Positions 1 through 64,000 of a stretch of DNA of 64,000 nt are shown piece by piece (position 1 is the stretch's first letter; the number at the start of each line of letters is the position of its first letter). The position numbers and the translations under genes were made by a program. Source of the stretch: Morganella morganii (GTDB lineage Bacteria; Pseudomonadota; Gammaproteobacteria; Enterobacterales; Enterobacteriaceae); assembly GCF_019402645.1 (NCBI RefSeq), contig NZ_VKKS01000002.1:62001-126000 (forward strand), read 5' to 3'. A model generated the notes under the pieces. That model did not search any database. It saw only the letters and a list, made by a program, of their open reading frames with translations, and had not been told where the DNA came from.

Positions 1-466
1 TCAGCGGTTCCACACCGAGTGTTTCGCAGGCGACCAGATAGCGATCAATAATATTGAGTGATAATTCCGGCAAAATCGCGGAAACAATCACGATTTGGTT
101 GATATTGGCGGCGATCGGTTTGAGACCGTCATAAAAATCCGGGCGGGTCAGTACCGAATCGCGTTCATGTACTGCCTCAACAATCCCGTTAACACGGCCT
201 TCCCCGTTATTCTGCAATGCCGCACGCCAGACCACGCGGTCACCGGTAACCAGTGATTTGATGGTGCGGCGCAGGTTGCAGCGCTGCACAGAGCCGTCTG
301 CGGCCTCAATATCCGCGTGCTGCCCGAAGCGGCTGATTACCTGTCCTTCCTGAGCCTCACCGAACAGGCTGTCCTCAGGCTCCGGCCGGTTCTCTCTGCG
401 CAGCTTGCGCTGCTGGTTTGCCTGAACACGCCGTACCTGACCTTTGGAAAGTTTTTGTTTAGCCAA
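1..466 (-). CDS. rsgA: Ribosome small subunit-dependent GTPase RsgA (partial, 5' part)
   Basis: Circularly permuted GTPase that helps late 30S subunit maturation. Only the first 155 codons lie in the window; the GTPase and zinc-binding domains continue past the edge. The visible part has the basic N-terminal tail ([15 protein letters not shown]) followed by the OB-fold region, closely matching E. coli RsgA. The start is a TTG at 464-466 on the minus strand, placed by homology and preceded by a GAGG ribosome-binding site at a good distance; E. coli also uses a non-ATG start here. It is divergent from orn, the usual arrangement in Enterobacterales. Confidence 0.93.
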
Positions 467-481
467 CGAAACCTCGTCTTT

Positions 482-513
482 TTTGACACAACATAAATTT
501 GACACCACATAAA
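482..513. repeat. 16-bp direct repeat, two adjacent copies, in the rsgA/orn divergent region
   Basis: TTTGACACAACATAAA (482-497) is followed immediately by TTTGACACCACATAAA (498-513), one mismatch between copies. Each copy contains a TTGACA hexamer that could be a -35 element reading rightward, but neither has a convincing -10 at 16-18 bp. It lies just upstream of the rsgA start on the other strand. Function unknown. Confidence 0.6.
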
Positions 514-646
514 GAAGATAGTGCCCGCCGGGGTGACTCGCGGCAGGACAGATTACGCGCTATGATACACCATTCATTTTACCCGTCATCATTCAATCCG
601 TATGAATAAAAAACAGGCGGATACTCAGGTAACTATAGGATACAAA

Positions 647-1192
647 ATGGCAAAAAGTGAACAGAACCTTATCTGGATTGATCTGGAAATGACCGGGCTT
701 GACCCGGAACGTGACCGGATTATCGAAATCGCCACCATTGTGACGGATGCAAACCTGAATATTCTGGCAGAAGGCCCGGTCCTGGCGGTACATCAGTCTG
801 ATGGGCAGTTAGACCTGATGGATGACTGGAATGTCCGCACACACAGTGCCAGCGGGTTAATTGAGCGTGTCCGCGCCAGCACTTACTCTGATGCACAGGC
901 GGAGCAGGCGACTATCGCGTTTCTGGAGCAGTGGGTACCGCAGGGTGTTTCACCTATCTGCGGCAATAGTGTCGGTCAGGATCGCCGTTTTCTGTTCCGT
1001 TATATGCCTGCTCTGGAGCAATATTTTCACTACCGCTACCTGGATGTCAGTACCCTGAAAGAACTGGCCCGCCGCTGGAAACCTGAAGTGCTGGACGGCT
1101 TCACCAAGAAAAATACCCATCAGGCGCTGGATGATATCCGTGAGTCAATTGCAGAACTGGCTTACTACCGCGAAACCTTTATCCGTCTGTGA
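647..1192 (+). CDS. orn: Oligoribonuclease Orn
   Basis: 3'-to-5' exoribonuclease of the DEDDh family that degrades 2-5 nt RNAs to mononucleotides in the cytoplasm, including pGpG from c-di-GMP turnover. The protein is 181 aa, the same as E. coli. The first DEDD motif is in IDLEMTGLD near residue 12, with later acidic residues in the QDRRFL and [10 protein letters not shown] segments. The ATG at 647 was chosen over the in-frame ATG at 602 because the homologous protein begins there and a TAGGA site lies 6 bases upstream. The gene is followed by the glycine tRNA cluster, as in E. coli. Confidence 0.97.
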
Positions 1193-1319
1193 CAGAAACA
1201 GAGTACATGATTTTCCGCCGCGGATCGGTTAATATTAGCGCGGGTTGCATATTTTATAGCAGATTTGCCGGTTTTATCGGCGTTTGAACAAAAAAATTCA
1301 TTTTTTAGTGCCGGAGGGC

Positions 1320-1347
1320 TTGCCAGAAAATGAATTTTTCGTATAAT
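1320..1347 (+). promoter_or_regulatory. Promoter of the tRNA-Gly cluster
   Basis: TTGCCA at 1320-1325 and a perfect TATAAT at 1342-1347 are separated by 16 bp. The following GCGCTCCCC is a GC-rich discriminator of the kind seen in stringently controlled stable-RNA promoters. Transcription should begin near 1354, about 50 bases before the first tRNA. Confidence 0.8.
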
Positions 1348-1407
1348 GCGCTCCCCGTACCGAGATAGATTTTCAATCAAAAGCGGTGCGGGCAAATTGC
1401 AAAACAT

Positions 1408-1483
<76 letters not shown>

Positions 1484-1517
1484 GTTTTCAGTTTGTCAGG
1501 TGTATACCGGTTGTGAC

Positions 1518-1593
<76 letters not shown>

Positions 1594-1627
1594 GTTTTCA
1601 GTTTGTCAGGTGTATACCGGTCGTGAC

Positions 1628-1703
<76 letters not shown>

Positions 1704-2109
1704 GTTTTTCTTCTCTTCATTATCCCCCTCTGAAGTATTGTTATTCCGAATATCCTTTTATTGTTTATATCACCGGTTCCGCCGGGAAAATTGCTGTGCG
1801 GTGCAAATAAACATCAATAACGGTTACTTGCCGCGCAAAACTGGTCATGCTGAATTTTTGCTGATAATTTAATCTGTTAGATACTTTTTTTTCGTCAAAA
1901 CGGGGAAAAAGCTTGCTAATACCGGCGCGGTGAAATAAAATTTGCGCCCTCTCTGACGAAGGGCAGATGAACGATCACCAGCGGTGATTATTCAGACAGC
2001 GAAAGATTACCACCGGCACTTTCCGGACTATCTTTATATCAGTTTCTGCTTTTCATCACCTTTCATGGGGTAATTAAGTTAAACCGGGGCAATTTTTTTG
2101 TCCGGATGT

Positions 2110-2380
2110 TATTTTTTATCCACAGCGCAACGGGCAAGGTTATTCACATCCCGGGTGTTATGACACACTTTTCTGCACAGAGTTATCCACAGGCCGGTTT
2201 TGTCGGCTGAATCACAAAATTCCGCTAAATACCGGAAGAAGGTATATATAACATATTGATATTTATATGTTAATTTAATTTATGTGAATTGTGTGACGGC
2301 TCTCTTGTATTTTTTCTTCACATTGATAGGCAAGGTCTTTTTATATTATTCACAACATTGAACATTGTGGATAACTTATC
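2110..2380. promoter_or_regulatory. datA: datA-like DnaA-box cluster with IHF site
   Basis: This gene-free stretch between tRNA-Gly copy 3 and queG holds five 9-mer DnaA boxes. Perfect TTATCCACA lies at 2116-2124 (+), 2183-2191 (+) and 2366-2374 (-); TTATTCACA lies at 2140-2148 (+) and 2346-2354 (+). A full match to the IHF consensus, TAACATATTGATA on the minus-strand reading, lies at 2249-2261 between the third and fourth boxes, within very AT-rich DNA. In E. coli the datA locus sits between the same genes and uses DnaA boxes plus one IHF site to promote hydrolysis of ATP bound to DnaA. The positions are seen; the function is inferred from synteny and layout. The rest of 1704-2397 shows only small hairpins, for example ATCACC/GGTGAT around 1976-1990. 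Confidence 0.75.
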
Positions 2381-2397
2381 GGTATAGTCAGGCGGGA

Positions 2398-3555
2398 TCA
2401 GGCATCGCGCGGTAAACCTTTAGAAATAGCGCGGATCAGACGTTTTTGCTGTGAAGTCTGTATTTCGATACGTGATTCATCTCTTTTGGCATACTGACGG
2501 GCAATCGCCCAGCGGATATGCTCATCAAGCCAGTCGGCCAGTCCGGTTTTTTCTGTCAGTGCAATAACAATGTTGTCTTCATACGGCGCGTTTCCGAGAG
2601 CGACACTGATATTTCTCAGCCAGCGCAGATACCCGATGCGCCGGATAGCCGAACCCTCAGTCACCCGCAGGAAGGTGGCTTCATCCCAGGCAAACAAATC
2701 CAGCAGTTCCGGCGTATGCAGGCGTTTGCGCGGGGAAAAATCCGCCTCGTCTGTCAGCTGTGAAAAGCGGTTCCACGGGCAGATAAGCTGGCAGTCATCA
2801 CAGCCGTAAATGCGGTTTCCCATCAGCGGGCGGAATTCTTCGGGGATTGCGCCCTCCAGCTCAATGGTGAGATAGGAAATACAGCGGCGTGCATCCACGG
2901 TGTAGGGCGCGACTATGGCCTGAGTCGGGCAGGTGGTCATGCAGGCGACACAGCGGCCGCACTGTTCTTCAGCAGGTGCATCAACCGGCAGCGGCAGGTT
3001 GATCAGCAGTTCGCCGAGGAAAAACCAGGAACCGGCCTCACGGTTTAATATAAGTGAGTGCTTACCAACCCATCCGAGACCGGCTTTGGCTGCCAGCGGG
3101 CGTTCCAGTACCGGCGCGGAGTCCACAAACGGACGATAACTTAGGGTATTTTCCGTGGCGAGTTCATCACACTGTGCCTGAATCCGCTCTCCCAGCTGTT
3201 TCAGGCGCTGGCGCAGAAGCTTGTGATAATCACGCCCCAGCGCATAGCGGCTGATGTAACCCTGTTCCGGATTTTGCAGCACAGCAGCAAAAGCCGCTCT
3301 GGCAGGAAGATAATTCATCCGCACACTGATCACCCGCAAAGTGCCCGGCAATAATTCATGAGGGCGCGCGCGCATCATGCCGTGGCGTGCCATCCAGTCC
3401 ATTTCTCCCTGATACCCTGCGTCCAGCCACGCCTGTAACTTCGGCTCTTCCGCGCTGAGGTCAGTATCACAGATACCGACCTGCTGAAAGCCGAGTTCGC
3501 GCCCCCACTGTTTTATTTGGGTGGCAAGTTGCTGTAAACCGGGATGAGTGCTCAT
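2398..3555 (-). CDS. queG: Epoxyqueuosine reductase QueG
   Basis: Cobalamin- and iron-sulfur-dependent enzyme that reduces epoxyqueuosine to queuosine at position 34 of GUN tRNAs. The protein is 385 aa, against 379 in E. coli. Two ferredoxin-like 4Fe-4S motifs are visible, CGRCVACMTTCPTQ and CDDCQLICPWNR. The ATG at 3553-3555 gives MSTHPGLQQLATQIKQWG, matching the E. coli N-terminus; a longer frame upstream has no family similarity. There is no strong ribosome-binding site. It is divergent from tsaE, whereas in E. coli nnr lies between the two. Confidence 0.96.
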   Translation of the reverse strand: MSTHPGLQQLATQIKQWGRELGFQQVGICDTDLSAEEPKLQAWLDAGYQGEMDWMARHGMMRARPHELLPGTLRVISVRMNYLPARAAFAAVLQNPEQGYISRYALGRDYHKLLRQRLKQLGERIQAQCDELATENTLSYRPFVDSAPVLERPLAAKAGLGWVGKHSLILNREAGSWFFLGELLINLPLPVDAPAEEQCGRCVACMTTCPTQAIVAPYTVDARRCISYLTIELEGAIPEEFRPLMGNRIYGCDDCQLICPWNRFSQLTDEADFSPRKRLHTPELLDLFAWDEATFLRVTEGSAIRRIGYLRWLRNISVALGNAPYEDNIVIALTEKTGLADWLDEHIRWAIARQYAKRDESRIEIQTSQQKRLIRAISKGLPRDA

Positions 3556-3748
3556 TAGTGAGTGTTTACTTACATTGCAGGTGTGCTGGTGAATGATGCG
3601 GAGTTTATCACAGACCGTCCGGCACAAAAACTGCGCATTATTGTCGTTTTTTCGCACGCCGTTATGCAGGTATATCACCGGAATGTGGTATGTTTAACGG
3701 ATTACACGCTCAATTATTTCAATAAAATAACCTGTGACGACAACGAGA

Positions 3749-4213
3749 ATGAAAGAACGTCTGTTTACGCTGGCAGATGAAGCTGCCACCGTCGCGCTCG
3801 GCCGTGCACTGGCACAGCAGAGTCAGCGCGGATTTGTCCTGCATCTTTCCGGCGATCTGGGTGCCGGAAAAACGACCTTCAGTCGTGGCTTTCTTCAGGC
3901 GCTGGGGCATCCCGGTCATGTGAAAAGCCCGACTTACACCCTGGTTGAACCGTATGAGCTCTTACCGCGCCCGGTTTATCACTTTGACCTGTACCGTTTG
4001 GCAGACCCGGAAGAACTGGAGTTTATGGGTATCCGCGATTATTTCGGGGAAAATACCGTTTGTCTGGTCGAATGGCCGCAAAAAGGTGCCGGTTTTCTGC
4101 CGGATGCAGATTTGGAATTGCACTTACGGTATGATGGTGAAGGACGGGAAGCCCGTTTTACCGCCCGTTCGCCTTATGGTGAAGAACTCCTGGATAAGTT
4201 AGCGGAGATGTGA
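3749..4213 (+). CDS. tsaE: tRNA threonylcarbamoyladenosine biosynthesis ATPase TsaE
   Basis: ATPase partner of TsaB/TsaD in making the t6A37 modification of ANN-decoding tRNAs. The protein is 154 aa, with Walker A GDLGAGKT at residues 35-42 and the conserved segments [12 protein letters not shown] and YHFDLYRL. The ATG at 3749 was preferred to an in-frame GTG at 3734 because it matches the E. coli length of 153 aa; a weak ACGAG precedes it. This is the first gene of the long run through hflC. The nnr gene normally upstream is missing. Confidence 0.94.
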
Positions 4214-4226
4214 GGAATTACCGATA

Positions 4227-5531
4227 ATGAATGCATATCTGACACGGAAATCTGATGCGGCCGCCGTATCGTGGCTGACGGCGCTGTTTTTTGGCGTGAG
4301 TCTGCTGTTCAGTGCAGCCGGGCACGCCACGTCCCTGACGGGAATCAATGTGAGCAACAACGGCCCGCAGGGCACATTACAGCTGAGTTTTGACGGTAAA
4401 CCACAGTATAAGCTGTTTCCGCTGCATGACCCGGAACGTCTGGTTATCGACATCCGTCAGCCGCAGAAAATTACCGGCCTGCCGGTCAATCTGAATAACG
4501 GGCTGATTAAAGTGGTCAGAGAAAGCCGTGCGCCGGATGCTCAGCATCAGCGTATTGTGCTGGAACTGGCGGAAAAGAGCAGTTTCCGTGATTCGGCGGA
4601 TAACGGCGGCCTGACCATCACCCTGACAGGTAAAAACAGTTATACCGCTGCTCCGGTGGCTGCCGCACAGCCGGTAACCACAACCGGCAAACCGCTGCGG
4701 ATGAGCAGCAGCAATACTGCTCCGGCGGCAACGACTCCGGCTGCGGAAACCCGCGCAGCCGTACCGGCACAGGCAAAAATCCCGGTTGTACCGACAGGTA
4801 AACTGCCGAAAAACAGCCGTCAGGTAGTAGTGGCGATTGATGCAGGTCACGGCGGGAAAGATCCCGGCGCGATTGGCCAGAACGGACTGAAAGAGAAAAA
4901 TGTCACCATCAGTATCGCCCGCAAGCTTGAAAAGCGCCTGAAAGATGACCCGATGTTCAAACCGGTACTGACACGTGACGGCGATTATTTTATCTCGGTT
5001 GCCGGCCGCTCTGAGGTTGCGCGTAAATTCGGTGCCAACATGCTGGTTTCCATCCATGCGGATTCCGCACCAAACCGTACCGCGACCGGCTCATCGGTCT
5101 GGGTGCTTTCCAACCGGCGGGCAAATAACGAATTAGGTAACTGGCTGGAACAAAGCGAGAAACAGTCGGAACTGCTCGGTGGTGCCGGTGATGCACTGGC
5201 AAACGGTGCGGATCCGTATCTCAGCCAGGCGGTGCTGGATTTGCAGTTCGGTAACTCCCAGCGTGTCGGTTATGCCGTGGCACAGGATGTGATCCGCCAG
5301 CTGCGCCGGATAGGCAAAGTCCACAAAAGCACACCGGAGCACGCGAGTCTCGGGGTGCTGCGTTCACCGGATATTCCGTCCATTCTGGTGGAAACCGGCT
5401 TTATCAGTAACAGCACTGAAGAACAGCTGTTAGGATCCGATACTTACCAGGAACAGGTGGCTGCTGCTATTCACGGCGGGTTGCGCGCGTATTTTACCGC
5501 GAACCCGTTACAGGCAGCACCGTCCAAATAA
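4227..5531 (+). CDS. amiB: N-acetylmuramoyl-L-alanine amidase AmiB
   Basis: Periplasmic zinc amidase that cleaves the peptide from N-acetylmuramic acid at the division septum; in E. coli it is activated by EnvC. The 434-aa protein has a signal peptide ending near residues 34-36 (AGHA/TS), a septum-targeting AMIN domain (about 37-135), an Ala/Pro/Thr-rich linker (about 140-195) and an Amidase_3 domain starting at [11 protein letters not shown]. His208 and Glu223 are candidate zinc ligands. It ends without a C-terminal LysM domain. A GAGGA site precedes the ATG, 13 bases after tsaE. Confidence 0.95.
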
Positions 5532-5550
5532 CAGGAAAACGGGGGCAATT

Positions 5551-7449
5551 ATGGCGATCCGGATTTTACCGCCGCAACTGGCAAATCAGATAGCCGCAGG
5601 CGAAGTGGTTGAACGCCCGGCATCGGTGGTGAAAGAACTGGTGGAAAACAGTCTGGATGCCGGTGCCACCCGTATCGATATTGATATTGAACGCGGCGGT
5701 GAAAAGCTTATCCGCATCCGTGATAACGGCTGCGGTATTGCCAAAGACGAGCTGGCACTGGCACTGGCGCGTCATGCCACCAGTAAAATCGCCACACTGG
5801 ATGACCTCGAAGCTATCCTGAGTATGGGATTCCGTGGTGAGGCGCTCGCCAGTATCAGCTCTGTATCGCGCCTGACCTTTACTTCCCGCACCCGTGACCA
5901 GAACGAAGCCTGGCAGGCGTATGCCGAAGGGCGTGAAATGGAAGTGACGCTGAAACCGGCGGCACATCCGGCGGGCAGTACCGTGGAAGTGCTGGATCTC
6001 TTTTTCAATACCCCGGCGCGCCGGAAATTTCTGCGTACCGAAAAAACGGAATTCGGCCATATTGATGAAGTGGTGCGGCGTATCGCACTGTCCCGTTTTG
6101 ATGTGGCGATTAACCTGACCCACAACGGTAAACTGATGCGCCAGTACCGCCCGGTCAAAGCGGAAGAGCAGCAGGAGCGCCGCCTGGGCGCTATCTGCGG
6201 TACTGCTTTTATGCAGCAGGCGCTGGCAGTAACCTGGTCTCATGAGGGGCTGGAGATCAGCGGCTGGGTGGCTTCACCGGCAGATTACAACGGCCCGTCA
6301 GATTTACAGTATTGTTATGTTAACGGGCGGATGATGCGCGACCGCCTGATCAACCACGCCATCCGCCAGGCGTATGAAGACCGGCTGAGCGGCGATCAGC
6401 AACCCGCCTATGTTCTTTACCTGACGATTGACCCGCGTCAGGTGGATGTGAATGTTCATCCGGCCAAACACGAAGTGCGTTTTCATCAGGCACGGCTGGT
6501 GCATGACTTTATTTATCAGGCTGTGCTCAGTGTGCTGAAACAGCATGAACAGCCGGTCTCCCTGTTGGAACCGGATCCTCCGGTATCGCAGACACACCAT
6601 GTGCCCGAAAACCGCGCGGCAGCCGGTAAAAATATTTTTGATCGTGAGGAAGTACTCACTTCACCACCGCACCGGGACGTCTCTGCCGGTGCCGGGTCTT
6701 ACAGCGGACGCAGCAGCGGAAAACCGGTATATTCTGCGGAAAAACCCGTATACAGCCCGAAAGAAGCCGGAATATATCAGTCACTGATGCAGACACCGGC
6801 AGAAACCCGGCCGCAGCTGTTTCCGGAAAAAAGTACTTTTCTGTCAGAAAACCGGATCAGCGTCGCAAGTGAGCCGGTGACGGAAAAAAGTGAACGTGTA
6901 AGTTTTGGTAAAATCCTTACGCTTTATCCGCCGTGTTATGCGTTAATTGAGACAGATGCAGGTATTGCGCTGTTTTCCCTTGGTAAAGCATCATATTATC
7001 TGCGTTGTCAGCAACTGATCCCGGGAGAGCAGGGACTGAAATCCCAGCCGCTGATGATCCCGCTTCAGATGGCGTTAAACGCACAGGAGTGTGAGATATT
7101 TACGCAGTTTGCCGGAGTATTGCGTACTTTCGGCATAGAAGGCTCAGTTTCCCGTGGTAAAGCGACGATTCGCACGGTATCGTTACCGCTTCGTCAGCAA
7201 AATTTACCGCATCTTATCCCGGCATTACTGGCCTTTCTGGCTGATAACCCGGAGGCGGGTGAAAAAGCCATTGCGGCACGGCTGGCAGAGATGCTGGCCG
7301 GTGAACAGGCGGTTCAGAGCAAAGCTCAGGCGGTGCAACTGCTGGCCGATGTGGAACGGCTGTGCCCGGAACTGGTACGCAAGCCGCCGGAAGACTTATT
7401 GCAATTAATTGATTTAACTGAGGTCGTTGCAGCATTACGTCATGAGTGA
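5551..7449 (+). CDS. mutL: DNA mismatch repair protein MutL
   Basis: GHKL-family ATPase that couples MutS mismatch recognition to MutH and UvrD in methyl-directed repair. The 632-aa protein (E. coli 615) shows [11 protein letters not shown] (motif I), DNGCGI (motif II) and [10 protein letters not shown] (motif III) in the first 110 residues. A variable, poorly conserved linker spans about 335-440, followed by the C-terminal dimerization domain. The DQHAAHER-type endonuclease motif of other MutL families is absent, as expected for organisms with MutH. Its end overlaps miaA by 8 bp, suggesting coupled translation. Confidence 0.97.
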
Positions 7450-8380
7450 ACAGAATCATCATAAACCCGCAGCCCTGTTTCTGATGGGGCCGACGGCTTC
7501 AGGAAAAACAGCATTGGCGATTGAACTGCGTCAGCGCCTGCCGGTGGAAATCATCAGTGTGGATTCCGCGCTGATTTATAAGGGGATGGATATCGGAACC
7601 GCAAAACCCGATGCCGCCGAACTGGCTCTTGCCCCGCACCGGCTGATTGATATTCTCGATCCGTCAGTGGCCTATTCCGCTGCCGATTTCCGCCGCGATG
7701 CGCTGGCGGCGATGCATGACATTACCGCGCAGGGAAAAATTCCGCTGCTGGCCGGCGGAACGATGATGTATTTCAAAGCGTTACTGGAAGGATTGTCACC
7801 ACTGCCATCCGCTGACCCGGAAATCCGGGCGCAAATTGAGGTGCGGGCGGCACAGGAGGGCTGGCAGGTTCTCCATGATGAACTGAGCCGGATTGACCCG
7901 GTGGCCGGGGCGCGGATCCATCCGAATGATCCGCAGCGGCTCAGCCGGGCACTGGAGGTATACTATATCTCCGGGAAAACAATGACAGAACTGACGGAAA
8001 CGGCCGGTGAAAATTTGCCCTTTAATGCTTATCAGTTTGCCATTGCACCCGCAGATCGTAAAATATTGCATCAGCGAATTGAAATGCGTTTTCAGATGAT
8101 GCTGAAAGCCGGTTTTGAGGACGAAGTCCGTGCTCTGTATCAGCGCGGGGATCTTCATCCGGATTTGCCGTCGATCCGTTGTGTCGGCTACCGCCAGATG
8201 TGGTCATATCTGGCCGGTGAAATCAGTTATGATGACATGGTGTATCGGGGCATTTGCGCCACCCGCCAGCTTGCCAAGCGGCAGATGACGTGGTTACGGG
8301 GTTGGGAAGGCGTTCACTGGCTTGACAGCGAACAGCCTGAGCAATCTCTTAAAGCCGTTATGCATGTTCTTAGTGCATAG
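7442..8380 (+). CDS. miaA: tRNA dimethylallyltransferase MiaA
   Basis: Transfers a dimethylallyl group to A37 of UNN-decoding tRNAs, the first step toward ms2i6A. The protein is 312 aa with P-loop GPTASGKT at residues 16-23, the [19 protein letters not shown] substrate region, and the conserved C-terminal segments [14 protein letters not shown] and [10 protein letters not shown]. The ATG at 7442 gives the E. coli-type N-terminus (MSEQN) and creates the overlap ATGAGTGA with mutL. In E. coli this region also drives hfq; a TACAAT hexamer at 8395-8400 downstream of miaA could be a -10 element but has no clear -35. Confidence 0.97.
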
Positions 8381-8487
8381 CGCCGTTGATTGTGTACAAT
8401 TAACGGGTTACGAAAGTTTTTGAGTAGTTATTTTTCGAACCCAGCTTGGGTTTCATTTAAAAAACAACAAAATAAGGAAAATACAGA

Positions 8488-8793
8488 ATGGCTAAGGGGC
8501 AATCTTTGCAAGATCCGTTCCTGAACGCATTACGGCGCGAAAGGGTTCCGGTTTCTATTTATCTGGTCAACGGTATTAAATTACAGGGTCAGATCGAATC
8601 ATTCGACCAGTTTGTTATTCTGCTGAAGAACACGGTCAGCCAAATGGTTTACAAACACGCGATCTCTACCGTCGTACCTTCCCGTCCGGTTTCTCACCAC
8701 AGCGGTGGCGCAAACCCGGGAACCGGCAGCAACAATTACCATCAGTCAGCCGGTAACGGTGGTGCGCAACAGGATACTGATGGCGCTGAATAA
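8488..8793 (+). CDS. hfq: RNA chaperone Hfq
   Basis: Hexameric Sm-like protein that pairs small RNAs with mRNAs. The 101-aa protein has the Sm1 region (residues about 7-45, including [20 protein letters not shown]) and the Sm2 motif with YKHA near residue 55, nearly identical to E. coli. The disordered C-terminal tail (about 67-101) is rich in Gly, Asn and Gln and ends in acidic residues. An AAGGA site precedes the ATG. A strong hairpin follows the gene before hflX. Confidence 0.98.
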
Positions 8794-8813
8794 GTCAGTG
8801 TGCAGTTATCAAT

Positions 8814-8860
8814 CGCAGGAAAACATAGGTAGGGAGACTTTACCTGTGTTTTTTCCTGCG
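8814..8860. terminator. Long hairpin between hfq and hflX (possible attenuating terminator)
   Basis: The 18-nt arm 8814-8831 (CGCAGGAAAACATAGGTA) pairs with 8841-8860, allowing one G-U pair and a two-T bulge, around a 9-nt loop. The 3' arm itself contains TTTTTT and another T run follows soon after (8862-8866). It lies 31 bases before the hflX start, so it may trim transcription into hflX or protect the hfq 3' end. That role is inferred from structure alone. Confidence 0.55.
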
Positions 8861-8891
8861 TGTTTTTCACTCAGCCTGAGAGGTTCTGCTG

Positions 8892-10172
8892 TTGTTTGAC
8901 AGGTATGAAGGCGGTGAACGGGCCGTACTGGTCCATATATTTTTCTCACAGGATAAGAACACTGATGATCTCAGTGAATTTGAATCCCTTGTGACATCCG
9001 CGGGCGTGACACCCGTTCAGATAGTGACCGGCAGCCGCAGCGCCCCGCACCCGAAATATTTTGCGGGCGAAGGTAAAGCAGAAGAGATTGCCGATGCTGT
9101 GATGGACAGTGAAGCCGATGTGGTGCTGTTTAACCATGCCTTAAGTCCGGCGCAGGAACGCAACCTCGAGCGTTTGTGCCAGTGCAGGGTGGTGGACAGA
9201 ACCGGGGTTATCCTCGATATCTTCGCCCGGCGGGCACGGACATATGAAGGTAAATTACAGGTGGAACTGGCGCAGTTACGCCATCTTTCCACGCGTCTGG
9301 TCCGTGGCTGGACGCACCTGGAACGCCAGAAAGGCGGGATTGGTCTGCGGGGGCCGGGTGAGACACAGCTCGAGTCCGACCGCCGGATGCTGCGGGATAA
9401 AATCAAACAGATTTCAGGGCGTCTGGAAAAAGTGGAACGCCAGCGCGGACAAGGCCGTCAGGCGCGCAGTAAAGCGGATATTCCGACGGTGTCTCTGGTC
9501 GGTTACACCAACGCCGGGAAATCCAGTCTGTTTAATCACATAACTGATGCGAAAGTCTATGCGGCGGATCAGTTATTTGCGACACTTGACCCGACCCTGC
9601 GGCGGATTGATGTCGATGATGTCGGCACTGTGGTGCTGGCGGATACGGTCGGGTTTATCCGCCATCTGCCGCACGACCTGGTGGCGGCATTTAAAGCCAC
9701 GTTGCAGGAAACCCGCGAAGCGGCACTGCTGCTTCATGTGGTGGATGCGGCAGATAACCGTATTGATGAAAATATTCACGCGGTTAATACAGTTCTGGAA
9801 GAAATTGATGCACATGAAATTCCGGTTCTGATAGTCATGAATAAAATCGATATGCTGGATGATTTTGAACCGCGTATCGACAGAAATGAGGATAATCTGC
9901 CGGTCAGGGTCTGGCTTTCAGCACAGACCGGGGCAGGGATCCCGTTGTTGTTCCGGGCGCTGACGGAACGCCTTTCCGGTGAGATCGCACACCTGGAATT
10001 GTGTCTGCCTCCGTCGGAGGGTCGTCTGCGTAGCCGTTTTTATCAGCTTCAGGCGATTGAGCGTGAGTGGCTTGATGATGATGGCCGGATTTGCCTTGAA
10101 ATCAGGCTGCCGATTGTTGACTGGCGCCGTCTTTGCAAGCAGGAACAACAGTTAGCCGATTACGTTATCTGA
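8892..10172 (+). CDS. hflX: Ribosome-splitting GTPase HflX
   Basis: GTPase that rescues stalled or heat-damaged 70S ribosomes by splitting them. It is 426 aa, identical in length to E. coli. An N-terminal HflX domain with the signature [15 protein letters not shown] (about 148-162) is followed by the G domain with G1 [10 protein letters not shown]3 DTVGF and G4 NKID. The start is TTG at 8892 (protein MFDRYEGGE), preceded by GAGAGG; homologous proteins begin at this point. Part of the hfq-hflX-hflK-hflC run. Confidence 0.97.
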
Positions 10173-10258
10173 TTATCAGCGGCGTAATATATTGATTGAG
10201 AGCGCGTTTTTGTGCTCTTAGCCCTGAAAAACCGATCATAAAAGAGTGGAGCGAAGGC

Positions 10259-11536
10259 ATGGCGTGGAATCAGCCCGGTAATAACGGACAGGACCGCGAC
10301 CCGTGGGGGAGCAGCAATAAAGGCGGCAACTCCGACGGTAACAAAGGCGGCCGGAACCGTGGGGCATCTGATCTCGACGATCTGTTCCGGAAAATGAGCA
10401 GAAAACTCGGTGGTCTGGGTAGCGGTAAAGGCGGGAATAATAACGGGCAGTCCGGCGGGAACAATCGTCCTCCGGTACAGTTCGCCGGCGGACGTATTAT
10501 CAGTCTCGCTATTGCTGCCGTTGTTGTTGTCTGGGTCGCAACCGGCTTCTATACGATTAAAGAAACGGAACGCGGCGTGGTTACCCGTTTCGGTAAATTC
10601 AGTCATGTGGTTCAGCCGGGTCTGAACTGGAGACCGACCTTTATTGATCGCGTTACTGCGGTCGATGTGGCGACCGTCCAGGATCTGGCCACCAACGGCA
10701 TGATGTTAACGGCCGACGAAAACGTGGTTCGCGTTAACATGAACGTGCAGTTCCAGGTGGTGAACCCGGAAGATTACCTCTTCAGCGTCACCAACCCGAA
10801 CAACAGTCTGCGTCAGGCGATGGACAGTGCGGTTCGCGGGGTTATCGGTAAGTTCACCATGGAGAAAATCCTGACGGCGAACCGTACCGTGGTCCGTAAC
10901 GAAACCCAGAAAGTTCTCGAAGAGACAATCAAGCCTTATAAAATGGGGATAGCGATTGTTGACGTCAACTTCCAGGAAGCCCGTCCGCCGGCTGAAGTTC
11001 AGGCTTCGTTTGATGACGTGATTGCCGCACGTGAAAACGAGCAGCAATCTATCCGTGAAGCGGAAGCTTACTCGAACGAAGTCCTGCCGCTGGCAAAAGG
11101 TAACGCGCAAAGTATGATTGAAAGTGCTCAGGCTTATAAAGCCAGTATCGTGCTGAAAGCGCGCGGTGAAGTGGCAAGCTTCTCGAAAATGCTGCCGGAA
11201 TACCGTGCGGCACCGGATATCACCCGTGAACGTCTGTACATTGAGACAATGGAACGTGTGCTGAGCAATACCCGTAAAGTGATTGCTAATGATAAAAGTA
11301 ACAGCATGATGGTGCTGCCGCTGGATCAGATTATGCGTGAGCAGCGGGCAGCCTCTCAGACTGCACCGGCGAAAGCCGCTGCTGCACCATCATCCGCTCC
11401 GGCAACACAGGCACCGGCAGGCCGTCCGGCACAAAACAGCAGCCGGAATCCGAATGTACCCGCTGAATACAATAACACGTATGATCTCAGCGGTTCGGGT
11501 ATCCGTGGTAACACTGAACGCACAGGGAGACAATAA
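10259..11536 (+). CDS. hflK: FtsH protease modulator HflK
   Basis: SPFH/prohibitin-family membrane protein that forms a periplasmic cage with HflC around FtsH hexamers. The 425-aa protein has a Gly/Asn/Lys-rich cytoplasmic N-terminus (about 1-75), one transmembrane helix around residues 80-100, the PHB domain beginning KETERGVVTRFGKF, a coiled-coil arm and an Ala/Pro-rich tail. The ATG at 10259 was chosen because MAWNQPGNNG matches E. coli and GAAGG lies just upstream. Its partner ftsH lies in this window at 44030. Confidence 0.96.
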   Translation: MAWNQPGNNGQDRDPWGSSNKGGNSDGNKGGRNRGASDLDDLFRKMSRKLGGLGSGKGGNNNGQSGGNNRPPVQFAGGRIISLAIAAVVVVWVATGFYTIKETERGVVTRFGKFSHVVQPGLNWRPTFIDRVTAVDVATVQDLATNGMMLTADENVVRVNMNVQFQVVNPEDYLFSVTNPNNSLRQAMDSAVRGVIGKFTMEKILTANRTVVRNETQKVLEETIKPYKMGIAIVDVNFQEARPPAEVQASFDDVIAARENEQQSIREAEAYSNEVLPLAKGNAQSMIESAQAYKASIVLKARGEVASFSKMLPEYRAAPDITRERLYIETMERVLSNTRKVIANDKSNSMMVLPLDQIMREQRAASQTAPAKAAAAPSSAPATQAPAGRPAQNSSRNPNVPAEYNNTYDLSGSGIRGNTERTGRQ

Positions 11537-11538
11537 TC

Positions 11539-12552
11539 ATGCGTAAGTATTTAGCCGTTATTGTTATTCTGGTTTTAGGTGTTCTGTATGCGTCTGTCTT
11601 TACCGTTCAGCAGACCGAGCGCGGCATTGTGCTGCGGTTTGGTAAAGTTCTGCGTGATGCGGATAACAAACCGATTGTGTATGAGCCGGGTCTGCATCTG
11701 AAAGTGCCGTTTATTGAAACAGTGAAAATGCTGCCTGCCCGTATCCAGACACTGGATATCCAGGCTGACCGTTTCCTGACAAACGAAAACAAAGACCTGA
11801 TCGTCGATTCCTACCTGAAATGGCGGATTAGTGATTTCAGCCTGTATTATCTTGCGACAAACAGCGGTAATATTAATCAGGCTGAAAACCTGCTGAAGCG
11901 TAAATTCAGTGACCGTCTGCGTTCTGAGTTCGGTCGTCTGAGTGTGAAAGAGATTGTGACGGATTCCCGCGGTACATTAACGACGGAAGTCAAAAATGCA
12001 CTGAACGAAGGGAGTTCCGGTAACGATCCGCAGGCAACCGATGCTGACAGCGCTATTGCCGATGCGGCAGCGCGTGTTCAGGAAGAAACCAAAGGCGCAC
12101 AGCCGCAGGTGAATCCGAACAGTATGGCGGCGTTAGGTATCGAAGTGGTGGACGTCCGTATCAAGCAGATCAACCTGCCGGCGGAAGTCTCCGAAGCTAT
12201 CTTCCAGCGTATGCGTGCAGAACGTGAAGCAGTGGCGCGTCGTCACCGCTCACAGGGTCTGGAAGAAGCCATGAAGATTCGTGCGGTGGCGGATAAAACC
12301 CGTACTGAAATCCTGGCCGAAGCGGAGCGCCAGTCACTCTCCCTGCGTGGTGCGGGTGATGCGGAAGCCGCTAAACTGTTTGCGGATGCATTCAGTCAGG
12401 ATCCGGATTTCTATGCGTTTATCCGAAGCCTGCGTGCTTATGAGCAAAGCTTCAAACCAGATGGCAACGACATTATGGTGTTAAGCCCGGATACGGATTT
12501 CTTCCGTTACATGAAGGCCCCGACATCATTGCGTCCGGCTTCAGGCCAGTAA
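11539..12552 (+). CDS. hflC: FtsH protease modulator HflC
   Basis: Second subunit of the HflKC cage. The 337-aa protein starts with a single signal-anchor helix (residues about 3-21) followed by the PHB domain (QQTERGIVLRFGKV) and a long helical arm containing IFQRMRAEREAVARRHRSQG. The gene begins two bases after the hflK stop, which implies coupled expression and equal amounts. E. coli has the small gene yjeT next; here a terminator and purA follow directly. Confidence 0.97.
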   Translation: MRKYLAVIVILVLGVLYASVFTVQQTERGIVLRFGKVLRDADNKPIVYEPGLHLKVPFIETVKMLPARIQTLDIQADRFLTNENKDLIVDSYLKWRISDFSLYYLATNSGNINQAENLLKRKFSDRLRSEFGRLSVKEIVTDSRGTLTTEVKNALNEGSSGNDPQATDADSAIADAAARVQEETKGAQPQVNPNSMAALGIEVVDVRIKQINLPAEVSEAIFQRMRAEREAVARRHRSQGLEEAMKIRAVADKTRTEILAEAERQSLSLRGAGDAEAAKLFADAFSQDPDFYAFIRSLRAYEQSFKPDGNDIMVLSPDTDFFRYMKAPTSLRPASGQ

Positions 12553-12617
12553 GTCCGGTAACCGCATAACCGGTACTGAAAAATCGTCAGCATGCTGATG
12601 GCCGCACTCTGATGAAT

Positions 12618-12642
12618 AAAGCCCGCTTAGGCGGGCTTTATT
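12618..12642 (+). terminator. Intrinsic terminator after hflC
   Basis: AAAGCCCGC (12618-12626) pairs with GCGGGCTTT (12631-12639) across a TTAG loop. The T tract is short, so termination may be partial. Confidence 0.65.
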
Positions 12643-12685
12643 ATGGACATTGATCAGGTGACTTTCATAAAGTGGATAAAAAGTG

Positions 12686-14042
<1,357 letters not shown>

Positions 14043-14065
14043 GATCGTTCAGGTGATACCAGTCA

Positions 14066-14095
14066 GGGCCGGGCATGTTTGTCCGGCCTTTTGTT
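14066..14095 (+). terminator. Intrinsic terminator after purA
   Basis: GGGCCGG and CCGGCCTT form a stem around the loop GCATGTTTGT, followed by TTGTTTTC. Confidence 0.75.
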
Positions 14096-14155
14096 TTCTG
14101 ACGCCGGGGTTTCTGACTGTGTCATGACAGGAAATCTGGTGTTTTTAACGACAAA

Positions 14156-14174
14156 TTTTGCTTAATAAGCAAAA
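14156..14174. promoter_or_regulatory. 19-bp perfect palindrome upstream of nsrR
   Basis: TTTTGCTTAATAAGCAAAA is a perfect inverted repeat with 9-bp arms around one central A, about 75 bp before the nsrR start. It has the symmetry of a dimeric repressor site, but I cannot name the protein. It does not match the known NsrR motif as I recall it. Confidence 0.45.
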
Positions 14175-14247
14175 GACACACATAATGATTATCCATTACT
14201 TATCATGTGCTCCCCCGCGTGGGATAACATAATTTCCGGGGTAAAAT

Positions 14248-14676
14248 GTGCAGTTAACCAGTTTTACAGATTATGGCTTGCGGGCGCTGATTTATATGGC
14301 GTCACTTCCTGATGGTAAAATGACCAGTATTACGGAAGTGACGGACGTCTACGGCGTATCACGTAACCATATGGTCAAGATAATTAACCAATTGAGCCAT
14401 TTGGGTTATGTCGAGGCTATCCGCGGCAAAAATGGCGGGATCCGCCTGGGAAAACCTGCTAATACTATAGGTATCGGTGAGGTTGTCCGGGCGCTCGAGC
14501 CGTTAACACTGGTGAATTGCAGCGGTGAATTCTGTCACATTACTCCGGCATGCAGGCTGAAATCGGTACTGAACAAGGCCATCCGGGAATTTCTGCAGGA
14601 ACTGGATAAACACACGCTCGCTGATATGGTGCGGGACAATCAGCATCTTTATAAATTGTTACTGACGGACGAATAA
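14248..14676 (+). CDS. nsrR: Nitric oxide-sensing repressor NsrR
   Basis: Rrf2-family repressor that controls nitrosative-stress genes; its iron-sulfur cluster reacts with NO. The 142-aa protein has an N-terminal winged helix (about 1-75) and the three cluster ligands Cys91, Cys96 and Cys102. The start is GTG at 14248, giving the family N-terminus [14 protein letters not shown] with GGGG just upstream. It precedes rnr by 27 bases, as in E. coli, so the two are probably co-transcribed. No ytfE or other usual NsrR target is in the window. Confidence 0.96.
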
Positions 14677-14703
14677 CGCCGTTCAGGAACCACGGAGGAT
14701 ACA

Positions 14704-17142
14704 ATGTCAGTGGAAAAACAATCAAACGACCCTTATCGTGAGCGCGAAGCGGAAAAATATGATTCCCCGATCGCGAGCCGTGAATTTATTCTTGAAACTG
14801 TCCGCCGCCATACCAAACCGGTGAGCCGCGAGGATATCGCACAGGAACTGGGGATCACCGGTGAAGAGGCTCTGGAAGCCCTGCGCCGCCGTCTGCGCGC
14901 AATGGAACGAGACGGGCAGCTGGTCTTTACCCGCCGCCAGTGCTACGCCTTACCGGAACGCCTGGATTTAATTAAAGGAACCGTGATTGGTCATCGCGAT
15001 GGCTTCGGGTTCCTGCGTGTCGAAGGACAAAAAGACGATCTCTACATCCCGCAGGATCAGATGAAATTATGCATCCACGGGGATGTAATCCTGGCTCAGG
15101 TTATGGGCGCCGATCGTAAAGGCCGCCGCGAAGCGCGTGTTGTACGTGTGACCGAGCCGAAAACCGGCCAGATTGTCGGCCGTTACTTTACCGAAGAAGG
15201 CATGGGATTTGTCGTGCCGGATGACAGCCGCCTGTGCTTCGATATTCTGATCCCGAAAGAGTCGATTAACGGTGCCCGGATGGGGAATATCGTGGTGGCG
15301 GAACTGACCCGGCGTCCGGGTAAACGGGTGCAGGCGCTCGGCGTTATCACTGAAGTACTGGGCGAGAAAATGGGCACCAGCATTGCGGTGGATATTGCCC
15401 TGCGCAAACATGAAATTCCGTTCACCTGGCCTGCTCAGGTGGAACGTCAGGTCGCGGATGTCCGTGAGGAAGTGCCGGAAGCAGCCAAAAAAGGCCGTGT
15501 TGATTTACGCGAGCTGCCGCTGGTCACTATCGACGGTGAAGATGCCCGTGACTTTGATGACGCTGTACACTGTGAAGCCAAACGCGGCGGTGGCTGGCGT
15601 CTGTGGGTGGCGATTGCTGACGTCAGTTATTATGTGCGTCCGCAGACTGCGCTGGATGATGAAGCCCGCAGCCGGGGTAACTCTGTTTACTTCCCGTCAC
15701 AGGTTGTGCCGATGTTGCCGGAAGTATTGTCGAATGGTGTCTGCTCACTGAACCCGCAGGTTGATCGCCTGTGTATGGTGTGTGAAATGACCATCTCGGC
15801 GAAAGGCAAACTTTCCGGCTACCGTTTCTATGAAGCGGTAATGAGCTCCCATGCCCGTCTGACCTACACCAAGGTGTGGAGAATTCTCGAAGGGGATGAA
15901 GAGCTGCGCGGGCACTATGCGCCGCTGGTGAAACATCTGGAAGAGCTGCACAAACTCTATAAAGTACTGGCGGAAGCCCGTGATGAGCGCGGCGCGATTG
16001 CCTTTGAATCCGAAGAAGCGAAATTTATTTTCAATGCGGAAAAACGCATTGAACGTATCGAACCGGTATTGCGTAATGATGCACACAAACTGATCGAAGA
16101 GTGCATGATTATGGCGAACGTTGCTGCGGCGCGCTTTGTTGAGAAAAACAATGAACCGGCGCTGTACCGTGTGCATGATCGTCCGAAAGAGGACAGCGTC
16201 ACCAATCTGCGCACCGTCTTTAATGAGCTGGGGCTGACCCTGCCGGGCGGTCTGACGCCGGAGCCGAAAGATTACGCCCGCGTCATGCTGGAAGTGGCGG
16301 AACGCCCTGATCACGAGCTGTTACAGACCATGCTGCTGCGTTCGATGAAACAGGCGATTTATGATCCGGATAACCGCGGCCACTTTGGTCTGGCGTTACC
16401 GGCGTATGCCCACTTTACCTCACCGATCCGCCGTTATCCGGATCTGAGCCTGCACCGTGCGATTAAGTACCTGCTGGCAAAAGAGCGCGGCGAGGCGAAA
16501 TCACAGACCGGTGCGTGGCATTATGATACACAGAGCATGCTCCAGCTGGGCGAACATACCTCCATGACGGAACGCCGGGCCGATGAAGCCACCCGTGATG
16601 TGGCGGACTGGCTGAAGTGTGACTTTATGCAGGATCAGGTGGGGAATGTCTTTACCGGCCTGATCACCAGCGTGACCGGTTTCGGTTTCTTTGTCCGCCT
16701 CAATGATCTGTTTATCGATGGTCTGGTACACGTATCAACACTTGATAACGATTACTACCGCTACGATAATGTCGGCCAGCGTCTGATTGGTGAATCCTCC
16801 GGGAATGTGTACCGCCTGGGTGATGAAGTTGAAATCCGGGTTGAAGCTGTACATATGGATGAGCGCACCATTGATTTCGCGCTGATTTCCACCACCCGCC
16901 GTGCCCGTAATGAAGGCAAAACCGCGAGAACCCGGGCGAAAGCCGGTGAAAGAGGGGACAAGCGCCGGGACGGTAAGAAAGGTGACCCGCGCCGCGATAA
17001 AAACTTCGAACCGGACAGTGCGTTCCGTAAGAAGAAAAAAGACGATGGCCCGAAAGCCCCGAAAAGCAAGAAATCAGCACGGACCAAAAAAATCGAGGCG
17101 AATATAAAGGCGAAACGCGCGAAGAAAAAAACCGCGAAATAA
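14704..17142 (+). CDS. rnr: Exoribonuclease R (RNase R)
   Basis: Processive 3'-to-5' exoribonuclease of the RNB family that degrades structured RNA, important in cold shock, rRNA quality control and trans-translation. The 812-aa protein has a helix-turn-helix N-terminus, cold-shock domains, the RNB catalytic domain with [12 protein letters not shown] (four conserved acidic residues), an S1 domain near 640-725 ([21 protein letters not shown]) and a Lys/Arg-rich tail. CGGAGG precedes the ATG. Confidence 0.98.
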
Positions 17143-17165
17143 CTGCCTGATACTGTCTTTTCCCC

Positions 17166-17199
17166 CACAATGAGGCATTGCGCCTCATTGTGTTTTATT
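17166..17199 (+). terminator. Intrinsic terminator after rnr
   Basis: A perfect 11-bp stem, CACAATGAGGC (17166-17176) with GCCTCATTGTG (17182-17192), a 5-nt loop ATTGC and TTTTATT. It lies before the rlmB start, so rlmB may depend on read-through or on a separate promoter. Confidence 0.85.
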
Positions 17200-17221
17200 G
17201 TCCCGCAACAAACGGAACGTT

Positions 17222-17956
17222 ATGAGTGAAATTATTTATGGCATCCACGCCGTGGATGCTCTGCTGGCGCGTGATCCCAGCCGTTTTCTTGAAGTCTTTA
17301 TCCTGAAAGGGCGTGAAGACCGCCGCCTGACCTCTGTTGTGCATGCTTTGGAAGCTGCTGGTATCCGCGTGCAGGTGGCCAGCCGTCAGTGGATGGACAG
17401 CCAGACCGAAGGTGCTGTTCATCAGGGAATTATCGCCAAAGTCAAAGGCGGCCGTCAGTATCAGGAGCAGGATCTGCCTGATCTGCTGGCAGAGTATGAA
17501 ACCCCGTTTCTGCTGGTGCTCGACGGCGTGACTGACCCGCACAACCTGGGTGCCTGCCTGCGTACTGCCGATGCAGCCGGTGTACACGCGGTGATCATCC
17601 CGAAAGACCGCTCCGCGCAACTGAACGCCACGGCGAAAAAAGTCGCGTGCGGCGCAGCGGAAAGCGTGCCGCTTATCCGTGTCACCAATCTGGCCCGTAC
17701 TCTGCGCCAGCTGAAAGAAGAAAATATCTGGGTTGTCGGCACTGCCGGTGAAGCCACCCATGATCTGTATCAGAGCAAAATGACCGGCCCGGTGGCGCTG
17801 GTGATGGGCGCTGAAGGGGAAGGCATGCGTCGTCTGACCCGTGACCTGTGTGATGAGCTGATCAGTATTCCGATGGCCGGGGCGGTATCCTCCCTGAACG
17901 TCTCGGTGGCAACGGGTGTATGTCTGTTTGAGGCTGTGCGCCAGCGCGGAAAATAA
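17222..17956 (+). CDS. rlmB: 23S rRNA (guanosine-2'-O-)-methyltransferase RlmB
   Basis: SPOUT-class enzyme that methylates the 2'-O of G2251 in 23S rRNA. The 244-aa protein has an N-terminal substrate-binding domain (about 1-75) and the SpoU knot with motifs [21 protein letters not shown] and SLNVSVATG. The ATG at 17222 matches E. coli ([11 protein letters not shown]) with GGAACG upstream; an earlier in-frame ATG at 17198 lies inside the rnr terminator. Confidence 0.97.
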
Positions 17957-17979
17957 TCCCGCATCACACACTTATTACC

Positions 17980-18008
17980 TTGTCTTTTGGGGCGGGTATG
18001 AGTATAGT
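17980..18008 (+). promoter_or_regulatory. Promoter of the rpsF-priB-rpsR-rplI operon
   Basis: TTGTCT at 17980-17985 and TATAGT at 18003-18008 are 17 bp apart. Transcription near 18015 would give a leader of about 93 nt. That leader (18040-18107) contains CCGGACAGGAGG and ATCCGTAAGG; in E. coli the equivalent leader is bound by the S6:S18 complex, and a similar control here is possible but not shown. Confidence 0.7.
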
Positions 18009-18107
18009 TATGCGTCAAATTTTTCAGCCGCACTTAAACAAGTTCCTTGCCTCTCAGGGTTGCGGTTGCCCGGACAGGAGGCTAATAATCCGTAAGGAGC
18101 ACTACTA

Positions 18108-18497
18108 ATGCGTCATTACGAAATCGTCTTCATGGTTCATCCGGACCAGAGCGAACAAGTACCGGCAATGATCGAGCGTTATAAAACTGCTATTACTAAC
18201 GCAGAAGGTCAGATCTACCGTCTCGAAGACTGGGGTCGTCGCCAACTGGCTTACCCAATCAACAAACTGCACAAAGCTCACTACGTTCTGATGAACGTTG
18301 AAGCGCCGCAGGAAGTGATTGACGAGCTGGAAACTATTTTCCGCTTCAATGATGCCGTTATCCGCAGCATGGTTATGCGCGTTAAGCACGCGGTGACTGA
18401 ACCTTCTCCAATGGTTAAAGCGAAAGACGAGCGTCGCCCGCGCGACATGTCTGACGACATTGAAGAAAATGATGAAGCTGAGGAAACTGAAGAGTAA
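18108..18497 (+). CDS. rpsF: 30S ribosomal protein bS6
   Basis: Platform protein of the 30S subunit that binds 16S rRNA together with bS18. The 129-aa protein is almost identical to E. coli over the first 100 residues and ends in an acidic tail rich in Asp and Glu; in E. coli extra glutamates are added to this tail by RimK. AAGGAG precedes the ATG. First gene of the operon. Confidence 0.98.
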
Positions 18498-18502
18498 TAA
18501 CG

Positions 18503-19052
<550 letters not shown>

Positions 19053-19090
19053 TCGGCACAGTCCATTAATGACTTTAAGAGGATAAGGTA

Positions 19091-19540
19091 ATGCAAGTTA
19101 TTCTGCTTGATAAAGTAGCAAACCTGGGCAGCCTGGGCGACCAGGTAAATGTTAAATCTGGTTATGCACGTAACTACTTAGTACCGCAAGGTAAAGCTGT
19201 TCCTGCAACCAAGAAAAACATCGAATTCTTCGAAGCGCGCCGCGCAGAACTGGAAGCTAAATTAGCTGACGTTCTGGCAGCAGCACACGCTCGCGCAGAG
19301 AAAATCAATGCCCTGGGCGTTGTGACTCTGTCTTCCAAAGCGGGTGACGAAGGTAAACTGTTCGGTTCTGTCGGTACCCGTGACATCGCTGATGCTGTAA
19401 CTGCAGCAGGCGTTGAAGTGGCGAAAAGCGAAGTTCGTCTGCCAAACGGCGTTCTGCGTACTCTGGGTGATCATGAAGTTCACTTCCAGGTTCACAGCGA
19501 CGTGTTTGCAGAACTGAATGTGAAGATTGTTGCTGAGTAA
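19091..19540 (+). CDS. rplI: 50S ribosomal protein bL9
   Basis: 149-aa two-domain protein at the base of the L1 stalk. Its N-terminal domain ([22 protein letters not shown]) and C-terminal domain are joined by a long exposed helix (about 41-75). AGAGGA precedes the ATG. Last gene of the operon; a strong terminator follows. Confidence 0.98.
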
Positions 19541-19571
19541 TCGCTGATTACACAGTAAATATCTCTGAAAG

Positions 19572-19597
19572 ACGCTGGCTCAGGCCAGCGTTTTTTT
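19572..19597 (+). terminator. Intrinsic terminator after rplI
   Basis: ACGCTGGC and GCCAGCGT form an 8-bp stem around TCAG, followed by seven T residues. Confidence 0.9.
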
Positions 19598-19615
19598 ATG
19601 CAGTAAAACCAACCG

Positions 19616-20197
19616 TTAAGAACGGCGGTAACTACCGTCTTTCTGCCGTTTAAAAGTGGCGGACTGCCCGTTAGCTTTATCGATTCTCAGCTCTGAGATG
19701 GTATTTCCCTTTCCTTTGGTCACGCGGATTTTATCCCCGGCCTCTACCTGATTCAGCGGCTTCTGCGGCCCTTCAACGGCGGTCATCCTGAATAAGTCAT
19801 CCACCGGCAATCCGTTATTGCGAAAGACCTGTGCTATTGTCTGGCCTTTTTTCACAGTAAACTGTTGTGCCGCGATCTGCCTGTCCTGTACAGAAGGGGC
19901 GGAAGGTGCCGGTTCAGCGGCAGGGGTTGTGGTAACCGGTTGCGGATCCGGTTCTGTATTCAGCGTGCCCGGCGGAAGATTATCCGGAAGCGTTAAATCC
20001 GGAATGTTGGCTGCCGTATCCGGTGATGTGCCGGTTTGTTCTGCTATCAGATCGCCCGGTGGTGTCAGCGTGATATTCTGAGGAGGAACCGTCACCGGAG
20101 GCTTCTGTGCCGCAGGCCAGAAAAACAGGATAAACATGACAATCAGTGCAATGGCGGCGATAGCGTAAAGATGGCGCCTTGGCAGTAGTCTCATCAT
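19616..20197 (-). CDS. ytfB: Cell-division-associated OapA/LysM-like protein YtfB
   Basis: Single-pass inner-membrane protein; in E. coli YtfB binds glycan chains and localizes to the septum. The 193-aa protein has a short basic OapA-type start (MMRLLPRRH), a transmembrane helix (about 9-26), a Pro/Thr-rich linker (about 30-105) and a C-terminal OapA/LysM-like domain (FTVKKGQTIAQVFRNNGLP). The ATG at 20195-20197 was chosen because GGGAG lies five bases upstream on the minus strand. An in-frame ATG at 20332 would add 45 residues without a good site. It lies between rplI and fklB, as in E. coli. Confidence 0.88.
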   Translation of the reverse strand: MMRLLPRRHLYAIAAIALIVMFILFFWPAAQKPPVTVPPQNITLTPPGDLIAEQTGTSPDTAANIPDLTLPDNLPPGTLNTEPDPQPVTTTPAAEPAPSAPSVQDRQIAAQQFTVKKGQTIAQVFRNNGLPVDDLFRMTAVEGPQKPLNQVEAGDKIRVTKGKGNTISELRIDKANGQSATFKRQKDGSYRRS

Positions 20198-20414
20198 AAT
20201 CTCCCGCTGTTCAGTCTGAATCATTATCATCCGATATTGTTCCAGTGTAGCAGCAGACGTACTGAAATTATTCGGAATTAGTCCGGTTTTATAAATTGAT
20301 TGTACTGTTTTCCGGTAATCACGGTGTTGCATCAGCTTTCACTGATTATCGGGTTTACCGGGGTACATCCTGCTGTTATGCTTGTCTGTCTTACTTATTG
20401 ATCAGGTATCTCTC

Positions 20415-21035
20415 ATGACACAACCGACTTTTGACACGATGGAAGCACAGGCAAGCTACGGAATCGGCTTACAAATCGGCCAGCAATTACAGGAATCCGG
20501 ACTGAGCGGATTAGTACCGGAAGCCATTCTGGCCGGTATCACCGACGCTCTGGAAAATAACCAGCCGGCTGTGGCTGTGGATGTTCTGCATCGTGCCCTG
20601 CGTGAAATGCATGAGCGTGCTGATGCTGCCCGTAATGAAAAACAGGCAGAACTGGTCAAAGAAGGGATGCATTTCCTGGAGGAAAACGCGAAGAAAGAAG
20701 GCGTTTCCACCACTGAAAGTGGTCTGCAATTCTCTGTTATCACTCAGGGTGACGGCGCTATTCCGGCCCGTACTGACCGTGTCCGTGTTCACTACACCGG
20801 CCGTCTGATCGACGGTACTGTGTTCGACAGCTCTGTACAGCGCGGTCAGCCGGCTGAGTTTCCGGTAAACGGCGTGATTGCAGGCTGGATTGAAGCACTG
20901 ACCCTGATGCCGGTCGGTTCCAAATGGGAACTGTATATCCCAAGCAACCTGGCTTACGGTGAGCGCGGTGCCGGTGCGGCAATCCCGCCGTACAGCACAC
21001 TGGTATTCGAAGTGGAGCTGCTGGAGATCCTGTAA
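20415..21035 (+). CDS. fklB: FKBP-type peptidyl-prolyl isomerase FklB (FKBP22)
   Basis: Dimeric prolyl isomerase. The 206-aa protein has the helical N-terminal dimerization region (about 1-90) and a C-terminal FKBP domain with [18 protein letters not shown] and [11 protein letters not shown]. It carries no signal peptide, consistent with a cytoplasmic location. The ATG at 20415 gives [16 protein letters not shown], matching E. coli; an in-frame ATG at 20382 would add 11 residues that the family lacks. Confidence 0.96.
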
Positions 21036-21066
21036 TCTCTGTCTGTCAGCAAAAACAGAATATGCG

Positions 21067-21099
21067 AAATGGCCGGTTTTCACCGGCCATTTTTATTTC
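21067..21099 (+). terminator. Intrinsic terminator after fklB
   Basis: ATGGCCGG and CCGGCCAT pair around TTTTCA, followed by TTTTATTTC. Confidence 0.85.
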
Positions 21100-21175
21100 T
21101 ATACTCAGGTCTCCGGAGACGTGAACAAAACAGGATTACGCGACTCACAAACCGTTTTGTGAAAAGAGGTGAAGG

Positions 21176-21916
21176 ATGCTCAATCAAATTTGTCTGCTGG
21201 CCCGGCGGGCGGGCGACGCAATCATGGATATCTACCATCATCCCGCCACACTGGCCATCTCCGCCAAAGCGGATAATTCCCCTTTAACCGCTGCGGATTT
21301 AGCCGCGCACCATATTATCGTGCAGGAACTGAAAGCCCTGACACCGGATATCCCTGTGCTGTCTGAGGAAGATCCGCAGCAGTGGTCTGAGCGGCAGCAC
21401 TGGACACAATACTGGCTGGTGGATCCGCTCGACGGCACTAAAGAATTTATCAGCCGCAACGGCGAATTTACGGTCAATATTGCCCTGATTTCTGCCGGTG
21501 TACCGGTGATGGGCGTGGTGTATGCGCCGGTACCGGATGTGCTCTATCTGGCAGAAGGCAGGCATGCCTGGCGTGAGCGCAGCGGGCAGCGGATGGCGAT
21601 CAAAGTGGTGAACACGGAACTGCCGATGGTGGTGATCAGCCGCTCACATCAGGATGCGGAACTGGCAGATTATCTGGAGCAACTGGGGCCGCATGAAACC
21701 CGCGCTATCGGTTCATCCCTCAAATTCTGTCTGGTGGCGGAAGGCAAGGCTCAGCTTTATCCCCGTTTTAACCCGACACATATCTGGGACACCGCAGCAG
21801 GGCATGCTGTTGCACTCGCCGCCGGTGCTCATATCACTGACTGGAGCGGTAAGACGCTTGACTATACACCACGTGAATCGCTGATAAACCCGGGATTCCG
21901 TGTCAGCAGTTTCTGA
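21176..21916 (+). CDS. cysQ: 3'(2'),5'-bisphosphate nucleotidase CysQ
   Basis: Magnesium-dependent phosphatase of the inositol monophosphatase superfamily that converts PAP to AMP and so prevents PAP from inhibiting sulfate assimilation and oligoribonuclease (orn is also in this window). The 246-aa protein has the metal-binding motifs SEEDP (about 63-67) and [10 protein letters not shown] (about 83-92), and a C-terminal [19 protein letters not shown] provides a strong ribosome-binding site. In E. coli it sits beside cpdB, which is not here. Confidence 0.96.
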
Positions 21917-21938
21917 CGGCTATTTTATTCCTGAATAA

Positions 21939-21972
21939 CAGTGTAATTTGCATGGTTATGCAAATTACACTG
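21939..21972. repeat. 34-bp perfect inverted repeat downstream of cysQ
   Basis: CAGTGTAATTTGCAT (21939-21953) and its exact reverse complement (21958-21972) flank the loop GGTT. It begins 22 bases after the cysQ stop. No T tract follows, so it is not a standard terminator; it could end cysQ mRNA, stabilize its 3' end, or be a protein-binding site. Confidence 0.7.
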
Positions 21973-22166
21973 ACTTCTCCTTCCTGTAAAATTTCCCGTC
22001 CGATAATTTTAGCCCCGATGTTTCAGCCCGAAATTATTTATAAAACGTATAGTAATTATGAGGTTATTATTTCGATATTATAGTGTGACGGGAGTCGTTT
22101 TTCGTCCTGATTTGTGAAGTAAATCGTAGCGTAATGTCATTTTATGTAAAAATAGTGATTAAATCG

Positions 22167-22194
22167 TTTGATTAATGAACCCGGGTGGTAGAAT
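22167..22194 (+). promoter_or_regulatory. Probable ytfK promoter
   Basis: TTTGAT (22167-22172) and TAGAAT (22189-22194) are 16 bp apart, giving a leader of about 45 nt. The upstream part of the 330-bp gap (21973-22166) is AT-rich and shows no gene. A partial Pho-box-like pair (ATGTCAT and ATGTAAA near 22134-22150) has 10-bp rather than 11-bp spacing, so PhoB control is not supported. Confidence 0.45.
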
Positions 22195-22246
22195 TGAGTC
22201 ATACCTTAGGCATGAAAGAAAAGGTAAAGGGGAGGACATAAGTACG

Positions 22247-22453
22247 ATGAAAATTTTCGCCCGTTACAACCCGGCTCAGATCGCCCGCTACGTGAAGACA
22301 TTATTCCGTGGCCGCCTGTATATACAGGGGATGGGTGCGTTTGAATTTGATTACGGTAAGATCTTACCGCCGAAAATCAGAGACAAACGGCACCTGAGTG
22401 CAATGAGTGAAATTAATCAGCAGGTATCGTTGCTGCAGGCGCAGCTGGCGTAA
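22247..22453 (+). CDS. ytfK: Stringent-response modulator YtfK
   Basis: Small 68-aa protein aligning over its full length with E. coli YtfK ([20 protein letters not shown], then [19 protein letters not shown]). In E. coli it binds SpoT and favours (p)ppGpp accumulation under phosphate or fatty-acid limitation. The ATG at 22247 follows GGGGAGGA; the in-frame ATG at 22175 would add 24 residues absent from homologues. Convergent with ytfL, the same neighbour as in E. coli. Confidence 0.93.
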
Positions 22454-22487
22454 ATCACAATACCTGTCTGATGAAGAAGGGTTAGTT

Positions 22488-23858
22488 TTACGGTTTCTGG
22501 TGCTGTTCGTTGTGTGCCACGTCAGACTGACCCTCTTTGCTGCCTTCAGCCGCTGACAGACGCGGAATAATCTGTGTATCCGGGGTCCGTGTTACCAGCA
22601 GCTGGTCAATCTTGTAGTTGTCGATATCCACCACTTCAAACTTAAAGCCCGCAAATTTCACTGAATCCGTCCGTTTCGGGATACGTCGCAGTTTGTACAT
22701 CAGGAACCCGGCGATAGTTTCATAGTTGCTGTCATCCGGGAACTCATCAATATCCAGCACCCGCTGCACATCCTCAATCGGCGTGCCGCCCTCAATCAGC
22801 CAGGAATTTTCATCGCGGGAGACAATTTGTTCTTCCTGTCCCTGACCGACCAAATCCCCCATCAGAGTAATCATCACGTCATTGATAGTGATAACACCCA
22901 TCACCATGGCGTATTCATTCAGAATGATAGCGAAGTCTTCCCCGGCATTTTTAAAGCTCTCCAGGGTGTCAGACAGGCTCAGGGTATCCGGGATCATCAG
23001 TGCCGGACGGATTTGCACACCATCATGCAGATTCAGACTCTGGCCGTTCAGTACGCGGTTCAGCAGATCTTTGGAATCAACATAACCGAGCATATGATCC
23101 AGCCCGCCGTCGCACACCAGGAATTTCGAGTGCGGCTGTGTGGAGATCTTCTCTTTGATGCTTTCTTCGTTTTCCTGCTTGTCGAAATAGACCACGCTCT
23201 CACGGGAGGTCATGGCGGATGGCACAGTGCGGGATTCCAGCTCAAATACGTTCTCGATCAGTTCGTGCTCCTGTTTGCGCAGCACACCGGCGACAGCACC
23301 CGCTTCCACTACCGCATAAATATCATCAGAGGTGATATCTTCGTTACGTGCCAGCGGAATTTTGAATAATTTAAAGAACAGGTTGGATAACCCGTTAAAC
23401 AGCCAGGCCAGCGGACGCAGCACTGTCAGGCAAAAACGCATTGGCTGGACAATCCGGATGGCGACCGCTTCCGGTTTGATCATCCCGAGACGTTTCGGGG
23501 TCAGATCCGCCAGCAGGATAAACATGGAGGTCACAATAATAAAGGACAGTACCGAGCCGAGCTGCTGTGCTGCGGCATCTGCCATAAAATTCCCGAACAG
23601 GGTGCGCAGCGCCGGTGAAAAAGCGGATTCACCGACAATACCGGCGAGGATCGCCACGGCGTTCAGGCCGATTTGCACCACGGTGAAGAACATTCCCGGG
23701 GCTTCCTGGAGACGGAGTACATGAGCGGCATTGGTATTGCCTTCGTCAATCATGACTTTGAGTTTGATACGCCGCGAGGCGGCAAGTGATATTTCAGATA
23801 ACGAAAAGAATGCGCTGATCGCGCAAAGTAACAGGACGATTAATAAACTATTTAACAT
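22488..23858 (-). CDS. ytfL: CNNM/CorC-family membrane transporter YtfL (PaeA)
   Basis: Inner-membrane protein whose E. coli homologue has been linked to polyamine export. The 456-aa protein has an N-terminal DUF21/CNNM membrane domain with about four hydrophobic segments (residues 1-170), two cytoplasmic CBS domains (about 190-320) and a CorC_HlyC C-terminal domain (DENSWLIEGGTPIEDVQRVL onward). It matches E. coli YtfL closely up to a divergent charged tail. The polyamine role is family knowledge, not visible in the sequence. Confidence 0.93.
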   Translation of the reverse strand: MLNSLLIVLLLCAISAFFSLSEISLAASRRIKLKVMIDEGNTNAAHVLRLQEAPGMFFTVVQIGLNAVAILAGIVGESAFSPALRTLFGNFMADAAAQQLGSVLSFIIVTSMFILLADLTPKRLGMIKPEAVAIRIVQPMRFCLTVLRPLAWLFNGLSNLFFKLFKIPLARNEDITSDDIYAVVEAGAVAGVLRKQEHELIENVFELESRTVPSAMTSRESVVYFDKQENEESIKEKISTQPHSKFLVCDGGLDHMLGYVDSKDLLNRVLNGQSLNLHDGVQIRPALMIPDTLSLSDTLESFKNAGEDFAIILNEYAMVMGVITINDVMITLMGDLVGQGQEEQIVSRDENSWLIEGGTPIEDVQRVLDIDEFPDDSNYETIAGFLMYKLRRIPKRTDSVKFAGFKFEVVDIDNYKIDQLLVTRTPDTQIIPRLSAAEGSKEGQSDVAHNEQHQKP

Positions 23859-23960
23859 ATAAGTTCCGAATGGCCGGCACGATTGCCTCTGGGCGCGCTG
23901 TTGTTGATTATGCGTGGCGACCGGTTATTTTAGATATATAGAGCATAAGTATCGGATATT

Positions 23961-24001
23961 AAAAAAGAAAGGCGCACAGAGCATCCAATTTGTCTGTGCG
24001 C
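23961..24001 (-). terminator. Intrinsic terminator after msrA
   Basis: On the minus strand GCGCACAGA and TCTGTGCGC form a 9-bp stem around a 12-nt loop, followed by CTTTCTTTTTT. It sits 36 bases beyond the msrA stop and separates it from ytfL. Confidence 0.8.
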
Positions 24002-24036
24002 GGATGTGCAGTATAGCACCGGAACGGGAAAAGCGG

Positions 24037-24702
24037 CTAGTTTCTCAGCGAAGGCGGCAGACAAACGCCGATCCCGCCGAGTCCGCAATAGCCTTCCGGG
24101 TTCTTATCCAGATATTGCTGGTGGTAATCCTCTGCCACGTAGAACGGGCCGGGCGGGCGGATGGCCGTAGTGATGCTGCGGCTGTCCTGACTCTCATTCA
24201 TCGCCTGCTGGTACTGCTCCCGTGAGGCCAGTGCCTGTACGCGCTGACTGTCGGACTGGGTATAGATCGCCGAACGGTATTGTGACCCGATATCACCGCC
24301 CTGTTTCATGCCCTGTGCCGGGTCATGGTTTTCCCAGAACAGACGCAGCAGATCGGCATAACTGATGACAGACGGATCATACACAACACGGACAGCTTCC
24401 GCATGGCCGGTGTTGCCGGTGCAGACGCCTTCATAGGACGGATTTTTGGTGGTGCCGCCGGTATACCCGGCTGTGGTGCTGTACACGCCCGGTTGTTGCC
24501 AGAACAGGCGTTCCACGCCCCAGAAACAGCCCATGGCAAAATACGCGGTATCAAAGCCGTCAGGCACATGGTTCACATCATGGCCGGTCACGGTATGGCG
24601 GGGGCTGATGGTCAGTGCCACGGCGCTGTCCGGCAGTGCATCGGCGGCGGAAACAGGAGATAAAACGGTGTCCTGCGGGTATTGGCTTGTGTTTTGTGTC
24701 AT
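24037..24702 (-). CDS. msrA: Peptide-methionine (S)-S-oxide reductase MsrA
   Basis: Repairs methionine-S-sulfoxide in oxidized proteins. The 221-aa protein has the catalytic motif GCFWG with Cys59, the conserved TAGYTGG and GHAEAV segments, and resolving cysteines near the C-terminus ([11 protein letters not shown]). The ATG at 24700-24702 has AGGAG 10 bases upstream on the minus strand and gives a length near the 212 aa of E. coli; an earlier ATG at 24738 lacks a site. Divergent from tamA. Confidence 0.96.
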
Positions 24703-24800
24703 TTGCGGTGGCTCCTGTTTTAAGAATAATCGGTGCATTATCAGCAGATTTCAGGTTATTTATCTTATGTATCTATAGTAAACTTCAAATAATTTTCATT

Positions 24801-24861
24801 TATACCCTTATTCATTCAAATTGCAGGTTCGCTGGCTGCATTCTGAATGACGTTGGGTATA
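24801..24861. repeat. 61-bp palindromic element upstream of tamA
   Basis: Two 26-bp arms (24801-24826 and 24836-24861) are imperfect reverse complements, sharing TATACCC, TCATTCA and TGCAG blocks, with about 20 of 26 positions matching, around a 9-bp centre. The ends read TATACCC...GGGTATA. This is the layout of a small non-autonomous repeat of the MITE/REP type. It lies between msrA and tamA and would form a hairpin in the tamA leader. Confidence 0.6.
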
Positions 24862-24894
24862 TCTCAGCCAAATCTCAGAAATTCAGGAGTTGAT

Positions 24895-26637
24895 GTGATC
24901 CGGTACTCTCTTGTTTGTGTTGTCGCTGTGTCTCTCACATCCCCTCTGGCATATAGTGCAAATCTTCGCTTAAAAGTGGAAGGGCTCAGCGGGCAACTTG
25001 AAAAAAATGCAAGAGTCCAGCTTTCCACTATCACGACTGACGAAGTCGCGGCTGACGGCCGTTTTCGCGCCCGGGTGGAAAAAGCCATCAAAGAAGGGCT
25101 TCGTCCGCTGGGATATTATGAGCCGGTGATCACCTTTGATTATCAGGACAACGCGCCGCCTGCGCGTCCGGTATTGTATGCCCGTGTTGTACCGGGGGAA
25201 CCGGTTAAAATTGCCGGGGTTACCGTGGATATCGAAGGTGCGGCAAAAACAGATCCTGCATTCAAAAAATTCATTACTAAAAATACACCTGAAACCGGGA
25301 CTGTCGTCAATCACGGCGAGTATGAAAGTTTTAAAAACGGATTATCCGGGCTTGCCTTAAAACGCGGCTATTTTGATGCTGAGATGGAAAAAAGCCAGCT
25401 CGGCATTGCCCTTTCCCGTCACGCGGCGTACTGGGACTTTGTGTTCAACAGCGGCAAACGGTACCGTTTCGGTAAGGTTAATTATCAGGGATCGCAAATC
25501 AGTGACGCTTATCTGGAAGGCCTGGTGCCGTTTAAAGAGGGCGATTACTACACCTCTGAGCAACTGGCGGAATTTAACCGTCTGCTGGCGGAAACCGGCT
25601 GGTTCCAGTCAGCGATTGTCACGCCGGATATTGCAAAGGCGAGGGCGGATAACAGTGATTATCTGACCATGGACGCCTCATTTACTCCGCGCGCGCAAAA
25701 CTTTGCGGAGCTGGGCGGTGGCTTTGCCACCGATGTCGGGCCGCGGGTTCAGGCGAAATGGAACAAGCCGTGGGTTAACTCAAGCGGCCACAGCCTGACC
25801 TCCAGTATCAGTCTGTCCGCACCGGAACAGATTATTGATACCTCTTACCGTATCCCGCTGAAGGTCAATCCGATCGAACAGTATTACGCTGTCTCGGGCG
25901 GATATAAGCGCACTGATCTGAACGATACTAAAGCCGATACCGCAACGGTCAGTGTTTCCCGTAACTGGGATTTATCCACCGGCTGGCAGTATGGCATCAA
26001 TATGCGCTGGAGTCTCAGCCACTTTACTCAGGCGGATATCACTAATACTACTATGCTGCTCTATCCGGGTGTGAATGTCAGCCGCGTCCGTTCACGGGGC
26101 GGGATGATGCCGTCCTGGGGGGACAGTCAGCGTTACTCTGTGGATGTATCCAATGAAATGTGGGGCTCGGATGTGGATTTTTCCATTTTCCGCGCCCGTA
26201 ATGTCTGGATACGAACGCCGTGGGATGGTCACCGTTTTGTTATGCGCGGCAACCTCGGCTGGATTGAAACCAATAATTTCGACAAAGTCCCGCCGGATCT
26301 GCGTTTCTTCGCAGGGGGGGACGGCAGTATCCGGGGTTACCGTTACAACAAAATCTCACCGGAAGATTCCGACGGCAAACTGACCGGTGGCTCCCGGATG
26401 GTGGTCGGCTCGCTGGAATATCAGTACAACGTGACCGGTGACTGGTGGGGCGCGGTGTTTGTGGACAGCGGTGAAGTGGTGAATGATATCAAACGAAGTA
26501 ATTTCAAAACCGGTGCCGGTGTCGGGGTGCGCTGGGCATCGCCGGTCGGACCGATCAAGTTTGACCTCGCCGCACCGGTAGGTGATGACCAGACCAAAAA
26601 TATCCAGTTTTACATCGGATTGGGGGCAGAACTCTGA
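24895..26637 (+). CDS. tamA: Translocation and assembly module outer-membrane protein TamA
   Basis: BamA-family outer-membrane protein that works with TamB in autotransporter assembly and lipid transfer across the envelope. The 580-aa precursor has a signal peptide ending near residue 22 (SPLAYSA/NL), three POTRA domains (about 23-265) and a 16-strand barrel with the [11 protein letters not shown] segment typical of the Omp85 lid/L6 region. The start is GTG at 24895 with AGGAG five bases upstream; E. coli TamA is 577 aa. It overlaps tamB by one base. Confidence 0.95.
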
Positions 26638-29600
26638 TGAAATGGCTGAAGTATCTGAAATGGCCGGCAATCATTCTGCTGGTACTCATCCTGCTGATTG
26701 GCGGCACGCTCGGCTGGATACTGGGCACTCAGTCCGGCCTGCATTTTGCCCTGAATCTCGCGCCGCGGGTGGTCTCCGGCCTGACTATCGGTCAGGTTGA
26801 GGGTGACCTGCGTAATCTGACTCTGAAGCAGGTGAAATACACCATGCCGGGTATTGATGTCAGCGCGGATAAGGTTGATCTGGCGCTGCGCCTGAGCTGC
26901 CTGAAAAACATGACACTCTGTGTTGAAAACCTCAGTACGGACGGCACGCGGGTTGCGATCGATACGGCAAAACTGCCGCCGTCAGAAGAAACCCCTCCGT
27001 CAGAGCCGCTGACAGAACTGAATGCACCGCTGACCATTTTCCTTGATTCTCTTTCCGTGACCAACACACAGGTCACGGTGGATGACATGGCGGTAAATCT
27101 GGATGCCTTCCGTACAGCGATGACCTGGCAGGGCGACCAGCTTACCCTGAAACCGACGGTGATTAATGCCCTCTCTGTTGTGTTGCCGAAAAGTGACCCG
27201 GCTGCGGCGGAAAAACCGGCTCCGGCAACGGATGTACCGGAAAAACCATTAGGTGAAATCATCAGTGAGATTTTTGCACAGCCGATGCTGGCGGAACTGC
27301 CGGAGGTTATTCTGCCGCTGAATATTTCAGTGGAAGGTATTTCCGGTGAGAACTGGCAGGTGAGCGGTGATGCGCCGGTGACCATCAATTCTCTGCATCT
27401 GGCACTGTTTAATAAAGGGCAGGTACTGACCCTCAGTGATCTGTCTGCGGATGCGCCACAGGGCAATATCGCGGTCAGCGGGGAAGTGGCGCTCAGTGAA
27501 AAGTGGCCGGTGGCACTGTCTGTTAAAGGCCATATCCGTGATTTTGACGGGTTCAGCGGGCAGGATCTCGATCTGAGCCTGAACGGCGGACTGCTTGGTG
27601 AGCTGAAACTGGCGCTGGCGCTGAAAGGGCCGGTGAATGCCACACTGGATGCACAAACCAACCTGACACAGGCCGATCTGCCGCTGCTTCTGACCCTCGA
27701 AAGTCAGAAAGTCAGCTGGCCGCTGACCGGTGAGGCGGATTACCAGCTTGATGGTGTGAAACTGCGTCTTAACGGGAAAGTGAGTGGTTATGACCTCTCA
27801 CTGCGTTCTGATATCAAAGGAAAAGACATCCCGCCTGCGCTGCTGACACTGGATGCCAAAGGGAATACAGAGCAGCTCAATCTTACCCGTCTGCGCCTGA
27901 ATGCCTTACAGGGCTTTGCGGAAGTGACCGGGGTGGCGGACTGGCAGAAAGCCATCAGCTGGCAGGCGGTTCTGACACTTTCGGGCCTGAATACGGCGAA
28001 AGCCTATCCGGACTGGCCGGCCAAAGTGGATGGTAAGATCAGCACCCGGGGCAGCCTGTACGGCGGTAACTGGGAGCTTGAAATTCCGGATATCACTCTT
28101 GATGGTAAAGTGAAAACCTACCCGCTGAAAGCACGCGGTAATGTGAAAGGTAACGCGGGTGGTCAGTGGACGATTCCGGATCTGAAACTGGCGCTGGGCA
28201 ACAATAAACTGGATGTTCGCGGCCAGCTGGCAGATACCTGGAAACTGGATGCGGATATCAATGCGCCGGCGCTCGGCGGACTGGTACCGGGGCTGGCAGG
28301 CACTATCAAAGGTAAGCTCAATGTCCGCGGTAATATGGAAAAACCGCAAATCCTCGCCGATCTGGCAGTTAACAGCCTGAAATGGCAGAACGATCTGTCC
28401 GTGGCGGATGCCAAAATCAAAGGGGATATCACCTCCGCAGAGCAGATCAAAGGTCAGCTGGATGTGACGGTGAACCAACTGAAACAGGCCGATCTGGTGA
28501 TCAGCAGCCTGACGCTGAATGCCAAAGGTACAGAAGCACAGCACCAGCTGAAACTGGTCATGAAAGGTGAACCGGTTTCGGCACAGCTGATGCTGAACGG
28601 CGCGTTTGACCGCAAAACCGAAACCTGGAAAGGCGACCTGAATAATACCCGCTTTGACACACCGGTGGGTGAGTGGTCACTCAGTAAGGCGATGGCGCTG
28701 ACGTATCTGAATGAAAAACAGGAAGTGACCATCGGCACCCATTGCTGGGTGAATCCGGATGCCCGTATCTGTGTGCCGAAACCTATCACTGCCGGGGCTT
28801 CCGGTAATGCGTCTGTCATCCTTGAGCGTTTTGATCTGGCCATGATTAAACCGTTCCTCGGCCAGGATACCCGTCTGGACGGCGTATTCAGCGGTAATGC
28901 AAATGTCCGCTGGTTTGCGGATGGCGCACAGCCGGTGATGGATGTGTCCCTGAAAGGTAACGGCGTGAAAGTGGTGCAGAACCTCGACGGCACGAATCTG
29001 CCGGTCGCGTTTGATACCCTGACACTGACTGCCGCCATGAAGAGTGGCAAACTGAATCTTCAGTGGCTGATTGCCATTGCCGGTAACGGGAAGATTAACG
29101 GTAATGTTCAGATTACGGATCCGGAAAAACGCCGTCAGCTGAGCGGTAATATCGGGATCGACAATATCTCGCTGGATCTGCTGAAACCGCTGCTCGGCAA
29201 AGGGGATAAGGCCACCGGGCGGCTGAATGCCGGGTTGCGTCTGGGCGGTAATACGGCGTCACCGCTGCTGTTTGGTCAGCTGGGGTTATCTGATCTCGCG
29301 GTCAGCGGCCGCCTGCTGCCGTTTGATATCACGACCGGCGGACTGACCGTTAATTTCGACGGCGCGCGTTCTGATCTCAGCGGACAAATCAAAACGCCGG
29401 AAGGGTATCTCAACCTCAGCGGTAACGCGGACTGGCGCAGAATGGATGCCTGGAATGCCCGGATTTTCGCACAGGGCGACAAACTGCGTGTTTCTCTGCC
29501 ACCGATGATCCGGATTGATGTCAGCCCGGATCTGGTCTTTGAGGCCACACCATCCATGCTGAAACTGGACGGCACGGTGAATATCCCGTGGGCGCGGATC

Positions 29601-30407
29601 ACGGTGCATGAAGTGCCGGAGTCGGCAGTCAGTTCCACATCTGACGAAGTCATGCTGGATAACAATCTGCAGCCAATCCGTGAGAAACAGACCAGTATCC
29701 CGATCCTGAGTAATCTGCGGATCCATATCGGAGATGATGTGCTGCTGGATGCCTTTGGTCTGAAAGCAAAACTGACCGGGGATCTGAAAGTCGCTCAGGA
29801 TAAACAAGGACTGGGACTCAATGGCCAGGTGGATATTCCGCGCGGGCGCTTCCATGCTTACGGGCAGGATCTGCTGGTGCGCAAAGGTCAGATTCTGTTC
29901 TCCGGTCCGGCTGACCAGCCGTTCCTCAATCTGGAAGCTATCCGTAACCCGAATAACACCGCCAACGGCGTAATTGCAGGTGTCCGGGTGACCGGGCTTG
30001 CCGATAAACCGAAAGTGGAAATATTTTCTGATCCGGCCATGTCTCAGGAAAATGCGCTCTCTTATCTGCTGCGCGGTGAGGGACTGGATACCGGTGACGC
30101 GGACAGTTCGCAGATGACATCCATGCTTATCAGCCTCGGGGTGGCACAAAGCGGGCAGTTAGTCGGAAAAATTGGTGAAACATTCGGTATATCGGATCTG
30201 GCACTGGATACCCAGGGTGTGGGCGATAAGTCGCAGGTTGTGGTCAGCGGTAAGATAACCAATGACCTGCAGGTAAAATATGGTGTCGGTATATTTGACT
30301 CTTTAGCGACCTTAACGTTACGCTATAGGTTAATGCCTAGGTTATATCTGGAAGCGGTGTCTGGTGTTAACCAGGCGATCGATCTGCTTTATCAGTTTGA
30401 GTTTTAA
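26637..30407 (+). CDS. tamB: Translocation and assembly module protein TamB
   Basis: Very large AsmA-like bridge protein spanning the periplasm from an inner-membrane anchor to TamA. The 1256-aa protein (E. coli 1259) has one N-terminal transmembrane helix (about 9-30), a long repetitive beta-rich groove region and the C-terminal TamB domain (former DUF490), ending in phenylalanine. The start codon shares its A with the tamA stop (TGATG), indicating coupled translation. Confidence 0.96.
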   Translation: MKWLKYLKWPAIILLVLILLIGGTLGWILGTQSGLHFALNLAPRVVSGLTIGQVEGDLRNLTLKQVKYTMPGIDVSADKVDLALRLSCLKNMTLCVENLSTDGTRVAIDTAKLPPSEETPPSEPLTELNAPLTIFLDSLSVTNTQVTVDDMAVNLDAFRTAMTWQGDQLTLKPTVINALSVVLPKSDPAAAEKPAPATDVPEKPLGEIISEIFAQPMLAELPEVILPLNISVEGISGENWQVSGDAPVTINSLHLALFNKGQVLTLSDLSADAPQGNIAVSGEVALSEKWPVALSVKGHIRDFDGFSGQDLDLSLNGGLLGELKLALALKGPVNATLDAQTNLTQADLPLLLTLESQKVSWPLTGEADYQLDGVKLRLNGKVSGYDLSLRSDIKGKDIPPALLTLDAKGNTEQLNLTRLRLNALQGFAEVTGVADWQKAISWQAVLTLSGLNTAKAYPDWPAKVDGKISTRGSLYGGNWELEIPDITLDGKVKTYPLKARGNVKGNAGGQWTIPDLKLALGNNKLDVRGQLADTWKLDADINAPALGGLVPGLAGTIKGKLNVRGNMEKPQILADLAVNSLKWQNDLSVADAKIKGDITSAEQIKGQLDVTVNQLKQADLVISSLTLNAKGTEAQHQLKLVMKGEPVSAQLMLNGAFDRKTETWKGDLNNTRFDTPVGEWSLSKAMALTYLNEKQEVTIGTHCWVNPDARICVPKPITAGASGNASVILERFDLAMIKPFLGQDTRLDGVFSGNANVRWFADGAQPVMDVSLKGNGVKVVQNLDGTNLPVAFDTLTLTAAMKSGKLNLQWLIAIAGNGKINGNVQITDPEKRRQLSGNIGIDNISLDLLKPLLGKGDKATGRLNAGLRLGGNTASPLLFGQLGLSDLAVSGRLLPFDITTGGLTVNFDGARSDLSGQIKTPEGYLNLSGNADWRRMDAWNARIFAQGDKLRVSLPPMIRIDVSPDLVFEATPSMLKLDGTVNIPWARITVHEVPESAVSSTSDEVMLDNNLQPIREKQTSIPILSNLRIHIGDDVLLDAFGLKAKLTGDLKVAQDKQGLGLNGQVDIPRGRFHAYGQDLLVRKGQILFSGPADQPFLNLEAIRNPNNTANGVIAGVRVTGLADKPKVEIFSDPAMSQENALSYLLRGEGLDTGDADSSQMTSMLISLGVAQSGQLVGKIGETFGISDLALDTQGVGDKSQVVVSGKITNDLQVKYGVGIFDSLATLTLRYRLMPRLYLEAVSGVNQAIDLLYQFEF

Positions 30408-30410
30408 TAT

Positions 30411-30773
30411 ATGCGAGTGATCGTTTATGGCAGTTTGCGGCAGAAACAGGGCAACCATCATTGGATGACCTATGCCGCCCTGCTGGGAAAATATACGCTT
30501 GAAGGCTATGACCTGTATGATTTGGGACATTATCCGGCGGTGGTACCGGGAACCGGTTCGATCGAATGTGAAGTGTACCGGATCACCTCGTCGATCCTGA
30601 CTGAGCTGGATGAATTAAAAAAAGATGGTCAGGATTACCGGCGTGAACTGGTTTCAACGCCTTACGGCAGCGCCTGGATTTACTTATATCAGCATCCGGT
30701 GGACGGGCTGGTGAAGATAAATTGCGGGGACTGGCTGAAACGGCACGAGGCAACAGACCCGGAAAGCGAATGA
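30411..30773 (+). CDS. ytfP: Gamma-glutamylcyclotransferase-fold protein YtfP
   Basis: 120-aa member of the GGCT/AIG2 superfamily, with the nucleotide/substrate-loop signature VYGSLRQKQGNHHWM at the N-terminus and conserved LGHYPAVVPG. The E. coli homologue is 113 aa and its biochemical role is not settled. It starts four bases after tamB and completes the tamA-tamB-ytfP operon. Confidence 0.92.
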   Translation: MRVIVYGSLRQKQGNHHWMTYAALLGKYTLEGYDLYDLGHYPAVVPGTGSIECEVYRITSSILTELDELKKDGQDYRRELVSTPYGSAWIYLYQHPVDGLVKINCGDWLKRHEATDPESE

Positions 30774-30787
30774 TTTCCCTGTGAAAT

Positions 30788-30818
30788 AAAAAACCGCTGT
30801 GAGAACAGCGGTTTTTTT
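30788..30818. terminator. Bidirectional terminator between ytfP and ppa
   Basis: AAACCGCTGT and ACAGCGGTTT form a 10-bp stem around GAGA, with A and T tracts on both sides, so it can serve both convergent genes. Confidence 0.9.
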
Positions 30819-30839
30819 GTCTCTGAAACGGACTGCGGA

Positions 30840-31370
30840 TTATTTTTTCGCAGCGCGTTCGAAAGAAGAGATGATTTCAGCTTTTGCGGCTGCGGCATCT
30901 TCCCAGCCGTCAACTTTCACCCATTTGCCTTTTTCGAGATCTTTGTAGTGCTCGAAGAAATGCGTGATCTGTGCTTTCAGCAGTTCAGGCAGATCGTTCA
31001 CATCGTTGATGTGATCGTATTCTTTGCTCAGTTTGGTGTGCGGAACCGCAACCAGTTTGGCATCTTCACCTGATTCGTCGGTCATTTTCAGCACACCGAC
31101 AGGACGGCAGCGGATCACAGAACCCGGCTGTAACGGATACGGAGTCGGGACCAGCACGTCTACCGGGTCACCATCCAGAGATAAGGTGTGGTTGATGTAA
31201 CCATAATTGCACGGGTAGAACATGGCAGTTGACATGAAACGGTCAACAAACAGTGCGCCGGATTCTTTATCAACTTCATATTTAATCGGATCTGCGTTTG
31301 CAGGGATTTCGATAACGACATAGATATCTTCTGGCAGATCTTTACCTGCCGGAACATTATTCAGGCTCAT
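30840..31370 (-). CDS. ppa: Inorganic pyrophosphatase Ppa
   Basis: Hydrolyses pyrophosphate released by biosynthesis; family I enzyme. The 176-aa protein is nearly identical to E. coli and contains the metal-binding signature DGDPVDVLV. Its promoter has a TATAAT on the minus strand at 31412-31417 and overlaps the end of the fbp terminator. Confidence 0.98.
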
Positions 31371-31411
31371 GAACGGATTCCTTAATCTTCAGAACAAATA
31401 GCGTGGCGGAT

Positions 31412-31417
31412 ATTATA
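31412..31417 (-). promoter_or_regulatory. -10 element of the ppa promoter
   Basis: A perfect TATAAT read on the minus strand, 42 bases upstream of the ppa ATG. The -35 position falls within the fbp terminator hairpin (31424-31448) and shows no good TTGACA match. Confidence 0.5.
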
Positions 31418-31420
31418 ACG

Positions 31421-31448
31421 AAAAAAAGGCGGTGGTATACCGCCTTTT
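31421..31448 (-). terminator. Intrinsic terminator after fbp
   Basis: On the minus strand AAAAGGCGGT and ACCGCCTTTT pair around a 5-nt loop and run into seven T residues. It ends only a few bases before the ppa -10 element. Confidence 0.85.
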
Positions 31449-31465
31449 CCTTCTCTGACCTCTGC

Positions 31466-32479
31466 TTACTTCCCGTTTTCGTCCGGGAATTCCGCCATAA
31501 AGCTTTCTGCTTTCTCTACCATTGAGCGGGTACCGACAAAGTACGGTGAACGCTGGTGGAGTTTTTCCGGAATGATATCGAGGATGCGGTTCTTACCGTC
31601 ACTCGCTTTACCGCCGGCCTGTTCCGCGAGGAATGACATCGGGTTGCACTCATACAGCAGACGAAGTTTACCGTTCGGGTGGCTTGCGGTGCCCGGGTAG
31701 ATGTAAATCCCGCCCTTGAGCAGGTTGCGGTGGAAATCCGCCACCAGAGAGCCGATATAACGGGTGGTGTACGGACGGTCAGTCGCCGGATCTTCTTCCT
31801 GACAGTATTTGATGTATTTTTTCACGCCGACAGGGAAGCGGATATAGTTCCCTTCGTTGATGGAATACATTTTGCCGTTCGCCGGGAATTTCATATCGGC
31901 CTGACACAGGCAGAACACACCCAGAGACGGGTCATAAGTGAAGGCGTGAACACCGTTACCGGTGGTGTAAACCAGCATGGTGGAGGAGCCGTAAACCACA
32001 TAACCGGCAGCGACCTGGCGGTTGCCCGGCTGGAGGAAATCGGCTTCGGTGACCGGCTGACCCAGCGGGGTAATACGGTGATAAATAGAGAAAATTGTAC
32101 CGACGGACACATTGACATCAATGTTGGATGAGCCGTCGAGCGGATCCATCAGAACCACATATTTGGCGTTTTCCGCACGGCCGCCTTCAAAAACAACAAT
32201 GTCATCTTCTTCTTCGGAGGCAATACCGGCAACTTCACCACGGGCTTTCAGCGCTGCTTTCAGTTTCTCGTTGGCGTAAAGATCCAGTTTCATCTGGACT
32301 TCGCCCTGCACGTTTGAGATACCATTAGTACCAAGGATATCAACCAGCCCGGCTTTGTTGATATCACGGTGAATAATTTTAGCGCCTAACTTAATCGCGG
32401 AGAGGAGTGCAGTCAGTTCTCCGGTGGCGTGAGAAAAGTCCTGCTGTTTTTCGACGATAAATTCGCCTAATGTTTTCAT
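31466..32479 (-). CDS. fbp: Fructose-1,6-bisphosphatase class I
   Basis: Gluconeogenic phosphatase producing fructose 6-phosphate; in E. coli it is inhibited by AMP. The 337-aa protein (E. coli 332) has the metal-binding motif [12 protein letters not shown] and the acidic loop EEEDD. It is divergent from mpl across 167 bp, the same pairing as in E. coli. Confidence 0.97.
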
Positions 32480-32646
32480 GACGTACGTCCTGAAGTGGGT
32501 GAAATAAAAGTATTACGAAAGCGGTTGCCCGTAAACGCGGGTGCAAGTTTAGCCAAAGAAAATCATAATTGATAGGCTAATCCGTTTCAGTTCTTTTGAG
32601 AGATGGTTAGAATAGTGACCAACGTCATGCTATTGGATAAAAAATA

Positions 32647-33999
32647 ATGCATATTCATATTCTCGGTATCTGCGGCACCTTCATGGGCAGCCTGGCTATC
32701 CTGGCCCGCGAACAGGGGCACAAAGTGACCGGTTCGGATCAGAATGTCTACCCGCCGATGAGTGATTTACTGACAGAACAGGGGATCGGTCTGATTCAGG
32801 GGTATGACCCGGAACAGCTGACGCCGCGTCCGGATATGGTGGTGATCGGTAATGCGATGAAACGCGGAAACCCGTGTGTAGAGGCGGTGCTGAATCTGGG
32901 GATCCCTTATACCTCCGGCCCGCAGTGGCTGCATGACCATATCTTACCGGAGCGCTGGGTGCTGGCGGTTGCCGGTACTCACGGCAAAACCACCACGGCC
33001 GGTATGCTGGCCTGGATTCTGGAAGACTGCGGCTATCAGCCGGGCTTTCTGATCGGCGGTGTTCCGGGGAACTTTGATGTCTCTGCTACGCTGGGTAACA
33101 GCCCGTTCTTTGTTATCGAAGCGGATGAATATGATTGTGCATTTTTTGATAAACGCTCAAAATTCGTACATTACAGCCCGCGCACACTGCTGCTCAACAA
33201 CCTTGAGTTTGATCACGCGGATATCTTTGAAAACCTCGCAGCGATTGAAAAACAGTTTCATCATCTGGTGCGTGTGGTACCCGGTGACGGCAAAATTATT
33301 GCGCCTGTTCAGGATGCCAATCTGAAACAGGTGCTCGGCATGGGCTGCTGGAGTGAAGAAGAATACACCGGTGACAATGCCCGCTGGCAGGCAGAGAAAG
33401 TCACCAATGACTGCGGTGAATTTGATGTGCGCTATGACGGCGAAATCAGCGGCCGCGTGACCTGGGATCTGGTGGGTGAGCATAATATGCAGAACGCCCT
33501 GATGGCGGTGGCAGCAGCACATCACGTTGGTGTGCCGGTGGCGGAAGCCTGCCGGGCTCTGGGCAAATTTATCAACGCCCGCCGCCGCCTTGAGCTGCGT
33601 GGTAAGGTAAACGGCATCAGTGTCTATGATGACTTTGCGCATCATCCGACTGCGATTCTGGCCACATTACAGGCACTGCGCAGTAAAGTCGGCGGCACTG
33701 CCCGGATCCTCGTGGTACTGGAACCACGTTCGAACACCATGAAAATGGGGATCAGCAAAGATGATATCGCGCCTGCGCTGGGCCGTGCTGATGAAGTGTT
33801 TATCTTCCAGCCGGCAAATATTCCGTGGCTGGTCAGTGAAATTACCGAACGCTGTGTGCAGCCGGCATACTGGAGCGGTGACCTGGATGCGCTGACCAAC
33901 ATGGTGACCGAACATGCCCAGCCGGGGGATCATATCCTGGTGATGAGCAACGGCAGCTTCGGCGGCATCCACGATAAACTGCTGGAAAAGCTGAAGTAA
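32647..33999 (+). CDS. mpl: Murein tripeptide ligase Mpl
   Basis: Mur-family ligase that attaches recycled L-Ala-D-Glu-meso-diaminopimelate to UDP-MurNAc, feeding peptidoglycan recycling. The 450-aa protein has the N-terminal Rossmann segment (HILGICGTFMGSLA), ATP-binding loop GTHGKTTTAGML, and ARRRLELRG in the C-terminal part. A weak ribosome-binding site (GGATAAAAAATA) precedes the ATG. Confidence 0.96.
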   Translation: MHIHILGICGTFMGSLAILAREQGHKVTGSDQNVYPPMSDLLTEQGIGLIQGYDPEQLTPRPDMVVIGNAMKRGNPCVEAVLNLGIPYTSGPQWLHDHILPERWVLAVAGTHGKTTTAGMLAWILEDCGYQPGFLIGGVPGNFDVSATLGNSPFFVIEADEYDCAFFDKRSKFVHYSPRTLLLNNLEFDHADIFENLAAIEKQFHHLVRVVPGDGKIIAPVQDANLKQVLGMGCWSEEEYTGDNARWQAEKVTNDCGEFDVRYDGEISGRVTWDLVGEHNMQNALMAVAAAHHVGVPVAEACRALGKFINARRRLELRGKVNGISVYDDFAHHPTAILATLQALRSKVGGTARILVVLEPRSNTMKMGISKDDIAPALGRADEVFIFQPANIPWLVSEITERCVQPAYWSGDLDALTNMVTEHAQPGDHILVMSNGSFGGIHDKLLEKLK

Positions 34000-34012
34000 T
34001 CTGGCAGAGAAT

Positions 34013-34053
34013 AAAAAACCGCGCGGGACATCAGTGCCGCGCGGTTTTTTTAT
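34013..34053. terminator. Bidirectional terminator between mpl and argR
   Basis: AACCGCGCGG and CCGCGCGGTT form a strong stem around a 10-nt loop, with A tracts on the left and seven T residues on the right. Confidence 0.9.
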
Positions 34054-34063
34054 TAACGGCGGA

Positions 34064-34651
<588 letters not shown>

Positions 34652-34714
34652 TCAGCTCACGTAATTGACATTGCTTATGAGTCTGACCAGGTTATCGCCA
34701 AAGGTAAATATATT

Positions 34715-34729
34715 GTTAATTAAATGATA
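34715..34729 (+). promoter_or_regulatory. ArcA box in the argR-mdh intergenic region
   Basis: GTTAATTAAATGATA matches 14 of 15 positions of the ArcA consensus GTTAATTAAATGTTA, with a further TGTTA at 34731-34735. E. coli mdh is repressed by ArcA under anaerobiosis. The rest of the 448-bp gap 34535-34982 is AT-rich and has no gene I can support. Confidence 0.6.
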
Positions 34730-34982
34730 TTGTTAGCAGTTACGCATCGGTATATTAACGCACATGACTATAAGTACTCTTAAAGTAAAATAATTGTCAA
34801 AATAGTGTTCCTTATCTCATTAACAGATAAGCGATTTGTTTAGAATGGATAACAATAGACAAACAGATTCAAATGCGTGAATATGCAATCAGTCTGTTAA
34901 AATATTGTATTCACAGCCCTCATGCACGGTTTCGCGCCTGATGCGTAATCGTGCTAACCATCCCAAGTTAAGGAGTCTCAGG

Positions 34983-35921
34983 ATGAAAGTTGCAGTTCTC
35001 GGAGCAGCAGGTGGTATTGGTCAGGCTCTGGCCCTTCTTCTTAAAACCCAGCTTCCTTCAGGTTCAGATCTTGCCTTATATGATATCGCACCGGTGACAC
35101 CGGGTGTGGCAAAAGATCTCAGCCATATTCCGACAGATGTCCGGATCACCGGATTCGCCGGAGAGGATCCTGCCCCGGCATTAGAAGGTGCGGATATTGT
35201 CCTGATTTCTGCCGGTGTGGCCCGTAAACCCGGCATGGATCGTTCTGATCTGTTTAATGTAAACGCGGGGATCGTCCGCAATCTGGCGGAAAAAATTGCC
35301 AAAACCTGCCCGAAAGCATTAATCGGCATTATCACCAATCCGGTGAACACCACCGTGGCGATCGCAGCGGAAGTGCTGAAAAAGGCCGGTGTGTATGATA
35401 AAAATCGTCTGTTCGGTGTGACTACACTGGATATTATCCGTTCCAACACCTTTGTGGCGGAACTGAAAGGGAAGAAACCACAGGAGCTGGAAGTGCCGGT
35501 CATCGGCGGACACTCCGGTGTGACCATTCTGCCGCTGCTGTCTCAGATCCCGGGTGTCAGCTTCAGCGACGCGGAAATCGACAGCCTGACCAAACGCATC
35601 CAGAACGCCGGTACTGAAGTGGTGGAAGCCAAAGCCGGCGGCGGGTCTGCAACGCTCTCTATGGGCCAGGCAGCTGCCCGTTTCGGGCTGTCACTGGTTC
35701 GCGCTATGCAGGGTGAAAGCAATGTGGTGGAATGCACCTATACCGAAGGTGACGGCAAATACGCCCGTTTCTTTGCCCAGCCGGTTGTGTTAGGCAAAAA
35801 CGGTGTTGAGAAGCGTCTGGACATCGGTTCACTCAGTGCATACGAAGAGAAAGCACTTAACGGTATGCTGGATGTGCTGAAAGCCGATATTGCGCTTGGC
35901 GAAAAATTTATTAACAGCTGA
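34983..35921 (+). CDS. mdh: Malate dehydrogenase Mdh
   Basis: NAD-dependent TCA-cycle enzyme interconverting malate and oxaloacetate. The 312-aa protein shows the Rossmann loop GAAGGIGQ (7-14), substrate arginine loop [15 protein letters not shown] and the catalytic histidine in [13 protein letters not shown]. The ATG at 34983 is the family start, preceded by AAGGAG; the frame stays open further upstream to 34905 without similarity. Divergent from argR, as in E. coli. Confidence 0.97.
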
Positions 35922-35957
35922 ATTATTAAATAGTTGTATTTATTTTTTTGAGCCGTA

Positions 35958-35990
35958 AATAAAACCGCTAATTTGATTAGCGGTTTTATT
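35958..35990. terminator. Bidirectional terminator between mdh and sfsB
   Basis: A perfect 15-bp stem (35958-35972 with 35976-35990, core AAAACCGCTAAT/ATTAGCGGTTTT) around a TTG loop. A-rich and T-rich flanks make it usable by both converging transcripts. Confidence 0.85.
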
Positions 35991-36013
35991 GTTTCTATGG
36001 CTATATATTAAAA

Positions 36014-36280
36014 TTAATTAGTTACCTTCACTCTTATTTTCCTATCTAATAATTCACCTGTGATAGAATTAAAATAACGGCTGGGCCAGATTTCTGACGG
36101 ATGGACGGCGAGAAAGTCTGCGATGAGCCATTCCCCTTTCGGCCACGGACGGGAAAGCGCATTGGCGAGCGTTGAGGAGCTGAGTCCCGCGTCGCGCGAT
36201 AAGGCGGCCAGAGTTGTCCCCCGTTTCTTCAGTGCAGCAATAATATCAGCAGGGTGCCAGTCAGATTTACCGGAATCCAT
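36014..36280 (-). CDS. sfsB: Ner-like DNA-binding regulator SfsB (Nlp)
   Basis: 88-aa helix-turn-helix protein of the Mu Ner family. WHPADIIAALKKRGTTLAAL and LSSSTLANALSRPWPKGEW align with E. coli SfsB/Nlp, which stimulates maltose-gene expression when overproduced. In phage Mu, Ner turns down early and repressor promoters. It sits divergently from a Mu repressor-like gene 581 bp away, recalling the Mu ner/c arrangement. The C-terminal end differs from E. coli. AAGGAC precedes the ATG on the minus strand. Confidence 0.88.
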   Translation of the reverse strand: MDSGKSDWHPADIIAALKKRGTTLAALSRDAGLSSSTLANALSRPWPKGEWLIADFLAVHPSEIWPSRYFNSITGELLDRKIRVKVTN

Positions 36281-36861
36281 ATATTGAGTCCTTTTTATTT
36301 TAGATTAATGTTGTATTAGTGGTATAAATAACGGGTTGCCATCACATTAAAGATGAACCCAATTCGTTATTAAGAAAATAAAATACCATTATTTTTCTAA
36401 ATATTTTCTTAAATTTTTTCTTAAAAATATCTTTTTTGAACTCTGTTACAGAATTAAGAAACAGAATGAAAATGTGCAGGTAATACAAAGGAATGAACGC
36501 AGTAAGCATATTTACTTACTTAACATAAGGAGCTTGTTGATGAAACAAAAGCAGCTTTTACCTGTTATCAGGCGTGATACGTCAGCAGCACTGAGCCGGA
36601 TCTCATTTTCTGCCCGACGGTCATTGTATTAAGTGCTTGCCGTTGTATTAATAAAATATGCCGATTATTCACAAAAAGATGATGTTTTATCCTTGCATTT
36701 GTCAAATAATCTCGCAAAAATCGGCATTAATCCGGAAGCTGTTAGAAAAATTCAGTGTAGCTAAAGCATTTGTCATTTTTAGGAAAGTGCCCGGCGAATT
36801 CACGCAGTTTTAAGCACAGAAATTGCCGATTTTTTGCTGAAAATGGGTTGCAGGAGAAAAG
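36281..36861. other. AT-rich intergenic region between Ner-like and Mu repressor-like genes
   Basis: This 581-bp gap is clearly more AT-rich than its surroundings. It contains a 30-codon reading frame with a strong ribosome-binding site (36540-36632) and three copies of TGCCGATT: 36659-36666 (+), within 36716-36726 (-) and within 36824-36834 (+), the last two sharing the 11-mer TGCCGATTTTT. The first two copies face each other as an inverted repeat with 9-bp arms. No other gene is apparent. Confidence 0.6.
36540..36632 (+). CDS. Candidate 30-aa small protein, unknown
   Basis: An ATG with AAGGAG seven bases upstream (36527-36532) opens 30 codons, starting MKQKQLLPVIRR and ending SARRSLY. The peptide is basic, with seven or so Arg/Lys, and has no membrane segment. 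It is transcribed in the same direction as the Mu repressor-like gene 229 bp downstream, so it could be a leader peptide. I recognise no family. The strong ribosome-binding site is the main support. Confidence 0.35.
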   Translation: MKQKQLLPVIRRDTSAALSRISFSARRSLY

Positions 36862-37248
36862 ATGAAGAAAGAATGGTATTCCGCAAAGGAATTGGTTGGT
36901 TTGGCGGGCTTGCCATCATCTCCTCAAGGTGTCAACCTGATGGCGAGGCGGGAAGGCTGGCATCAGCGGCGCAAGCGCGGCGTGCAGGGAAAAGCTGTCG
37001 AGTACAGTATCGATAGTCTGCCGGATGAAGTTCAGGCGATTCTGCATGCATGTGATAACAGCGCGAGCTATCAGGCGAAGCGGCAGGATGCGTTTCTGAT
37101 CTGGGTGGAGGCCTATTATCAGCTGACCAGAGAAGAGCGGGAACAAATTGTCACGTTCATTCTGCGGGAAGGTTTAGCCAAATTGATCCAGCATCTTGAT
37201 GCACAGGAGCTGCTGGGCAACCGGGAGCAGAACGAAAAAACGGAATAA
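36862..37248 (+). CDS. Mu repressor/transposase N-terminal-type DNA-binding protein
   Basis: 128-aa protein whose first 65 residues match the winged-helix DNA-binding domain shared by MuA and the Mu c repressor: W-S-KE near the start, GLPSSPQGVN, GWHQRRKRGVQGKAVEY and SLPDEVQAIL. There is no DDE transposase domain. The C-terminal part (LTREEREQIVTFILREGLAKLI) resembles the region after the DNA-binding domain in Mu repressor, so a c-like regulator fits better than a transposase fragment. AGGAG lies five bases before the ATG. It is convergent with ispB, and E. coli has no such gene at this place as far as I recall. Its target is unknown. Confidence 0.75.
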   Translation: MKKEWYSAKELVGLAGLPSSPQGVNLMARREGWHQRRKRGVQGKAVEYSIDSLPDEVQAILHACDNSASYQAKRQDAFLIWVEAYYQLTREEREQIVTFILREGLAKLIQHLDAQELLGNREQNEKTE

Positions 37249-37278
37249 AAAAACGGGATCCGAAGAGGATCCCGTTTT
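37249..37278. terminator. Bidirectional terminator between the Mu-like gene and ispB
   Basis: AAAACGGGATCC and GGATCCCGTTTT pair over 12 bp around GAAGA. Flanking A and T tracts serve both strands. Confidence 0.9.
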
Positions 37279-37288
37279 CCCGCTGTGA

Positions 37289-38260
37289 TCAGGCTGAGCG
37301 GCGAACCGCGATATGTGCCAGGCCGGCCAGCGCATCTTTGTACTGAGAGTCCGGCAGTGCGGACAGTGCCGCGATAGCTTTGTCTGCTTCTTCTTCGGCG
37401 CGGGCGTAAGTATAAGCCAGAGAACCGCAGCGCTTCATCGTCGCAAGAACCTGTTCCAGCAGGTGACGCCCGTTACCCTGTTCAATCGCCTGACGGATCA
37501 GCGCGGATTCTTCCGCATTACCGTTGTGCATGGCGTGGAGCAGCGGGAGTGTCGGTTTGCCTTCGTTGAGGTCATCCCCGGTATTTTTACCGAGTGTCGC
37601 GTTATCCGCATCATAATCCAGAACATCATCGATCAGCTGGAACGCGGTGCCGAGATAGCGGCCGTAATTCTGTAATGCTTTTTCCTGCTCCGGTGTGGCA
37701 CCGGCCAGGATCGCTGCAGATTGTGAGGCTGCTTCAAACAGACGGGCGGTTTTGCTGTAGATAACCTGCATGTAATCCGCTTCGCTGATATCCGGATCGT
37801 TGCAGTTCATCAGTTGCAGCACTTCCCCTTCTGCGATCACGTTTGTTGCTTCTGACATCAGTTTCAGCACACGCATGGAATCCAGATCCGTCATCATCTG
37901 GAAGGAGCGGGTGTAGATAAAATCCCCGACCAGCACACTGGCGGCATTACCGAACACTTCGTTGGCGGTCTGTTTGCCGCGGCGCATGTCGGATTCATCC
38001 ACCACATCGTCGTGCAGCAGGGTGGCGGTATGGATAAATTCGATCAGCGCCGCCACCTGAATATGTTTGTCGCCGTCATAGCCCAGAGCCCGGCCTGTCA
38101 GTACGGCGATCATCGGGCGGATCCTTTTCCCGCCGCCGCTGATAATGTAATAACCCAGCTGGTTGATAAGCGATACATCTGAGGTCAGCTGTTTTTGAAT
38201 CTTTTGATTGACTGCGGTCATATCATCCGCAGTCAGCGCGATTATTTGTTCTGAGTTCAT
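37289..38260 (-). CDS. ispB: Octaprenyl diphosphate synthase IspB
   Basis: Trans-prenyl transferase making the C40 side chain of ubiquinone and menaquinone. The 323-aa protein equals E. coli in length and has both Asp-rich motifs, LLHDDVVDESDMRRG (first) and LIDDVLDYDAD (second). Divergent from rplU, as is conserved in Enterobacterales. On its 3' side E. coli has sfsB directly; here the Mu repressor-like gene lies between. Confidence 0.97.
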   Translation of the reverse strand: MNSEQIIALTADDMTAVNQKIQKQLTSDVSLINQLGYYIISGGGKRIRPMIAVLTGRALGYDGDKHIQVAALIEFIHTATLLHDDVVDESDMRRGKQTANEVFGNAASVLVGDFIYTRSFQMMTDLDSMRVLKLMSEATNVIAEGEVLQLMNCNDPDISEADYMQVIYSKTARLFEAASQSAAILAGATPEQEKALQNYGRYLGTAFQLIDDVLDYDADNATLGKNTGDDLNEGKPTLPLLHAMHNGNAEESALIRQAIEQGNGRHLLEQVLATMKRCGSLAYTYARAEEEADKAIAALSALPDSQYKDALAGLAHIAVRRSA

Positions 38261-38416
38261 ATGACTTGCTTTAACCTTGTTTTTGACATCCCGATCAAAG
38301 GTAATGGTTTATGATAGCAGCGTTTTTTTATATTTTATGATTGTACTGTAAAAAAGCTGCAAATAAACGGCTATCTGTAAAGTGACGTTTTTTTACCATT
38401 AGATCGTTTTCAGCAC

Positions 38417-38445
38417 TTGTCATTTGCGGCATTTTTGCGTAAAAT
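38417..38445 (+). promoter_or_regulatory. Promoter of rplU-rpmA
   Basis: TTGTCA (38417-38422) and TAAAAT (38440-38445) are 17 bp apart, followed by a GC-rich discriminator CCGCGCCC. The predicted leader to rplU is about 70 nt. Confidence 0.8.
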
Positions 38446-38522
38446 CCGCGCCCTATTGTGAATAATTTTATAGTGCACTCTGAGAATCAAATTTTATGGG
38501 GTGTGCGGAAAGCGGAGTTAAT

Positions 38523-38831
38523 ATGTACGCGGTTTTCCAAAGTGGTGGTAAACAACACCGGGTCAGCGAAGGTCAAATCGTTCGCTTGGAAAAGCTGGAC
38601 ATCGCAACAGGTGAAACTGTTGAGTTTGACCAGGTTCTGATGGTTGCAAATGGTGAAGACATCAAGATCGGCGCTCCAGTCGTTGAAGGTGTTAAAATTA
38701 AAGCTGAAGTGGTTACACACGGTCGCGGCGATAAAATTAAAATCGTTAAGTTCCGTCGTCGTAAACACAGCCGGAAACAACAGGGCCACCGTCAGTGGTT
38801 CACTGATGTTAAAATCACCGGTATCGCTTAA
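38523..38831 (+). CDS. rplU: 50S ribosomal protein bL21
   Basis: 102-aa 23S rRNA-binding protein, with [18 protein letters not shown] at the start and the basic [16 protein letters not shown] segment near the end. The ATG at 38523 is the family start; an in-frame ATG nine codons earlier has no support. Confidence 0.97.
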
Positions 38832-38839
38832 GTTAATAG

Positions 38840-39109
<270 letters not shown>

Positions 39110-39136
39110 GTTTTTCACACGTCTTAACCGAGTCCG

Positions 39137-39168
39137 AAAGCCCTGCAAACCTTTTTGCAGGGCTTTTT
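39137..39168 (+). terminator. Intrinsic terminator after rpmA
   Basis: AAAGCCCTGCAAA (39137-39149) and TTTGCAGGGCTTT (39154-39166) form a 13-bp stem followed by T residues. Confidence 0.9.
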
Positions 39169-39201
39169 ATATGCGTAAAACGTCATCCCGGGTCATACTG
39201 A

Positions 39202-40410
<1,209 letters not shown>

Positions 40411-40430
40411 TCGTCAGAGCCCCGGACAGG

Positions 40431-40461
40431 AAAAACCCGGTGAATGCACCGGGTTTTTTAT
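40431..40461. terminator. Terminator between obgE and dacB
   Basis: AAAACCCGGTG and CACCGGGTTTT form an 11-bp stem around AATG, with A and T tracts on the two sides; it fits both converging genes. Confidence 0.9.
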
Positions 40462-40482
40462 TGCCGCTATTCTGTCAGCAAC

Positions 40483-41925
40483 CTAGTAATTACGGTATAA
40501 ATCTTTATACAAATGCCCCTCAAAACGTACCAGCGGCACACGGCGGCTGCGCTGCTGAGCAGGCGGGACGGCATAGGCGGAAATAAACTGCACGAAAGCA
40601 ATGCGCTGCCCGCTGGCGGTGGTGAGGAATCCGGCCAGGTTATACACGCCCTGCAATGAGCCGGTTTTGGCGGATAGCTTGCCGTTAACGCCTGCTTCTG
40701 TCAGGCCGCCGCGGTATTGCAGTGTACCGTCATAACCGGAGAGCGGCAGCATTTTGATAAATTGCAGCTGATCATCATGTTTGGCAATAAATTGCAGTAC
40801 TTCCATCATGGTTGCCGGGGTGATCAGGTTGTGGCGGGATAACCCGGATCCATCCACCATCACGGTATTTCCCATATCAATGCCGGCTTTCTCTTTCAGC
40901 ACATGACGGACAGCTTCCTGACCGGAACGCCAGGTACCCGGCACGCCGTAGTAGCTGCGGCCGATGGTGCGGAAAACTTCATCGGCAATCATATTGTCGG
41001 ATTTTTTCAGCATTTTGGTCAGCAGGGTATGCAGCGGAGCGGATTGTGTCTGTATCAGCACGGTGCCGGGCTGTTCCGGGTGAGTATTACGGCGGACATT
41101 GCCGCTCAGGGTGATCCCAGCGTGAATCAGTTCATTTTTGACGATTGCCCCGGCGTAGCTTGCACCGTTCTGCACACCGAATGCCAGCGGCAGCGGCTCG
41201 CTGCGCTGATTCATGCAGCCGGTGATGGTATAGCGGTTCAGTTCGCCCGGCACCACATCCAGTTCACAGAAACGGCCTTCGGCAGAACCGCGTTCCAGGG
41301 TTTTGACCTCACTGAACATATTAACCGGATAATATTCTGAGGTGCGGATATAGGCGGTATCACCGGGTTTTTCTCCCGGATACAGGGTCACAGAAAAACA
41401 GTTGCGGTCGATGATGGCCGCACCCGGCGGGGCACTGAAACACTGGGTTAAATCATTCCACACCCATCCCGGTGCTTTGTCATGGCTGGCGAAAGCTGAG
41501 ATGTCGATCACCAGATCGCCGTCAATTGCCTGTACCCCGGCTTTGCGCAGTTCATTAACCATATTGCGGATCTGCTGGCGGGTGAGGGTCGGATCACCGG
41601 TAAAACGGGTGATTAAATCCCCTTTCAGGATTGTGCCCTCAAGATGCCCTTTGGTTTCCAGACTGGTGGTAAAGCGGAAATCCGGCCCCAGCTGTAACAG
41701 TGCAGCGAGCGCCGTCACCACTTTCTGGGTACTGGCGGGCAGTGCCATCTGCTGCCCCTGATATTCCACGATTGGCTGAGAATCGCCCACCCGCTGCGCA
41801 ATCATCGCCAGGTTTGTACCGGCGGGCAAATATTGGGTATATTGTTCGACCGGGGTGGCTGCTGCACCAGCGGCCAGTAATACTGACAATCCCATCGCAT
41901 ACGCGAGCCGGGTAAAAACATTCAT
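40483..41925 (-). CDS. dacB: D-alanyl-D-alanine carboxypeptidase/endopeptidase DacB (PBP4)
   Basis: Periplasmic class C penicillin-binding protein that trims and opens peptidoglycan cross-links. The 480-aa precursor has a signal peptide (cleavage near residue 23, AAATP), the active-site SxxK motif STQK (65-68), the SDN motif in LKKSDNMIADE and KTG in SAKTGSLQG. The large insert between SxxK and SDN is typical of PBP4. Divergent from greA. Confidence 0.96.
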   Translation of the reverse strand: MNVFTRLAYAMGLSVLLAAGAAATPVEQYTQYLPAGTNLAMIAQRVGDSQPIVEYQGQQMALPASTQKVVTALAALLQLGPDFRFTTSLETKGHLEGTILKGDLITRFTGDPTLTRQQIRNMVNELRKAGVQAIDGDLVIDISAFASHDKAPGWVWNDLTQCFSAPPGAAIIDRNCFSVTLYPGEKPGDTAYIRTSEYYPVNMFSEVKTLERGSAEGRFCELDVVPGELNRYTITGCMNQRSEPLPLAFGVQNGASYAGAIVKNELIHAGITLSGNVRRNTHPEQPGTVLIQTQSAPLHTLLTKMLKKSDNMIADEVFRTIGRSYYGVPGTWRSGQEAVRHVLKEKAGIDMGNTVMVDGSGLSRHNLITPATMMEVLQFIAKHDDQLQFIKMLPLSGYDGTLQYRGGLTEAGVNGKLSAKTGSLQGVYNLAGFLTTASGQRIAFVQFISAYAVPPAQQRSRRVPLVRFEGHLYKDLYRNY

Positions 41926-42223
41926 TGAGCGACCTATCCATCACAATCCGGGGTGAGAACCCGTTATACTAAAGCCACGGACCGGTAAAAGTAAACGATG
42001 ACCCGCATTGCGCTCCGGGATAGAATACCGGGACAGGATCTCAGTTCAGCCCGCGCGGATAACGCGTCAACCGCGCTGACAGCATCCGTAGTGCGATGGC
42101 CGTATCAGCGCAAATTTACACGGTTTTACTTAATAGTAGTGTGCCACACAAGGTGCATAAGGTACTGTTATCGTTTAATCAGGATGATATGACTATTACT
42201 TAGGAATGATTCAGAGGTAGAGA

Positions 42224-42700
42224 ATGAAACAAATCCCTATGACGGTACGCGGCGCAGACCAACTGCGTGAAGAATTAGAATTTCTTAAAAATGAGCGCCG
42301 TCCGAAAATTATCGCGGATATCGCGGAAGCCCGTGAGCACGGCGACCTGAAAGAAAACGCAGAATATCACGCAGCCCGTGAACAGCAGGGCTTCTGTGAA
42401 GGGCGCATCCAGGAGATCGAAGCCAAGCTCTCGAATGCGCAGGTGATCGATGTCACCAAAATGACCAATAATGGCCGGATTATTTTCGGTGCGACCGTAA
42501 CCGTTTTTAATGTCGCAACGGATGAAGAACAGACTTACCGCATCGTGGGTGATGATGAGGCAGATATCAAATCAAACCTGCTGTCAGTGAACTCCCCGAT
42601 TGCCCGCGGCCTTATCGGCAAAGAGGTTGACGACGTGGTTGTCATCCAGACCCCGGGCGGCGAAGTTGAGTATGAAGTGATAAATGTGGAATACCTGTAA
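42224..42700 (+). CDS. greA: Transcription elongation factor GreA
   Basis: Rescues backtracked RNA polymerase by stimulating transcript cleavage. The 158-aa protein has the N-terminal coiled coil with acidic tip residues ([22 protein letters not shown]) and the globular C-terminal domain. It matches E. coli closely. AGAGG precedes the ATG. The 298 bp upstream (41926-42223) hold no gene; I could not assign a promoter or a GraL-type leader there with confidence. Confidence 0.98.
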
Positions 42701-42830
42701 GCAGTGCCGTGAAAAAACAGCACAATACGGATATTTCATCAGAAAAATGCAGTGAAAGGCACTTTTACTGAACTTTACATTCAGGCGGCGGAGAGCTGAT
42801 GCTGCCGGGATATGAAGAAAATCTGAAGGG

Positions 42831-42886
42831 AATGCCACCGGCCGGACGATATCGTCAGAAATCATCTGCCGGTGGCATTTTTTTAT
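42831..42886. terminator. Terminator between greA and yhbY
   Basis: AATGCCACCGGC (42831-42842) and GCCGGTGGCATT (42868-42879) form a 12-bp stem. A second small palindrome, GACGATATCGTC, sits in the 25-nt loop. Seven T residues follow. Confidence 0.85.
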
Positions 42887-42899
42887 AAATATGCAATTA

Positions 42900-43193
42900 T
42901 CATTTAGGTAAAATGATCTTCCGGGCATCCGACGGGCGGTAGAGCACCAGAATTTTACCGATAATCTGCACATTGTAAGCACCGGTTTCACGCACAATCG
43001 CATCAGCGATCAAAGTTTTCATTTCGCGGTCTTCGCCCGCGATTTTAACTTTGATAAGCTCATGATGTGTAAGAGCCACTTCAGTTTCTGCGAGTACGCC
43101 TTCAGTCAGTCCGTTGTTGCCAATCATGACAACGGGGTTCAGATGATGAGCGAGCGCTTTCAGGTGCTGGACTTGTTTTTTAGTGAGGTTCAT
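42900..43193 (-). CDS. yhbY: CRM-domain ribosome assembly factor YhbY
   Basis: 97-aa CRS1-YhbY RNA-binding protein that associates with pre-50S particles in E. coli. It shows the GxxG-like loop MIGNNGLTEGVLAE and HHELIKVKI. Divergent from rlmE, as in E. coli, and both act in 50S biogenesis. Confidence 0.95.
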   Translation of the reverse strand: MNLTKKQVQHLKALAHHLNPVVMIGNNGLTEGVLAETEVALTHHELIKVKIAGEDREMKTLIADAIVRETGAYNVQIIGKILVLYRPSDARKIILPK

Positions 43194-43351
43194 CGTTTTT
43201 TTTGCTTAATAACTATTGAAAACGGTGTATTCTACCGCCATATCATGCTTATCACCATCATTAGGTGAGGAGTATTGTCTGCGGTAACAGGACTTTTGTC
43301 CGGTTATGCGAAAAAACTGAGTCAGAAATAACAGGTTAGTCGGAAAACACA

Positions 43352-43981
43352 ATGGCCAATAAAAAACGTTCAGCAAGCTCCGGGCGCTGGTTACAGGAAC
43401 ATTTTAGTGATAAATATGTTCAGATGGCGCAAAAAAAGGGGCTTCGCTCTCGTGCCTGGTTTAAGCTCGAAGAAATTCAGCAGGGTGATAATATTTTCAG
43501 ACCGGGTATGACTATTGTGGATCTGGGTGCTGCACCCGGCGGCTGGTCACAATATGCTGTTAATCACATCGGGCAGTCCGGGCGGGTTATTGCCTGTGAC
43601 CTGTTACCGATGGATCCCATCGTCGGCGTGGATTTCCTTCAGGGCGATTTTCGTGACGAAAACGTGCTCAATGCTCTGCTGGGGCGCGTGGGGGATAAAA
43701 AAGTCCAGGTTGTTATGTCAGACATGGCACCAAATATGAGCGGAACACCGGCTGTTGATATTCCGCGCGCGATGTATCTGGTTGAGCTGGCACTTGATAT
43801 GTGCCGTTCTGTTCTGGCACCGGGGGGCAGTTTTATTGTTAAAGTCTTTCAGGGAGATGGCTTTGACGAGTACCTCCGGGAGGTTCGCTCCCTGTTCACG
43901 AAAGTGAAAATCCGTAAACCCGATGCTTCGCGGGCCCGATCGCGTGAAGTATACATTGTAGCGACAGGGTGGAAAGTGTAG
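43352..43981 (+). CDS. rlmE: 23S rRNA (uridine-2'-O-)-methyltransferase RlmE (RrmJ/FtsJ)
   Basis: Heat-shock-linked S-adenosylmethionine enzyme methylating U2552 of 23S rRNA. The 209-aa protein has the SAM loop [14 protein letters not shown] and the catalytic Lys-Asp-Lys-Glu set, with Asp in SDMAPNMSG and Lys in [15 protein letters not shown]. It is 48 bp upstream of ftsH and probably co-transcribed. Confidence 0.97.
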
Positions 43982-44029
43982 TACCCTGTGCGTTATTTGT
44001 TAACACAGATGTAATAAGAGGTTAATCCC

Positions 44030-45976
44030 TTGAGTGACATGGCGAAAAACCTAATTCTCTGGCTGGTCATCGCGGTAGTGCTGATGTCGTTGTTCCAGAG
44101 TTTTGGCCCAGGCGATTCAAACAGTCGTAAGGTGGACTACTCTACCTTCATCACTGAGTTAGCACAGGATCAGGTGCGCGAAGTCCGTATTTCCAACCGT
44201 GATCTTAACGTCAGTAAAAAAGACGGCTCCAAATACACGACGTACCTGCCGATGCAGGACAATCAGCTGCTTAATACCATGCTGAACAAAAACGTCACTG
44301 TGGTCGGTGAACCACCGGAAGAGCCTGGTATCCTGACAACCATTTTCATTTCCTGGTTCCCGATGCTGCTGTTAATCGGCGTCTGGATCTTCTTTATGCG
44401 CCAGATGCAGGGCGGCGGCGGTAAAGGTGCGATGTCTTTCGGTAAAAGTAAGGCACGTATGCTGACCGAAGATCAGATCAAAACCACCTTTGCGGATGTG
44501 GCCGGTTGTGATGAGGCCAAAGAAGAAGTCGGCGAGCTGGTGGAGTATCTGCGTGAGCCGAGCCGCTTCCAGAAACTCGGCGGTAAAATTCCGAAAGGTA
44601 TTCTGATGGTGGGGCCTCCGGGTACCGGTAAAACCTTACTGGCGAAAGCGATTGCCGGTGAGGCGAAAGTGCCGTTCTTCACCATTTCCGGTTCTGACTT
44701 TGTCGAAATGTTCGTGGGTGTGGGTGCGTCCCGTGTTCGTGATATGTTCGAACAGGCGAAGAAAGCGGCACCATGTATCATCTTTATCGATGAAATCGAT
44801 GCCGTCGGCCGTCAGCGTGGTGCGGGTCTGGGCGGTGGTCACGATGAACGTGAACAGACACTGAACCAGATGCTGGTTGAGATGGATGGTTTCGAAGGTA
44901 ATGAAGGTATTATCGTTATCGCGGCAACCAACCGTCCGGATGTGCTTGACCCTGCGTTACTGCGTCCGGGCCGTTTCGACCGTCAGGTCGTGGTTGGTCT
45001 GCCGGATGTGCGCGGCCGTGAGCAAATCCTGAAAGTGCATATGCGCCGTGTGCCGTTATCGCCGGACGTTGAACCGTCTGTGCTGGCGCGTGGTACACCG
45101 GGCTTCTCCGGTGCGGATCTCGCTAACCTGGTGAACGAAGCGGCACTGTTTGCGGCACGCGGTAACAAGCGCGTTGTCTCCATGGCCGAGTTCGAAAAAG
45201 CAAAAGATAAAATCATGATGGGTGCGGAGCGCCGCTCTATGGTCATGACAGAAGAGCAGAAAGCCTCGACTGCCTACCATGAAGCCGGTCACGCTATTAT
45301 CGGTCGACTGGTGCCGGAGCATGACCCGGTACATAAAGTGACCATTATTCCGCGCGGACGTGCGCTGGGTGTGACCTTCTTCTTACCGGAAGGGGATCAG
45401 ATCAGCGCCAGCCGTCAGAAACTTGAAAGTCAGATTTCCACCCTGTATGGCGGTCGTCTGGCGGAAGAGATTATCTACGGGCCGGAAAATGTATCCACAG
45501 GCGCATCTAACGATATCAAAGTGGCAACCAACATTGCCCGTAACATGGTGACACAGTGGGGCTTCTCCGAAAAACTGGGGCCATTGCTGTATGCGGATGA
45601 AGACGGTGAAGTGTTCTTAGGCCGTTCTGTGTCAAAAGCACAGCACATGTCTGATGAAACTGCCCGGACTATTGATGAGGAAATCCGCGGGATTATTGAG
45701 CGCAACTACAAACGTGCGCGTCAGATCCTGATGGATAACCTGGATATCCTGCACACCATGAAAGATGCATTAATGAAATATGAAACCATTGATGCACCAC
45801 AGATTGATGATCTGATGAACCGTGTGCCGGTCCGCGAACCTGCGGGCTGGGAAGGTGACAAGCCGAAAGCGGATACCCGTCCGCCGGAAAGCAGTAACCA
45901 GGTTCCGGTTCAGGAAGCGCCTGAATCAGATGACAACAATGCTGCGCCGTCCGAAGACGACAACAGACAGTTATAA
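44030..45976 (+). CDS. ftsH: ATP-dependent zinc metalloprotease FtsH
   Basis: Hexameric inner-membrane AAA+ protease that degrades LpxC, sigma-32 and unassembled membrane proteins. The 648-aa protein has two transmembrane helices (about 8-25 and 100-120), Walker A GPPGTGKT, Walker B FIDEID, second-region-of-homology ATNRPD, and zinc motif HEAGH. The start is TTG at 44030 because AAGAGG is eight bases upstream; ATG at 44039, three codons later, is an alternative. The tail is divergent and acidic. Its modulators hflK and hflC are at 10259-12552. Confidence 0.96.
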
Positions 45977-45994
45977 TTCATCATTCCGTTGTAT

Positions 45995-46028
45995 AAAAAA
46001 CCCGGCAGAAAATCCGCCGGGTTTTTTT
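45995..46028 (+). terminator. Intrinsic terminator after ftsH
   Basis: AACCCGGC and GCCGGGTT form a stem around AGAAAATCC, followed by seven T residues. Confidence 0.85.
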
Positions 46029-46103
46029 ATACCTTTATCCCGCCGGGATCAGGCATTACAATCACATCACGATTTTAATAACAAACAGTAAGAAGGCCGG
46101 ATT

Positions 46104-46952
46104 ATGAAACTTACCGCACGCGGTCAGACACTCTCGCTGGCAACGCCGCAGGTGATGGGGATCCTCAATGTGACCCCGGATTCATTCTCAGACGGCGGTA
46201 CACACAACAGCCCCGCCAAAGCACTGGAACATGCCCGGAAAATGATTGCGGAAGGCGCAACGATTATTGATATCGGCGGTGAATCCACCCGTCCCGGGGC
46301 GGCAGAAGTGAGTCCGGAGCAGGAAGCTGAGCGGGTTATCCCGGTCGTGAAGGCGATTGCCGGTGAGTCGGATGTCTGGATTTCGGTGGATACCTCAAAG
46401 GCACTGGTTATCCGCGAAGCGGCAAATGCCGGTGCTCATATCATCAATGATATCCGTTCGCTGAGCGAGCCGGGCGCATTACAGGCAGCGGCACAAAGCG
46501 GCCTGCCGGTCTGTGTGATGCATATGCAGGGCGAGCCGCGTACGATGCAGCAGGCACCGCACTATCAGAATGTGGTGCGCGAGGTGTATGCGTATCTTGA
46601 AAAGCAGGTGGCACGCTGTGTGGCCGCCGGTATAGAAAAAAATCACATAATTCTCGATCCGGGCTTCGGTTTCGGGAAAACGTTGGCGCATAATTATCAG
46701 TTATTGGATAAATTAGAGATATTTCATAACCTGGGATTACCGGTTCTCGCCGGAATGTCACGAAAATCTATGATTGGCCGGCTGATGGATATCCCCCCGG
46801 ATGAACGGGTTGCCGGCAGCGTAGCCTGTGCGGTGATCGCTGCGATGAAAGGTGCACAGATTATCCGTGTTCATGATGTGAAAGAAACTGTTCAGGCCAT
46901 GAAAGTGGTGGAAGCAACCCGTTTAGCGAAGGAAACAAACGACAATGAGTGA
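46104..46952 (+). CDS. folP: Dihydropteroate synthase FolP
   Basis: Condenses p-aminobenzoate with hydroxymethyl-dihydropterin diphosphate in folate synthesis; the sulfonamide target. The 282-aa protein matches E. coli in length, with [14 protein letters not shown] near the start, [11 protein letters not shown] and the C-terminal IRVHDVKE. Nothing suggests an acquired sul-type enzyme. It overlaps glmM by 8 bp. Confidence 0.97.
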
Positions 46953-48279
46953 TCGCAAATACTTTGGTACTGATGGCATCCGCGGAAAAGTGGGTGACAG
47001 CCCGATTACCCCTGATTTTGTGCTCAAACTGGGCTGGGCTGCCGGGAAAGTGCTGGCTCGTCACGGCTCACGTAAAATTATTATCGGCAAAGATACCCGT
47101 ATTTCCGGCTATATGCTGGAATCCGCACTGGAAGCAGGTCTTGCCGCAGCAGGATTATCCGCCTCATTTACCGGCCCGATGCCGACGCCGGCGGTCGCTT
47201 ATCTGACCCGTACTTTCCGTGCCGAGGCCGGTATTGTTATCTCTGCCTCTCATAACCCGTACTATGATAACGGCATCAAATTCTTCTCCATCGATGGCAC
47301 CAAACTGCCGGATAACGTGGAAGAAGCCATTGAAGCCGAGATGGAAAAACCACTGACCTGTGTGGAATCCGCCGAACTGGGCCGTGCAAACCGTATTGTG
47401 GATGCCGCAGGCCGTTATATTGAATTCTGCAAAGGCACATTCCCGAATGAACAGAGCCTGAACGGGCTGAAAATGGTGATCGACTGCGCGCACGGCGCAA
47501 CTTATCACATCGCGCCGAACGTATTGAGCGAACTGGGCGCGGAAGTTATCGCTATCGGCTGTGATCCGAACGGTATCAACATTAACGAAAAATGTGGTGC
47601 GACGGATGTCCGTCAGTTACAGGAACGCGTTCTGGCTGAAGGGGCTCATGTCGGCCTGGCGTTTGACGGTGACGGCGACCGCCTGATCATGGTGGATCAC
47701 CTGGGTGAGAAAGTGGACGGTGACCAGATCCTGTTTATTATTGCCCGCGAAGCGTTGCGTCAGGGACAACTGCGCGGTGGTGCGGTCGGCACACTGATGA
47801 GTAATATGGGGCTGGAACTGGCGCTGAAACAACTGGGTATTCCGTTTGAGCGCGCGAAAGTCGGTGACCGTTATGTACTCGAAAAACTCCAGGAAAAAGG
47901 CTGGCGTCTGGGTGCGGAAAATTCCGGCCACATCATCCTGCTGGACAAAACCACTACCGGCGACGGTATTGTGGCAGGTCTTCAGGTACTGAGCGCCATG
48001 GTGCGTAACAACATGAGCCTGCATGACCTGTGCAGCGGCATGAAACTGCTGCCGCAGGTGCTGGTGAACGTCCGCTTTGCCGGTCAGCACGATCCGCTGG
48101 CAAGTGAGGAAGTCATCCGTGCGGCGCAGGAAGCGGAAAAAGAGCTGAACGGCAAAGGCCGTGTGCTGTTGCGTAAATCCGGTACTGAACCGCTGATCCG
48201 TGTGATGGTGGAAGGGGAAGATGAAGCGCAGGTTACTGCGATGGCAAACCGTATCGCAGACGCAGTAAAACGCGTGTAA
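46945..48279 (+). CDS. glmM: Phosphoglucosamine mutase GlmM
   Basis: Interconverts glucosamine 6- and 1-phosphate for UDP-GlcNAc synthesis. The 444-aa protein has the active-site phosphoserine Ser102 in ISASHNP, the metal loop DGDGDR and the C-terminal phosphate-binding [12 protein letters not shown]. Its ATG lies inside the end of folP (ATGAGTGA), so the two are translationally coupled. Confidence 0.97.
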
Positions 48280-48298
48280 TTATTTATGATGTGAATGG

Positions 48299-48338
48299 CA
48301 GAGCCGGAAAAAATTATTGCGGTTTTCCCCCGGCTCTG
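48299..48338 (+). terminator. Hairpin after glmM (possible weak terminator)
   Basis: CAGAGCCGG and CCGGCTCTG form a 9-bp stem around a 22-nt loop, 20 bases after glmM. No T tract follows, so it may act as an mRNA 3' end rather than a true intrinsic terminator. Confidence 0.4.
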
Positions 48339-48399
48339 TCAGAATCCGCCCCTTATTGTTGTTTTTTTCCGCAACCGATGCGCCGGGCTTAAAATAGAC

Positions 48400-48428
48400 T
48401 TGCGCGTCCGCGTTTGTTTGGTTAGTAT
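48400..48428 (+). promoter_or_regulatory. Promoter of secG and downstream tRNA-Leu
   Basis: TTGCGC (48400-48405) and TAGTAT (48423-48428) are 17 bp apart. The start near 48435 gives a leader of about 90 nt to secG. Confidence 0.6.
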
Positions 48429-48523
48429 TCTGACCCGCTCAGCAAGGTAATTTGTTTTACCGGTGAGTGTGCAGATTGATACCGAATTAGTCGGTATACC
48501 GTACGAGGAATAGGTACACGTTT

Positions 48524-48862
48524 ATGTATACAGCTCTCTTAGTCGTTTTCTTACTTGTTGCGATTGCCTTAGTCGGCATGATCTTAATGCAGCAGGGAAA
48601 AGGTGCGGACATGGGTGCTTCGTTCGGTGCAGGCGCGTCTGCAACACTGTTTGGTTCTTCGGGTTCAGGTAACTTTATGACCCGTACCACAGGCATTTTA
48701 GCAACACTGTTTTTTGTACTGAGTTTAATTCTGGGTAACATGACCAGCAATAAAACCGGTACAGGCAGTAAGTTTGATAATCTCGCTCAGCCGGTGCAGA
48801 CAGAACAGAAAACAGATGTTCCCGCAGCACCAGCAGCTCCTAACAGCGATATTCCGCGCTGA
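48524..48862 (+). CDS. secG: Preprotein translocase subunit SecG
   Basis: Small SecYEG channel subunit. The 112-aa protein has two transmembrane helices (about 2-21 and 55-75) joined by the conserved loop MQQGKGADMGASFGAGAS, then an Ala/Pro-rich tail. It is followed by tRNA-Leu, as in E. coli. Confidence 0.97.
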   Translation: MYTALLVVFLLVAIALVGMILMQQGKGADMGASFGAGASATLFGSSGSGNFMTRTTGILATLFFVLSLILGNMTSNKTGTGSKFDNLAQPVQTEQKTDVPAAPAAPNSDIPR

Positions 48863-48942
48863 TTGTTGCAAGTCTGAAGTAAAAGTTTTAAACGGGATTG
48901 ATACACACCATCAGTCAGTTCCGTAAAAAAGAGCAGTTCAGT

Positions 48943-49032
48943 GCCGAGGTGGTGAAATTGGTATACACGCTACCTTGAGGTGGTAGTGCCTACAAAACGG
49001 GCGTACGGGTTCAAGTCCCGTCCTCGGCACCA
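48943..49032 (+). tRNA. leuU: tRNA-Leu (anticodon GAG)
   Basis: 90-nt class II tRNA with acceptor GCCGAGG/CCTCGGC, discriminator A and encoded CCA. The anticodon loop CTTGAGG gives GAG. The long variable arm (TGCCTACAAAACGGGCG) is three bases longer than in E. coli leuU as I remember it. It lies 80 bp after secG. Confidence 0.96.
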
Positions 49033-49045
49033 TTTAGTTTCACAC

Positions 49046-49074
49046 TTGCGTTTTGCAGGTGATCAGCGTAGAAT
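49046..49074 (+). promoter_or_regulatory. Promoter of tRNA-fMet and the rimP-nusA-infB operon
   Basis: TTGCGT (49046-49051) and TAGAAT (49069-49074) are 17 bp apart, just 15 bp before the tRNA-fMet gene. It allows independent expression from the tRNA-Leu upstream. Confidence 0.7.
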
Positions 49075-49089
49075 TTTTCACGTTTCGAA

Positions 49090-49166
<77 letters not shown>

Positions 49167-49277
49167 CTTCTTATAACAAATCGTTTTTCCAATGTTGATT
49201 GTATCAACAACTCTTACGTTATCCCTGATTTGGAAAAAAGATTAAGAAGTGTGATGTACACAGGGTCCAGTTGCATA

Positions 49278-49302
49278 AAGCCCCGAAATTTCGGGGTTTT
49301 TT
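49278..49302 (+). terminator. Terminator between tRNA-fMet and rimP
   Basis: CCCCGAAATTTCGGGG (49281-49296) is a perfect palindrome followed by TTTTTT. It separates the tRNA from rimP, so rimP-nusA-infB expression depends on read-through or antitermination; the same feature is known for E. coli metY. Confidence 0.8.
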
Positions 49303-49361
49303 GTTATCAGACAACAGAGATACTGGGCGTTATGCCCTTTTTTTATGTCCCGGGGGTGGTC

Positions 49362-49814
49362 TTGTCCACATTAGAGCAGAAATTAACAGAGATGGTCACT
49401 GCACCTGTCGAAGCACTCGGTTTTGAGCTTGTCGGCGTGGAGTTTATCCGCGGCCGCGTGTCAACACTGCGTATTTTTATTGATAGTGAAGAGGGTATCA
49501 CTGTTGATGATTGCGCGGACGTGAGCCACCAGGTCAGTGCCGTTCTTGATGTTGAAGATCCTATTACAACCGTTTATAACCTTGAGGTTTCGTCTCCGGG
49601 TATGGAGCGTCCGTTATTTACGGCTGAACATTATCAGCGGTTTACCGGTGAGGAAGTCTCACTGACTTTACGAATTGCAATGCAGAACCGTCGCAGATGG
49701 CAGGGTATTATCAAAGCCGTTGACGGTGAAATGATCACGGTTACAGTGGATGGCAAAGACGAAGTGTTCGCACTTGGCAACATCCAGAAAGCTAACCTGG
49801 TACCCCACTTTTAA
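49362..49814 (+). CDS. rimP: Ribosome maturation factor RimP
   Basis: Assists 30S assembly. The 150-aa protein matches E. coli over its full length ([20 protein letters not shown]). The start is TTG at 49362, supported by homology and by GGGGGTGG seven bases upstream; the frame is open from 49230 but that part has no similarity and covers the terminator. First protein gene of the operon. Confidence 0.95.
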
Positions 49815-49819
49815 TATAA

Positions 49820-51352
<1,533 letters not shown>

Positions 51353-51373
51353 TTTGTAGCGGGAAGGAGCAGC

Positions 51374-54106
51374 ATGACAGAATCGGTAAAATCACTGGCA
51401 GACGAAATTCAGACTTCCGTAGAACGCCTGGTACAGCAGTTTGCTGATGCCGGCATCAGCAAAACGGCGTCTGATAACGTTTCCCAGCAAGAAAAAGAGG
51501 CCCTGCTGGCCCATCTGAACCGCGAACAAGGCGGGACAAGTCAGCCGGGTAAATTAACACTTCAGCGCAAAACTCGCAGTACGCTGAGTGTTCCGGTAAC
51601 CGGTGGTAAGAGCAAATCGGTTAATATTGAAGTCCGCAAAAAACGCACATATGTAAACCGCGATGCCGCTGAACTGGCAAAAGCCGCGGAAGAGCAGTCA
51701 CAGCGTGAAGCGGAAGAGCAGGCAAGACGCGAAGCTGAAGAGCAGGCCCATCGTGAAGCCGAAGAAAAAGCCAGACAAGAGGCGCAAGCCAAACGTGAGG
51801 CTGAAGAAAAGGCAAAACGCGAAGCGGCAGCAGCGAAGGCAACTGAACAAGCGGCAGAACCGGCTAAGCGTGAAGCAGCGGAAAAGAATAACGTGAAAGA
51901 AAATAAAGCGAAATCAGCCCCGGCTGATACCAGGGAAAACAGCGAAAAAGTGCGCCGCGAAGCCGAAGCCGCTGAAATCAAACGCAAAGCTGAAGAAGAA
52001 CAGCAGCGCAAACTTGAAGCTGAAGTAAAACGTGCAGCAGAAGAAGCGCGCCGTCTGGCCGAAGAAAACGGCGAGAAATGGTCTGCTCCTGTCAGCGAAG
52101 AGACAGAAAGCGCGGACTATCACACCACTACCTCTGCTCACGCCCGTGAAGCGGAAGATGAAAGTGATGCGAAAGTTGAAGGCGATAACCGCGGCCGCGG
52201 CCGTGGCGCGAAAAACGTCCGCCAGAAGAAAAACAACCGTCACTCTGAGAAAGCCGATCGCGAAGAAGCCCGTGCGCAACTGCCGCGCGGTAAGAAACAG
52301 CGTAAAGGCAGCTCACTGCAACAGAGCTTTAACAAGCCGGTTGCAGCAGTTACCCGTGATGTGGTTATCGGTGAAACCATCACTGTTGGTGAGTTAGCCA
52401 ACAAGATGGCGGTGAAAGGTTCCCAGGTTATTAAAACCATGATGAAGATGGGCGCAATGGCGACTATCAACCAGGTGATTGACCAGGAAACCGCACAGCT
52501 GGTTGCCGAGGAAATGGGTCACAAAGTTATCCTGCGCCGTGAGAACGAGCTGGAAGAAGCGATTCTGAACGACCGTGACATGGGCGAATCACAGGCTGAG
52601 CCGCGCGCACCGGTCGTGACCATCATGGGTCACGTTGACCACGGTAAAACCTCATTACTGGACTATATCCGTTCCACCAAAGTTGCTTCCGGCGAAGCGG
52701 GCGGTATTACCCAGCATATCGGTGCATACCATGTTACCACCGATAAAGGCGCTATCACGTTCCTGGATACTCCGGGGCACGCTGCGTTTACCTCTATGCG
52801 TGCCCGTGGTGCGCAGGCAACTGATATCGTTGTTCTGGTGGTTGCGGCAGATGATGGCGTGATGCCGCAGACTATCGAAGCTATCCAGCATGCGAAAGCA
52901 GCGGGTGTGCCGGTTGTGGTTGCGGTGAACAAAATTGATAAACCGGAAGCTGATCCGGATCGCGTGCGTAATGAACTGTCTCAGTACGGCATCCTCTCTG
53001 AAGAGTGGGGCGGTGAGACTCAGTTCATCAGTGTTTCCGCGAAGAAAGGTATCGGTATCGACGATCTGCTCGACGCTATCCTGCTGCAGGCTGAAGTTCT
53101 CGAACTGAAAGCAGTGCGTGCCGGTATGGCAAGCGGTGTGGTTATCGAATCTTACCTCGATAAAGGCCGTGGTCCGGTTGCGACTATCCTGGTACAGAGC
53201 GGTACACTGAACAAAGGCGATATCGTGCTGTGCGGCTTTGAATACGGTCGTATTCGTGCGATGCGTAACGAACTGGGTAAAGATATCACCGAAGCGGGTC
53301 CGTCCATGCCGGTGGAGATCCTCGGTCTGTCCAACGTACCGTCTGCCGGTGACGAAGCAACAGTTGTCCGTGATGAGAAGAAAGCCCGTGAAGTGGCACT
53401 CTATCGTCAGGGTAAATTCCGTGATGTGAAACTGGCACGCCAGCAGAAATCCAAACTGGAAAACATGTTTGCCAACATGGAAAGCGGTAAAGTTTCTGAA
53501 CTGAACATCGTTCTGAAAACGGATGTACAGGGTACCTGTGAAGCCATCACTGATTCACTGATGAAACTGTCGACTGATGAAGTCAAAGTGAAAATCATCG
53601 GTTCCGGTGTGGGTGGTATCACTGAAACTGACGCCACACTGGCTGCGGCATCAAACGCAATCATCCTCGGCTTCAACGTCCGTGCGGATGCTTCTGCGCG
53701 TCGTGTGATTGAAAGTGAGAGCGTGGATCTGCGTTACTACTCCGTTATCTACAGCCTGATCGATGAAATCAAACAGGCAATGAGCGGGATGCTGGAACCT
53801 GAGTACAAACAGGAAATCATGGGTCTGGCAGAAGTCCGTGATGTGTTCCGTTCACCGAAATTCGGAGCAATCGCCGGCTGTATGGTGACTGAAGGGACTA
53901 TCAAACGTAACAACCCTATCCGCGTTCTGCGTGACAACGTGGTTATCTATGAAGGTGAGCTGGAATCTCTGCGCCGCTTCAAAGATGACGTTGCTGAAGT
54001 GCGTAACGGGATGGAATGTGGTATCGGTGTCAAGAACTACAATGATGTCCGCCCGGGCGACATGATTGAAGTCTTCCAGGTGGTTGAAGTTAAACGTACT
54101 ATCTGA
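51374..54106 (+). CDS. infB: Translation initiation factor IF-2
   Basis: GTPase that brings fMet-tRNA to the 30S subunit and promotes subunit joining. The 910-aa protein (E. coli 890) has the N-terminal IF2N motif, a long Glu/Arg/Ala/Lys-rich charged region (about 95-290), a second IF2N-type domain, the G domain with [17 protein letters not shown] and NKID, and the C-terminal domains C1/C2. Shorter isoforms exist in E. coli; I could not place an internal start with confidence. GGAAGGAG is an excellent ribosome-binding site. Confidence 0.98.
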
Positions 54107-54110
54107 TTAC

Positions 54111-54157
54111 CTGACGGTATGACATAACATGATATAATTGGGGGGCTTATGGCCCCC
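54111..54157 (+). promoter_or_regulatory. Possible internal promoter and hairpin before rbfA
   Basis: CTGACG (54111-54116) and a perfect TATAAT (54133-54138) are 16 bp apart. Directly after the -10 comes a G/C-rich hairpin, GGGGGGC-TTAT-GGCCCCCC (54139-54157), that would lie at the 5' end of the new transcript. It could let rbfA, a cold-shock gene, be expressed apart from infB. Confidence 0.5.
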
Positions 54158-54178
54158 CGAATTTTCAGGAGAGAAACT

Positions 54179-54589
54179 ATGGCGAGAGAATTCAGCCGTA
54201 CTCAGCGCGTTTCACAGGAAATTCAGAAAGAAATTGCGATTATCCTGCAGCGTGAAATTAAAGATCCCCGTGTGGGTATGGCAACCGTATCGGGTGTGGA
54301 TTTATCCCGCGATATGGCCTATGCCACGGTATTTGTGACCTTTCTGAACTTTATGGATGAAGACCATAATTCGGAGCAGGTAAAAACGGGCATCAAAGTG
54401 TTAAATGATATTTCCGGTTACATTCGTTCCCTGCTGGGGAAAGAGATGCGTTTGCGCATTATTCCGGAACTCAAATTTGAATATGACAGTTCTCTGGTCG
54501 AAGGGATGCGTATGTCCAATCTCGTGTCTGATGTTATCAAACACGATCAGGATATGCGTAAATCTGCGGATGACAAAGAGGATAATTGA
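54179..54589 (+). CDS. rbfA: 30S ribosome-binding factor RbfA
   Basis: Cold-shock 30S maturation factor with a KH-like fold. The 136-aa protein aligns with E. coli RbfA ([20 protein letters not shown]). The ATG at 54179 has AGGAGAG just upstream. Its stop shares a base with the truB start. Confidence 0.96.
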
Positions 54590-55533
54590 TGGCACGCCGT
54601 CGTCGTGGCCGTGAAATCAACGGCATTGTACTGCTGGATAAACCGCAGGACATTTCATCCAATGATGCATTGCAGAAGGTCCGCCGTCTGTTTAATGCCA
54701 GCAAAGCCGGTCACACCGGTGCGCTGGATCCGCTGGCGACCGGTATGCTGCCGGTCTGCCTCGGTGAAGCGACCAAGTTTTCACAGTTCCTGCTGGATTC
54801 CGACAAACGTTATCGTGTGATTGCCCGCCTGGGACAGCGTACAGATACCTCAGACTCGCATGGTGAGGTGATCAGTGTGCGCCCGCTGACATTCACTGCA
54901 GAACAGCTTGCGGTTGCCCTGGAGTCATTCAGGGGCGATACCCTGCAGGTGCCGTCCATGTATTCCGCACTCAAGCATCAGGGACGTCCGCTGTACGAAT
55001 ATGCCCGCAAAGGTATCACCATAGAGCGGGAAGCCCGCCCGATCACGGTGTATGAACTGCTGTTTATCCGCCATGAGGGGGATGAGCTGGAGCTGGAAAT
55101 TCACTGCTCGAAAGGCACCTATATCCGCACTATCATTGATGATCTCGGTGAGAAACTCGGCTGCGGGGCACATGTGATTATGCTGCGCCGGTTGCAGGTG
55201 GCCACTTATCCGTCAGAACGGATGGTGACGCTGGAGCAGCTTCAGGAAATGCGCCGGGTGGCGGATGAATCAGAAACACCGCTTGAAACCGCACTGGATC
55301 CGCTGTTACTGCCGATGGATACCGCGGTGTCACATTTCCCCCGGGTGAACCTGACGGATGTGACCGCCGGGTATTTTAAACAGGGGCAGCCGGTACGGGC
55401 GCCGCACGACCTGGCACCGCAGACATTAACCCGCGTAACGCAGGGTGATGACGCGCATTTTATCGGTCTGGCTGTCATCAGTGATGACGGGCTGGTGGCA
55501 CCGCGCCGTCTTGTTGTGGAATACACGGAATAA
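54589..55533 (+). CDS. truB: tRNA pseudouridine(55) synthase TruB
   Basis: Makes pseudouridine 55 in the T loop of tRNAs and acts as an RNA chaperone. The 314-aa protein has the catalytic motif [15 protein letters not shown] with the conserved Asp near residue 47, and the KGTYIRTI segment. The ATG at 54589 overlaps the rbfA stop by one base; a TTG one codon earlier is a less likely alternative. Confidence 0.96.
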
Positions 55534-55654
55534 GCACCGCCGCATCTTGCGTTCAGGGCGCAGGCGGCGTAGAATAACGCGGCAATTTCCTTGAGATGCT
55601 GAATTAGAGATCGGCACTCATTTTCATCAATCAAAGTATATTTGGAGTTCTATT

Positions 55655-55924
55655 ATGTCTCTAAGCACTGAAGCAAAAGCGAAAATTGTCGCTGATTTCG
55701 GTCGTGGCGAAAACGACACCGGTTCAAGCGAAGTTCAGATCGCGCTGCTGACTGCACAGATCAACCACCTGCAGGGTCACTTTGCAGAGCACAAAAAAGA
55801 TCACCACAGCCGTCGTGGTCTGCTGCGCATGGTTGCTCAGCGTCGTAAGCTCCTGAACTATCTGAAAGGCAAAGATTTAGCAAGCTATACCTCAATTCTT
55901 GAGCGTCTGGGCCTGCGTCGCTAA
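55655..55924 (+). CDS. rpsO: 30S ribosomal protein uS15
   Basis: 89-aa primary 16S rRNA-binding protein, with the conserved [20 protein letters not shown] and [21 protein letters not shown]. In E. coli S15 represses its own translation through a pseudoknot over the start; the leader here was not folded. TTGGAG lies upstream. Confidence 0.98.
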
Positions 55925-55943
55925 TTCAGACAAGTTTCAGTGG

Positions 55944-55966
55944 AAAGGGGCCGACGGCCCCTTTTC
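55944..55966 (+). terminator. Intrinsic terminator after rpsO
   Basis: AAAGGGGCC and GGCCCCTTTT pair around a GAC loop. Some read-through into pnp is expected from the E. coli precedent. Confidence 0.85.
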
Positions 55967-56028
55967 TTCTGAATGCGGCATATTGAGCTGTTGCCGCAAT
56001 AATAACGATTCTTCGGTACAGCTATTCG

Positions 56029-56081
56029 CGCGGCTAATGAGAGCATTTTCCGGCAGAAGGAAAAGGTTGTCATTAGTCGCG
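56029..56081 (+). promoter_or_regulatory. pnp leader hairpin (likely RNase III target)
   Basis: CGCGGCTAATGA (56029-56040) pairs with TCATTAGTCGCG (56070-56081), and an inner TTTTCC/GGAAAA (56046-56051 with 56059-56064) extends the structure. In E. coli the pnp leader forms such a double-stranded stem, cut by RNase III as the first step of PNPase autoregulation. The pairing is seen; cleavage is inferred. Confidence 0.7.
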
Positions 56082-56150
56082 AGGATGTATCTGAAGGAAC
56101 CATTTCACTACTTACCCCTGCCGGGGTGAGAGACCCAGAAGGATATTATT

Positions 56151-58307
56151 TTGTTAAATCCGACAATCCGTAAATTCCAGTATGGTCAGCACACTGTCAC
56201 TATTGAAACCGGCATGATGGCCCGTCAGGCGACAGCAGCTGTAATGGTTAACATGGACGACACCGCGGTATTCGTTACCGTTGTCGGCCAGAAAAAAATG
56301 AAACCGGGCCAGGATTTCTTTCCGCTGACCGTAAACTATCAGGAGCGTACTTACGCTGCCGGCCGTATTCCGGGGAGCTTCTTCCGCCGTGAAGGCCGTC
56401 CGGGCGAAGGTGAAACCCTGATCGCGCGTCTGATTGACCGTCCGTTACGTCCGCTGTTTCCTGAAGGTTTCCTGAACGAAGTTCAGATCATCGCAACTGT
56501 GGTATCTGTGAACCCGCAGGTTAACCCTGATATCGTGGCAATGATTGGTGCCTCTGCTGCGCTGGCACTGTCCGGTATTCCGTTCAACGGGCCGATTGGT
56601 GCTGCACGTGTTGGTTTCATCAATGACCAGTATGTTCTGAACCCGACGACTGACGAATTAGCGGTAAGCAAACTGGACCTTGTTGTTGCAGGTACGAAAG
56701 GTGCGGTTCTGATGGTTGAATCAGAAGCACAGCTGCTGACTGAAGAACAAATGCTGGGTGCGGTCGTGTTCGGTCACGAGCAGCAGCAGATTGTTATCGG
56801 GAACATCAATGCACTGGTTGCTGAAGCCGGTAAACCGAAGTGGGACTGGCAGCCTGAGCCTGTTAACCAGTCTCTGCATGACCGTGTTGCTGAGCTGTCT
56901 GAAAAAGCGCTGGGTGATGCTTACCGTATCACTGAGAAACAGGATCGTTATGCACAGGTTGATATCATTAAAGATGCAACCATCAGCGCACTGGAAGCTG
57001 AATTTGCCGCACGCGGTGAAGAGCTGACCGGCGAACTGAAACATGAAATCGGCGATATCCTGTCTGCGGTTGAGAAATCCGTTGTCCGTACCCGTGTACT
57101 GAACGGCGAGCCGCGTATCGACGGCCGTGAAAAAGACATGGTCCGGGCGCTGGATGTCCGCACCGGTGTTCTGCCGCGTACTCACGGTTCTTCTCTGTTC
57201 ACCCGTGGTGAAACTCAGGCGCTGGTAACAGCAACACTGGGTACTGCCCGTGATGCACAGACCCTGGATCAGGTGATGGGTGAAGTCACTGACACCTTCC
57301 TGTTCCACTACAACTTCCCTCCGTACTGCGTGGGTGAAACCGGTATGGTTGGTTCACCGAAACGCCGTGAAATCGGCCACGGCCGTCTGGCGAAACGTGG
57401 TGTGCTGGCAGTGATGCCGTCTCAGGAAGAATTCCCGTACACCGTGCGTGTGGTTTCAGAAATCACTGAATCTAACGGCTCTTCTTCTATGGCGTCAGTC
57501 TGTGGTGCATCCCTGGCACTGATGGATGCAGGTGTTCCTGTAAAATCAGCGGTTGCCGGTATCGCGATGGGGCTGGTGAAAGAAGACGACAAATACGTGG
57601 TTCTGTCTGATATCCTCGGTGATGAAGACCACCTCGGCGATATGGACTTTAAAGTGGCGGGCAGCCGTGACGGTATCAGCGCCCTGCAGATGGATATCAA
57701 AATTGAAGGTATCACCAGCGAAATCATGCAGGTGGCTCTGAACCAGGCCAAAGGTGCGCGTCTGCACATCCTGGGCGTAATGGAACAGGCTATCAACTCT
57801 CCACGTGCTGATATCTCTGAGTTTGCACCGCGTATTCATACCATCCGCATCAACCCGGACAAGATTAAAGACGTTATCGGTAAAGGCGGTTCTGTGATCC
57901 GTGCCCTGACCGAAGAAACCGGCACCACTATCGAAATCGAAGATGACGGTACTGTGAAGATTGCTGCGACTGACGGTGATAAAGCGAAGATGGCTATCCG
58001 CCGTATCGAAGAAATCACCGCAGAAGTAGAAGTCAACCGTATCTATAACGGTAAAGTTGTCCGTATCGTTGATTTCGGTGCTTTCGTGGCTATCGGCGGC
58101 GGTAAAGAAGGTCTGGTACATATTTCTCAGATCGCCGACAAACGCGTTGAAAAAGTGTCAGATTATCTGGAAATGGGTCAGGAAGTACCGGTCAAGGTAC
58201 TGGAAATCGACCGTCAGGGTCGTATCCGCCTGAGCATGAAAGAAGCGATCAGTCAGGATGCTGCGCCGGCTTCAGATGCAACCCCTGATGCAAATAACGC
58301 TGAATAA
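56151..58307 (+). CDS. pnp: Polyribonucleotide nucleotidyltransferase (PNPase)
   Basis: Phosphorolytic 3'-to-5' exoribonuclease of the RNA degradosome. The 718-aa protein has two RNase PH domains (about 1-220 and 300-545, with [25 protein letters not shown]-type active-site blocks), a KH domain ([15 protein letters not shown]) and an S1 domain (about 620-690). The start is TTG at 56151 with AGGAT upstream; the protein starts [13 protein letters not shown] like E. coli. Confidence 0.98.
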
Positions 58308-58322
58308 AATTTGACGTAAGGC

Positions 58323-58348
58323 ATGGCGTCCTGTAAAAAGGGCGCCAT
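58323..58348 (+). terminator. Hairpin after pnp
   Basis: ATGGCGTCC and GGGCGCCAT form a 9-bp stem with one G-U pair around TGTAAAAA. It lacks a T tract and probably marks or protects the pnp 3' end rather than terminating efficiently. Confidence 0.4.
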
Positions 58349-58429
58349 TCGGCAAAAAAAGCAAAAATGCACTCGGTTATTGTCAGTCAGAGGATTATCC
58401 TTTCAGGGATCTGACTTCGGGAGTAGGAA

Positions 58430-59317
58430 ATGAATTTTTTTCTGCGTTGGTGGAGCATTGCGGCTATAATTTTTATCGCAGGATGCAGCAGCGGTAAAAA
58501 GTGGCACTCCGGGGATTTACTTGCAGTACCCCTGCAGCCATCATTACAGCAGGAAGTGATTCTCGCCCGAATGGAACAAATACTGGCAAGCCGGTCATTG
58601 ACTGAGGATGAGTACGCCCAGCTGCTTTATCAGCGTGGTGTGTTGTACGACAGCCTCGGATTGCGTGCATTGGCACGTAACGATTTTACTGTTGCGTTAT
58701 CAATGCGTCCGGATATTCCGGAGATATTTAATTACCTGGGCATTTATTTTACGCAGGCAGGCAACTTTGATGCTGCCTATGAAGCGTATGATTCTGTATT
58801 AGAGCTTGATCCAACTTATAACTACGCGCGTATGAACCGCGGTATTGCCCTGTATTACGGGGGCCGGTATCCGGTGGCGCGGGATGATTTGCTGGCGTTT
58901 TATCAGGATGATCCAAACGATCCGTTCCGCTCGCTGTGGCTCTATCTCACCGATAAAGAGATAGATCCGAAGAAAGCACTGACCGATTTACGTCAGCGCT
59001 ATCAGCAGGCGAAAGGCGGACAATGGGGCTGGAATATTGCTGAATTCTATCTCGGCGACATCAGTGAAAAGACACTGCTTGATCGGCTGAAGGAATTCTC
59101 AACGGATAACACTTCGCTCGCTGAACATCTCAGTGAAACATACTTCTATTTAGGTAAATACTACCTGAGTCTGGGGGATACGGACAGCGCTGAAACGCTG
59201 TTCAAGCTGACGGTTGCCAACAACGCACACAATTTCGTTGAGCACCGCTACGCATTGTTGGAATTAGCTCTGTTAGGTGATGAAGAACAGGACCTGACGG
59301 ATTCAGATCCACAATAG
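58430..59317 (+). CDS. nlpI: Outer-membrane lipoprotein NlpI
   Basis: TPR lipoprotein that scaffolds murein hydrolases and, in E. coli, delivers MepS to the protease Prc. The 295-aa precursor has a short signal peptide and lipobox FIAGC with Cys19 as the modified residue, then tetratricopeptide repeats (about 60-285). The residues after Cys are SS, consistent with outer-membrane sorting. AGGAA precedes the ATG. Confidence 0.95.
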
Positions 59318-59420
59318 CTGACGAACACTCTTCAACCCGTTAATTTTTCACCATCGCGAAAGTGATGGGGGGATGTTTTGTTCGTTTTATAATTTTATTT
59401 GAGCCAGTTCACACTTTTAA

Positions 59421-59501
59421 ATGAAAACAACCGACATGCTTTCCGATGGGTTGTGTAGACTGGCCGCCATTTTGTATGAGGCACCTTTACATGACCACTG
59501 A
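59421..59501 (+). CDS. yrbN: Small protein YrbN, overlapping the deaD start
   Basis: A 26-codon frame ([18 protein letters not shown], then YEAPLHDH) ends 11 bases inside deaD in another frame. In E. coli a 26-residue protein, YrbN, sits at exactly this place between nlpI and deaD, and the CRLAAI core is, as I recall it, conserved. It may be a leader whose translation governs deaD initiation. There is no strong ribosome-binding site. A TATAAT at 59388-59393 could be the -10 for yrbN-deaD, without a clear -35. Confidence 0.7.
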
Positions 59502-61413
59502 GACTGAAATTTCTTTTGCTGACATTGGTTTATCAGCTGATATTTTGACTGCACTGGACGACCTGGGCTACGAAAAACCGTCCCCGATCCAGCAACAATG
59601 TATTCCGCACCTGCTCGCCGGCCGTGATGTTTTGGGTATGGCACAGACGGGGAGCGGTAAAACGGCGGCATTTGGCCTGCCGTTACTGAACAATATTGAT
59701 CCGAACCTGAGAGCACCACAGATTCTGGTGCTGGCACCGACGCGCGAATTAGCGGTTCAGGTTGCGGAAGCCTGTACTGATTTCTCCAAACATATGCGTA
59801 ACGTGAATGTGGTCGCCCTGTACGGCGGTCAGCGTTATGACGTCCAGTTACGTGCTCTGCGTCAGGGGCCACAGGTGGTTGTCGGTACTCCGGGCCGTCT
59901 GCTGGATCACTTAAAACGCGGCACTCTGGATTTATCACAGCTGAAAGGCCTGGTACTGGATGAAGCTGATGAAATGCTGCGTATGGGCTTCATCGAAGAC
60001 GTTGAAACCATCATGAGCCAGATCCCGGCAGAACACCAGACTGCGCTGTTCTCTGCAACTATGCCGGAAGCTATCCGCCGTATTACCCGCCGTTTCATGA
60101 AAGATCCGCAGGAAGTGCGCATTCAGACCAGCGTCACCACCCGTCCGGACATCAGCCAGAGCTACTGGACTGCTTACGGCGCACGTAAGAGTGAAGCACT
60201 GGTTCGTTTCCTGGAAGCGGAAGATTTTGATGCGGCGATTATCTTCGTCCGTACCAAAAACGCGACTCTGGAAGTGGCTGAAACCCTGGAGCGTAACGGC
60301 TACAACAGTGCTGCACTGAACGGTGATATGAACCAGGCACTGCGTGAGCAGACGCTGGAGCGCCTGAAAGATGGTCGTCTGGATATCCTGATTGCAACAG
60401 ACGTTGCTGCCCGTGGTCTGGATGTTGAGCGTATCAGCCTGGTTGTTAACTACGATATCCCGATGGATGCGGAATCTTATGTTCACCGTATCGGCCGTAC
60501 CGGTCGTGCGGGTCGCGCCGGCCGTGCTCTGCTGTTCGTTGAAAACCGCGAACGCCGCCTGCTGCGCAATATTGAACGCACCATGAAACTGACCATCCCA
60601 GAGGTAGAATTACCGGATGCAGAGATGATCAGCCAGCGCCGCCAGGAAAAATTTGCTGCCACTATCCATGCAGAAATGGAAAGCAGCAACCTGGATCAGT
60701 ATCGTGCACTGCTGAAAAAACTGGTTCCGGCAGACAGCGATGAGTCTGACGCAGATATCGATATGGAAACCCTGGCCGCTGTTCTGCTGAAAATGGCAGA
60801 AGGTGAGCGCAAACTGATCCTGCCGCCGGATGCACCACGCCGTCCGCGCCGCGAGTTCAGCGATCGTGATGATCGCCGCCGCAATGACCGCAATGACCGT
60901 TTCGGTGATCGTCCTGAACGTGGTGATCGTCCGCGCCGTGAACGCCGTGACGTGGGTGATATGGAACTGTACCGCATTGAAGTGGGCCGTACTGATGGTG
61001 TTGAAGTCCGTCACATTGTGGGCGCAATTGCTAATGAAGGGGATATCAACAGCCGTTACATCGGTAACATCAAACTGTTTGATACTCACTCAACTATCGA
61101 ATTACCGAAAGGTATGCCGACTGATCTGTTACAGCACTTTACCCGTACCCGTGTTATGAACAAACCAATGAACATGACATTAGTGGGTGATGCGAAGCCG
61201 TTTAACCGTGAACGCCGCAGTGGTGGTGGTGGTAATGACCGTGGTGGTAACGGCGGCCGCAGTTTCGGTGGTGGTAACCGCCGTGACGGTGAGCGGGCTG
61301 ACCGTGGTAACAGTGATCGTCGTCCGCAGGGCGAGCGCCGCAGCTTCCGCCGCGAAGAGGGCGGCAGTGCTGTTCCGCGTCGTCGCAGCAGCAACAGCAG
61401 TAACAATGCATAA
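59491..61413 (+). CDS. deaD: ATP-dependent RNA helicase DeaD (CsdA)
   Basis: Cold-shock DEAD-box helicase acting in 50S assembly and mRNA decay. The 640-aa protein has [14 protein letters not shown] (motif I), VLDEADEML (II), SATMP (III) and [11 protein letters not shown] (VI), then a DbpA-like RNA-binding domain and an Arg/Gly/Asn-rich tail ([18 protein letters not shown]). The ATG at 59491 matches the E. coli start; the open frame upstream overlaps yrbN. Confidence 0.97.
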
Positions 61414-61430
61414 TTGATTCGCTGAATCAT

Positions 61431-61467
61431 AAAAAGCCCGGCAGGGGATACCTGGCGGGCTTTTTTA
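61431..61467. terminator. Terminator between deaD and btsR
   Basis: AAAGCCCG and CGGGCTTT form the outer stem with an inner CAGG/CCTG, followed by six T residues; A tracts on the left allow use by the converging btsR. Confidence 0.9.
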
Positions 61468-61479
61468 TGCCCCGGAGAT

Positions 61480-62193
61480 TTAAATCAGCCCCAGCGCTTC
61501 CTTAAGGGGTTTGAGATAGCGGCGGCTGACCGGGATAGTTTCATCGTTACTCAGGATCAGTTCTGCCTGGCCGTTGTCACCCAGCAGAATTTCCCGCAGA
61601 CGGGTCAGATTGACAAGGTACTGCCGGTGGCAGCGCAGCAGCGGGGTGCGGGTTTCCAGGGTGCGCAGTGTCAGCCCGGTAAATCCTTCCTGGCCGTGCG
61701 CACTCATCACAAACACGCCGCTGATACGGGAATTGACATACACCACATCCTCAACCGGCATCAGCCAGATACGGTTGTGCCCGCTGCACGGGATATAGCG
61801 CAGCTGTTCTGTCTGTTCCGGGGTTTCTGCAGGGCGGATCTGTCCCCGGCGCAGCCGGTTCAGGGTTTTGTCCAGGCGCTCTTTTTCCACCGGTTTGAGC
61901 AGGTAATCAAACGCATCTTCCTCAAAGGCCTGTAAGGCGTACTCTTCAAAGGCGGTGAGAAAGACAATCGCAGGCCGGTGGCCGGGATCGAGCATACCGA
62001 CCATTTCCAGCCCGGTGATCCGTGGCATCTGGATATCCAGAAACACCACATCCGGTTTCAGGCGGTGGATTTTACCGATGGCATCAATGGCGTTGGTACA
62101 TTCACCCAGAATACAGATGTCAGGATACGCATCGAGCAGTAATCGCAGGTTTTCCCGGGCCAGTGGTTCATCATCAACAATTAAAACATGCAT
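61480..62193 (-). CDS. btsR: Response regulator BtsR (YehT), LytTR family
   Basis: Regulator of the pyruvate-sensing BtsS/BtsR system, which in E. coli activates the pyruvate transporter gene btsT. The 237-aa protein has an N-terminal receiver domain with acidic pocket DDE (7-9) and phosphoacceptor Asp53 in FLDIQMP, and a C-terminal LytTR DNA-binding domain (about 130-235, [13 protein letters not shown]). It lies 18 bp after btsS. The btsT target is not in this window. Confidence 0.95.
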
Positions 62194-62211
62194 TGTGTCA
62201 TTATCATTTTT

Positions 62212-63921
62212 TTAGTTATCAGGCGGTGCAGCCGCACCTGCCGATGAATCGAAAGGTAAGGTCAGAATAATGGTTGTTTTTACTTCCGGCTCGCAGTGAA
62301 CACTGAGGCCGTATTGTTTACCATAACGGACTTTGATGCGTTTATCGACCAGCCCCATGCCCAGCCCGTCACTCATACCGGTTGGCTGATACAGCCCGGC
62401 ATTATCGGTGATCAGGATGACAAGGGCATTGTCTTCCGCCCGTGCGGTTATGGTAATTTTTCCCTGCTCAAATATCTGTGATGTACCATGTTTTATCGCA
62501 TTTTCCACCACCGGCTGTAACGAAAATACCGGCAGACTGGCCTGTTTCAGTTCATCCGGAATGGCGATACTGACACTAAGTTGCTCACGGAAGCGGGCTT
62601 TTTCAATCTGTAAGTAAGCATTCACATGCTCAATTTCGGCGGCGAGAGTGGCGATCTCCCCCGGCCGTTTTAAGTTTTTACGGAAAAAGGTCGAGAGGTT
62701 CTGCACCAGGTGCCGCGCCTGTTCCGCATCCCGGCGGATCACAGCCTGTAAGGTATTGAGGGCATTGAACAGAAAATGCGGATTCACCTGTGCATGCAGT
62801 AATTTTACCTCTGTTTCCAGTAGTGACTGCTTACTTCGCTCAAACTGCCCGGCCAGGATTTGCGCCGACAACAGGCTGGCAATACCTTCTCCCAGTGTGC
62901 GGTTGATGGAGCTGAACAGGCGGTTCTTCACTTCATACAGTTTGATGGTACCGATCACCTGCTTATTCTCCCCGGTCAGCGGAATAACCAGTGTGGAGCC
63001 GAGCTTACAGTGCGGATTGATTGAGCAGCAGTACGGGGTTTCGTTGCCGTCGGCATAGACAACCTCATTATGGGCAATGGCCTGCCTGGAGTAGCGTGAG
63101 GCAATCGGTGTGCCCGGCAGGTGGTGATCTGCCCCCACGCCGATAAAGGCCAGCAACTTCTCTGTATCTGTGATAGCAACTGCCGCCACATTCAGTTCAT
63201 CATACAGCACCTGTGCCACCTGACGGCTGTTGGTTTCGTTAAATCCCTGGCGCAGTACACCATCTGTACTGATCGCCAGTTTCAGTGCCTGAGCGGAAAA
63301 GGCACTGGTGTATTTTTCAAAGATGGCGCGCCTGTCCAGCAGGATACGGATAAACATGGCGGCACCGATGGTATTGGCGATAATCATCGGCGCAGCAATA
63401 TCTTTCACCAGATTCAGTGCTTCATTAAACGGCCGTGCCAGTAGCAGGATAATCGCCATTTGTGCCAGCTCGGCAACAAAGGTCACACCGGCAGCCGTCC
63501 AGGGATTGAACAGCTTGTTGATCTGTCCTCGCTTCATATAGTAGCGGTGTACCAGGCCGCCGATAAGCCCCTCCGCAATGGTGGACACCATACAGCTGAA
63601 TGCTGTCATGCCGCCGAGAGAATAGCGGTGCAGTCCGCCGGTAAAGCCGACCAGAAGTCCGACAGACGGACCGCCGAGCAAACCGCCGAGCACGGAGCCG
63701 ATAGCCCGTGTATTGGCGATAGAATCATTGATATTCAGCCCGAAATAGGTGCCCATGACACAGAAAACGGAGAAAATCAGGTAGCACATCAGCTTGTGCG
63801 GCAGGCGGACAGTTACCTGTAAGACCGGCAGCACCAGCGGCGTCTTGCTGAGTACCCAGGCGATAACCAGATACACACACATCTGCTGAAGCAGCAGGAA
63901 AATCAGATTGTAGTCATACAT
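62212..63921 (-). CDS. btsS: Sensor histidine kinase BtsS (YehU), LytS family
   Basis: High-affinity pyruvate sensor kinase in the inner membrane. The 569-aa protein (E. coli 561) has a multi-helix 5TM-LYT sensor region (about 1-200), a GAF-like domain (about 225-355, including PYCCSINPHCKLGS), the LytS kinase motif HAQVNPHFLFNALNTLQ with its conserved His, and an ATPase C-terminus with ENAIKHG and GLGMGLVDKR. The C-terminal AGAAAPPDN is unlike E. coli. GGAGG precedes the ATG on the minus strand. Confidence 0.95.
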   Translation of the reverse strand: MYDYNLIFLLLQQMCVYLVIAWVLSKTPLVLPVLQVTVRLPHKLMCYLIFSVFCVMGTYFGLNINDSIANTRAIGSVLGGLLGGPSVGLLVGFTGGLHRYSLGGMTAFSCMVSTIAEGLIGGLVHRYYMKRGQINKLFNPWTAAGVTFVAELAQMAIILLLARPFNEALNLVKDIAAPMIIANTIGAAMFIRILLDRRAIFEKYTSAFSAQALKLAISTDGVLRQGFNETNSRQVAQVLYDELNVAAVAITDTEKLLAFIGVGADHHLPGTPIASRYSRQAIAHNEVVYADGNETPYCCSINPHCKLGSTLVIPLTGENKQVIGTIKLYEVKNRLFSSINRTLGEGIASLLSAQILAGQFERSKQSLLETEVKLLHAQVNPHFLFNALNTLQAVIRRDAEQARHLVQNLSTFFRKNLKRPGEIATLAAEIEHVNAYLQIEKARFREQLSVSIAIPDELKQASLPVFSLQPVVENAIKHGTSQIFEQGKITITARAEDNALVILITDNAGLYQPTGMSDGLGMGLVDKRIKVRYGKQYGLSVHCEPEVKTTIILTLPFDSSAGAAAPPDN

Positions 63922-64000
63922 TTTTCTGTCGGATCACTTGCCGGAGGAAGATTATTTGTAACTATCTGAGATTTTATATTAAAAATAGTTGTGTAACAGG

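Follow-up and report, generated by a model that had tools for sequence, protein, structure and literature searches.

The DNA analysed here, a stretch of 64,000 nucleotides of Morganella morganii referred to as the window, is part of contig 3 of a 3.79-Mb genome assembled in 9 contigs. It carries, in this order, orn, three tRNA-Gly(gcc) genes on the plus strand (1408-1483, 1518-1593 and 1628-1703; ARAGORN, Rfam RF00005), a gap of 694 bp, the convergent queG on the minus strand (2398-3555; TIGR00276 at 504 bits, cut-off 200), tsaE, an ORF whose translation suggests an amidase, and mutL. The closest named QueG among the best 80 of 594 confirmed candidates belongs to Morganella psychrotolerans (90%), and five genomes of the same genus encode QueG proteins with 90-96% identity. 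The genome also encodes DnaA, IhfA and IhfB, each above its model cut-off. Only the tRNAs reach the gathering score of a known RNA family in the region, since a YrlA match over them falls below it, and no gene was assigned to the approximately 410 bp between the last tRNA-Gly gene and the first DnaA box (1704-2115). A terminator-like stem lies at 2087-2103, directly before that box (four such sites were found, with 1.5 expected).

Five DnaA boxes and one consensus binding site for IHF (IBS) occupy positions 2110-2380 of the gap. The motif scan placed TTATCCACA at 2116-2124 and 2183-2191 and TTATTCACA at 2140-2148 and 2346-2354, all on the plus strand, and a further TTATCCACA at 2366-2374 on the minus strand, while the IHF consensus WATCAANNNNTTR is matched by TATCAATATGTTA at 2249-2261, also on the minus strand. 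An earlier note on this DNA had claimed five boxes, three of them perfect copies of TTATCCACA, together with a full-consensus IHF site; both claims hold, as all five boxes are perfect matches to TTWTNCACA and the IHF site has no mismatch. Perfect boxes number 11 in the whole window, five of them inside this segment, and 5000 dinucleotide shuffles of it gave a mean of 0.10 and a maximum of three, none reaching five (0/5000). Five perfect boxes in 271 bp are beyond chance. The IHF consensus occurs four times in the 64 kb against 2.16 expected, and at least four matches were obtained in 19 of 100 shuffles; the match alone is thus not significant at this scale, and what gives it weight is that relatives have it at a constant position between two boxes.

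The same arrangement is found at datA of E. coli, for which strain ES9 (L001) served as reference under the same scanning rules. There too the locus lies between tRNA-Gly genes, of the glyVXY type, and queG, so that the shared neighbours named in the earlier note are confirmed by ARAGORN, TIGR00276 and the reference itself. Box numbers follow the published descriptions, except for 'box 4', an inferred name for the one that comes after box 3. Boxes 1, 7, 2, the IBS and box 3, followed by the likely counterpart of box 4, have a common order and strand in both species. Relative to box 2 (1456 in L001, 2183 in the window), box 1 is placed at -67 bp in both (1389 and 2116), box 7 at -12 bp in both (1444 and 2171), the minus-strand IBS at +65 and +66 bp (1521 and 2249), box 3 at +162 and +163 bp (1618 and 2346), and the minus-strand box 4 at +174 and +183 bp (1630 and 2366). 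The successive intervals from box 1 to box 3 are 55, 12, 65 and 97 bp in E. coli and 55, 12, 66 and 97 bp in the window, equal within 1 bp. The comparison drawn in the earlier note, in which its third box, the IHF site and its fourth box were set against E. coli box 2, IBS and box 3, therefore stands, but the counterpart of box 7 had been overlooked. This site, of low affinity and essential in E. coli (TTGTAAACA there), reads TTCTGCACA at 2171-2179 on the plus strand and forms a double DnaA box with box 2, with a gap of 3 bp. The available part of a ChIP-seq study gives the E. coli double box as cTTGTAAACAgagTTATCCACAg and reports that DnaA prefers box pairs 2 or 3 bp apart (PMC11317965); the window equivalent at the same place is tTTCTGCACAgagTTATCCACAg. 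Boxes 7, 2 and 3 of the window are all on the plus strand, and the essential datA boxes share one direction according to the accessible text of PMC5742627.

Differences are also present. The window has an extra box at 2140, for which E. coli has no perfect counterpart, stronger boxes 1, 7 and 4, and five perfect boxes against two in the same stretch of L001. The perfect minus-strand box that is the likely counterpart of the stimulatory box 4 follows box 3 by 20 bp instead of 12, and about 410 bp of mostly empty DNA precede box 1, compared with 18 bp in E. coli, whose box 1 overlaps the tRNA terminator (PMC10950094, available part). Judged by sequence, the locus is an ortholog of datA, well above chance.

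Conservation was followed by a QueG-anchored search, in which the 80 named loci are the best 80 of 594 confirmed candidates, for which reason this sample leans to QueG proteins similar to the query; it comprises 39 loci of Enterobacterales, 23 of Vibrionaceae and 18 others. The 39 Enterobacterales loci, that of E. coli among them, come from 25 named genera and from two records without assignment. Within these best 80 of 594, the box 2-IBS-box 3 module is present in 39/39 Enterobacterales loci, with box 2 perfect in every one, the IBS starting 64-67 bp and box 3 157-165 bp further on. Box 3 matches TTWTNCACA perfectly in 36 of the same 39 (best 80 of 594), the imperfect ones being those of Brenneria (L045), Kluyvera (L052) and a Pluralibacter MAG (L055). 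The IBS has 0, 1, 2 or 3 mismatches in 14, 16, 6 and 3 of the 39 named loci (best 80 of 594), so that 30/39 have at most one mismatch, compared with 1.5% of shuffled spacers; on the opposite strand such a site is found in 1/39. Among the 41 named loci from outside Enterobacterales (best 80 of 594), no pair of perfect plus-strand boxes at 157-165 bp was found, one locus having a pair within 160-169 bp that falls outside that range, and the 18 loci of Alteromonas, Shewanella, Aeromonas and similar bacteria have no perfect box in 450 bp (18/18).

Closer to the window, the module is present in 25/25 genomes of its GTDB family that have any queG match, its own included. A lack of conservation in close relatives, which the earlier note had named as a refutation, is not seen: boxes 2, 3 and 4 and a mismatch-free IBS are retained in 6/6 genomes of the genus, in which box 1 is perfect in four and the extra box at 2140, by eye, in three. 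The queG flanks of 15 genomes from other families were read, leaving aside G048 (L153, where the stretch lies inside queG) and G052 (partial queG): 12 have no perfect box, G039 has the module with two mismatches in its IBS, in G045 the boxes accompany a poor IBS of four mismatches, and G055 has a cluster of the Vibrio type described below. No queG match was found in G043, of a family of approximately 2-Mb genomes taken for Pasteurellaceae. The proposal of a datA-like locus that predates Escherichia is supported by order, strand, spacing, synteny and breadth (39/39 among the best 80 of 594), and the module is probably much older than E. coli on these comparisons.

A search independent of the flanking gene, for box 2 followed by box 3 after 147-158 bp, covered 394 genomes of the order, with the backwards pattern as control. 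Of the 34 genomes in the family of the window, 30 have the pair, and the remaining four measure 0.8-1.2 Mb; outside the family the pair occurs in 13 of 360 genomes, against 3/394 for the control. It was placed beside queG for seven of the 30 (G000, G006, G017, G024, G028, G029 and G030); of the 13 outside the family, placement covers four, two adjoining queG (G039 and G045) and two lying elsewhere (G038 and G057), and because of the latter the pair alone is not fully specific. The genome of the window has one further match, a cluster of three perfect same-strand DnaA boxes (G000, L135:1501-1686; contig 1, approximately 232449-232634) between rpsU and tsaD, as identified from the reading of ORFs, with no fitting IHF site and no IHF consensus nearby.

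Where chromosomal position could be estimated, with dnaA standing in for oriC and lengths rounded, the distance between dnaA and queG amounts to 5.0-12.6% of the genome in the eight single-contig genomes that combine datA with an unbroken queG, including 5.0 and 6.1% in two genomes of the genus. The corresponding values are 15.7 and 20.3% in two single-contig genomes without datA, and 8.4% of its contig in G055, the one multi-contig genome in this comparison, G033 being omitted for its broken dnaA. In G031 the module is 28% of the genome from dnaA. In this genome queG is split in two and contains a stop, and in G033, which is only 49% complete, it is in several pieces with many stops; both nevertheless retain box 7, box 2, the IBS (one and three mismatches, respectively), box 3 and, as judged by eye, the blocks of the spacer. 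A module that is intact beside a broken queG speaks against passive hitch-hiking, although the decay may be recent.

The two spacers of the module are conserved to different degrees. In an alignment of 58 Enterobacterales loci (the 39 named ones from the best 80 of 594, 18 further ones and the window), with near-duplicates weighted, the box 2-IBS spacer has 0.25 bits per column, which is nearly random, and the IBS-box 3 spacer 0.81 bits, values that composition alone would set at 0.06 and 0.17 bits; the difference was reached in 0/20,000 permutations, in which columns are not independent. Conserved blocks in the IBS-box 3 spacer (2286-2345 in the window) read, by eye, [AC]GTTA, GATCRCTTGnC, a T tract, TTGAWnGnCAAnG and TTTTTA at the end next to box 3. 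Three candidate explanations were considered and rejected. A second, opposite IHF site, suggested by eye, has best matches with 3-4 mismatches in 54/58 loci and with two in two loci, and 3-4 mismatches were also usual in the yardstick, a shuffle of another stretch with fewer offsets and hence not a matched control. RNAalifold gave no conserved RNA structure on either strand, and column shuffles, of low power, gave none either. The 17-aa ORF yjeV of E. coli, as source of the TTTTTATTTTTA block, lacks its ATG in many aligned genera by eye, which makes a coding role unlikely. The blocks are not accounted for by IHF, RNA structure or yjeV. According to the available part of a review (PMC10380432), IHF is held more stably on datA under negative supercoiling, which also stimulates DDAH, and, as a speculation, an easily melted or bent stretch beside box 3 would fit such an effect.

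A cluster of DnaA and IHF sites also adjoins the 3' flank of queG, with constant geometry, in 23/23 Vibrionaceae loci (L072-L109, from Vibrio, Photobacterium, Aliivibrio and Enterovibrio, among the best 80 of 594). In all 23 of these loci (best 80 of 594), box A is a plus-strand TTATCCACA, preceded at 12 bp by a 9-mer that ends in ACA and has 1-4 mismatches, and followed at 18-19 bp by an inverted TTATCCACA or TTACCCACA and at 120-125 bp by a minus-strand IHF-like site. The latter has 0, 1 or 2 mismatches in 8, 8 and 7 loci (best 80 of 594), and two or fewer occur in 9.2% of shuffles. Plus-strand box D, which is TTTTCCACA in 21 loci and TTGTCCACA in two, lies 262-281 bp after box A and 142-156 bp after the IBS, and a minus-strand box, TTAANCACA in 21 and TTAGTCACA in two, precedes it by 48 bp (again in the 23 loci from the best 80 of 594). 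The intervals of 120-125 and 142-156 bp differ from the approximately 65 and 97 bp of datA, and since this geometry is unlike that of datA, we use the term datA-like for the cluster rather than assigning it to datA.

Because the Enterobacterales module and this cluster occupy the same place, a locus of the datA type may predate the split between Enterobacterales and Vibrio, and we lean towards common descent of the two. That the Vibrionaceae cluster arose independently and is unrelated to datA is a serious though somewhat doubtful alternative, which draws on the differing geometry, including the inverted box after box A, and on the 12 of 15 other-family queG flanks without a perfect box, for which losses or a favourable tree would be needed. 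It also draws on the shared string ACAGASTTATCCACA, which is a common context of strong boxes. Tried as a datA signature, this string was rejected as not diagnostic, since together with a loose IHF-like half it is present in 111/394 genomes in many contexts, and the shared flank ACAGAS, which accompanies strong boxes in many families, likewise cannot decide on common descent. Against independent origin are the same position by queG, with tRNA-Gly or tRNA-Met upstream wherever it was callable within 1500 bp, and the order of box, minus-strand IBS and plus-strand box common to 23/23 loci (best 80 of 594). Common descent is the reading we prefer. Apart from this cluster, a recurrent stretch of the ACAGASTTATCCACAAACACACTATATAG type is found in many genomes on another contig than the queG match (e.g., G055:C2:1167176-1167237), apparently a conserved DnaA-box promoter region.

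As for function, we are fairly confident that the locus is the datA of Morganella, most likely working as in E. coli, from which binding, bending, hydrolysis and timing are inferred; control of DnaA-ATP would follow from homology. DnaA-ATP would bind cooperatively to the double box formed by boxes 7 and 2 and to box 3, IHF at 2249-2261 would bend the DNA and thereby bring together the DnaA molecules on boxes 2 and 3, and boxes 1 and 4 and the extra box may contribute binding and titration. A pure sink, in which strong boxes titrate DnaA without stimulating ATP hydrolysis, would suit the greater number of perfect boxes than in L001, but it is improbable, since a sink requires neither fixed spacing nor an IHF site and both are kept in 39/39 named Enterobacterales loci (best 80 of 594). 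Still less likely is a role in transcription, with DnaA and IHF blocking read-through from the tRNA-Gly genes or regulating a transcript towards queG. The locus does sit between convergent units, behind a terminator-like stem, and read-through transcription of the E. coli datA is reduced by box 2 together with the terminator (PMC10950094, accessible part); however, promoter-like sites are near expectation (3 vs 2.0), the best of them (1320-1347) belongs to the tRNA genes, and the fixed box-IBS-box spacing is left unexplained. Such a role could coexist with that of datA, and given the long stretch before box 1 and the respacing of box 4, the published read-through control may differ here. That the locus is a relic without selection, retained through the adjacency of tRNA-Gly and queG, is scarcely credible even with synteny holding in many relatives, as the box 2-IBS spacer is nearly random whereas boxes and IBS are conserved, and the module is intact beside the broken queG of G031 and G033, recent as that decay may be.

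Other DnaA-box clusters resemble the datA of Morganella in part. DARS1 and DARS2 are also non-coding, and DARS2 uses IHF (PMC5742627, in the text available), but in E. coli they lie upstream of uvrB and mutH (PMC11317965, likewise), whereas the locus in the window has the neighbours of datA and its box 2-IBS-box 3 layout; for DARS2, with its core boxes I-III, an IBS and Fis sites near mutH, the comparison covered the neighbours. The origin oriC shares double DnaA boxes with a 3-bp gap, one being described for E. coli in the available part of PMC11317965, and an IHF site, but the window locus is on a different contig from dnaA in this assembly. Extra-origin clusters of Bacillus subtilis and Streptomyces coelicolor repress untimely initiation and are described as analogous to datA in the accessible text of PMC10950094. 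DARS-like sites are reported for Vibrio cholerae, as is an RctB site of chromosome 2 likened to datA (PMC6090056, available part), and the available part of a study of box density includes one Salmonella (PMC12371093). The accessible parts of the literature, including PMC4585315, PMC12371093, PMC6090056, PMC3937223, PMC6284228 and reviews, contain neither a map of datA outside E. coli nor a datA-like site for chromosome 1 of V. cholerae, although primary datA papers may include such alignments. Specialists would probably anticipate datA in species close to E. coli; what is most likely new is how deep the conservation reaches, the fixed geometry, the cluster in Vibrionaceae and the conservation of the spacer.

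The published conservation survey covers 59 E. coli genomes, as stated in the available part of PMC4585315. Near-constant spacing across the order makes the box 2-IBS-box 3 requirement of E. coli an evolutionary constraint and not a detail of one species, and it provides natural variants for testing. For work on E. coli too, the conserved blocks of the spacer provide a concrete target. Tentatively, a DnaA/IHF locus of the datA type could already have been present in the ancestor of Enterobacterales and Vibrionaceae, re-spaced in the latter to a geometry constant in the family, with the IBS-box 3 spacer of Enterobacterales containing a further sequence-specific element needed for datA function or its timing. 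The Vibrionaceae cluster is a candidate datA-type site in bacteria that have to coordinate two chromosomes.
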